Of a stretch of DNA of 47,129 nucleotides, positions 1 to 47,129 are shown piece after piece. The DNA is from Desulfobacterales bacterium. Lineage in GTDB: Bacteria > Desulfobacterota > Desulfobacteria > Desulfobacterales > Desulfatibacillaceae. Positions within the stretch are counted from its first letter, which is position 1; every line of letters starts with the position of its first letter. The notes beneath the pieces were generated by a model. That model ran no database searches. It saw nothing but the letters and a program-made list of their open reading frames with translations, and was not told the DNA's origin. The stretch covers positions 1 through 47,129 of the forward strand of contig JAGVAW010000303.1 in the NCBI GenBank assembly GCA_020060085.1, in the 5' to 3' direction. Made by a program: the position numbers and the translations under genes.

Positions 1-534
1 GATCATCTCCGGGTCGAGGGCGCTGGTGGGTTCGTCAAAGAGCATGATTTTTGGATTCATGGAAAGCGCCCTTGCAATGGCCACCCTCTGCTGCTGGCCG
101 CCGGAAAGCTGGGCAGGATAACGGCTGGCTTTTTCTGTTATGCCCACCTTGGTCAGCAGCTCCATTGCCTTTTTTTCGGCATCTTGTTTTGATATTTTCC
201 GCAGCTTTATTGGCGCAAGGGTCAGATTTTCCAGGGCTGTTTTGTGGCGGAAAAGGTTGAAGCTCTGGAAAACCATGCCAACTTCCATGCGTACCTTGTT
301 GATGTTGACCCCGTGTGCGTAAAGGTCATGCCCATCCACCATTATGGAGCCTTCGCTGATGGTCTCCAGCTTGTTTATGGTGCGCAGAAGTGTGGATTTG
401 CCGGAACCGGACGGGCCTATGATGACAACCTTTTCCCCAGGCTCCACGGAAAGGGAGACATTGTCCAAAGCGCGGAACTCGCCGAACAGTTTTGAAACGC
501 CATTGATCTCGATAATGGGATTAGCGCCTGTCAT
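1..534 (-). CDS. Polar amino-acid ABC transporter ATP-binding protein (GlnQ/HisP type), 3' end cut by window edge
   Basis: Reverse strand reads [57 protein letters not shown]...[39 protein letters not shown]: Walker A, ABC signature, Walker B. Absent from the ORF track because no stop lies in the window. Confidence 0.95.
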
Positions 535-1315
535 ACCTGCCCAGCCTTTCTTCCATTATGCTAACAAGCTTGGATAAAATAAGGGTGATGAGCAGGTAAA
601 TGAGGGCCACAAGCGTGTATGTTTCAAAATACAGAAAGGATTCCGATGCAAACTCCCGCCCGCGGCGCAAAAGGTCTGAAACAGCAAGAATGCTCACCAG
701 GGATGTGTCCTTGAGAAGGGCGATAAACTCGTTGCCCACCGGGGGCAGGATTGTGCGCCAGGCTTGGGGCAGAACCACTAAAAACATTGTCTGGGTGCGG
801 TTGAAACCCAAAGACATGGATGCCTCGGTCTGGCCCTTGTCAATGGATTCAATTCCAGCCCGAAAAACCTCTCCCATGTATGCTCCGTAGCAGAAGCTCA
901 TGGCAATTATTGCGGCAAGCATATCCGGCACGGCAACAAAACGGCCCAGGGCATAATAGAGATAAAAAAGCTGAACCAGCAGCGGAATGCCCCGGACCAC
1001 CTCAACATAAGTGGATGCAATAAGATTTATCGCCCGTATGCGGCTCAAGCGGCCCAGACCCGTGAAAAGGCCGATTACAATGGCAAGGGCAATGGATGAT
1101 ACAGTCACCTTGAAGGTTACAACAATGCCGTCCGGCAGAAACTTGAGAAGCCGCCAATATGGCTCCGGCTGGGAAATCACAAGGTAGAGCAGCGTGCCTA
1201 GAGCCAGGATAAAGGAAATGCGCCATGCTGTAAAAAGCCCCTCATCCCGCTGGCTGGGGATGGCCGCCCCGTCTCCGATCTCGATTCTGGTGACCTTTAG
1301 GTTGCCGTTATGCAC
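521..1315 (-). CDS. Polar amino-acid ABC transporter permease (HisM/GlnP family)
   Basis: ORF 521..1396 minus; ...IPLLVQLFYLYYALG...GAYMGEVFRAGIESIDKGQTEAS.SLGFNRTQTMFLVVLPQAWRTILPPVGNEFIALLKDTSLVS is typical of the family. The first ~27 codons of the ORF overlap a terminator hairpin, so a GTG start near 1315 is preferred. Confidence 0.88.
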   Translation of the reverse strand: MHNGNLKVTRIEIGDGAAIPSQRDEGLFTAWRISFILALGTLLYLVISQPEPYWRLLKFLPDGIVVTFKVTVSSIALAIVIGLFTGLGRLSRIRAINLIASTYVEVVRGIPLLVQLFYLYYALGRFVAVPDMLAAIIAMSFCYGAYMGEVFRAGIESIDKGQTEASMSLGFNRTQTMFLVVLPQAWRTILPPVGNEFIALLKDTSLVSILAVSDLLRRGREFASESFLYFETYTLVALIYLLITLILSKLVSIMEERLGRYDRR

Positions 1316-1335
1316 GCTTTGGCCGCCTTTCCGTA

Positions 1336-1374
1336 AAAAAAAGGCCCGGAAGCATTTTGCCTCCGGGCCTTTTA
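1336..1374 (-). terminator. Intrinsic terminator-like hairpin between substrate-binding protein and permease genes
   Basis: Minus-strand AAAAGGCCCGGAGGCAAAATGCTTCCGGGCCTTTTTTTT; perfect 11-bp outer stem followed by a T run. Confidence 0.85.
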
Positions 1375-1380
1375 GTGGGA

Positions 1381-2127
1381 TTAGTTGCTTATCCACTTTT
1401 TCATGAGTTGCTGGTCAATGCCGCTCTCCTTGACCATGCGGATACCTTCGTTGACAAGGTTCAAAACCTTGTCATTGCCCTTGCGCACAGCGATTCCGTA
1501 ATACTCCACCTCGCCAGCCTCGATAACTGCGGCTATCTTCAAAGTGCCCTTATATTTTTCGTTGTTAAGGGCATACTGGGCTGCAACCGGATCATCGCAG
1601 ACCACTGCAGCAATCCGCCCATTGTAAAGATCCTCTATGGCCAGACCCACTTCATCGTAAGTTTTGGATTCAATGCCTTCCACAGCCTTTACCGCAAATG
1701 TGCCTGTTGTGGAAATCTGGCTTCCAACGCGCTTTCCCTTAAGCTCTTCAAGGCTTGTCACGGTTGAGGCCATTGGCACGACAATAGCCTGGCGCACCCT
1801 GAAGTAAGGCTCGGAAAAGTCCATGACCTTTTGGCGCTCTTCAGTAATGGAAACCGAAGAGCAGATGGCGTCATACCTGCCTGCGCCCAGACCTGCAAAA
1901 ATTCCGTCCCAGGCAACAGCCCTAAATTCGGGTTTGAAGCCTGCCAGCTCGCCGGCAGCATTCATGTAGTCAATGGAAAATCCGATAATCTGCTTGTCTG
2001 CGCCAACAAACTCCATTGGTGGCCAGGTAGCATCCGTGGCAAACACAATTACAGGCTTTTCATCTGCCGCAATCACAAGTGGAGCTGCAACAAGGACGCA
2101 CAGTAAAACAAGAAAAAGCTTTTTCAT
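1381..2127 (-). CDS. Amino-acid ABC transporter substrate-binding protein
   Basis: Signal peptide MKKLFLVLLCVLVAAPLVIA followed by an SBP family 3 fold (FATDATWPPMEFVG...GFSIDYMNAAGELAGFKPEF...AWDGIFAGLGAGRYDAICSSVSITEERQKVMDFSEPYF). Confidence 0.95.
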   Translation of the reverse strand: MKKLFLVLLCVLVAAPLVIAADEKPVIVFATDATWPPMEFVGADKQIIGFSIDYMNAAGELAGFKPEFRAVAWDGIFAGLGAGRYDAICSSVSITEERQKVMDFSEPYFRVRQAIVVPMASTVTSLEELKGKRVGSQISTTGTFAVKAVEGIESKTYDEVGLAIEDLYNGRIAAVVCDDPVAAQYALNNEKYKGTLKIAAVIEAGEVEYYGIAVRKGNDKVLNLVNEGIRMVKESGIDQQLMKKWISN

Positions 2128-2255
2128 TGTACAATTCCTCCGTTAAGTTTGGTTTTTCCTTAACTCCTTGGTCAAAGAAGGCGACCAGCTTTTGCTAACA
2201 CTTTTTGCGGCTTATTTGCAAGGACTAACAATAATTGGAAAGGGAATGCCTGCGA

Positions 2256-3191
2256 TTATTGCCCGGATATCCACACGGTTTTGCGGCGTAGAATTCCAAG
2301 CTGGGCTGCAAGCATTCCGGTCAGCATGAGCGCAGCCCCAAGCAGAGATCTGCTGCTCATAACCTCCGCAAGAAAAAGCCAGCCGAAAAAGGCTGCAAAA
2401 ACAGCTTCCAGTTGAAGGATGACAGCCGCGTGAGCAGGAGGAGAATCCTTTTGCCCGATGACCTGAAGGGTAAAGCCGATGCCCACTGAAGCCACTCCTC
2501 CGAAAAAGAGGGAGTAGCGGGTCAGCCAGATGTCGCCAAGAGAGAAGTCCTCCACAATGAAGGCCGCAAAAAGGCTTAAAACCGCACATACGGCAGCCTG
2601 ACCAAAGGCCAGGACAAAGGAGTCCATTTTAGGGGAAAAATGCCCAAGCACAAGCACATGGCCTGCCCATGCAAAGGCGCAGGCCAAAATCAGGCTGTCT
2701 CCATAAGCCAGCACAAAGGAGCTTGTCATGGAAAGAAAGTACAGGCCTGCCAGGGCCAGCAATATGCCGGTCCATCCCCAGGCTCCCACCTTTTGACGCC
2801 AGAAAAGGCCGAGAATGGGAACAAAGACAACATAAAGGCCGGTAATGAAACCTGCCTTGCCCGCTGTTGTGTGAACAAGGCCTATCTGCTGGAGATTTAT
2901 TCCCAGAAACATGAGAAGGCCAGCAGCCAGAATGCCTTTTAACGGCATCCATTTTTGATCGCTGCCTGCAAATGGGGCCTTCCTGTTTTTAATCTGCATC
3001 CAGGCAATGGGGGCCAGACAGGCTGCACCCAAAAGAAAGCGCAGGCCCGTAAAGGCTATTGGCCCTATGGTGTCCATGCCCCGTTTCTGGGCCACAAAGG
3101 TTGCCCCCCATACAAGGGCTGCAACAAGCAGAAGAAAATTTGCCTTCAACACCCTGGAATTCATAATTTTTGCCCATTGCAGCCATATCAA
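2256..3191 (-). CDS. EamA/DMT family transporter
   Basis: Hydrophobic multi-TM protein with ALVWGATFVAQKRGMDTIGPIAFTGLRFLLGA and a second repeat ILQLEAVFAAFFGWLFLAEVMSSRSLLGAALMLTGMLAAQL. Confidence 0.92.
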   Translation of the reverse strand: MIWLQWAKIMNSRVLKANFLLLVAALVWGATFVAQKRGMDTIGPIAFTGLRFLLGAACLAPIAWMQIKNRKAPFAGSDQKWMPLKGILAAGLLMFLGINLQQIGLVHTTAGKAGFITGLYVVFVPILGLFWRQKVGAWGWTGILLALAGLYFLSMTSSFVLAYGDSLILACAFAWAGHVLVLGHFSPKMDSFVLAFGQAAVCAVLSLFAAFIVEDFSLGDIWLTRYSLFFGGVASVGIGFTLQVIGQKDSPPAHAAVILQLEAVFAAFFGWLFLAEVMSSRSLLGAALMLTGMLAAQLGILRRKTVWISGQ

Positions 3192-3286
3192 AGGCCTGAA
3201 TCCTTTCCGGCCCGGCCTCTTTAACTTGTGTGCATGGGGATGTAAAGAAGGATTTTTTCCGTTTTAAGGATTCTTCATGTGGCTGG

Positions 3287-5275
3287 TCATGATTTGCTGT
3301 TTGAGGCGATCCATTCATCCACCTTACAGGAGAGCCTTGCACGCTGCTTTTCAGGCAGGCCTTTCGGGTCATAGCGCAGCCTGTAATGCAGCTTCACAAT
3401 GGGTGCAAGATCATCAAAACCAAAAGGCGCATTTGCCGCTTGCAGGCGTGCAAGCCATGCGCAAGGCGTTTCGTGGCCGGGCCGCACAAATCCTTTTTGT
3501 GCAAGGAGCTGCTCCACCCTGAAAAATGGAGAGTCCAGCGCCGAATCCCTTTTGTCTGCAAGTTTTTTATCGGCTCGTTCCTTTAAAACAAGGCTCACCC
3601 TTGCGCCACGGACAAAGCGGTAGACAAGGACAAGGGTTAACAAAACTGCAAGGGCAATCATAATGGGCGAAAGTTTTTTTATGCCACCTTCGCGTTGCCA
3701 CAAAAAACCGGCAAAAACCGCGTCTGAAACCATATCCCTAAAACGGTTCCAGGCAGTCATGGTTTGGGCTTCGTAAAGCATCCACATAGGGGGGGTCACA
3801 TCAACATCAACCCATTTGTCATCCACCCAGGCAAGCGCCCAGGCGTGGGCGTGCCTTTTGCGCACTGCAAGCCAGCCGTCTTTTCCAGGCGGCTCGTGGG
3901 CCATATAGCCCACAGCGTATCTTGCAGGTATTCCAGCTGCCCGCAGAAGAAGCACTGCTGCTGTGGCAAAGTATTCACAGTGCCCGCTGCGGCGCTCTTC
4001 AAGAAAAATCTGCAAGGCCCGGTCCTTGTTTGTCTGCTCCGCCTGCACCAGGCTGTATGTAAAGTTCTCATCAAAATATGCGGCCAGCACTCCAAATGCA
4101 TCTTCTGGCGAGAGATCTGAAAGATTGAGGGCCTCTGCAAGCCTGAAAACTCCCGGTGCCTGGGTTTCGTCAACCCTCAAATCCGGCTCATAGGGCGGCG
4201 AATCCAAAAAAGTTTCCGGCCCGAATTCCACAGTGTAAATCGTGCGGGAGGAAACACCTGTGGCAAGCACTGTTCCAAATTGGTTTATAAGCAAATGCAC
4301 AGAATCAAGGCCGCCAATGGTATGTGTACCTGAAGGGAGCTTGAGCAAGCCCTGTTTGCCGGGAAAGGGCTGGCTGACCAAAAGGCTGCCGGTTGTCTGC
4401 CGCTTTTCCCCCAAAAGCCAGCGGCCATCGGCGGTCATGCTGTCTGCATGGGTCAACTGGGGGTGGCTTCCCATCCACAAACCGCGGCGGTAGATGTTGT
4501 GGGAGGCTTCCCGTAGCAGAAAGTCTTTTCTTGCGCTCTGGTTTGGTTTTATGCGGAAGGCGATTTCGTGGGAGAGCTTGATTCTTCCCATTTCCCCTAT
4601 GGCGGTAAGGGATCGGTAAGGGTCCTGGCCCCGCTGCCAGTAGTGCTCCAGAAGCTGCATTGAAACCTGCTCCAGATAAAGCTGGAAGGAATGCAGACCC
4701 TTTTGGCCGACAAAGCCCATAAGCCCGGCTGCCACAAGCAGGCCAGCGCAGGCGGCCCTTGCTTTTTTATGCCGGACCCTAGCCCATAAAGCCCAGGCAG
4801 TCAGCGCCCAAAGGGTTGAAAAAACCGCTGGATGGCGCAAGTCCGGCACCATTGCAGTAAAAAGAGTCAGAGCCAAAAAGGGCCAGGACAAATCCACCGA
4901 AGGCCCCCAATCCTGCTCCTTTTCACCAGCCAGGACCCTTGCGCCCCACAGGACTGTCCCCAAAGGCACCCGGCCCCGGACGCTGAAGGCCTGAAAAGCC
5001 ACAAGGATAAATAGGGGAAGCACCAGCCACTGGAACATCATCAGCATTGCCGTGCGGGGCGGCTGGGTGAAAAAAAGCAGAACGCCCACAAGAATGAGAA
5101 GCAGGGCGCAAAGGTCGGAAATGCGTATGAAGTCCTTTGCCGAAAGGTTCAGCCGCGCCCTTGAAAAACGGGAGCCTTCCAGAAAGAGGGCCATGAGAAG
5201 GCCAAGAAGGGGCACACCTGCTGCAAAACCCCAAAAAAGCAGTGCTGCGCCTGAAAGCAGAAGAGGTGTGCTCAT
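3287..5275 (-). CDS. TgpA-like membrane protein with transglutaminase core domain
   Basis: N-terminal TM segments then RRSGHCEYFATAAVLLLRAAGIPARYAVGYMAHE...KRHAHAWALAWVDDKWVDVDVTP (Cys-His-Asp transglutaminase triad) and a C-terminal DUF4129-like tail. Confidence 0.9.
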   Translation of the reverse strand: MSTPLLLSGAALLFWGFAAGVPLLGLLMALFLEGSRFSRARLNLSAKDFIRISDLCALLLILVGVLLFFTQPPRTAMLMMFQWLVLPLFILVAFQAFSVRGRVPLGTVLWGARVLAGEKEQDWGPSVDLSWPFLALTLFTAMVPDLRHPAVFSTLWALTAWALWARVRHKKARAACAGLLVAAGLMGFVGQKGLHSFQLYLEQVSMQLLEHYWQRGQDPYRSLTAIGEMGRIKLSHEIAFRIKPNQSARKDFLLREASHNIYRRGLWMGSHPQLTHADSMTADGRWLLGEKRQTTGSLLVSQPFPGKQGLLKLPSGTHTIGGLDSVHLLINQFGTVLATGVSSRTIYTVEFGPETFLDSPPYEPDLRVDETQAPGVFRLAEALNLSDLSPEDAFGVLAAYFDENFTYSLVQAEQTNKDRALQIFLEERRSGHCEYFATAAVLLLRAAGIPARYAVGYMAHEPPGKDGWLAVRKRHAHAWALAWVDDKWVDVDVTPPMWMLYEAQTMTAWNRFRDMVSDAVFAGFLWQREGGIKKLSPIMIALAVLLTLVLVYRFVRGARVSLVLKERADKKLADKRDSALDSPFFRVEQLLAQKGFVRPGHETPCAWLARLQAANAPFGFDDLAPIVKLHYRLRYDPKGLPEKQRARLSCKVDEWIASNSKS

Positions 5276-6621
5276 AAGCTTGCCAGAACCTTGGCGGCCT
5301 GCCCAGGGCCAACCCTGATGATTTGGGTGGGGTCATCCGAAATGAGGTCTGGTTGCAGAGGGGGCAAATCCTCTTGGCAAATTACAAGGACCTTAAGCGG
5401 AATGCCTATGCCGCGCAGGCTTGCCACAAGCTCTTGGCGCGGAGCATCCCATTCCAGCAGCACCAGAATGCAGGCAGACATCTGGGCGGCCCTGTCAAGC
5501 ACACTGCGGGTAAGAACCTCAAAGGGTTTTTCCCTGCATGGGGCAACGGATGCCAAAACCTCCAGAATGCCAGCCACATTCCCTAATCTCCGTCCTGCCG
5601 AAAAACAGTAGCTTTTTGACCCCACAAAAAGAAAATCCAGCAGGCTGTCCTGTGTGAGCATATTCTGGGCAAAACTTGCCGCAACGCTCACAGCCTCCTC
5701 AAAGCGCCGAAAATCATCTTCATTGTAAAAGGTATCCAGCACAAGGGCGTGGCGCACAAAGTACTCTTCTGCATATTCCTTAACCACCGGGTGGCCCTGC
5801 TTGGCAAAGCTTTTCCAGTGTATGCGCCGCTTGGAGTCGCCAGGGCGATAATCCCTCAAGGAAATGAACTCCTCGGATTCGCCCACACTCAAGGCAAAAT
5901 GCAATCCCCCCCTGTGCAGCCGTCTTGTGCCGGGCAGTTGAAGTGCGCTCACCTTATAGCGCCTGGGCAGAACAACGCAATCGGATGGCTCGTCTAATCG
6001 GTCAAGGCCCAAAAACAGGCCCATTGGGTCGGCCCGACCCACCCACAAGCCCCTGCTGCGCAATCTCCCTCTGGACATGGGCATAACAGAGGCTTTGACC
6101 ACAACAGAAGCGCCCGGCTCTAAAACAGGCAAGGCAATTCTGGGGGCAGAGGCGTTTGCCGCATTTTTTGCCTGGTAATAAAACCTGGGCCAGCCGGAAA
6201 TCCGCGAAAAAAAAGCGCCCGGCAGCTTTCTCCAGCCAGGCCCCTGCAAAAAGGCTTGGCGGTCAAAGGGCTGCCATTCCAGATTTTCAAACAGAATCAA
6301 GCCCCGTTTTGTGCGGGTAGAGCGGTTTTCAATGCGGATTGAATAAGTGGCGGGTTCTCCGGCAGTGGTGTATGGCGGAAAGCTGCGCAAGACAACGATA
6401 CTGCTTTTGAAGCGCCACCAGAGAAAAGAAAGAGCAAGCAGCGATCCGGAAAGGGCAAAGACCTGATGGATCATGGTGCGCTTGGTATCCAACCCGATAA
6501 GCCCGCTTATGACAAAGACTGTCAGAATCAGAATGCCCGCATCCGTAAAGCGCCGCCTTATCCAGCGGCCCCTTCTCCAGACAGCCGTGAAAATGCGGAA
6601 GAAAAAGCGCCTTAAAAGCAA
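5272..6621 (-). CDS. DUF58 domain-containing protein
   Basis: Two N-terminal TMs and LRDYRPGDSKRRIHWKSFAKQGHPVVKEYAEE, the DUF58 hallmark; adjacent to MoxR and TgpA genes. Confidence 0.93.
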   Translation of the reverse strand: MLLRRFFFRIFTAVWRRGRWIRRRFTDAGILILTVFVISGLIGLDTKRTMIHQVFALSGSLLALSFLWWRFKSSIVVLRSFPPYTTAGEPATYSIRIENRSTRTKRGLILFENLEWQPFDRQAFLQGPGWRKLPGAFFSRISGWPRFYYQAKNAANASAPRIALPVLEPGASVVVKASVMPMSRGRLRSRGLWVGRADPMGLFLGLDRLDEPSDCVVLPRRYKVSALQLPGTRRLHRGGLHFALSVGESEEFISLRDYRPGDSKRRIHWKSFAKQGHPVVKEYAEEYFVRHALVLDTFYNEDDFRRFEEAVSVAASFAQNMLTQDSLLDFLFVGSKSYCFSAGRRLGNVAGILEVLASVAPCREKPFEVLTRSVLDRAAQMSACILVLLEWDAPRQELVASLRGIGIPLKVLVICQEDLPPLQPDLISDDPTQIIRVGPGQAAKVLASL

Positions 6622-6641
6622 GGGATGCCTCCAGAATAGGG

Positions 6642-7673
6642 CTAATTCGGAACAGGCACAAGAGTAAGAATCTCTTTGACCACCTCCTGTCCGGTAAGCC
6701 CGGAAAAATGGGCCTGCGGGTCCAGCACAAGACGATGGGCAATAACGCAGACAGCGATTTCCTGAACGAGGTCAGGGGTGACAAAGTCTGAAGAATCCAT
6801 AAGTGCCAGTGCTTGGCACACCTTCATCAGGGCCAGGGATGCCCTTGGGCCTGCCCCCAGGACAACGCCCTTTGCATGACGGGTGCTGCGGACAAGCTCC
6901 ACCATGTAGCGTTTTATGGAATCAGAAACCCTCACAAGGCTGACCGCGCGGTTTAGGATCACCGCTTCGGCCAGATCCGCACAGGGGGCAAGATTCTGGA
7001 TGGGATGACCAAAGGTCTGATCTGTGAGAACCGCCATTTCCGTTTCCGCATCCACATATCCAAGGCCAAAGCGCATGGCAAAACGATCCATCTGGGCTTC
7101 GGGCAAGGGGTAGGTGCCTGCGGTTTCCACAGGATTTTGCGTGGCCACCACAAAAAATAAATCTTTAAGGGCAATGAGCCTGCCGTCAACAGAGACCTGG
7201 GCTTCGGCCATTGCTTCCAAAAGAGCGGACTGGGTTCTGGGCGAGGCCCTGTTTATTTCATCGGCCAGAAGAATGTTTGTGAAGATGGGGCCTTTGTGGA
7301 AGGCAAAGGCCTGATCTTTGGGGTTGAAGACCGAAACCCCAAGGATATCCGAAGGCAGCAGATCCGGCGTAAACTGAATTCTGGAAAAAGATGCGGTAAG
7401 AGACAAGGCCAGAGCCTTGGCAAGTGTGGTTTTTCCGGTTCCGGGATAGTCCTCCAGAAGAACATGGCCTCCGCCTGCAAAGGCTGCAAGCAGCTTGCGG
7501 ATAGATGCTTTTTGGCCGCGCATCACCCTGCCTATGTTTGCGGAGAGCTTTTCAAGAACCGCTGCGCCTTTTTCAAGGGTCGCATCCCTGTTCCTTTGTC
7601 TGCCGTCTCCATTTGGGGCCATACCTTCATTCATGGGCCAAGGGCTTTCATTTGTCTTCAAGATAAGCGGCAA
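6642..7673 (-). CDS. MoxR family AAA+ ATPase
   Basis: GHVLLEDYPGTGKTTLAKALA (Walker A), ILLADEINRASPRTQSALLEAMAE (Walker B), VATQNPVETAGTYPLPEAQMDRFAM. Confidence 0.95.
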   Translation of the reverse strand: MPLILKTNESPWPMNEGMAPNGDGRQRNRDATLEKGAAVLEKLSANIGRVMRGQKASIRKLLAAFAGGGHVLLEDYPGTGKTTLAKALALSLTASFSRIQFTPDLLPSDILGVSVFNPKDQAFAFHKGPIFTNILLADEINRASPRTQSALLEAMAEAQVSVDGRLIALKDLFFVVATQNPVETAGTYPLPEAQMDRFAMRFGLGYVDAETEMAVLTDQTFGHPIQNLAPCADLAEAVILNRAVSLVRVSDSIKRYMVELVRSTRHAKGVVLGAGPRASLALMKVCQALALMDSSDFVTPDLVQEIAVCVIAHRLVLDPQAHFSGLTGQEVVKEILTLVPVPN

Positions 7674-8331
7674 ACAGCGGCTTTAATTCCGCAAGGTCTT
7701 CCCTTAAACTTGTTTCCACTTCGTAGCCGAATATGTCCAGCATGATAACACAGTTCACAGTGGCATCATTTTCTGAAGCCATGCGGATACGGCTGGCCAG
7801 ATTTATGTTCACCTCATGAATCATGTCGTAAAGGTGCAAGAGGCCCTTTAATTCCCAGTCCGGCTCCTTGCCCTGCCTGCTGCGGAGGTACTGGCCTGTA
7901 AGATACATTCCAAGCGCCCTGAAAACCGTGCTCTTGGTGTCTCCAAAGGGCAGATGAAAATAGGCCATGGGCCGCAGATGGCACATGACAGGGCAGGCGG
8001 AAAGGGCCAGCAGCAGGCCAGCCAGGGAGCGCAGGCCCTGCTGGACCGATGTGAGGGCAGACATCTTTACCTCCGCCCGTTCCACCGTGACCTTTATACT
8101 TTCATAGGAAATGCGCCCGCCAAAGGCCTTAACTAGCGGCACAATAGAAAGCGCCGCAGGGCAGGTGCGCCTGGCATTGGCCCTGATGGTGCAGCATTCG
8201 CATTGGAAGTTTTCCAGGGCAAGCCAGGGTTCAACAACAGCCAGTTCTGCCTCATCTGATGTTTCGGACTCCTCATCCAGCACAAACTTGTGGCCGGGGC
8301 CGGTTTCAAACTGAAAATGATAGCAAATCAA
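7648..8331 (-). CDS. Conserved hypothetical protein with a Cys cluster (possibly DUF6901-like)
   Basis: ORF 7648..8481 minus. Reverse strand shows AGGAGG-6 nt-TTG at 8331, giving a 227-aa protein (ICYHFQFETGPGHKFVLDEE...CECCTIRANARRTCPAALSIVPLV...). Family assignment is tentative. Confidence 0.7.
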   Translation of the reverse strand: MICYHFQFETGPGHKFVLDEESETSDEAELAVVEPWLALENFQCECCTIRANARRTCPAALSIVPLVKAFGGRISYESIKVTVERAEVKMSALTSVQQGLRSLAGLLLALSACPVMCHLRPMAYFHLPFGDTKSTVFRALGMYLTGQYLRSRQGKEPDWELKGLLHLYDMIHEVNINLASRIRMASENDATVNCVIMLDIFGYEVETSLREDLAELKPLFAAYLEDK

Positions 8332-8558
8332 GATTATCCTCCTGTCCGGCCCCTGTATGCTGTATATACGCCGCCGGGCAGTCAGGTCAACTGCAACAAG
8401 GGCAAGGGAATTAGGACAGGATTTATCCGCAGGCAGCCAAAAATAATTGTACCGGCTTTTGGAAGTTGCCGTTGTCTGCAAGCAGGCTTACATCACTCTG
8501 AAAACGCTGGCAAAAGCGCCTGTGAGCCTGTCGCCATGCTTTTACAGAAGGGCTTTTT

Positions 8559-9197
8559 TCATATCCAGCCCAGCACATTTACAAACACAACCCAAAAAAC
8601 AATGTTTACAGCCGCCAAAATCCAGAAGATGCGAATCTTGCCCTGTCTGGATATGTTGTAATGCCCCCATGTGCACAAAAAGTAGGGCAGGCAGTAATTT
8701 ATAAGGATGATCCAGATGTGCGGCCAGTTCCAGAAACGATAAACCCATACCAGGGCACCTGCACGGTTAAGGGCGCATTCCACGGCTGTTGAAAAAAGCC
8801 CAAGGGCAAGGGGAATGAAAACCCGGTAGTTAAGGCCGAGAATTTTTGTGTCTGGCGCATCATCAAAGGTTTGCAGAAGTTTTACAAGGACAACTCCGGC
8901 CAAGGAGAAGAGCAGAAAGATTTCAATGTTGATGCCCGAAAGTATGAGAAAGGATGTATCGCCAGGGGTGGTCCAAAGGCCCGCAAACCCCGTGAAATGC
9001 AATATAAGGGAGTTTATCATCTCCCATATCATCTCACCGGCGGAAAACAGCAGACCCATGAGAACAGCATCCCAGTTTTTAGCGCGGATTTCGGCAGCGT
9101 AGGCCCACATTACAAGGCCCAGCCCAAATAGCAGGCTCCAATGGAACTGGTCCGGGCTGCGGAGTATTTCCATTGCCTCAATGCTTGCAGGAGTCAT
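8559..9197 (-). CDS. Polytopic membrane protein of unknown function
   Basis: Internal Met MTPASIEAMEILRSPDQFHWSLLFGLGLVMWAYAAEI... with about seven hydrophobic segments; no recognised family. Confidence 0.75.
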   Translation of the reverse strand: MTPASIEAMEILRSPDQFHWSLLFGLGLVMWAYAAEIRAKNWDAVLMGLLFSAGEMIWEMINSLILHFTGFAGLWTTPGDTSFLILSGINIEIFLLFSLAGVVLVKLLQTFDDAPDTKILGLNYRVFIPLALGLFSTAVECALNRAGALVWVYRFWNWPHIWIILINYCLPYFLCTWGHYNISRQGKIRIFWILAAVNIVFWVVFVNVLGWI

Positions 9198-9290
9198 GGC
9201 GGTTTCCTTTTTTATGATTTTGTGGGGGGAGCTTTTTTTCTGCCTGTTGTAACGCTTTTTTCCGGAAACAAGTTTTTTGGAAACTCGCAA

Positions 9291-9860
9291 TCAGTAATAA
9301 AAATTTATTGCATACCAGTCTGTTTCAAAATTCCAGTATGAAACAAAAAAGAGCACATAATGCAGATAAAGTGGCAGAGTCACTTTTTCAAGTTCGGCCT
9401 TGCAGCGGATCTGGTAGTTTTTGCCCCGCTCCAAACGGGAAAGGGGGGCCACCACCAGACTGTCCACATTGGCCATGGCCTTTTTTGCTTCTGAAAAGGA
9501 ATGGGTAACCAGCACGGTGTCGGGCTTTTCCGTCCTTGTGACCGTAAATTCCTTTTTCAACACATTGTATTTTATTGTGTGCTCCAGGGTGATATCCGCA
9601 ATTTTTTCGTTGAACCAAAGGCCACGGGTTCGGGAGAGGGTGACATTAATAAGAAATTTTGTGGGCGCACCGCTCATAATTGCCTGCTCGATCTCGGTGG
9701 TGAAGCAGCCCTCTATGGTGAGATAAACAAGCAGATCATCACGGGTGTTTGTAACGACAATGTCTGTAAGCTGAGCCTTCTGGGCCGCAACCGTTGCCGG
9801 GCCTGCCACAAGAAGGCAGGCAAAGGCAAAAATCACGATTGGAGCTTTGGCGAACTTCAT
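9291..9860 (-). CDS. DUF4390 domain-containing exported protein
   Basis: Signal peptide plus LTDIVVTNTRDDLLVYLTIEGCFTTEIEQAIMSGAPTKFLINVTLSRTRG...FETDWYAINFYY, characteristic of DUF4390. Confidence 0.88.
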   Translation of the reverse strand: MKFAKAPIVIFAFACLLVAGPATVAAQKAQLTDIVVTNTRDDLLVYLTIEGCFTTEIEQAIMSGAPTKFLINVTLSRTRGLWFNEKIADITLEHTIKYNVLKKEFTVTRTEKPDTVLVTHSFSEAKKAMANVDSLVVAPLSRLERGKNYQIRCKAELEKVTLPLYLHYVLFFVSYWNFETDWYAINFYY

Positions 9861-10313
9861 GGCTCAACGCTTTCCTGCAAGAACTTTCAGCTTTCATGTA
9901 CCAAAAGCCGCGTGCAAAAAGCCGACAGGCTTTTTTTGAAAAAGCGGCTTACCTTATCATAAAAACTCGGCGTGGCAAAATCCTGTTTTTATGTCAAAGG
10001 CCCTGGTTTTATGGAAAAAGGCAAATATGATTTTTCTCTTTTAAAAATATATCACGAATTTTGCTGCGGCTGTACAAAATAATGTTTGCAACCCGGCTTA
10101 AAGACTAAACACAAAGCTTGCAGCAAAATATTGTAACTCTGCAACAAAGGGATGTTTTTGGAGCAAAAAATAGCTGCCGGGCTTTTTGCCAGTCAGCAGA
10201 CAAAATGGCCTGTAAATCATGATGTCGGCAAAGGCGGGAGAAGCTAAAACCCGCGGAGCTTGAAGCTAAAAAACCCGGCTTGAAACCGGCTTCAAACATA
10301 ATTTAAGCCTAAT

Positions 10314-11174
10314 TCAATCCAGAGTGCGGGTTCTCCAGCAGTCCTTTTGAGAGAAGAACTTCTCCAAAAAGCTGTGGTTAAAGGCGTGGCCGGATTTGTG
10401 AGTTTCAATGCGTCCCAGTATGGGAATGCCGATGAGGGAAAAATCGCCAAGGCAGTCCAGAATCTTGTGCCGGACAAATTCATCTGGAAAACGAAGGCCA
10501 TCCTCATTTAAAATGGAAGTCTCATCAACCACAATTGCGTTTTCCAGAGAGCCGCCCTTGGCAAATCCATATCGTTTTAGATAATCCACCTCGTGCAGAA
10601 AGCCAAAGGTCCTTGCCGGGCTTATAAGGGCCGTGAATTCCTCTGGGGTTACGCCCAAAGAAAAGGTCTGCTCTTTGATAAGAGGGTGCGGAAAGGAGAT
10701 GGTGCAGGAAATTTCAAAGCGTTCTGACGGGTGCAGGATGACCCAACGGTCGCCCTGCCGGTGTTCAATGGTATCGTTGACCGTAAAATAAGCGCGCAAG
10801 GCACCCTGGCTTGCAAGGCCTGCCATGAGAATCATCTCAGTGAAATGCCTTGCGCTTCCATCCATTATGGGCAGCTCATAGCTGTCTGTCTCCACCAGGG
10901 CGTTATCCACCCCAAGGCCTGCAAAGGTGGCCATAAGGTGCTCAATGGTGGATATGATGACGCCTTCCGAGCCTAAAACCGTGGCAAGTGAGGTATCCAC
11001 AACATTGCGGAAAATGCCGCTGACCGTGGGGCTGTTGGGCAGATCCGAGCGGCGGAAGCGGATGCCGTGATTGGGAGGGGCAGGGCGGATGCACAGGTGA
11101 ACCTCCTTGCCTGAATGCATCCCTATGCCGGAGCACCGGGCTGTATCTGCCAGGGTATGTTGGTATTTTTGCAT
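10314..11174 (-). CDS. lpxC: UDP-3-O-acyl-N-acetylglucosamine deacetylase
   Basis: MQKYQHTLADTARCSGIGMHSGKEVHLCIRPAPPNHGIRFRRSD...STIEHLMATFAGLGVDNA...PIMDGSA...EFVRHKILDCLGDFSLIG...HKSGHAFNHSFLEKF. Confidence 0.97.
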   Translation of the reverse strand: MQKYQHTLADTARCSGIGMHSGKEVHLCIRPAPPNHGIRFRRSDLPNSPTVSGIFRNVVDTSLATVLGSEGVIISTIEHLMATFAGLGVDNALVETDSYELPIMDGSARHFTEMILMAGLASQGALRAYFTVNDTIEHRQGDRWVILHPSERFEISCTISFPHPLIKEQTFSLGVTPEEFTALISPARTFGFLHEVDYLKRYGFAKGGSLENAIVVDETSILNEDGLRFPDEFVRHKILDCLGDFSLIGIPILGRIETHKSGHAFNHSFLEKFFSQKDCWRTRTLD

Positions 11175-11445
11175 TTATGGCTTCAGGTGAAAGGGTCCGC
11201 AGACCAAATCAAAGGCTGCCGCACCCACATCATAATCACTAAAGGTTAGGGAAAAATTCCCGAAAGGCCCCTGAAAACCCTTTTTAAACGGTCTTTGGGA
11301 CAGTTTTTATTAACATCAGGAGCCTTGCCGCGTCAAGCAGGCGGCTTTTTGCCTTGACGGCCAGTCGGCATTAAATTCAGGCATTGTCAGCCAAGAGACC
11401 CCCAATCCTGGCCTGCCAGTCCGGTTGAAGGGCCTCTTTTTTCTT

Positions 11446-11474
11446 TTGACAGGGCAAGGCCGGGTATGTATTAA
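11446..11474 (+). promoter_or_regulatory. Sigma70-like promoter for the MerR gene
   Basis: TTGACA (11446-11451), 17-nt spacer, TATTAA (11469-11474). Confidence 0.6.
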
Positions 11475-11475
11475 A

Positions 11476-11493
11476 GTTAAAGTTAACTTTAAC
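11476..11493. promoter_or_regulatory. Perfect 18-bp palindrome, candidate MerR operator
   Basis: GTTAAAGTTAACTTTAAC is its own reverse complement and lies between the -10 and the merR start. Confidence 0.7.
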
Positions 11494-11506
11494 AATTGGC
11501 GACTCC

Positions 11507-11965
11507 ATGAAATCCGCCCAAAGCAGACAAAATACCCGCGAAGCTTTGGAAAAGGCAAAGACCTATACCATTTCCCAGCTTGCGGCCCTGTTGGAGATAA
11601 GCCCATCAACAATTCGTTTTTATGAGGAAAAGGGGCTTATTTCGCCGGAGCGCACAAAGGGCAACCAGCGCGTTTACTCCTCCCGCAACAAGGCCCGCAT
11701 GAAGCTTATTCTGCGGGGCAAGCGCTTTGGTTTTTCCCTTGATGAAATTGCAGAGATGATAGGCCTTGCCGATGAACCAAAAAGCGAGCTTGCCCAGATT
11801 GAAAAAAGCCTTGCCTACATCAAAGGTAAATTTGACCAGATTGCCCAGAGCAAAAAGGAGCTGGATATTCTGGAGCAGGATTTGCTGGTTATAAGCAAAA
11901 AGCTTGAAAAGCGGGCCAGCGAACTGAAAAAGGCGCAAAACAAAAAACCTGCTACCTCTGGCTGA
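11507..11965 (+). CDS. MerR family transcriptional regulator
   Basis: KTYTISQLAALLEISPSTIRFYEEKGLISPERTKGNQRVYSSRNKARMKLILRGKRFGFSLDEIAEMI, MerR winged HTH, plus coiled-coil C-terminus. Confidence 0.95.
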   Translation: MKSAQSRQNTREALEKAKTYTISQLAALLEISPSTIRFYEEKGLISPERTKGNQRVYSSRNKARMKLILRGKRFGFSLDEIAEMIGLADEPKSELAQIEKSLAYIKGKFDQIAQSKKELDILEQDLLVISKKLEKRASELKKAQNKKPATSG

Positions 11966-12026
11966 AAAGAGCGCATTACAAGAAAACCGGGGCGGTATGC
12001 CCGCCAAAAACATCAATGGAGATGCT

Positions 12027-13202
12027 ATGAACTTTGATCTGGACCGCGAGCATATAATGGTTCGGACCCATGTCCGGGAATTCATGGAAAAAGAGGTAGG
12101 GCCATTTTGCGAGGAAATGGATCGCACGGACAGCTTTCCTCCAGGGCTTTGGAAAAAGCTTGGGGAGCTTGGGTTTTTGGGCCTTTCCGTTTCCCAGGAA
12201 TATGGCGGCGAGGGCATGGACTTTTTTGCCAGTGTGCTGGCTGCCGAGCAGATGGGCCGCGTCAGCCCGGCTGTGGGGCTTAGCTACTGCGCCCATGCAA
12301 ACCTTTGCGCCCACAACCTGGAGGCAAACGGCAACCCGGAGCAGAAAAGCCTTTATCTGCCGGGCCTTTGCTCCGGGGCGCTCATCGGCTGCATGGGGCT
12401 TACCGAGCCGGGTGCTGGCTCGGACGCTGTGGGAATTTCCACTTCAACCCAAAAAGAAGGCGACTTTTATATTCTCAATGGGAGCAAAACCTTTATCACC
12501 AACGCGCCCATTGCAGACATTGCCCTTGTTTATGCCAAGACGGATGTTTCCAAAGGCTCAAGGGGGATAACCGCATTTATTGTGGAAAAGGATACACCTG
12601 GCTTTGGCGTTTCCCGAAAAATTGAAAAAATGGGGCATCACGGCTCGCCAACCGGCGAGCTTTTTTTCAACAATGCAAGGGTGCCTGCCAAAAACATTCT
12701 TGGCAAGGCGGATGAGGGCGTCCGGGTCATGATGAACGGGCTGGATGCGGAGCGCATCATTGTCGCGGCCCTTTGCCTTGGAATTGGAAGTGCTGCCCTT
12801 GAGCTTGCCCTTGATTACAGCCGCAAGCGGCAGCAGTTTGGCAGGCCCATCTGCGATTTTCAGCTCATCAAGGCAAAGCTTGCCGATATGTACACAGAGC
12901 TTGAGGCTGCAAGGGGTCTTATCTACCGGGCCTGCGCCCTGGCCCACAAATCCCGCGAGGGCGGCAAGGGAACGGACTTGCACAAGCTGGCAGCCGCGGC
13001 AATTCTTTATACAGCGGAAGCCGTTTCCAGGGCTGTTGATCAGTCTGTTCAGATTCATGGCGGCTACGGCTACACAACAGAGTATCCCATCAACCGTTTT
13101 TATAGGGATGCCAAGCTCTACGAAATAGGCGCAGGCACTTCAGAGGTCCGGCGCATTCTCATCGCCAACGAGCTTATCCGCCGCGGCGTGGGCCAGTGGT
13201 AA
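12027..13202 (+). CDS. Acyl-CoA dehydrogenase, isovaleryl-CoA dehydrogenase-like
   Basis: ACAD signatures (GCMGLTEPGAGSDAVGIST; QIHGGYGYTTEYPINRFYRDAKLYEIGAGTSEVRRI). Start chosen at MNFDLDREH with upstream GGAG. Confidence 0.92.
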   Translation: MNFDLDREHIMVRTHVREFMEKEVGPFCEEMDRTDSFPPGLWKKLGELGFLGLSVSQEYGGEGMDFFASVLAAEQMGRVSPAVGLSYCAHANLCAHNLEANGNPEQKSLYLPGLCSGALIGCMGLTEPGAGSDAVGISTSTQKEGDFYILNGSKTFITNAPIADIALVYAKTDVSKGSRGITAFIVEKDTPGFGVSRKIEKMGHHGSPTGELFFNNARVPAKNILGKADEGVRVMMNGLDAERIIVAALCLGIGSAALELALDYSRKRQQFGRPICDFQLIKAKLADMYTELEAARGLIYRACALAHKSREGGKGTDLHKLAAAAILYTAEAVSRAVDQSVQIHGGYGYTTEYPINRFYRDAKLYEIGAGTSEVRRILIANELIRRGVGQW

Positions 13203-13216
13203 GGGGAGGGGCTTTT

Positions 13217-14353
13217 GTGGAAATTCTTCCTTACACCAAAGAGCACCTTCTTTTTAGGGAGAGAATAAGGGACTTCTGCCAGAAGAAGGTGGCCCCCCAT
13301 GTGGAAAAATGGGAAAAGGACGGCATTGTTGACCGCCAGATATGGAAAGCGATGGGCCAGGAGGGCTTTTTGTGCACCTGGGCAGATTCCTGCTATGGCG
13401 GTATGGGAGGCGATTTCCTCTATTCCATAATCGCGCTTGAGGAAATGGCCAAAACCAACCATTACGGCCTGGATGCCTTTCTGCACAGTGATATTGTTGT
13501 TCCCTACATTGCCTCTTACGGCAGCAGGCAGCAGAAGGAAAAATACCTGCCAGGATGTGTGAGCGGCGACATTGTTGCCGCTGTGGCCATGACAGAGCCG
13601 GATGCAGGCAGCGATCTGGCTTCCATGAGCCTTTCTGCCGAGGAAAAGGAAGGATTTGTTCATCTCAATGGAGTAAAGACCTTCATTTCCAACGGGCTTT
13701 CCTGCGATCTGGTGGTTACTGCCGCAAGAGACCCCCTTTGCGAAAACAGGCACGCTTCTGTCTCCCTTTATCTGGTGGAAAGCGGGTTTGAAGGCTTTTC
13801 AAGGGGCAGGCCGGCCAACAAGCTTGGGGTTCACAGCCAGGACACTGCGGAACTGTATTATCAGAACTGCAAGGTTCCCCTTCAAAACCTGCTCGGCAAA
13901 AAGGGGGCAGGGTTTTCAATGCTCATGGAAAAGCTCGCCCAGGAGCGCCTGCTTGTGGCGGTTCTGGCAGCCTGCAAGGCAAAGTTCGCCTTGGAGCAGA
14001 CCATTGAGATTTTAAAGCATCAAGCCAAAGGGCCTTTGTCCCAGGCAGAGTCCTTTGCCCTTGTGGAGATGACAACCGAGGCGGAACTGGCCAGGGTTTT
14101 CGTGGAAAAACTGGTGCTTGAGCACATGGCTGGCAAAGACGACACCGCAAGGGTCTGCATGGCCAAATACTGGGCCTCGGAAATGGCAAACCGGGTGGTA
14201 TCCCAATGCCTGGACCTTATTGGTCTTGAAGCCACAACAGAGGCCTGCCCGGTTGTGAGGACATTTCGGGATCTGCGGGTATTCAAAATATTTGCAGGCA
14301 CAAATGAAATAATGAAGAAGGTGGCGGCAAAATCCCTTGGTTTTTCAAAATAG
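13217..14353 (+). CDS. Acyl-CoA dehydrogenase
   Basis: VAMTEPDAGSDLASMSLSAE...VHLNGVKTFISNG...VFKIFAGTNEIMKKVAAKSLGF; GTG start at 13217 after GGGGAGGGG. Confidence 0.92.
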   Translation: MEILPYTKEHLLFRERIRDFCQKKVAPHVEKWEKDGIVDRQIWKAMGQEGFLCTWADSCYGGMGGDFLYSIIALEEMAKTNHYGLDAFLHSDIVVPYIASYGSRQQKEKYLPGCVSGDIVAAVAMTEPDAGSDLASMSLSAEEKEGFVHLNGVKTFISNGLSCDLVVTAARDPLCENRHASVSLYLVESGFEGFSRGRPANKLGVHSQDTAELYYQNCKVPLQNLLGKKGAGFSMLMEKLAQERLLVAVLAACKAKFALEQTIEILKHQAKGPLSQAESFALVEMTTEAELARVFVEKLVLEHMAGKDDTARVCMAKYWASEMANRVVSQCLDLIGLEATTEACPVVRTFRDLRVFKIFAGTNEIMKKVAAKSLGFSK

Positions 14354-14399
14354 GCTTTTTTTCATAAACTTCTGTCAGGCAAATACAGGAGGTGGGGGC

Positions 14400-14762
14400 A
14401 TGAAGAAAAGAACCGGAGAAAGGCTGGGCTGGATAGGCGGCTGGTCAGGCTCCTTCCTTTGGGTGGGGATTTTGGCTGTTGTTTTTCTTTTTCAGGGCAA
14501 AACGGCAAGCGGCATTGCAGGCCTTGTGCTGTTTGCCGGGGCAATGGCCGGAGCTTTTTTTCTGGCTCCCTGGCAGCATCCTTCAACGCGCTACTATAAG
14601 CTCATGCTGCCCTTTTACGCAGCCTTTGCAGTTTCAATGGCCTGGGCTGTATGGGCCTTTGGCGGCTTTGGGCAGGCAGGGTTTGAGTCCTGGTATTTGC
14701 TGCTTTTCCTGCCTTTTTTAAGCCCTCTTTTCACAATGGGTTCAAAAACCTGGCAGGGTTGA
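14400..14762 (+). CDS. Small membrane protein, about 4 TM, unknown function
   Basis: ATG at 14400 after AGGAGG; MKKRTGERLGWIGGWSGSFLWVGILAVVFLFQ...; hydrophobic throughout. Confidence 0.7.
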   Translation: MKKRTGERLGWIGGWSGSFLWVGILAVVFLFQGKTASGIAGLVLFAGAMAGAFFLAPWQHPSTRYYKLMLPFYAAFAVSMAWAVWAFGGFGQAGFESWYLLLFLPFLSPLFTMGSKTWQG

Positions 14763-14914
14763 AGTGCGCCGGTCATCCGCCTGCCGCATGAAACCTTAAA
14801 ATTTGCAGCCCGTTCCTGCTTTCCCCTGGCTTTAAGGCTCACGATTTAGCGCCGGGCTTTTCCCTTTACACTGTCATAAAGGCAATGCTATAAGCAAACA
14901 AAAGCACTTCTGAA

Positions 14915-16231
14915 ATGCTATATGGGGCTGCCTTGGACGCTGTAACCACCCACAACAGCACAGACTTTGATGCGCTGGCCTCCCTGGTGGCCTGCGGGCT
15001 GCTTCATCCCCAGGCAAAGCTGGTGCTTCCCACCCGTGTAAATCCCAATGTGAAGGCTTTTTTATCCATCCACAAAGATCTTTTCACCTTTGCATCTGCC
15101 AAAGAGGTGACAAGCGCCAAGGTTGACAACCTTTTTGTGGTGGATACCAACCAATGGAAACGCATAGACAAGTTAAGCGCACTAAAGGGCAAGGTGGGCA
15201 AGGTGCATGTGTGGGATCACCACGGCGCCGAAACTGATATGGCCCCGGTTTTTGAGTGCGAGGCTTCTGTCGGGGCCTGCACCACCCTGCTTGTGGAGGA
15301 GTTGAGGGAAAATGGGAAGGCCATTACCCCCATGCAGGCCACGCTTTTTCTGGCAGGCATTTATGAGGATACCGGAAACCTCACCTTTCCTTCCACCACT
15401 TCCCGCGATGCCCATGCTGTGGGCTATCTGCTTGAAAACCACGGCGAGCTTGATGTTTTGGAGAACTTTCTGCGCCCGGCCTACGGGCCAAAGCAAAAAG
15501 ACCTTCTAAACGAGATGATTGGCAAGGCCCAGCGCATAAAGGTCAACGGCCATGCCATAGCCCTTTGCCAGTTGGAGCTTACCGGCCATGCCTACGGCCT
15601 TTCCCTTGTGGTGCACATGGCCAGAGATATTTTGAATGTGGATGCAGCCTTTGGCATTTTCACGGATATTGAGCAGAAGCGCTCCATTGTGATAGGCCGC
15701 TCCGGTGTGGAAAGCATTGATGTGGGAGCCATGATGCGGGTCATGGGCGGCGGTGGCCACCCCTCGGCAGGCTCTGCCATGTTAAAGGATGTGGACAACC
15801 CTGCCGGTGTTCAGGAATGGGTGTTGGAGCTTTTGAAGGACAACCGCCGCAGCGTGGTTCAAATAGGCGATCTGATGAGCTTTCCTGTGGAGAGCTTTAG
15901 CCCGGAAACCACTATGGAGGAGGCGGCCCGGATACTCAAAGAACGGGGTTTTTCCGGTATGCCTGTTGTGGATGACGGCGTTCTTGTGGGCATTTTGTCC
16001 ATCCGCGATGTGGAAAAGGCCAAGAGCGGCTCGCAGAAAAAGCAGCCGGTAAAGGCTTTCATGGCCCGCAACATTTTTACCGCTCCGCCGGACATGAGCG
16101 TTCCCCGCGCTGCCCGCCTGATGGTCAAGTACGACATAGGGCGAATTCCCGTGGTGGAAAACGGCAAGCTCATAGGCATATTCACCCGGTCTGACGCCAT
16201 GCTTTATTATTACGACCTGCTTCCCGAATAA
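14915..16231 (+). CDS. DHH/DHHA1 phosphoesterase fused to a CBS-domain pair
   Basis: VTTHNSTDFDALASL, VWDHHGAETD (DHH motif), MGGGGHPSAGSAM (DHHA1), then two CBS repeats (MSFPVESFSPETTMEEAARILKERGFSGMPVVDDGVLVGILSIRDVEKA...). Confidence 0.9.
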   Translation: MLYGAALDAVTTHNSTDFDALASLVACGLLHPQAKLVLPTRVNPNVKAFLSIHKDLFTFASAKEVTSAKVDNLFVVDTNQWKRIDKLSALKGKVGKVHVWDHHGAETDMAPVFECEASVGACTTLLVEELRENGKAITPMQATLFLAGIYEDTGNLTFPSTTSRDAHAVGYLLENHGELDVLENFLRPAYGPKQKDLLNEMIGKAQRIKVNGHAIALCQLELTGHAYGLSLVVHMARDILNVDAAFGIFTDIEQKRSIVIGRSGVESIDVGAMMRVMGGGGHPSAGSAMLKDVDNPAGVQEWVLELLKDNRRSVVQIGDLMSFPVESFSPETTMEEAARILKERGFSGMPVVDDGVLVGILSIRDVEKAKSGSQKKQPVKAFMARNIFTAPPDMSVPRAARLMVKYDIGRIPVVENGKLIGIFTRSDAMLYYYDLLPE

Positions 16232-16300
16232 AAATCCTTTAGCACTGTCTGCACCCTTGGAGCTTTATTCGCGCACAATATTTTTCAAGGAGCCAAAACC

Positions 16301-16750
16301 GTGAAACTGGTAAAAGACATAATGACAACAGAGGTGATAACCCTTGCCCCGGATACGGGGGTCACCCAGGCAGCCAAAATACTGCTGGAAAACCACATAA
16401 ACGGCGCTCCTGTGTTGGATGGAGACGGAAAAATCCTTGGCATCCTCTGCCAGAGCGATCTCATAACCGCCCAAAAGCGCTTTCCACTGCCAAGCATTTT
16501 CACTTTGCTGGACGGGCTTATTCCGCTTCGCAGCCAGTCGGACATAGAAAGAGAGCTTGGCAAGATGGCTGCGGTAACCGTGGAAAAGGCCATGACAACA
16601 AAGGTTGTAACCGTAAGCCCAAATGCCACGATCGAAGATGCAGCAACGCTCATGGTGGAAAAAAAGTTCCACACCCTGCCCGTGGTGGATGGCAAAAAAC
16701 TTGTGGGAATTCTGGGCAAGGAGGACATTTTAAAGGTGGTTGCCGGATAA
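16301..16750 (+). CDS. CBS domain-pair protein
   Basis: MKLVKDIMTTEVITLAPDTGVTQAAKILLENHINGAPVLDGDGKILGILCQSDLI...KAMTTKVVTVSPNATIEDAATLMVEKKFHTLPVVDGKKLVGILGKEDIL; GTG start. Confidence 0.93.
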   Translation: MKLVKDIMTTEVITLAPDTGVTQAAKILLENHINGAPVLDGDGKILGILCQSDLITAQKRFPLPSIFTLLDGLIPLRSQSDIERELGKMAAVTVEKAMTTKVVTVSPNATIEDAATLMVEKKFHTLPVVDGKKLVGILGKEDILKVVAG

Positions 16751-16842
16751 GGTAGTGCATTGTACCTACAAAAATGGCCCGGCAAGATGGTTTTTTGGGG
16801 CAGTGCGGGAAAGAAGTTTTTTTAGGCTGCAAAAAAAAGAGC

Positions 16843-16871
16843 TTGACAAAGCCAGGGCCTTTTCCTTATTT
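16843..16871 (+). promoter_or_regulatory. Candidate promoter of the trp operon
   Basis: TTGACA at 16843-16848 with a T-rich weak -10 (TTATTT/TATTTG) 17-18 nt downstream, ~45 nt before the leader peptide. Confidence 0.5.
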
Positions 16872-16913
16872 GAAAATGAAGCTGTTAATTTCAACTTTTT
16901 GGAGCAACTTCCC

Positions 16914-17006
16914 ATGTCGGCAGTCCATAACTTAAAGAGCGTGTTTGTGGCTTGGCTCTGGTGGTGGCCCATGGGGAGGTGCCCTTTAGGTTCGCTGCTG
17001 CGCTGA
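16914..17006 (+). CDS. trpL: Tryptophan-rich leader peptide (30 aa): MSAVHNLKSVFVAWLWWWPMGRCPLGSLLR
   Basis: Short ORF with 4 Trp codons in 5 (WLWWW), GGAG upstream, followed by an intrinsic terminator and then aroF/trp genes. Confidence 0.88.
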   Translation: MSAVHNLKSVFVAWLWWWPMGRCPLGSLLR

Positions 17007-17030
17007 TAATATCCACATAACAGGCGAGCA

Positions 17031-17073
17031 AAGGATCGCGGGTCACCTAACAAGGCCTGCGGTCCTTTTTTTA
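17031..17073 (+). terminator. trp attenuator (intrinsic terminator)
   Basis: AAGGATCGCGGG / CCTGCGGTCCTT 12-bp stem (two G-U wobbles) followed by a T run. A competing pairing AGGTGCCC (16977-16984) with GGGTCACCT (17040-17048) can act as antiterminator. Confidence 0.85.
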
Positions 17074-17161
17074 TTTTTTAAGGGCTGTGGGCGAAAAAAA
17101 CGCCCCGGCCCTTTGTTTTTGCCACAAGGGGAGCAAAATTTGGCTCCAGGGAGATTTTCCC

Positions 17162-18193
17162 ATGCTTCTGGTAATGCACAAGGATGCAACAAAAGAGCAG
17201 ATTGATGCTGTGATGGCAGCCGTGGAAAAGCTTGGCTGCACTCCAAGGCCCATTCCCGGCGGAATGCGCGTTGCCATTGGGATCCTCTACAACAAGGGGC
17301 CTGTGGACAGGGGGCATTTTCTTTCCCTGCCAGGCGTGCAGGAGGCCATACCCGTAACAAGGCCCTACAAGCTTGTAAGCCGAGAGGTAAAGGCCCAGGA
17401 TACGGTTGTGGATGTGGGCGGCGTGCCTTTGGGAAACGGCCACTTCACCCTTATTGCAGGCCCCTGCGCTGTGGAGAGTTTGGAGCAGGCCATGACAATC
17501 GCCCAAAAGGTGAAGGATGCAGGGGCCTTGATTTTCCGGGGCGGGGCCTTCAAGCCGCGCACTTCCCCCTATGCCTTTCAGGGACTTGGCGAGGAGGGGC
17601 TTAAAATTCTTGCCAAAGTCAGGGAGAAAACCGGGCTTCGCATTGTAACAGAGGCAATGGATTCTACTGAATTTGACATGGTGGAGCATTACGCGGACAT
17701 GATTCAGATAGGTGCGCGCAATATGCAGAACTTTTCCCTTTTGCGCCGGGCCGGGCATTGCGCTAAACCCGTTATGCTAAAAAGGGGAATGTCATCCACC
17801 ATAGATGAATGGCTCATGGCAGCCGAATACATAATGGAGGCCGGAAACCCCCAGGTGGTGCTGTGCGAAAGGGGCTTGAGAACCTTTGCAGTGCACAGCC
17901 GCAATACTTTAGATCTCTCCGCCGTGCCTGTGGTGAAAAAGGAGAGCCATCTGCCTGTTATTGCAGACCCCTCCCATGCTGCCGGACACAGGGAGCAGGT
18001 GGGGCCGCTATCCCTGGCCGCAGCAGCGGTGGGGGTTCACGGACTGATGATAGAGGTTCATCATGCGCCCCACGAGGCCTTGTCTGACGGGGGTCAGAGC
18101 CTTTACCCGGAGCAGTTTTCAGCCCTGGCAAATGATATAAGGCGAATCGTGGAGGTTGTGAACCCCGGCTGCCCGGAGGTGTGCCGCTCATGA
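17162..18193 (+). CDS. aroF: 3-deoxy-7-phosphoheptulonate synthase, AroF/type I-beta with N-terminal ferredoxin-like regulatory domain
   Basis: MLLVMHKDATKEQIDAVMAAVEKLG...LIAGPCAVESLEQAM...LIFRGGAFKPRTSPYAFQGLGEEGL...IADPSHAAGHR. Confidence 0.95.
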   Translation: MLLVMHKDATKEQIDAVMAAVEKLGCTPRPIPGGMRVAIGILYNKGPVDRGHFLSLPGVQEAIPVTRPYKLVSREVKAQDTVVDVGGVPLGNGHFTLIAGPCAVESLEQAMTIAQKVKDAGALIFRGGAFKPRTSPYAFQGLGEEGLKILAKVREKTGLRIVTEAMDSTEFDMVEHYADMIQIGARNMQNFSLLRRAGHCAKPVMLKRGMSSTIDEWLMAAEYIMEAGNPQVVLCERGLRTFAVHSRNTLDLSAVPVVKKESHLPVIADPSHAAGHREQVGPLSLAAAAVGVHGLMIEVHHAPHEALSDGGQSLYPEQFSALANDIRRIVEVVNPGCPEVCRS

Positions 18194-19659
18194 TACTTTC
18201 CTCTTATCCTTCTCAAGACAAATTTGTGGAAATGGCCCAAAAGGGCAACTGCATTCCCGTGTGCATGGAAGTTCTGGCAGATACAATCACGCCTGTCAGC
18301 GTTCTTCTTCTGCACGCCCAAAAGGGAAAGCCCCTTTTTCTTTTGGAGAGCGTTGAGGGCGGCGAGCGCTGGGGCCGTTACAGTTTTCTGGGCGGCTCGG
18401 CCCGCTGCCAGGTAAAGGTTTTTGCAGATGAGGTTTGTGTGGAAGAGGGCGGGCAGACCAGGAAAATCGCCCACAACGGCAGGCCGCTGGAAATTCTGCG
18501 CCAGGTGATGAGACCTTACAGGCCGGTCACTCTGCCCCAGCTTCCCCGCTTCTGGGGCGGCATGGTGGGCTATCTCACCTATGAAATGGTTTCCTTTTTC
18601 GAGCGCATTGCCCACAAACTGCCGCCGGATAAGCCCCTTGCACATTTCATTGTAACTGACGAGCTTTATATCTTTGACAATGTGCGCCACACACTTACTT
18701 TGCTGGCCCATGTTTTTCTGGAAAAGGGCGTTGATCCTAAACAGGCTTATGCAGATGCCCGGAAAAGGCTGGAAAAAATGCTGAAAACCCTTTCCGGGCC
18801 TGTGCCTGTTGAAGATGCATCCAGGCAAAAACCTGGCCGCCTTGTCCCGAAAGATGATGAGGCAATCTACAAAAAAAATGTCGGGCGCATAAAGGAATAT
18901 ATAAAGGCAGGGGATGTGATTCAGACTGTCATCAGCCAGTCCTTTGTGTGCGAGCCTTCGCCGGACCCGGCAAGCCTTTATCGGGCAATGCGCTTTGTAA
19001 ACCCATCTCCCTATATGTTTTACCTGGAAACAGGGGATGGTGCCCTTGTGGGAAGCTCGCCGGAAACAATGGTGCGCCTGGAAAACCGGATGGCAACCCT
19101 GCGGCCCATTGCCGGAACCCGCAGGCGGGGGCAAACCCAGCAGGAGGACAGGGCGCTTGCTGACGAGCTTTTGGCTGACCCAAAGGAAAAGGCAGAGCAC
19201 CTTATGCTTGTTGATTTGGGCAGAAACGACCTGGGCAGGGTGGCAATAACAGGCACGGTTCAGGTTACGGATCTCATGTTTGTGGAGAGATATTCCCATG
19301 TCATGCACCTTGTGAGCAACATTGCCTGCGATCTGGATTCTGCCTATGACGGCTGGGATTTGCTGGCAGCCACCTTTCCTGCGGGAACCCTTTCCGGCGC
19401 ACCAAAGGTAAGGGCAATGGAGATAATTGCTGAACTGGAGGACTCTCCCCGCGGGCCTTACGGCGGGGCTGTGGGCTATTTTTCCTTTACCGGCAACATG
19501 GATTTTGCCATCACCATACGCACGGCAAGCATTGAGAACAATATCTGCACGGTGCGGGCAGGGGCAGGCATTGTGGCGGATTCTGACCCGGAATCCGAAA
19601 ACGCTGAATCAATAAACAAGGCCGGGGCCATTCACAGAGCCATTGAGCTTGTTTCATAA
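18190..19659 (+). CDS. trpE: Anthranilate synthase component I
   Basis: FLLESVEGGERWGRYSFLG (Trp-binding motif), SPYMFYLETGDGALVGSSPETMVRLE, PIAGTRRRG, DLGRNDLGRV; ATGA overlap with aroF. Confidence 0.97.
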   Translation: MILSSYPSQDKFVEMAQKGNCIPVCMEVLADTITPVSVLLLHAQKGKPLFLLESVEGGERWGRYSFLGGSARCQVKVFADEVCVEEGGQTRKIAHNGRPLEILRQVMRPYRPVTLPQLPRFWGGMVGYLTYEMVSFFERIAHKLPPDKPLAHFIVTDELYIFDNVRHTLTLLAHVFLEKGVDPKQAYADARKRLEKMLKTLSGPVPVEDASRQKPGRLVPKDDEAIYKKNVGRIKEYIKAGDVIQTVISQSFVCEPSPDPASLYRAMRFVNPSPYMFYLETGDGALVGSSPETMVRLENRMATLRPIAGTRRRGQTQQEDRALADELLADPKEKAEHLMLVDLGRNDLGRVAITGTVQVTDLMFVERYSHVMHLVSNIACDLDSAYDGWDLLAATFPAGTLSGAPKVRAMEIIAELEDSPRGPYGGAVGYFSFTGNMDFAITIRTASIENNICTVRAGAGIVADSDPESENAESINKAGAIHRAIELVS

Positions 19660-19684
19660 CGGATTAAATGCAGAGGGATAAGCC

Positions 19685-20257
19685 ATGATACTCATGATAG
19701 ACAACTACGACTCATTCACCTACAACTTGGTTCAATACCTTAAAATTCTCGGCGCTGCCGTAAGGGTTGTTCGTAACGACTCGGCAACAGTGGATGAGGC
19801 CTTGAACCCCATGCCTGCCGGCCTGGTGGTCAGCCCTGGCCCCAAAAGGCCCGAAGATGCAGGCATTTCCATGAGCGCAATTGAAAGGTGTGCAGGCAAA
19901 ATCCCTGTTCTTGGCGTCTGCCTGGGTCACCAGTGCATCGGTGCGCTTTATGGCGGCAAGGTTGGCGGGGCAAAACAGCTCATGCACGGCAAGACATCGC
20001 TGATAACCGCAGACGGCATGGGCGTTTATAAGGGAATAAAAAGCCCCTTTGAGGCCATGCGCTACCACAGCCTTGCGGTCATGGAGGAAAACCTGCCGGA
20101 CTGCCTTGTTGTTACCGCCCGGTCTGATGACGGCGAAATAATGGGTCTGCGCCACAGAAAGCTTATGGTGGAGGGCATTCAGTTTCATCCTGAATCCATA
20201 ATGACCCAGGTGGGCAAGCGCCTTCTCCGCAATTTTCTTGAAACCACAACAAGTTAG
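19685..20257 (+). CDS. trpG: Anthranilate synthase component II (glutamine amidotransferase)
   Basis: MILMIDNYDSFTYNLVQYL, VLGVCLGHQCIG, GIQFHPESIMT. Confidence 0.97.
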   Translation: MILMIDNYDSFTYNLVQYLKILGAAVRVVRNDSATVDEALNPMPAGLVVSPGPKRPEDAGISMSAIERCAGKIPVLGVCLGHQCIGALYGGKVGGAKQLMHGKTSLITADGMGVYKGIKSPFEAMRYHSLAVMEENLPDCLVVTARSDDGEIMGLRHRKLMVEGIQFHPESIMTQVGKRLLRNFLETTTS

Positions 20258-20277
20258 AATAACAGGAGATAAAGCCA

Positions 20278-21291
20278 ATGATTAAAGAAGCAATTAAACA
20301 AGTTGTGGCTGGCGGGGACCTTGGGGAGGACCAGGCTGATCAGGTCATGGATTTTATAATGCAAGGCAATGCAACCCCATCGCAGATAGGTGCTTTCATG
20401 GCCGTCCTTGCCTCAAAGGGAGAAACCTTTGCCGAACTTGCCGGGGCAGCCAGGGCCATGCGCCGCAGGGCGGTGCGGGTTCAGGCTCTGACAAGCGCAG
20501 TTGTGGATACCTGCGGCACAGGGGGTGACAGCCTTAACACCTTCAACATTTCCACAACAGCCGCCTTTGTTGTGGCAGGTTGCGGAGTGACCGTGGCCAA
20601 GCACGGAAACCGCTCTGTTTCCAGCCTTTGCGGCAGCGCAGATGTGCTTGAGGCTTTGGGGGTTAACCTGAATGTTGACCCGGAAATAACCGAGGAGGCC
20701 ATTAACACAATAGGCATAGGCTTTCTTTTTGCGCCCAAACATCACGGGGCCATGAAGCACGCGGCCCTGCCCAGAAAAGAGGTGGGCATCCGCTCCATTT
20801 TTAACATGCTTGGCCCCCTGACAAACCCGGCAGGGGCCAACTGCCAGTTGCTTGGCGTTTATGCAGCGCCATTGACGGAAATGTTTGCCCAGGCCTTGAA
20901 ATTGCTTGGTGCGCGCCGGGCCTTTGTGGTTCACGGCCATGATGGAATGGATGAAATTTCCGTGTGCGCGCCCACCCGCATAACCGAGCTTTTTGAAGGA
21001 AATATAAAGACCTATGATGTGACCCCGGAGCAACTGACAGGAAAGACCTACTCCCTTGCCGATATTGCAGGCGGGAATGCAGAAGATAACGCAGCAATAA
21101 CCAGAAGCGTGCTTTCCGGCAAAAAAGGCCCTTGCCAGGACATTGTGGCTGCCAATGCCGGGGCTGCGCTGGTGGCCGCAGGTAAGGCGGCAAATTTTAA
21201 TGAGGGCATACAAATGGCCCGCTTGGTCATGGAAAACGGCAGGGCAAAAGAAAAACTTGAGGCCCTGGCAGCCTTCACCCGGCAGGCATAA
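20278..21291 (+). CDS. trpD: Anthranilate phosphoribosyltransferase
   Basis: VDTCGTGGDSLNTFNISTTAAFVVAGCGVTVAKHGNRSVSS, MLGPLTNPAGA. Confidence 0.97.
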   Translation: MIKEAIKQVVAGGDLGEDQADQVMDFIMQGNATPSQIGAFMAVLASKGETFAELAGAARAMRRRAVRVQALTSAVVDTCGTGGDSLNTFNISTTAAFVVAGCGVTVAKHGNRSVSSLCGSADVLEALGVNLNVDPEITEEAINTIGIGFLFAPKHHGAMKHAALPRKEVGIRSIFNMLGPLTNPAGANCQLLGVYAAPLTEMFAQALKLLGARRAFVVHGHDGMDEISVCAPTRITELFEGNIKTYDVTPEQLTGKTYSLADIAGGNAEDNAAITRSVLSGKKGPCQDIVAANAGAALVAAGKAANFNEGIQMARLVMENGRAKEKLEALAAFTRQA

Positions 21292-21303
21292 GGCGCTTAA
21301 ATC

Positions 21304-22107
21304 ATGAAGCCTGAAAACTTTTTAAATAAAATAATTGAGTCAAAAAAGGCCCAGGTTCAAAAAACCAAAAGCCTTGTTCCGCAAAAAGAGCTGCAAAACC
21401 TTATGGATGGCCCTTTGCCCGCGCGCCGGGGCTTTTTTGCCGCCCTTTTAAAACCGGGGCCAAAAGGGGCCAACATAATTGCGGAGATCAAGAGGGCAAG
21501 TCCTTCCAAGGGACTTATCCGGCCTGATTTGGACCCTGCCCAAATTGCACTTCAATACAGCCAGGGCGGGGCCGCGGCCCTTTCCGTGCTCACGGAAACA
21601 CAGTTTTTCCTGGCCCAGGAAAACGACCTTGCACTTGCCCGTCAGGCAGTTTCCCTGCCTGTTTTGCGCAAGGATTTTATTGTTGATGAGTACCAGATAT
21701 GGGAAACGGCAGCTCTTGGGGCAGATGCATTTTTGCTCATTGCTGCTGCAATTTCCGATGACTTTTTGCGCCAGGCCCTGGATTTAGGCCGCAGGCTCAA
21801 AATTGACGCCCTTGTGGAGGTGCATGACAGCCACGAGCTTGAAAGAGCGCTGGCCGCAGGTGCAGGGCTTGTGGGCATTAACAACCGGAATTTGAAAACC
21901 TTTGAAACGGACCTGGCTGTTACGGAAAAGCTCTCGCTGCTGTTGGAGCCGGGCGTAACTGCAGTGTGCGAAAGCGGCATAAAAGGCATTGATGACATAA
22001 GGCGCATCCAGCAGGCAGGGGTTTTCAACTTTCTTGTGGGCGAAAGCCTCATGCGGGCGCAAAACCCGGGCGCAGCCCTTGGCGAGCTTTTGGGGGAAAC
22101 CCCATGA
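21304..22107 (+). CDS. trpC: Indole-3-glycerol phosphate synthase
   Basis: NIIAEIKRASPSKGLIRPDLDPAQIA, LRKDFIVDEYQIWE, VGINNRNLKTFETDL, ESGIKGIDDI. Confidence 0.97.
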   Translation: MKPENFLNKIIESKKAQVQKTKSLVPQKELQNLMDGPLPARRGFFAALLKPGPKGANIIAEIKRASPSKGLIRPDLDPAQIALQYSQGGAAALSVLTETQFFLAQENDLALARQAVSLPVLRKDFIVDEYQIWETAALGADAFLLIAAAISDDFLRQALDLGRRLKIDALVEVHDSHELERALAAGAGLVGINNRNLKTFETDLAVTEKLSLLLEPGVTAVCESGIKGIDDIRRIQQAGVFNFLVGESLMRAQNPGAALGELLGETP

Positions 22108-22769
22108 AAGAGAGCGTGCAGGTCAAAATTTGCGGCATAACCTTGCCAAAGCAGGCTCTTGTTTGCGCCAAAGCCGGGGCAGACGCCATAGGGCTTGTGT
22201 TTTATCCCAAAAGCCCGCGCTTTGTTAAAAGAGAAACAGCGCGGGAAATTTGCCTTGCAGCAGAGGAGGCGGGTGTTGCCAGGGTTGGGGTCTTTGTGGA
22301 TGAGGCCATTGAAGTCATATTGGATACAGCCCATTTTTGCGGTCTTAACTTTGTGCAGCTTCATGGAGCGGAAAGCCCGCAGGCTGTTGCCAGAATTCAA
22401 AAAGCGGGAATTGGGGTGATAAAGGCCCTTTTTTTGAACAAGGAGCCGGGCTTTGAAAAGGCAAGCGATTACCCTGCCAAAGCTTTTCTTGCGGAATGCG
22501 CGGGCAAGGCACTGCCAGGAGGCAACGCCCTTGCATGGGACTGGGGGCTGGCAGGCAGTCTTCGCAATTCCGGGCCGCTTATCTTGGCTGGCGGGCTTGA
22601 CCCTCAAAACGCAGTGCAAGCCATCTTGGCTGCCTGGCCCGATGCCTTGGATGTAAGCTCCGGCGTGGAGGACAGACCCGGACAGAAAAATCCCGGCAAG
22701 GTGGAGCAGTTTGTCAGCAAGGTCAAGGAGCAATCCATTTCATACAAAATAAGGAGCGTTTTTTTATGA
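22104..22769 (+). CDS. trpF: Phosphoribosylanthranilate isomerase
   Basis: [51 protein letters not shown]-like, [18 protein letters not shown] overlap with trpC. Confidence 0.95.
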
Positions 22770-24001
22770 ACCCCACAGAAAACCGCCAGCATGATCAAAT
22801 GCCGAATCAAAGGGGATATTTCGGCTCCTTTGGAGGCAGGTATGTGGCGGAAACACTCATGCCGGCAATACTTGAGCTGGAAGCTGCCTATGACAAGGCA
22901 AAGCAGGATGCTGCCTTCCAGAAGGAATTGAGCCATCTGCTGAAAAACTATGCAGGCAGGCCCACGCCCTTGTATTTTGCAAAAAACCTTACGGATTACG
23001 CCAAAGGTGCGCGCATTTATCTCAAAAGGGAGGACCTTGCCCACACCGGGGCCCACAAGATCAACAACACGCTGGGTCAGGCGCTTTTGGCCCGGCACAT
23101 GGGCAAAAAAAAGGTGATTGCCGAAACAGGCGCAGGCCAGCACGGGGTTGCAACAGCCACGGCAGCCGCCCTTTTGGGAATGGAATGCACGGTTTTTATG
23201 GGGGTGGAAGATGTTGCCCGGCAGGAGCCAAATGTAAAACGCATGGAGCTTTTGGGTGCAAGGGTTGTACCCGTGCCTTCGGGAACCGGCACATTAAAGG
23301 ATGCCATGAACGAGGCCATGCGCTACTGGGTGGGCGCTGTCAAGGACACCTACTATGTAATAGGCTCTGTGGCCGGGCCTCACCCTTATCCCATGATGGT
23401 GCGTGACTTTCAGCAGATAATAGGAATTGAAGCGCGCGAGCAGATTCTAAAAGAAGAGGGCAGGCTTGCAGATATGCTTGTGGCCTGTGTGGGCGGAGGC
23501 AGCAATGCAATGGGCCTTTTTTACCCCTTCCGCAATGATTCCGTTGAAATGGTGGGGGTGGAGGCAGGCGGAACAGGTGTTCCAAACGGCAAGCACGCTG
23601 CCACCCTTTGTGCCGGCTCGGTGGGGGTGCTGCATGGGTCCAAAAGCTATCTGCTCCAGACGGCTGACGGCCAGATTCAGGAGGCCCACTCCATTTCCGC
23701 AGGGCTGGACTATCCGGGTGTAGGCCCGGAGCATTCCTATTTTAAGGATCTCAAAAGGGCGCGCTATGTCTGGGTGCTTGATGACGCAGTTCTGAAAGCC
23801 TTTCACCTGCTTTCAAGAACCGAAGGCATACTTCCTGCCCTTGAAAGCTCCCACGCCCTTGCCTGGGCCGTTGAACAGGCAGGCCGCATGGACAGGGACA
23901 AGATTTTGATAGTCAACCTTTCCGGGCGGGGCGACAAGGACCTTGGCATAGTGCTCTCCAAAAAGGAAAGCCAACAACAGGTAAAAGGAGCAAAAAAGTG
24001 A
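22766..24001 (+). CDS. trpB: Tryptophan synthase beta subunit
   Basis: [64 protein letters not shown]; overlaps trpF by ATGA. Confidence 0.98.
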
Positions 24002-24798
24002 GCCTCATTGCCCAAACTTTCAAAAACCTGGAACAAAAGGGCCGGAGGGCCTTGGTGGGTTTTGTGACCGCCGGGGACCCGGATATTGAAAAAAGCCTTG
24101 CAGTAATGGAGGCAATGATTGAAGGCGGATGCGATATCCTTGAAGTGGGCATTCCCTTTTCAGACCCCACAGCAGACGGGCCGGTTATCCAGGCATCCAG
24201 CCAAAGGGCATTGGCAGGGGGCATGAATCTGACAAAGGCCCTTGGCATGGTCAAGGCTCTGCGGCAGCACCATAGCGCGCCCATAGTGCTTTTCTCTTAT
24301 TACAACCCAATTCTTGCCTACGGCGCGGAGCGGTTTTACAGGGATGCCCTGGCTGCCGGGGCAAACGGGCTTCTGGTGGTGGATCTGCCCTTTGAGGAAG
24401 CTGGCGAACTCACCGGAAAATGGCCTGGAAAGGACTTGGACCTTATTCTGCTTGTGGCCCCAACAACTCCCCGCGAGCGCATGGAGCAGATAGCCCTTAA
24501 TGCTTCGGGCTTTATCTACCTTGTTTCCATGACAGGGGTTACAGGCAGCGCGGGCCTGGACCTTGAGCAGGTGACTCATACTGCCAATACCCTAAAATCC
24601 GTCACGGATATACCCATAGCCGTAGGCTTTGGAATATCCACACCGGATCATGTGGCAGCAGTTTCAAAGGTTGCCCAGGGCATAGTGGTGGGAAGCGCAT
24701 TTGAAAGAATAATCGAAAAAAACATAAATGCCACGGATTTGCCTAGCATCATCTTCCAATATGCAAAAACACTTAAAGCTACGGCCCTGAAGCCCTGA
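23998..24798 (+). CDS. trpA: Tryptophan synthase alpha subunit
   Basis: [68 protein letters not shown] overlap with trpB. Confidence 0.97.
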
Positions 24799-24815
24799 CT
24801 AGAAGGAGAAAGCCC

Positions 24816-25850
24816 TTGTCCTGCATTGTTCTTGATACAAAAGGCGGCAGCAAAAGCACCATTTTTGTTGGGCAAGGCCTTGAAAGCCTGGACGGACTTT
24901 GCCCATCAAAACCTGTAATCATCACCGATAACAGGGTGCGTGAGCTTTATGGCAGCAGGTTTCCTAAAAGCCAGATGGTGCTGACAATAGGCCAGGGGGA
25001 GGCCGCCAAAACCCTTGAAACCGTGCAGGGCCTTTATGGGCGCTTGATGGAGCTTGGCGGCGACCGCTCCACCTTTATTCTTGGAATAGGCGGCGGAATT
25101 GTCTGCGATGTGGCCGGCTTTGTTGCCTCCACCTTTCTGCGGGGGGTGAATTTCGGCTTTGCGGCCACAACGCTGCTTGCCCAGACAGATGCCTCGGTGG
25201 GCGGCAAGAACGGGGTGAATTTTGCTGGATACAAAAATATGGTGGGAACCTTTAACCAGCCCTTATTTGTTCTCTGCGACACAGGCCTTCTGGCCACCCT
25301 GCCCAAAAAGGAGCTTGCAAACGGCTTTGCAGAGATAATAAAGCACGGCTGCATTGCAGATGAGGCTTATTTTGAGTTTTTGGAGGCCAATGCCAACAAG
25401 GCCAATAATCTTGACCAGGAAGCGATAAACGCCCTTGTGCAAGGCTCGGTGAAAATAAAGGCCGGGGTTGTTAGCAGGGATGAGCTTGAAAAAGGCGAGC
25501 GCACAAAGCTTAACTTCGGCCACACGATCGGCCATGCTTTGGAAAAGGTGGCAGGGATATCCCACGGCCAGGCTGTTGCTGCGGGCATGGTGCTTGCGGC
25601 AAAATTGAGCGCGGCCCGCACGGGTTTTGCCCAAGAAGGAGTCGCACGAATTGAAAACCTTGTTCGGGCAATGGGCCTTGCGCCTGTTATTGATGCAGAC
25701 AGACAAAAGGTTATTGACGCCCTGTTCAAGGACAAAAAACTTGCCGGTAAAGCTGTGCGCTTTGTTTTGCTCAAGAAAATCGGCCAGTCCACCGTGGAGA
25801 AGATTCCCCTTGATGAACTGGCCGATTTTTATCTTTCCGCCAGCCTTTAG
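24816..25850 (+). CDS. aroB: 3-dehydroquinate synthase
   Basis: GGDRSTFILGIGGGIVCDVAGFVASTFLRGVNFGFAATTLLAQTDASVGGKNGVNF, NFGHTIGHALE; TTG start after AAGGAG. Confidence 0.96.
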   Translation: MSCIVLDTKGGSKSTIFVGQGLESLDGLCPSKPVIITDNRVRELYGSRFPKSQMVLTIGQGEAAKTLETVQGLYGRLMELGGDRSTFILGIGGGIVCDVAGFVASTFLRGVNFGFAATTLLAQTDASVGGKNGVNFAGYKNMVGTFNQPLFVLCDTGLLATLPKKELANGFAEIIKHGCIADEAYFEFLEANANKANNLDQEAINALVQGSVKIKAGVVSRDELEKGERTKLNFGHTIGHALEKVAGISHGQAVAAGMVLAAKLSAARTGFAQEGVARIENLVRAMGLAPVIDADRQKVIDALFKDKKLAGKAVRFVLLKKIGQSTVEKIPLDELADFYLSASL

Positions 25851-25865
25851 TTTTTTACAGAGGCC

Positions 25866-28352
<2,487 letters not shown>

Positions 28353-28626
28353 TTTTCCTCCTTAAGGGGTTTATTGGTCGCAAGAAAAAACCATAATGGA
28401 GATTTCAATAGCTTGCGCAGCATTCGCAGGCTGCAACTTGCCAAGCGTTTTTATTAAAGGAGGGTTTTGTTGATAGTTTTCCATGAAGTGCAAACCCCTT
28501 TGGCAGACAAAGGGCATGAATGATTTTTTCTATCATTTAAAGTCGGCGCTGTAAACAAGTCGCGGGTAAAAATTAAGGCAATTGCTTTTTGGGCAGCCTT
28601 TTTTGCTCTGCTGGTCAGCAAAACGC

Positions 28627-28673
28627 AAAAGGCCCGGAAACAGCAGAAAAATTCTGCGCCTCCAGGCCCTTTG
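28627..28673 (-). terminator. Terminator-like hairpin downstream of the Sec-peroxiredoxin
   Basis: AAAGGCC(C)GGA...TCC(A)GGCCCTTT inverted repeat just beyond the stop at 28705. Confidence 0.65.
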
Positions 28674-28704
28674 TTTCGGATATATATTTTGATTTTTGCT
28701 GTCC

Positions 28705-29436
28705 TTAATCAAAGGCCATGTCTGTTTTCCAGACCTCCCAGACCTTGCCCACCAGATCCGGGCTTGGCTTCAAGGTCATTTTTCCCGGCTTCCACCCTGA
28801 AGGAGTTGCCTGGGTTCCCTTGCTTTCCCGTACAAGCTGGAATGCCTGTACCTGGCGGAATGTCTCGGAAACATTCCTGCCCACGGGCGGGGTGAGAACC
28901 TCGTAGCCCTGAACCTTGCCGTCCGGGTCGATTATGAAGCGGCCACGGGTTTCAACGCCCGACTCATCATCGTAAACCCCATACATGGTTCCCACCTTGC
29001 CGCCGCCATCCGAAAGCATGGGAAAGGGCACGCCCCCCTTGACCATCTTGGAAAGCTCGTTGTCATTCCACATTTTATGAACAAAAACGCTGTCAACGCT
29101 CATGGAAAGCACTTGAACGCCCAGCTTTTCAAGCTCTGAATTCTTCTCGGCGACCGCCGAGATCTCGGTTGCTCAAACAAAGGTGAAATCGCCCGGATAA
29201 AAACAGAGAAGAACCCATTTGCCGAGATATTCGTTAAGCTCCACGGTGACAAATTTGCCTTGAAAATAGGCCGGGGCAGTGAAATTGGGGGCCTTTTTGC
29301 CGACTTTGATCATTGATACCTCCCTGGCAGAAGAAAGGGGTTTTTCCTGCACCGCCTGTGCAGCGGCATCCTGGGTCTTGCCGCTTTGGCTGTCTTCAAC
29401 CGGCTTGGCGCAGCCTGGCTGGAAATCCTTTGGCAT
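28705..29436 (-). CDS. Peroxiredoxin (AhpC/TSA) with in-frame UGA at the peroxidatic residue; predicted selenocysteine protein
   Basis: Two track ORFs (28705..29112 and 29173..29478) join in one frame through a single UGA (plus-strand tca 29173-29175): ...[48 protein letters not shown]... The UGA replaces the catalytic Cys. Start 29436 has an AGGAGG site; the alternative start MIKVGKK also has one. Confidence 0.9.
29145..29162 (-). promoter_or_regulatory. Bacterial SECIS-like hairpin
   Basis: TCTCGGC-GGTC-GCCGAGA: 7-bp perfect stem, GGUC apical loop 18-21 nt after the UGA, inside the ORF. Confidence 0.8.
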
Positions 29437-29585
29437 GACATCCTCCTTTGGTTCCATTGAAAAAAACACGCAAAACAATTTTGCGTATCAATAAAATAAA
29501 TAGCCCAAATCCCTTTCAATTTCAAGGTAAATAAAGAGAAAGGCCCGGATGATAAGGTGTTTGCCATCAGCCAGGCAGGTGCACA

Positions 29586-29609
29586 CTGACTTTGCTTCTG
29601 ACTTTGCTT
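29586..29609 (+). repeat. Two perfect tandem copies of a 12-mer (CTGACTTTGCTT)
   Basis: CTGACTTTGCTT CTGACTTTGCTT immediately upstream of a TTGACA box. Confidence 0.9.
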
Positions 29610-29610
29610 C

Positions 29611-29640
29611 TTGACACCCATACGCCGCCCCAGGTATCAT
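29611..29640 (+). promoter_or_regulatory. Candidate promoter of the 29703 acyl-CoA dehydrogenase gene
   Basis: TTGACA (29611-29616), 18-nt spacer, TATCAT (29635-29640). Confidence 0.6.
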
Positions 29641-29702
29641 AATTTTTTAACCTGCCGTATTGGCTTGTAAAACAAACACTTAATCATCCACAAGGAGAAG
29701 GC

Positions 29703-31409
29703 ATGCTGCTACTCAATCCAAAAAAATATCAGGACAGAGGATACCCGGACGCACGCTCCAAGGAAATCATGCTCAAGACCATTGAGTTTTTTGAAAACAA
29801 GGGCATGCAGAAAATGAAGGACGACACCTTCTCCTTTGAATTCACATGGGATTTTGCCGAATTCGTGAAAAAGGAGCGCATTTTTGAAACCCTTTTCCTG
29901 CCCAAGGGTTATGGGGACCCGGACCAGTATTACAGCACCTACAGGATGTATGAGTTTTCTGAGATTACCGGATTCTACGGCACAGCCTACTGGTATATGT
30001 ACCATGTTGCCACTCTTGGCCTGGACCCTGTTTTTCTGGGCGACAACGAGGAGTTGAAGCACCGGGCTGTTAAAACCCTGCGGGAAAACCCCTGCTGCGG
30101 CTTTGGCCTTTCAGAAAAGGAGCACGGGGCAGACATCTACTCAACGGAAATGAAGCTCTACCCCCAGCCGGACGGCACCTACCTGGCCCGCGGCAGCAAG
30201 TATTATATCGGCAACGGAAATACGGCTTCCCTTATCACCGTGTTTGCCAAAATAGATGGCACGGATGAATATGTGTTTTTTGTGGTGGATTCCAATCACG
30301 AAAAATACGAGTGCGTCAAAAACATCATCATGGCCCAGAATTATGTTGCCGAGTTCAAGCTTCACGATTACCCCATAACAGATGCCGACATAAGCGCTCG
30401 CGGTCCCAAGGCCTGGGACGACATGCTAAACACCATCAACATCTGCAAGTTCAACATAGGCTCCGGCGCAACGGGCATTGTCACCCATTCATTTTATGAA
30501 TCTTTAAACCACGCTGCCCACAGGAATGTTTACGGCAAGTTCGTGACCGAGTTCCCCCATGTTAAGCGCCTTTTTATGGATTCTTACTTGCGGATTGTGG
30601 GCATGAAGCTTTTCGGCCTGCGCGCCACGGACTACATGCGGGCTGCCTCCGCCCAGGACAAGCGCTATCTGCTTTACAACCCCATAATGAAGATGAAGGT
30701 GGCCATCCAGGGCGAGGAAGTTCACGAAATGCTCTGGGACATAATTGCAGCCAAGGGCTTTGAAAAGGACAACTACTTTTCCCAGGCTGTTGTTGAACTG
30801 CGCGGATTTCCCAAGCTGGAAGGGACCCGCCATGTGAACATGGCTCTCATTGCCAAGCTGTTGCCCAACTATTTCTTCAATCCTGCGCCTTATCAGGAAA
30901 TTCCTAAGATGAACGGCGCGCAGAATGATGACTTCCTCTTCCAGCAGGGCCGCACACGGGGCTACGGCAAAATCCAGTTCCACGATTTTAACATTGCCTA
31001 CAATTCTGTGGATCTCCCCAACATCAGGGTATTCAAGGAGCAGATTAAGGCATATCAGGATTTTATAATGATTTCGGGCATGGAATTGGGCGAGCAGATG
31101 AAAAACGATTTTGATTTTCTGCTTGCTGTGGGCGAAATCTTTACCCTGGTGGCCTACGGCCAGCTCATCATTGAAAGCGCGAAGATTGAAAAGCTTGATG
31201 ACGACCAGCTTGATATGCTTTTTAATGTCTTTGTGAGGGATTTTTCCCGTTATGCCCTGGATATTCAGGGCAAGTCCGCGGCCACACCGGCCCAGCAGGA
31301 GGCCTGCTACAAGATGATAAAGGCCCCTGTGCATGATGAAGAGAAGTTTGAGCGTGTTCTGAAAAACAATGTTTATTCACTGGTTGATGAATATATAATG
31401 AACCCGTAA
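29703..31409 (+). CDS. Long (568 aa) acyl-CoA dehydrogenase family protein
   Basis: CCGFGLSEKEHGADIYSTEMKL, GSKYYIGNGNTASLITVFAK and C-terminal ACAD helical region; AAGGAG upstream. Confidence 0.88.
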   Translation: MLLLNPKKYQDRGYPDARSKEIMLKTIEFFENKGMQKMKDDTFSFEFTWDFAEFVKKERIFETLFLPKGYGDPDQYYSTYRMYEFSEITGFYGTAYWYMYHVATLGLDPVFLGDNEELKHRAVKTLRENPCCGFGLSEKEHGADIYSTEMKLYPQPDGTYLARGSKYYIGNGNTASLITVFAKIDGTDEYVFFVVDSNHEKYECVKNIIMAQNYVAEFKLHDYPITDADISARGPKAWDDMLNTINICKFNIGSGATGIVTHSFYESLNHAAHRNVYGKFVTEFPHVKRLFMDSYLRIVGMKLFGLRATDYMRAASAQDKRYLLYNPIMKMKVAIQGEEVHEMLWDIIAAKGFEKDNYFSQAVVELRGFPKLEGTRHVNMALIAKLLPNYFFNPAPYQEIPKMNGAQNDDFLFQQGRTRGYGKIQFHDFNIAYNSVDLPNIRVFKEQIKAYQDFIMISGMELGEQMKNDFDFLLAVGEIFTLVAYGQLIIESAKIEKLDDDQLDMLFNVFVRDFSRYALDIQGKSAATPAQQEACYKMIKAPVHDEEKFERVLKNNVYSLVDEYIMNP

Positions 31410-31423
31410 AAGCCTTTAAAAAA

Positions 31424-31465
31424 GCCGGACCGCCCTTTGGGCAAGCCTTCACAGGGCGGTCCGGC
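31424..31465 (+). terminator. Strong inverted repeat after the acyl-CoA dehydrogenase
   Basis: GCCGGACCGCCCT...AGGGCGGTCCGGC, 13-bp perfect stem; no long T tract. Confidence 0.6.
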
Positions 31466-31826
31466 AGCTCCACGATTCTGGTCAGCCCCCTCCTGCTCCG
31501 ACAACCCCGAATTGCGCATCAAAATCTTCTGCAGCAACAGCTTTGGCTGTTTGTAAACACTGAACCACCACAAGCATTTCAGTATATTACACGGGAAAAT
31601 TAGGTGTGTGCAGGGGAAAATGTTACAAGAGGCTTGCAATTTGGCTTATTTTCCATTATTTTGTTTGAAAAACAAATTTTCCTTTAGCGTTGGCATGATC
31701 AACATTTGCTGATTTACTATCTATGAGTCAAACAGTGCCCAAAAGTTTTTTCCTTTCCGGCATTGAAAAACTATTTAAATAAGCCGGGTAAAATCTTTTT
31801 TTAAGACTGATAAAGGAGTAATTTTT

Positions 31827-33155
31827 ATGGACCAGCCTAGCAAAAAGGAAAAGCGCCAGGTTTCGGTTTCCATCCACGAGAGCTTTTATTATGACAGGGT
31901 TCTGGAGCTACCCACTGTTATAAAGGAATATGAGCATGTAGAAAGAATATTAAATGATCTTCAGTATATGGCCTGCATAACTGTCCAGATTGAGCAGCTT
32001 TCCAAAATCGAATATCAATACGGTTCAAGCTCTTATAACTACCTTTTGCAACGCATAACGGAAATTTTAAAGGAAATAAAAAACAGGGAGTTTCGGGGGC
32101 AGGATATCTTTGTTGTTGATTTATACGACACAGACACCTTCTGCATTTTCCTTTCGCCTCCGCGCCACGACCGGACACAGCTTGTCTATCACCTGGAAGC
32201 CATTGCAGAGCGCATCCGCTTCACCTTGGAGCAGCAGGTTTTTCACCTTCTGTATCCATATCTTAAAGAATACTCGCGGCCAAACATCGGTTATGCCCTG
32301 GAAATAAAAAACCCCATGGTCAACAACATGAGGCTTATCCGGCAACTGGTCCGCAACGCGAAAAAAATGGGCGAGTTCATGGCTGCCAAGCGCAGCTACA
32401 CCTCACGCTATCAACTCCAAAAAATCATAATCGAGCGCGATATCCGCACGGTCTTTCAGCCCATTGTCTCTCTGGAAAGCCTTGATGTCATCGGCTACGA
32501 GGCCCTTTCGCGCGGGCCTGACGGCTCGGAGTTTGAAAGCCCCACGCTGCTTTTTCTGGTGGCTGCAGAATCCGGGCTTTCCTTTGAGCTTGACCGCATC
32601 TGCCGCCGCAAGGCGCTTGAGGCGGTGCGCGATGTGGATGTTAACACCAAAATCTTTGTCAACACCCTTTCCATGACAATCCATGACCCGGAATTCCGGG
32701 GCCTTTACCTTAAGGAACTGCTGGAAGACTTGGCATTGAAGCCTGAAAATGTGGTTTTCGAGATCTCTGAAAAGCTTGCAATAGACAACTACGAGCTTTT
32801 CCGGGACGCAATGCAGCATTACACGGATGTGGGCATTGTTCATGCTGGCGATGACATGGGTACGGGCTATTCGGACCTTGAGCGCATAATGGAGTTAAAC
32901 CCCGGATTTTTGAAGGTTGACATATCCTTTGTGCGCGGCGTTGACAAAAGCTACATGAAACAGCAGATAATCACGGCCATGAGTACCCTTTCAAGAAACA
33001 TAGGGTCCCAGATTATCGTGGAAGGCATTGAAACAAGGGAGGAGTACGAAACCCTCAAACAGCTTGGAGTGCCTTTTGGGCAGGGCTTTTTGTTTGCACG
33101 GCCATGTCACGAGCTTGTTTCGGATTGCTCCGGCTTTCTGCACGCTGTAAATTGA
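31827..33155 (+). CDS. EAL-domain (c-di-GMP phosphodiesterase) protein with degenerate GGDEF-like N-terminus
   Basis: GYEALSRGP, KIFVNTLS, FEISEKLAI, GDDMGTGYSDLERIMELNPGFLKVD, EGIETREEYETLKQLGVPFGQGFLFARP. The GGDEF position reads DTDTF. Confidence 0.92.
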   Translation: MDQPSKKEKRQVSVSIHESFYYDRVLELPTVIKEYEHVERILNDLQYMACITVQIEQLSKIEYQYGSSSYNYLLQRITEILKEIKNREFRGQDIFVVDLYDTDTFCIFLSPPRHDRTQLVYHLEAIAERIRFTLEQQVFHLLYPYLKEYSRPNIGYALEIKNPMVNNMRLIRQLVRNAKKMGEFMAAKRSYTSRYQLQKIIIERDIRTVFQPIVSLESLDVIGYEALSRGPDGSEFESPTLLFLVAAESGLSFELDRICRRKALEAVRDVDVNTKIFVNTLSMTIHDPEFRGLYLKELLEDLALKPENVVFEISEKLAIDNYELFRDAMQHYTDVGIVHAGDDMGTGYSDLERIMELNPGFLKVDISFVRGVDKSYMKQQIITAMSTLSRNIGSQIIVEGIETREEYETLKQLGVPFGQGFLFARPCHELVSDCSGFLHAVN

Positions 33156-33319
33156 ATTCGCGGAAGCGCCTGGGGATGAGCCTTGTCCAAAAAGCTTGCG
33201 AAGTTGCCTGTTTTTCTGCTACGACTCGCGTTTATGCACCTTGGAACAATTTTTGGCTCCTGGTGCAGCAAACTTGTTCGCCAGGCGCAGAGGCCTATTA
33301 GGTTTAATGGCAGCTTTTG

Positions 33320-33340
33320 CCCGGCAGACAAAATGCCGGG
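33320..33340 (+). terminator. Terminator-like hairpin in the usp leader
   Basis: CCCGGCA-GACAAAA-TGCCGGG followed by TTTATG. Confidence 0.5.
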
Positions 33341-33394
33341 TTTATGCTTTGATGGTGTTTATCGGCCCGAAGGGCTAAAATGGTTTCTTTTTCA

Positions 33395-33428
33395 CCGCGG
33401 GGGTCCGGCTTTCATTTTGCCGGCGCGG
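33395..33428 (+). promoter_or_regulatory. GC-rich two-segment hairpin just before the usp RBS
   Basis: CCGCG(GGGGT)CCGGC-TTTCATTTT-GCCGGCGCGG. Confidence 0.6.
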
Positions 33429-33458
33429 TCAGCCTTTTAAAACCGCCAGGGGGGTGTC

Positions 33459-33986
33459 ATGTCAAACAGTACGGAAAAAATTCTATTTGCAACAGACTTA
33501 AGCGAAGATGCGCCCAAAGTTTTCGAGTATGCCGTGCGCCTGGCCAACGGCCTTTGTTGCAGCCTTGTCATCATGCATGTTCTGGAGGGCACCTCCTATG
33601 CGGCTGACAACCGCCTGCTCAACATCATCAGCAAGGAAAAACTCGATGAAATAAAAGAGCGCAACAAGGAGAAGGCCCACGACAAGCTCATTGCCAAGGC
33701 CCGTGACGGCAGAATCATTCATCAGGCCCTGACTGCTATGTATGACGACAAGCTTCTTTCCTTGGAGGAATGCCGTCTTCAGATGGATCAGATTGTCATT
33801 GAAGAGGGCCATGTTGCGGAAATGCTGGTGGAAAAAGCAAAAGCTTTAGGGTGCAGCTACATTGTGATGGGCCATTACCAGCGCGGCATTCTGGAAAAAG
33901 GGCCGCTTTCCAGCACAGTCCGGGGCGTTCTTAAAAGGACCAAAATCCCTGTTGTGCTGGTTCCGGTCAAGGGGCTTAAAAAATAG
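33459..33986 (+). CDS. Universal stress protein (UspA family)
   Basis: KILFATDLSEDAPKVFEYAVRLANGLCCSLVIMHVLEG...ALGCSYIVMGHYQRGILEKGPLSSTVRGVLKRTKIPVVLVPV. Confidence 0.95.
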   Translation: MSNSTEKILFATDLSEDAPKVFEYAVRLANGLCCSLVIMHVLEGTSYAADNRLLNIISKEKLDEIKERNKEKAHDKLIAKARDGRIIHQALTAMYDDKLLSLEECRLQMDQIVIEEGHVAEMLVEKAKALGCSYIVMGHYQRGILEKGPLSSTVRGVLKRTKIPVVLVPVKGLKK

Positions 33987-34031
33987 GCCTTTGCCTGCTT
34001 TGCCGGAATACGCCTCTTTGTTTTGCAGACT

Positions 34032-34072
34032 AAAAAAGCCCGAAACCGGCAATCCGGTTTCGGGCTTTTTTT
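34032..34072. terminator. Bidirectional intrinsic terminator between convergent genes
   Basis: AAAAAAGCCCGAAACCGG-CAAT-CCGGTTTCGGGCTTTTTTT. Confidence 0.92.
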
Positions 34073-34095
34073 AAGTATTACCTTTAGGCCGCTTT

Positions 34096-34893
34096 TCAAT
34101 GGGCTATGTTATGGGCCTCTTCAAGCTCTGCTGTAAAGCTGCCGATGACCACCGCGCTTCTCACACGAAGCACTATTTTGCGGGCATCATCTGAAAGCCA
34201 TACCTGGAGCTTGGCGTGGGGGCTTTGCTCAAACACCCCTCCGATGTGTGTCAGTTCCGGCTCAAAAAGCACGCTCGGAAAGTTTCCGGCCTTCACCTTC
34301 CGGTTTTCCCTTTTTACCACCTTGCCTTTACCCATTACCATGCGTTTTCCGTCTGTAACCGGAATTTCATGGATGCCGCCCGGTTGCATGGACTCCATGC
34401 GGAAGCGGTAAAACACTGAAAGCGGATCAAAGGCCCCTTCCATGAGAGGTGTTTCGCGCTCCAGTTTGCCGTCCTCAAAAAAATGGGCCACCTTGTTTTC
34501 CCAGTCGAACTCCACAATCACATCGTGGATTGAGCTTCCCTCCCGCTGCTCCTTAACATAGCCTATGGTTCTGGTCATATCCATGTCGCAGTAAGCGTCA
34601 ATAACATTTCTCACCTTAAAAAAATTGTCCACAAACTCGTTTGTTCTGGCGGTAAGGCGAAAATGTTTTGCAGGCTGGCCCTTGTAAACAGTATCCGGCA
34701 TGACCTCCAGCACGGCCTGACCTGCAGGGATAAAGGCCCATTTAAGGCCGAATACAAGTTTTTCCCCCGGCAGAAAGGGCAGGACCTTTTTTCCCGTATC
34801 GCCAGCGATGCAAAAGGCCGGAAGCACAAAGGCCAAAAAAAGCCCTGCAACAATGATAAAAGCCAAGCCCTTAAGCAGCGGTGCCTTACGCAT
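34096..34893 (-). CDS. DUF3108 domain-containing exported protein
   Basis: MRKAPLLKGLAFIIVAGLFLAFVLPAFCIA signal; FLPGEKLVFGLKWAFIPAGQAVLEV...DPLSVFYRFR..., DUF3108-like. Confidence 0.85.
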   Translation of the reverse strand: MRKAPLLKGLAFIIVAGLFLAFVLPAFCIAGDTGKKVLPFLPGEKLVFGLKWAFIPAGQAVLEVMPDTVYKGQPAKHFRLTARTNEFVDNFFKVRNVIDAYCDMDMTRTIGYVKEQREGSSIHDVIVEFDWENKVAHFFEDGKLERETPLMEGAFDPLSVFYRFRMESMQPGGIHEIPVTDGKRMVMGKGKVVKRENRKVKAGNFPSVLFEPELTHIGGVFEQSPHAKLQVWLSDDARKIVLRVRSAVVIGSFTAELEEAHNIAH

Positions 34894-35363
34894 GGAAAAA
34901 CCTTTCAGCTTGTTGAAAACGCAATTAAACACTCCAAAACCAAAAAAGCCAAAAATATGCAAAAACCAATCTAACCCCAAAAGTACCTTGTTTGAAAGAA
35001 AAAACGATTAAGTTGTTTGTTTTGCAAGGGGCTGTTGCATGGTAATACCCCTGGCCCAGACTTTTAAATGGCAGCAATGCCTTGAGTGAAAACTCCCGGA
35101 GAATTTGCAGGAAAGAGCTGCAAAAAGCTATCCCCTTCAAAAAGACAGGCTCTGTTCGCAAAGGGCATAAGCAGGTTTTGGCAGGCCTTTTGACCGGGGT
35201 CAACTTCAGTCTGCCTGCACCTCCCTTGACAAAAAAAGCATCCAGCCGTAAAAATGCGCAGGGTGGTAAATTTACTCCTCTTCCTTGGTCTTGTGTCTTT
35301 TTGTACCGTGCAGGCAAATTGAAAGCAGCAGGCGTCATACAAGATGCCGAAAGGATATTTTCA

Positions 35364-36215
35364 ATGAAACGAATCCTGGTGTTGGCTCTTATTGTCTGCA
35401 TGGGCTTTACTGCCGGAACGGCGCAGGCTTCCAGGGACATATTCGTTACCCAGGCCTATGTGCTAAAGCCCTGGGACAGCAAGAACGACGCCAAAATATA
35501 TTGCCTGGTTTTCCTCCAGCAAAGGGTGGCCCAGGAAGTGGCTGCATATGCCAAAACCCTTCCGCGCGTAAAAGAGCTGAATTTGGAAGAGGAAGTCCTT
35601 GTTTATGCGGTGCCCCGTTTTTATGATCTGCAGATTATTGATGAGCGGTTTGCCGTGCATGAGGACGAGCAGATAATGCTCACCATGTCCGGCAAGGCTC
35701 TTGTAAGGCCAGATGAGCTTGCCCTTGGATTGGAAACCCTGGTTGGTAATCCCCAGCGCATGGCCCAGGTGCTCAATGACCAGCAGATGCAGTGGAAGCA
35801 GGGCACAACACCTGGGGCGGGTACGCCTCCTCCGGGGCCTGCCCCAACAGGTATGGAGCTTGAGTATCCGGTTGCTCCCCCTCAAAGACAGGCCCCTGCT
35901 GCCTTCATATCCCCAATCCCTGCTTCCGAAGAGCCTGCTGCCGTATCCGGCTCGGATCAGGGTTTTTCACCCATGCTTCCTGCAAGTCTTCGGCCCATCA
36001 GCAGCCTGCGTTCGGGCATGACCTACCAGGAAATGATTGCCGTTGTGGGCCTTCCTTCATCAAAAACATCCTGCGATGACAGGCTTTTTTATCTTTACGG
36101 AGACAAATGGGTATATCTGGCCAAGGGTCGCATTGTGGGCTACATTCTTATTGGTGACTGGCAAGGCCCTTGCCACCCCTATGTTTCCTTCATGGGTGAA
36201 ATTAAATATTTCTAG
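35364..36215 (+). CDS. Exported hypothetical protein with Pro-rich linker and SmpA/BamE-like C-terminus
   Basis: MKRILVLALIVCMGFTAGTAQA signal peptide; C-terminal SLRSGMTYQEMIAVVGLPSSKTSCDDRLFYLYGDKWVYLAKGRIVGYI. The track start at 35082 is upstream of a better RBS/start. Confidence 0.72.
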   Translation: MKRILVLALIVCMGFTAGTAQASRDIFVTQAYVLKPWDSKNDAKIYCLVFLQQRVAQEVAAYAKTLPRVKELNLEEEVLVYAVPRFYDLQIIDERFAVHEDEQIMLTMSGKALVRPDELALGLETLVGNPQRMAQVLNDQQMQWKQGTTPGAGTPPPGPAPTGMELEYPVAPPQRQAPAAFISPIPASEEPAAVSGSDQGFSPMLPASLRPISSLRSGMTYQEMIAVVGLPSSKTSCDDRLFYLYGDKWVYLAKGRIVGYILIGDWQGPCHPYVSFMGEIKYF

Positions 36216-36325
36216 GTAATCTGATTAAGACTCCGGCCTTTCTTGCCTCTTAAATGATTTTGCCCCAATGTTTCCGTGGACCGGCCTGCGGAAACCCGCG
36301 GGCCGCCAGGTTTTGATAGTGCATC

Positions 36326-37117
36326 ATGGGGAAATCCTTTTTTTGTGGGGAAATTGGTTCTTCTTTTCTGGTCATCGGACACCGGGGTTATTCCGCCCGC
36401 TATCCGGAAAACACAATGGCCGCTTTTGAAGCAGCAGCAGCGTCTGGCGCAGGCATGATAGAGCTTGATGCCGCCATAAGCGCAGACGGCCTTGCCGTGG
36501 TGATTCATGATGATACCCTGGAGCGCACCACCAATGGCTCCGGGCTTGTCTGGGAGCACACAGGCAAAGAGCTTTTAGGGCTGGATGCAGGCTCCTGGTT
36601 TTCAAGAGAATTTGCCGGGCAAAAAATTCCCGCCCTTTTTGATGTGCTGGAGCGCTTTTTGCCCCGCGTGCTGATAAATGTGGAGATAAAGCCCCTTGCA
36701 GCAAGGGTTGGCGGGCCTTTTGAGCCGCTTTTCTTGCAGGTTGCAAACATGATAAAGTATTTCAATGCCTTTGACAGGGTTCTGGTATCCTGTTTTGATG
36801 ATTCTGTGCTTAATGATGTCCGCCTTCAAAATTCGGATATTGCTCTTGCTGTTCTGGATGACAGACCATCCACTCTGGCTGCCGCCCTTGCACGGGTGGC
36901 GGCTGTTGGGGCGGTAAGTTACAACCCCAGGGCGCTTTTTGTGCGCAAAAGCCTTGTCAGGGGTCTTCATAAAAACAGCATTAAGGTGCTGGCATGGGAA
37001 AAGGCCAAAGGTCAAACCTGCCAGACAATTCAAAGCTCCATCACAAAAGGTGTGGACGGCTTTTTTGCCGATGACATTGAGCTGGCATTAACAGTGGCAA
37101 ACAGGGCCGAAGTTTAA
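36326..37117 (+). CDS. Glycerophosphodiester phosphodiesterase
   Basis: VIGHRGYSARYPENTMAAFEAAAASGAGMIELDAAISADGLAVVIHDDTLERTTNGSG. Confidence 0.94.
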   Translation: MGKSFFCGEIGSSFLVIGHRGYSARYPENTMAAFEAAAASGAGMIELDAAISADGLAVVIHDDTLERTTNGSGLVWEHTGKELLGLDAGSWFSREFAGQKIPALFDVLERFLPRVLINVEIKPLAARVGGPFEPLFLQVANMIKYFNAFDRVLVSCFDDSVLNDVRLQNSDIALAVLDDRPSTLAAALARVAAVGAVSYNPRALFVRKSLVRGLHKNSIKVLAWEKAKGQTCQTIQSSITKGVDGFFADDIELALTVANRAEV

Positions 37118-37178
37118 GCTTGACCAAACCGTGAAGCCGATTGCCTGACAGCGGGCGGTGCAATGCAAGGAGAGTTTA

Positions 37179-38480
37179 ATGAGCACAAATGGCCTTGTGA
37201 TGTTTGCGGATTTGCAGCAGGGCATTGACCAGGCAGTTGCCCAGGTTTTTGATTATTTTGGAGGGGCATCCGCGCTTCTTAAGGCAAGCAATGATGTATA
37301 TCTTAAAATCAATGCTGTGGACTTGCGGGAATACTGCTACACGGATCCAGCCATAATTTCTGCTGTTATCCGCTATTTTAAAGAGCGGGGGGCAAAGAAT
37401 ATCTTTGTGATGGAAAATTGCACCCAGGGCAATTTCACCCGCCTGGTTTTTCAGGCAACAGGCATTTTCCGGCTGTGCCGCGAGCTGGGGGCAAAGGCAA
37501 TCTGTCTTGATGAAACAGGTTCTGTGCCTGTTTATCTAAAAACGCTGGAAACCTTTGTGGATTTTTCGGATTTTGTGCATGACAGGCTTATCAGAAACAG
37601 GGAGGAAAACCTTTACATAAGCCTGCCCAAGCTTAAAACCCACTCCATGAGCAAGGTCACCCTTGCCATAAAAAATCAGTTCGGATTTGTGCATCAGGCA
37701 AGCCGCATTGCCGATCACAACTGGCGCCTTCACCAGAAATTTGCAGATATCTTCAGCGTCATTCAGCCCGACTTTGCCCTCATTGACGGGACCATTGCCA
37801 CCAACCACGGCCATTACATTGCCATAAAAAACCAGAAGGAGTGCATTTTAAAAAAGGATGTGCTCATCGGCGGTGCGGATGCCCTTGCCGTGGACACAGT
37901 TGCAGCCGCTTTCATGGGTTTTGATCCGGCAGGCGTGGAGCATATCGCCCTTTGTGCAGAAACAGGCCTCGGCCAGGGAGACCCTGAAAAGATAGTCATT
38001 GTCAACAGGCAGCTTTTTGAAGCACGGAAACAAAACCTGACCCACAAGCTGCTTGGCCGTTTTCCTGAAGATATTGACATGATTTACGGCCAGGACAGGT
38101 GCTGCGTGGAAGGCTGCCGCTCCAATACTCAAACCCTTGTGGAGGTAATCGCCTGCGATCATGGCGGCAAGGGCGGGTTTACAATCATAATGGGGAAGGG
38201 GGCCGACCCAGCCCTTATAAACGCCATAAGCGGCCGTGTGCATCTGGCAGGCAACTGCGCCATTTCAGACTGGGCAGGCAAGCTCATCCAAAAGCTTGGC
38301 AAAAAAAATGTAACCTTCTCGCCGGGATGCAACAATCTTTCCATGAGCATTTACAGCCTGTGCAGGCAAATGGGCGTCAACCCCCTTCAAATGATTCCTT
38401 CTGGCGTTTTTACGGGCATGACGCTTCTTGCCAGCGCCAAGGCCCGCGGGTCAAAGGCCCTTATTCCGCCGCTGCTCTAA
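37179..38480 (+). CDS. DUF362 domain-containing protein
   Basis: VYLKINAVDLREYCYTDPAIISAVIRYFKERGAKNIFVMEN...LKTHSMSKVTLAIKNQFG...IDGTIATNHGH; RBS AAGGAG before MSTNGLV. Confidence 0.87.
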   Translation: MSTNGLVMFADLQQGIDQAVAQVFDYFGGASALLKASNDVYLKINAVDLREYCYTDPAIISAVIRYFKERGAKNIFVMENCTQGNFTRLVFQATGIFRLCRELGAKAICLDETGSVPVYLKTLETFVDFSDFVHDRLIRNREENLYISLPKLKTHSMSKVTLAIKNQFGFVHQASRIADHNWRLHQKFADIFSVIQPDFALIDGTIATNHGHYIAIKNQKECILKKDVLIGGADALAVDTVAAAFMGFDPAGVEHIALCAETGLGQGDPEKIVIVNRQLFEARKQNLTHKLLGRFPEDIDMIYGQDRCCVEGCRSNTQTLVEVIACDHGGKGGFTIIMGKGADPALINAISGRVHLAGNCAISDWAGKLIQKLGKKNVTFSPGCNNLSMSIYSLCRQMGVNPLQMIPSGVFTGMTLLASAKARGSKALIPPLL

Positions 38481-38635
38481 AATGAGGCCTTGTTGAAAGA
38501 CACAAGACAGCCGCTTCTGGCTCTTTTAGACAAGGCGGTTTTTCTTGTTTTTTAGGGCTTACAAATGTTGACACAAAAGGGCAAAGAAGCTATGGTGCGT
38601 TCTCGCTTGCCGGAGCGGCGCGCACAAGGCTTTGC

Positions 38636-38730
<95 letters not shown>

Positions 38731-38774
38731 AATTGCATGACCCACGGCGGAGCGGGAGCAATAAAGCGGCTTGT

Positions 38775-38868
38775 GGAGAGATGACCGAGTTGGCCGAAGG
38801 TGCACGACTGGAAATCGTGTGTGCTACCAAAAGTGGCACCGAGGGTTCGAATCCCTCTCTCTCCGCCA
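38775..38868 (+). tRNA. tRNA-Ser (anticodon GGA)
   Basis: GGAGAGATGACCGAGTTGGCCGAAGGTGCACGACTGGAAATCGTG...GGTTCGAATCCCTCTCTCTCCGCCA. Confidence 0.97.
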
Positions 38869-39013
38869 TTTACCTTCGCGGCCCTAAACTTCTTGTCGCT
38901 GCTTTCTCGCCGTGGCCTTTTCCCCTTCAAGAAGGCGCGGCGCTTTTTTTTGGAATCGCCAAAAGCTTTCAGTCGTGATATTTTAGGGCAAACAAAAACC
39001 TGGGAGAAATCTC

Positions 39014-40555
39014 GTGTCCTACATTGTTTTGGCCCGAAAATACCGTCCCCAGACCTTTGATGATGTGGTTGCCCAAGCTCATGTAACCCAGACGCTCAAA
39101 AATGCCATTTCATCCAACAGGGTTGCCCACGCCATTTTATTTGCAGGCCCAAGGGGAACAGGAAAAACCACTCTGGCGCGGATATTTGCCAAGGCCATGA
39201 ACTGTGCAGAGGGGCCTGTTAGCACCCCGTGCAACCAGTGCCCAAGTTGCAGGGAAATAACTGCCGGGTACTCGCCGGATGTTTTCGAGATTGACGGCGC
39301 TTCCAACAACTCTGTTGATCAGGTGCGTGACCTGCAGGACAATCTTGTTTATGCTCCGGTGAGCAGCCGATACAAAATTTATATAATAGATGAAGTTCAT
39401 ATGCTTTCCAAGCAGGCCTTCAATGCGCTTTTAAAAACCCTTGAAGAGCCGCCCGACCATGTGATGTTCGTGTTTGCCACAACAGAACCCCATAGGGTGT
39501 TGCCCACAATATTGAGCCGCTGCCAGCGCTACGATCTGGCCCGCATGTCCATGCCCGAAATTGTGGGGCACCTAAAAAAGCTTACGCAAAAGGAATCCTT
39601 TGAGATTGACGAACCCTCCCTTTGGGCGATTGCAAGGGCCACCGGTGGCTGTATGCGCGATGCCTTGAGCCTGCTTGACCAGATAATTGCCTCGGCCCAG
39701 GGGGCCATAAGCCACGAAGAAGTGCTTGAGCTTATCGGGGCTGCGGATTTGGGGGTGCTTGTTGATCTTTGCGAAGCTCTTTTCAACAGGGATGCCCCGA
39801 CCTGCCTTAACATTGTTGAAAAGCTCTATACGAGCGGCTTTGACATGAAAAAGCTTGCAGGCGATTTGATCTTGTTCCTGCGAAACTGCGCTGTAATAAA
39901 GGTGGTTCCAGATGCTTACCGGCTTGTGGATATTCCGGCAAGCGATCTTGAAAACATTGCAGAAAAAATCCGTTCCGTTCCGCCAGGGGTCATATCCCTT
40001 TTGCTTAACAGCCTTTTGCAGCAGGAGGCGACCTTAAGGTATGCCGCAAACCCCAGGCTGGCCCTGGAAGTCATTCTTCTGCGCTGCTGCGAGCTAACGC
40101 CGGTCCTTTCCATGGACAGCATAATCCAGGGCCTTGACCAGCTTGAAAAAAGGCTTTCCCAGCAAGTTTTTTCCGGAGTTTCTCAAGCCCCTGCTCAAAC
40201 CGAAAAGACAGAGCAGCCCACAGGCAGGCAAAGCATGGCATCTGATGAAGGGCAAAAGGAGTGCCAAAAAAAGCAGACATCTTGCCCTGATGCAGTCAGG
40301 CCTGATGAGCAAAATCAAGCCCAAGCCCAGGTTAAGGACGAGCCTGAAGAAACAGCCTCTTCCCAACCTGAAACCGGGGCTGACCCTGTTGGCAATGATG
40401 ACAACATCTGGAAAAAAGACGCTTTAAAACACCCGATTATAAACGATGCCATTAAGATATTTGACGGAGACATTTTTGACATTGTAAAACACAAAATACC
40501 GGCGCAGCCGGAAACAGCGGTTGCCGAAGAAGACGGCCATTCAGGAGAGGAATAG
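39014..40555 (+). CDS. dnaX: DNA polymerase III subunit gamma/tau
   Basis: SYIVLARKYRPQTFDDVVAQAHVTQTLKNAI, AGPRGTGKTTLARIFAKAMNC, CNQCPSC zinc motif, IDEVHMLSKQAFNALLKTLEEPP; GTG start. Confidence 0.97.
   Translation: MSYIVLARKYRPQTFDDVVAQAHVTQTLKNAISSNRVAHAILFAGPRGTGKTTLARIFAKAMNCAEGPVSTPCNQCPSCREITAGYSPDVFEIDGASNNSVDQVRDLQDNLVYAPVSSRYKIYIIDEVHMLSKQAFNALLKTLEEPPDHVMFVFATTEPHRVLPTILSRCQRYDLARMSMPEIVGHLKKLTQKESFEIDEPSLWAIARATGGCMRDALSLLDQIIASAQGAISHEEVLELIGAADLGVLVDLCEALFNRDAPTCLNIVEKLYTSGFDMKKLAGDLILFLRNCAVIKVVPDAYRLVDIPASDLENIAEKIRSVPPGVISLLLNSLLQQEATLRYAANPRLALEVILLRCCELTPVLSMDSIIQGLDQLEKRLSQQVFSGVSQAPAQTEKTEQPTGRQSMASDEGQKECQKKQTSCPDAVRPDEQNQAQAQVKDEPEETASSQPETGADPVGNDDNIWKKDALKHPIINDAIKIFDGDIFDIVKHKIPAQPETAVAEEDGHSGEE
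40267..40273 (+). promoter_or_regulatory. Candidate programmed -1 frameshift slippery heptamer A_AAA_AAG in dnaX
   Basis: In-frame CAA AAA AAG; the -1 frame continues GCA GAC ATC TTG CCC TGA (stop 40288-40290). AAGGAG lies just upstream. Confidence 0.75.
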
Positions 40556-40558
40556 ACA

Positions 40559-40873
40559 ATGAAAAAAGGCATGGGCAACATTTTAAAGCAGGCTCAACAG
40601 CTTCAGGCCAAGATGGAGAAACTCCAGGAGGAGCTTGCCCAGAAGATTGTTGAAGGCTCTGCAGGCGGGGGCATGGTAAGAGTTGTGGCAAACGGCAAAC
40701 AGCAGATTATTTCCATTAGCATTGAAAAGGAAGTCGTGGACCCTGACGATGTGGAAATGCTCCAGGACATGATAACCGCTGCTGTAAACGATGCCCTTGC
40801 AAAAAGTCAGGAACTGGCGACCCAGCAGATGGGCAGCCTGACCGGGGGCCTTAGCATACCAGGGCTTTTCTGA
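40559..40873 (+). CDS. YbaB/EbfC family nucleoid-associated protein
   Basis: [60 protein letters not shown]. Confidence 0.95.
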
Positions 40874-40916
40874 TTTCTAAAAGGCGCTTTTTGCAGTTTT
40901 CAGCACTGGGAGGTTA

Positions 40917-41516
40917 ATGAGCCATTATCCGCCGACATTGGTGAAGCTTATAAGGGAATTCTCAAGGCTGCCGGGAATTGGCGAGAAAACCGCCGAGCGC
41001 CTTGCCATGCACATTCTCAAGGCTCCCCAAAAGCAGGCCCTTGCCCTTGCTGATGCCATAAGGGATGCAAGGGAAAAGATGTCCCTGTGCCAGACCTGCT
41101 TTGGCCTTGCAGACGGTCAGTCCTGCCATATATGCGGTAATCCGGCGCGCGATCCCTCGCTTGTGTGCGTGGTGGAGCAACCCGCAGACATGGTGGCCCT
41201 GGAAAAATCCGGCGCTTTTTCGGGCAGCTATCATGTTCTTCAGGGGGTTTTGGCCCCAATGGACGGGGTAGGGCCGGAGAATCTGCGCATTGCCGAGCTG
41301 TTGAAGCGAGTTGCCGAAGGGGGCATTAACGAGGTTGTCATTGCCACCGGCACAAGTGTGGAGGGGGAGGCGACAGCCTCTTATCTTTCTCGGATACTTG
41401 CCGAAAAAGGGGTGAGTGTGTCGCGCATTGCTTCGGGAGTTCCCATCGGCGGCGAGCTGCAATATCTGGATGGGCTTACCTTAAAGCGCGCTCTGGATTA
41501 CAGGCGCAAGGTATAA
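40917..41516 (+). CDS. recR: Recombination mediator protein RecR
   Basis: LVKLIREFSRLPGIGEKTAERLAMHIL, CQTCFGLADGQSCHIC zinc finger, TOPRIM VCVVEQPADMVALEKSG...YHVLQGVLAPMDGVGPENLRI. Confidence 0.97.
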   Translation: MSHYPPTLVKLIREFSRLPGIGEKTAERLAMHILKAPQKQALALADAIRDAREKMSLCQTCFGLADGQSCHICGNPARDPSLVCVVEQPADMVALEKSGAFSGSYHVLQGVLAPMDGVGPENLRIAELLKRVAEGGINEVVIATGTSVEGEATASYLSRILAEKGVSVSRIASGVPIGGELQYLDGLTLKRALDYRRKV

Positions 41517-41518
41517 TA

Positions 41519-41932
41519 ATGAATTTGAACCCCAATTTGCAGGAAAACAAGGCCCTGGAAGATATTTTTACTTGCAGGATGTGCGGAGACTGCTGCCAAG
41601 GCTTTGGCGGAACTTATGTTTCAAACGATGACATTGCTTCAATAAGCGCCTTTATCGGCATGGATGTTCATGATTTCACCAAAAAATATTGCGTTCCTTC
41701 AGGTTCGCGTTTTGTGCTGGCCCAGAAAGAGGACGGCTTTTGCGTATTTTTCACCGATAAATGCAGCATCCACCCCGTAAAACCCCTCATGTGCCGGAGG
41801 TGGCCCTTCATTCCATCCCTTCTGCGGGACTTTGACAACTGGCGCATCATGGCCGGGCAATGCCCCGGCATCAATCCGGAGGCCTCAAAAGAGGAGGTTC
41901 TGGCCCTTGTATGCAGGCAGATGGGACTTTAG
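41519..41932 (+). CDS. YkgJ family cysteine cluster protein
   Basis: FTCRMCGDCCQGFGGTYVSNDDIASISAFIGM...CSIHPVKPLMCRRWPF. Confidence 0.9.
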   Translation: MNLNPNLQENKALEDIFTCRMCGDCCQGFGGTYVSNDDIASISAFIGMDVHDFTKKYCVPSGSRFVLAQKEDGFCVFFTDKCSIHPVKPLMCRRWPFIPSLLRDFDNWRIMAGQCPGINPEASKEEVLALVCRQMGL

Positions 41933-42034
41933 AACCTATCTCAAAAGAGGTTGCTTCTGCGATTGGCCACACCTGATTAGAAGAAGACTTTTGGACGCTT
42001 TTTATAAGTTGTTGGGAACAAGACAATTTTTTCT

Positions 42035-42063
42035 TTGACAGTCCTTTTGTCTTTGCCTAAAGT
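42035..42063 (+). promoter_or_regulatory. Candidate promoter upstream of the nickel transporter operon
   Basis: TTGACA (42035-42040), 17-nt spacer, TAAAGT (42058-42063). Confidence 0.5.
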
Positions 42064-42144
42064 AAAAAGATAATGGACGGCAGAAGCCTTCCGGCAAAGT
42101 TTGTGCTGATTTTTAAAAATTGGGCGTCGTTATTTAAGGTCATG

Positions 42145-42177
42145 AAGGCCAGCCACTATTGGTTGGCCTTTTTTTTT
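42145..42177 (+). terminator. Intrinsic terminator in the leader upstream of nikK
   Basis: AAGGCCAGCC-ACTATT-GGTTGGCCTTTTTTTTT; 10-bp stem with T run. Confidence 0.8.
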
Positions 42178-42302
42178 GTGCGGTCTTGCCAAAAGGAAAA
42201 TGGCAGGGCAAAGGGCTTTTGCCTACCTTGTCCAAACCTAACGGCCAAGGGCTTGAGCAACAATTTCAACTAATTTTTGGTCTTGGGAAAAAGGAGCAGG
42301 AA

Positions 42303-43070
42303 ATGAAAAAAACAGCACTGGTTGCAGCTTTTTTTGCGGCGGTTTTATTTTTTGCGGCTTCGGCCTCGGCTCATTTTGGCATGGTTATTCCTTCCAGCCA
42401 GATGGTGATGGGCGATGACAAAAGAAGTGTGGACCTGACCCTTTCCTTTTCCCATCCATTTGAAATGGTTGGCATGGATCTGGTTTTACCTAAAGAGTTT
42501 TTTGTGATGAGCCAGGGAGAAAAACAGGATCTCACCGGCAGCCTTGTTTCAGCAAAGGTCATGGACAGCCAGGCCTGGAAAACCTCCTTTGCATTCACCC
42601 GGCCCGGCATCTATAACTTTGTCATGGAGCCGCATCCCTATTGGGAGCCTGCGGAAGACTGCTACATAAAGCACATTACAAGAGCGGTCGTGGCGGCATT
42701 TGGCGATGAGGATGGATGGGACGAGGAGCTTGGCCTGGAAACCGAAATCGTGCCTTTGTCCAGGCCCTTTGGCCTGTATGCAGGCAATGTTTTCCAGGGA
42801 GCTGTGCAAGTGAATGGCGAGACAATTCCCTTTGCCGAGGTTGAAGTTGAATATTATAATTCTGGCAAATCCAAAGAGATTATAAACGATTACATGATTA
42901 CCCAGGTTGTGAAGGCCGATGAAAACGGTGTTTTCACCTATGCTGTGCCAGGTCCGGGCTGGTGGGGCTTTGCTGCGCTTAACGAGGCGGATTACACAAT
43001 AAAGCACGGTGATGAAGAAAAGCCCCTTGAGCTTGGGGCTGTCATCTGGGTTTATTTTCATAAGTTTTAA
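42303..43070 (+). CDS. nikK: DUF4198-type periplasmic component of a nickel/cobalt ECF transporter (NikK-like)
   Basis: MKKTALVAAFFAAVLFFAASASAHFGMVIPSSQMVMGDDKRSVDLTLSFSHPFEMVGMDLV...; AAGGAG upstream; first gene of the cbiM/cbiQ/cbiO-type cluster. Confidence 0.8.
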   Translation: MKKTALVAAFFAAVLFFAASASAHFGMVIPSSQMVMGDDKRSVDLTLSFSHPFEMVGMDLVLPKEFFVMSQGEKQDLTGSLVSAKVMDSQAWKTSFAFTRPGIYNFVMEPHPYWEPAEDCYIKHITRAVVAAFGDEDGWDEELGLETEIVPLSRPFGLYAGNVFQGAVQVNGETIPFAEVEVEYYNSGKSKEIINDYMITQVVKADENGVFTYAVPGPGWWGFAALNEADYTIKHGDEEKPLELGAVIWVYFHKF

Positions 43071-43084
43071 GGAATTGCCGATGG

Positions 43085-43127
43085 AAAGGGCCTGCCAACG
43101 CTTATTTTTCATGGCAGGCCCTTTTTC
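43085..43127 (+). terminator. Intrinsic terminator between nikK and nikM
   Basis: AAAGGGCCTGCCA...TGGCAGGCCCTTTTT; 13-bp perfect stem plus T run. Confidence 0.85.
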
Positions 43128-43277
43128 AAATAAAAGGCTTGTTGCCAAAACGCATAAAGAATGGCAAACCGGATGCCGCATAAGGGCGGTTTAAGTCTTT
43201 TGGGTTTGGGGCATGAGCAGTTTTACTGCAAAGAGGGACTGCCGCCCCAATCCATTTAGCTGGAATTGGCGGGTGTC

Positions 43278-43877
43278 ATGCACATATCTGAAGGCATTTT
43301 GTCACCGGCCGTTCTGGCCGTGGGGTGGACGGCTGCTGCAACAGGCATTGCCATTGGTACAAGAAAGCTGGATGCAGACAGCATGGCCCGTGCCGGAATT
43401 CTTTCGGCAGCCTTTTTTGTGGCCTCGCTCATCCATGTTCCAATGGGCTTTACCAGCGTTCACCTGATTTTAAACGGCCTTGTGGGGCTTTTGCTGGGAT
43501 GGGCCGCTTTTCCAGCAATTTTCACGGCGATAGCCCTTCAGGCGGTTTTTTTCCAGTTCGGCGGGCTTACAACCCTTGGGGTCAACACAACCCTCATGGC
43601 ACTGCCCGCGGTTTTATGCCATTATGCATTCAAGAGCGCGGTTGTCTCCAATAAACCCAGGCTTGTTGTTGCAGGGGCCTTTGGCTGCGGATTTTTTGCA
43701 GTGGGTTTGGCTGCCACAATTTTCGGGGCCGCCCTTTTCGCCACCGGCGAGGCCTTTTTTCAGGCTGCCGTCATAACCGTTGCAGCCCATGTGCCTGTAA
43801 TGGCCATTGAAGGACTTATAACGGTTTTCTGCATACAGTTTTTATTGCGCGTTGACCCGGAAATGCTGCCCAAATAA
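43278..43877 (+). CDS. nikM: CbiM/NikM family substrate-specific component of ECF transporter
   Basis: MHISEGILSPAVLAVGWTAAATGIAIG...HVPMGFTSVHLILNGLVGLLLGWAAFPAIFTAIALQAVFFQFGGLTTLGVNT; true start at MHI, the family metal-binding N-terminus. Confidence 0.93.
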   Translation: MHISEGILSPAVLAVGWTAAATGIAIGTRKLDADSMARAGILSAAFFVASLIHVPMGFTSVHLILNGLVGLLLGWAAFPAIFTAIALQAVFFQFGGLTTLGVNTTLMALPAVLCHYAFKSAVVSNKPRLVVAGAFGCGFFAVGLAATIFGAALFATGEAFFQAAVITVAAHVPVMAIEGLITVFCIQFLLRVDPEMLPK

Positions 43878-43905
43878 CAGGGATTGTTCATCAGAGGGGT
43901 TATTG

Positions 43906-44532
43906 ATGCTTACCAGAGCGCTGATTGTTGTCTTCCTTGCATGGTTTTCTCTTGCTGCTCCGGCATCTGCCCACAGGGTGAATGTTTTTGCCTGGGTGGA
44001 TGGAGACCTGATAAGGGTTGAAGCCAAATTTCCAGGCTCCGGACCGGTAAGGAATGGAGAGGTATCCGTAAAAGGCCCGGATGGCACCATACTTGTGACT
44101 GGTCAAACTGATTCAAAGGGGGAATTTGCTTTTCCCGTGCCCTTAAAGAGCGATCTGCTTGTGACCGTGGGTGCAGGTCCGGGCCATGAATCGAGCTGGA
44201 CAGTCCGGGAGGGTGAATTGACTGGTGCGGCTGTTGCCTCTGCTTCTTACGGAGGCGAAGCTCCCCAACAGGTTGACGGGCCGGAGCCTCTGGCAAAGGA
44301 TACAGGACAGAAAGAGATTTCGGACGCAGCCTTGTCCGAAATTGTCAGAGATGCTGTGGAAAAAGCCCTGGAAAGCCGGTTGCAGCCCGTGGTACGCATG
44401 GTTGTGGAGCAGCAGACCAAAGGCCCTGGTATTCGGGAAATTTTGGGAGGGATAGGCTATATTCTTGGGCTTATGGGGCTTGGCGTTTTTCTGGTTTACA
44501 GAAAAAAGCTAAAGGAGCTTGAAAAGAAGTGA
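43906..44532 (+). CDS. nikL: NikL-like accessory component (signal peptide, periplasmic domain, C-terminal TM)
   Basis: MLTRALIVVFLAWFSLAAPASAHRVNVFAWVDGDLIRVEAKFPGSGPVRNGEVSVKGPDG...ILGGIGYILGLMGLGVFLVYRKK; position between nikM and nikQ. Confidence 0.75.
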   Translation: MLTRALIVVFLAWFSLAAPASAHRVNVFAWVDGDLIRVEAKFPGSGPVRNGEVSVKGPDGTILVTGQTDSKGEFAFPVPLKSDLLVTVGAGPGHESSWTVREGELTGAAVASASYGGEAPQQVDGPEPLAKDTGQKEISDAALSEIVRDAVEKALESRLQPVVRMVVEQQTKGPGIREILGGIGYILGLMGLGVFLVYRKKLKELEKK

Positions 44533-45329
44533 TTTCAGAAGAGCTTGCTTTTCGGGACTCGCCTGTCCACCGCATTGACCCAAGGGTGAGGCTTGTCTTT
44601 GCCCTGCTTCTTTGCTTTGCCACGGCCCTGTCCGGCTCCTTTGCAGCCCCGCTTCTGGCCCTTGGTAGTGCAATGGGGCTTATCGTCCTGTCTTGTCTGC
44701 CCTTGTCTGCTGTAGCCAGGCGGCTTGTTCCGGTAAATATCTTTATGCTTTTTTTGTGGCTTGTTCTGCCCTTCACCCATGTTGGCGAGCCAGCTTTTAC
44801 CGTTATGAGCCTTGCGGCATCAAAGCCGGGCATTGAAATTGCCGCTCTTGTCACATTAAAGGCCAATGCCATTGTGCTTTTCATGGTGGCCCTTGTTTCA
44901 ACCATGAGCGTGGCAGCCCTTGGCCATGCGGCCCACCGCCTTTATTTCCCCCAAAAGCTGGTTCATCTTCTTTTGCTCACCTACCGCTATGTGTTTGTGC
45001 TTGAAAGCGAATACCGCCAGCTTGTCCGGGCTGCAAAAATGCGCTCATTTGTTCCTGCCTCGAATCTTCATACCTACAAAACCTATTCATATCTGGCGGG
45101 GATGCTTCTTGTAAGGGCGCACGCAAGGGCAAGGCGGGTTCATCAGGCAATGGTGTGCAGGGGTTTTTCCGGCGTTTATCATTGCCTGGATTCCTTTGCC
45201 TTCCGCAAGGCGGACTTGGCCTGGATTGCTTTATTGTCTTTGTTTTTGTTGGCAATGGCAGGAGTTTCATTTAATTATGGGGGCCTTGGTGATTTTTTCC
45301 GTGGGCAGGCATTGCCATTTGCAGGATAA
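44529..45329 (+). CDS. nikQ: CbiQ/NikQ family ECF transporter T component
   Basis: SPVHRIDPRVRLVFALLLCFATALS...LLLTYRYVFVLESEYRQLVRAAKMRSF...ARARRVHQAMVCRGFSG; GTGA overlap with nikL. Confidence 0.93.
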   Translation: MISEELAFRDSPVHRIDPRVRLVFALLLCFATALSGSFAAPLLALGSAMGLIVLSCLPLSAVARRLVPVNIFMLFLWLVLPFTHVGEPAFTVMSLAASKPGIEIAALVTLKANAIVLFMVALVSTMSVAALGHAAHRLYFPQKLVHLLLLTYRYVFVLESEYRQLVRAAKMRSFVPASNLHTYKTYSYLAGMLLVRAHARARRVHQAMVCRGFSGVYHCLDSFAFRKADLAWIALLSLFLLAMAGVSFNYGGLGDFFRGQALPFAG

Positions 45330-45356
45330 ACACAGCTTGGAAGGCTACAAAAGAAA

Positions 45357-46076
45357 TTGCAGCCAATTATTGAACTTAAAAATGTCTGTTTTGCATATCC
45401 TGGCGGGCGCAAGGTTTTGGAAAACCTTAACTTTGAAATTACCTCCGGCAAAAAGGTGGGGCTTATCGGCAGTAACGGTTCCGGCAAGACCACGCTGCTC
45501 CATGTGATTATGGGGCTTTTGCCCGCCACCGGCGGTCAGGTTCGTCTTTTTGGCGAGGAAATGCTGAAAGAAAAGGACTTTGCCAGGGCAAGACGCAGGA
45601 TCGGCTTTGTTTTTCAGAACGCTGACGACCAGCTTTTTTCGCCCACGGTGATTGAGGATGTGGCTTTTGGGCCGCTCAACCTTGGTAAAACCAAGGAGCA
45701 GGCAAGGGAAATAGCCAGAAACACCCTGGAGAGCCTTGGCCTTGCGGCCCTGGAAAACCGTGTGGCCTACCGGCTTAGTGGCGGTGAAAAGCGCATGGTG
45801 GCTTTAGCCACCGTGCTTGCAATGGATCCGGATATGTTGATTCTGGATGAACCCACCACAGGCCTGGACGAGGTCACGGGCCACAGGATTACCCATCTTA
45901 TTAACTCCATTGACAAGACCTGCCTTATAGTGAGCCACGAATATGAGTTTCTTTCCCAAACCACGGAAGTGTTTTACGGCATGGAGGGCGGCCTTTTGAA
46001 ATATCTGGGCGATTCCCAGGCCTTGCACACCCACACACATATTCATACGGCAGGGGCCATGCCCCACAAGCATTGA
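45357..46076 (+). CDS. nikO: CbiO/NikO family ECF transporter ATP-binding protein with His-rich C-terminal tail
   Basis: IELKNVCFAYPGGRKVLENLNFEI, GSNGSGKTTLLHVIMG, FQNADDQLFSPTVIEDVAFGPLN, RLSGGEKRMVALATVLAMDPDMLILDEPTTGLD; ends LHTHTHIHTAGAMPHKH; TTG start. Confidence 0.93.
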   Translation: MQPIIELKNVCFAYPGGRKVLENLNFEITSGKKVGLIGSNGSGKTTLLHVIMGLLPATGGQVRLFGEEMLKEKDFARARRRIGFVFQNADDQLFSPTVIEDVAFGPLNLGKTKEQAREIARNTLESLGLAALENRVAYRLSGGEKRMVALATVLAMDPDMLILDEPTTGLDEVTGHRITHLINSIDKTCLIVSHEYEFLSQTTEVFYGMEGGLLKYLGDSQALHTHTHIHTAGAMPHKH

Positions 46077-46216
46077 TTCAAAATTACCCGCATTAAAAAA
46101 GACAAAAAGCCAAGTAAACTTTTGCTTTGCAGGCCGATTTCTGGTAGGCAGAATTTTTAAGTTTGAAAATGGCGTTTTTGTCTGCAGCCCTCATTAACCT
46201 TAAATCGTTGAGCAAT

Positions 46217-47129
46217 ATGGAGCCTTTTTTTTCGGAAAAGCACCATGCTGTAAAACGCCTGGTGCGGGCCTTCTGCGAGCGCGAGATTGCGCAGATTGCA
46301 AAAGACATTGACGCCCAGGCCCGCTTTCCCTGGGAGGTTGTGGACAAGATGGGGCCGCTTGGCTTTTTCGGCATCCAGGTTCCATCCTCCCTTGGCGGCG
46401 CAGAGATGGATACGGTGAGCTATGCCATTGTTGTGGAAGAGCTTTCCAGGGTATGCGCAGGGCTTGGCCTGGCTGTTTCCGTGCACAACAGCGTTTGCGT
46501 TTATCCAATTTTGACCTTTGGCAATGATGAGCAAAAGCAGCGTCTTGTTCCGCCCCTTGCCAGGGGCGAAAAAATAGGTGCCTTCTGCCTAACCGAGCCG
46601 AATGCAGGCTCGGATGCATCTGCCATTGAAGCCACGGCCATTGACCAGGGGGATCATTACCTTGTAAACGCCAACAAGGTTTTTGTCACAAACGGCGCTG
46701 TGGCCGACACCTGTCTCATGTTTGTCCGCACCGACCCGGCAGCAGGGCGCAAGGGAATAAGCGTGCTGGTGGCCCAAAGGGGGACGCCGGGCTTCATTAC
46801 AGGAGAGCTGGAAGACCTCTCTGGAATGCGCTGCAACCCTGTTTCATCCATAAGGCTTGTGGATTGCGCCATCCCCAAGGAAAACCTTTTGGGCCGCCAG
46901 GGAATGGGCCTTGCCATAGGCCTTACCGCCCTTGATACCGGGCGGCTTGGCATTGCAGCCCAGGCTGTGGGAATTGCCCAGGCAGCCCTGGAGGAAGCAG
47001 TTCGCTATGCCGGTCAGCGCCGCCAGTTTGGAGTTTTAATTGGCAAGCATCAGGCTGTAGGCTCCATGATTGCAGACATGGCTACCCAGGTGGAGGCAGC
47101 GCGGCTGCTTGTTCTGCGGGCTGCATGGC
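46217..47129 (+). CDS. Acyl-CoA dehydrogenase, 3' end beyond window
   Basis: [93 protein letters not shown]...[13 protein letters not shown]...[15 protein letters not shown]. In-frame ATG at 46169 is an alternative start. Confidence 0.9.

Follow-up and report, generated by a model that had tools for sequence, protein, structure and literature searches.

What controls transcription of the aroF-trpEGDCFBA operon in a Desulfobacterales bacterium is a question raised by the DNA just upstream of aroF, where the original prediction placed a tryptophan attenuator. We analyzed this leader within a stretch of 47,129 nucleotides, which we refer to as the window. The genome belongs to the family of Desulfatibacillum, and among the leaders of its relatives, L007/L033 and L015/L035 are from Desulfatibacillum. 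The leader ORF and the genes that follow it are:

Positions 16901 to 16904, forward strand: candidate Shine-Dalgarno sequence GGAG, 9 nt before the ATG.
Positions 16914 to 17006, forward strand: trpL-like leader ORF of 30 codons, MSAVHNLKSVFVAWLWWWPMGRCPLGSLLR, from ATG at 16914 to TGA at 17004-17006, identified from sequence and orthologues.
Positions 17162 to 18193, forward strand: aroF, 3-deoxy-7-phosphoheptulonate (DAHP) synthase, the first structural gene (NCBIfam PRK08673, 482 bits).
Positions 18181 to 24798, forward strand: trpE, trpG, trpD, trpC, trpF, trpB and trpA (NCBIfam).

The original prediction described a Trp-rich ORF of 30 codons that is visible only inside a longer frame, and both statements hold: the ORF is real at 16914-17006, and the ORF list contains the version starting at ATG 16914 only within a 16740-17006 frame. 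Its Trp codons lie at 16953-16955 and 16959-16967, and the codon run TGGNNNTGGTGGTGG occurs once in the window, where none is expected and shuffled sequences never produced one. Across the order, 87 aroF leaders, including that of the window, feature in the same place an ORF with clustered Trp codons, about 32 codons long, and then a terminator hairpin, T1, whose median distance from the stop codon is 25 nt; by chance, a Trp cluster lies upstream of ~1% of random sites. This recurrence of a Trp cluster together with T1 before aroF gives good support to ribosome-mediated trp attenuation, and the sequence very probably encodes such an attenuator. The Shine-Dalgarno candidate, which has a counterpart in L003, is weak evidence since an SD-like motif is present in just 39 of the 87 leaders. 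A search for a sigma-70 consensus promoter upstream of the leader yielded none, with a TTGACA at about 16842 that is without a good -10 element. A T-box covariance model had no match in the window, in which only two tRNAs were found. Farther upstream, judged by sequence only, positions 14915-16231 resemble a DHH/CBS-domain protein and positions 16301-16750 a CBS-pair protein.

Using a custom terminator scan, we detected T1 and also a second terminator, T2. Together with the segments that pair around them, they are arranged as follows:

Positions 16901 to 16916, forward strand: segment 1, which pairs with 16970-16984 and overlaps the start codon.
Positions 16977 to 16993, forward strand: segment 2, the 5' side of the antiterminator (16977-16984 and 16989-16993).
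Positions 17033 to 17048, forward strand: the portion of segment 3 that enters the antiterminator (17033-17037, 17040-17042 and 17044-17048).
Positions 17030 to 17068, forward strand: terminator T1 (3:4), -23.7 kcal/mol, with a T-rich tract to 17079.
Positions 17055 to 17067, forward strand: segment 4, the 3' arm of T1, which is also complementary to segment 5.
Positions 17080 to 17092, forward strand: segment 5, the 5' arm of T2, complementary to segment 4 at 13 of 13 positions, GU included.
Positions 17080 to 17113, forward strand: second terminator T2 (5:6), -23.0 kcal/mol, with the tail TGTTTTTG.

The terminator that had been predicted at 17031-17073 corresponds to T1, which starts 23 nt past the stop codon of the leader ORF and has a loop of 9. 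A pairing of AGGTG-CCC (16977-16984) with GGGT-CACCT (17040-17048) that would hide the 5' arm of T1 had also been predicted, and it is present as the antiterminator AGGTGCCC/GGGTCACCT, which is lengthened by GGTTC (16989-16993) pairing with 17033-17037 and occupies 10 of the 15 bases of that arm. Pairing geometry and folding indicate that the antiterminator excludes T1 and would stay free when a ribosome stalls at the Trp codons. Nearly all leaders have the 2:3 pairing, with GGGGTGTGCCnnCCGGTTC as the consensus of segment 2, and the helix lies about 20-47 nt past the first Trp codon, a distance at which the stalled ribosome would just leave it uncovered. The fold of the leader has a z of -2.4, with equal stability reached in 3 of 200 shuffles.

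Covariation in orthologous leaders, which had been proposed as a check, was found for one of these two helices. T1 covaries strongly, with 94.9% of cells paired and 109 both-side changes among 74 leaders, a level reached in 0 of 500 shuffles. In contrast, the covariation score of 2:3 was not above shuffles (0.173 vs 0.169, 157 of 500), although 67.8% of its cells are paired on the alignment and sliding the helix lowers this value to 52% or less. The 2:3 helix presumably has little room to vary because its bases are shared with another structure and with the coding region. A conserved 1:2 helix was considered and dropped, as its conservation among orthologues is weak (mean z -0.5).

T2, which was absent from the original prediction, sits between T1 and aroF and extends the pairing chain to 1:2, 2:3, T1 (3:4), 4:5 and T2 (5:6). 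By sequence and comparison, 2:3, 3:4, 4:5 and 5:6 are conserved and mutually exclusive helices. The proposed enterobacterial logic of trp attenuation is supported in that the order as a whole conserves the leader peptide, the antiterminator and the terminator, with a geometry that fits ribosome stalling at Trp codons, but its four-segment scheme is incomplete, as this leader contains six segments and two terminators. All 8 family members having this locus encode T2, which was detected in 42 of the 90 leaders scanned; because about half of the trp leaders of the order are without a detected T2, it is not essential to the design. Leaders with only T1, which is then nearer to aroF, account for a large proportion of the trp leaders in Desulfobacterales (L164, L166, L199, L203 and others). 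T1 and T2 are the only tandem terminator pair seen in the window, and the 3' arm of T1 pairs with the 5' arm of T2 at -21.9, as compared with only -6 to -18 for the 5' arms of other strong terminators. A generic terminator consensus was considered as the source of the likeness between T1 and T2 and was rejected, as the other strong terminators of the window have unrelated stems.

Based on this arrangement, we propose that the aroF-trpEGDCFBA operon is probably controlled by an attenuator with two intrinsic terminators wired in relay. When charged tRNA-Trp is scarce, a ribosome would halt on the Trp codons and leave segment 2 free to capture segment 3, and segment 4, released by the 2:3 helix, would then capture segment 5 before segment 6 is synthesized. 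With 2:3 and 4:5 formed, neither T1 nor T2 could form, and polymerase would reach aroF. When Trp is abundant, the ribosome would proceed to the stop codon and block 2:3, which would allow T1 to form. Polymerases that escape T1 would then encounter T2, since segment 4 would be held in T1 and segment 5 would remain available to segment 6. Two terminators in series would thereby lower basal leakage and induction would not be sacrificed.

Folding of the window leader with a ribosome at the Trp codons, another check that had been proposed, agreed with this scheme during transcription. With the ribosome stalled at W16 and RNA extending to 17053, P(2:3) was 0.99 before segment 4 emerged, and with RNA extending to 17093, where segment 5 is out, P(2:3) and P(4:5) were both 0.99 and T1 was absent. 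Placing the ribosome at the stop codon instead gave a P(T1) of 0.84 and a P(4:5) of 0.15. However, when the RNA ended just past segment 4 or segment 6, equilibrium folding preferred T1 or T1 plus T2, respectively, in every ribosome state. Because the full leader at equilibrium always gives T1 plus T2, antitermination would need kinetic trapping, i.e., the ON state would be a kinetic one. Across 39 tandem leaders, the mean P(4:5) was 0.52 for a stalled ribosome and 0.21 for one at the stop codon; the predicted shift exceeded 0.2 in 18 of the 39, was reversed in 3 and was flat in the remainder. Taken over all leaders, the modelled folding favors the relay, although not in each leader by itself.

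A competing explanation is that the locus is a plain four-segment trp attenuator, in which 2:3 competes with T1, T2 is a constitutive backup or leftover duplicate, and 4:5 has no function. That many leaders carry T1 alone fits this explanation, as does the likeness of T1 and T2, which makes some cross-complementarity automatic and also gives rise to a mirror pairing, 3:6. In L044, where T1 and T2 are near-identical, 4:5 and 3:6 are about equal. We therefore used 3:6 as a control for 4:5. Among the 39 tandem leaders, 89.2% of 4:5 cells are paired with 39 both-side changes, and the covariation of 0.382 compares with 0.264 for shuffled alignments (0 of 500); sliding by one column lowers pairing to 56% or less. 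In contrast, 68.4% of 3:6 cells are paired, and covariation was not above shuffles. The 4:5 duplex is the stronger in 36 of the 39 leaders, and native 4:5 segments pair better than GC-matched cross-species pairs (z -4.2, 0 of 5000), whereas those of 3:6 are not clearly better (z -1.6). A U-G wobble at columns 42/75 in 32 of the 39 leaders suits 4:5, in which it pairs, but not 3:6, in which the matching position is unpaired in 34 of 38: segment 4 pairs there with segments 3 (A-U) and 5 (U-G), segment 5 pairs with segment 6 (G-C), and segments 3 and 6 clash. Recent duplication of T1 was rejected for most leaders because a copy of T1 would make 3:6 pair as well as 4:5. In addition, a backup terminator that forms regardless of the ribosome would block induction. 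We consider the plain four-segment explanation unlikely, yet the most serious competitor to the relay.

It is improbable that T1 attenuates alone and that T2 serves in vivo as a stem-loop that acts, in readthrough transcripts, on the translation of aroF or the stability of the mRNA. The T tract that follows T2 is interrupted (TGTTTTTG), and T2 ends only 48 nt upstream of the start codon of aroF, which would suit such a role, as would the weak U tail in some relatives. Most copies of T2, however, have a strong U tail, and a hairpin of such stability with a U tail should terminate transcription. It is very improbable that T1 and T2 simply end transcription of the CBS-domain gene upstream (16301-16750) and that the Trp-rich ORF arose by chance. 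Both terminators do follow that gene on its strand, and no consensus promoter was found in between, but a gap of 280 nt separates them from it, chance Trp clusters are as rare as noted above, and the Trp-rich ORF, its spacing from T1 and the antiterminator recur before aroF in the 87 leaders.

We also investigated whether the tandem arrangement extends beyond the trp leaders of the order, using a covariance model of T1 plus T2 (R1) that was searched in 247 Desulfobacterota genomes and matched many of them. The genome of the window has one strong match, the trp leader at 64 bits, with the next at 28. Scores reached 67 bits in Desulfobacterota, and in 20 genomes of other phyla the best match was 35 bits, with none above 36. 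At 71 of the 79 top R1 loci, an ATG leader ORF features a cluster of Trp, Phe/Tyr or Ile/Leu/Val codons, as compared with 2.6-3.1% of random sites. By gene names taken from protein starts rather than a family search, Trp-rich leaders precede aroF, trpE, trpD and trpB-like genes; Phe/Tyr/Trp-rich leaders precede DAHP synthases (e.g., IFFFWFYFSGYKDRFAWGI, L236), aminotransferases and ABC-transporter binding proteins; and Ile/Leu/Val-rich leaders precede acetolactate-synthase-like and isopropylmalate-synthase-like genes (L243, L246, L262, L293). An Rfam search of 20 R1 loci gave no family match.

Several of these loci differ in the peptide they encode. At L236, L237, L239 and L255, leader ORFs with runs such as FFFWFYF and YYFWFYFY lie about 20 nt before the R1 match and upstream of DAHP-synthase-like genes, and their mixed aromatic composition suggests that one attenuator may sense Phe, Tyr and Trp jointly. 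Phe- or Tyr-rich peptides (GFFFCFFRKG, GYYYYGY) with tandem terminators precede ABC-transporter substrate-binding-like proteins at L267, L278 and L283, hinting at a possible link to aromatic amino-acid uptake. Stand-alone TrpB-like genes have their own Trp-rich leader (e.g., MWWWQAWM) and tandem terminators at L241, L259, L275, L282 and L290.

In the phylum-wide set, 71 tandems were resolved, which were selected on structure and are not the same as the 71 loci with clustered leader ORFs. In 54 of them 4:5 is stronger than 3:6, and 4:5 also outperforms cross pairs. The 3:6 control likewise beats cross pairs in this set (z -4.3), so the likeness of T1 and T2 across the phylum may partly reflect duplication or a shared terminator style, and the R1 matches are a biased sample because the model was trained on trp T1/T2. 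We regard it as evenly balanced whether Desulfobacterota hold a distinct class of leader-peptide attenuator, undescribed and not in Rfam, that would serve trp, aromatic and branched-chain operons, with T1 and T2 wired in relay through a T1 3' arm that acts as antiterminator for T2.

Comparison with known systems places the relay as a variant of known logic. Like the enterobacterial trpL attenuator (Yanofsky; RF00513), the leader has tandem Trp codons in a short ORF and an antiterminator that overlaps the 5' arm of the terminator before a trp operon. Unlike trpL, its first gene is aroF, its peptide is longer (30 codons, with the stop about 40 nt past the Trp run), and it has six segments and two terminators rather than four and one. 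The RF00513 Trp_leader model had no match at the gathering threshold in the window, nor up to E=5 in 16880-17160, and a permissive Rfam search of the leader returned only chance matches far below thresholds (two animal microRNA families and one sRNA). The his attenuator of E. coli and Salmonella comprises segments A-F with stems AB, CD and EF and the alternative DE (PMC10989985), and it shares with this leader six segments, alternating exclusive pairings and the relay of the stalled-ribosome state to the last hairpin (PMC10989985). However, it uses His codons instead of Trp codons, and only EF is described with a uridine run, whereas 3:4 and 5:6 both have terminator form with U tails. For ermK, two adjacent Rho-independent terminators have been reported (as cited in PMC4335068), and its likeness to this leader lies in the leader peptide and the two adjacent terminators; ermK responds to an antibiotic-stalled ribosome and controls a resistance gene, in contrast to the amino-acid supply considered here. 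Trp-rich leader peptides are also found outside Enterobacteria in Sinorhizobium peTrpL and epsilonproteobacterial TrpL, but the accessible parts of those accounts do not include a tandem-terminator relay (PMC7298713, PMC3847290). The rimP leader has tandem terminators and a potential antiterminator but is not an amino-acid leader-peptide system (PMC2965389). In the openly searchable literature, we found nothing on tandem-terminator trp leaders or Desulfobacterota attenuators.

The trp attenuator alone is ordinary, and the relay is an undescribed variant of moderate interest. What appears to be new is the combination of two hairpins that are both terminators, a T1 3' arm that antiterminates T2, and recurrence across the amino-acid operons of the phylum. 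The R1 covariance model is usable for annotating tandem-terminator attenuators. If the relay works as inferred, a leaky terminator would gain a lower OFF state with induction kept, as one antitermination event would disarm both terminators, and Desulfobacterota would depend on ribosome-mediated attenuation as a main form of amino-acid control, one that is invisible to the Rfam searches made here.
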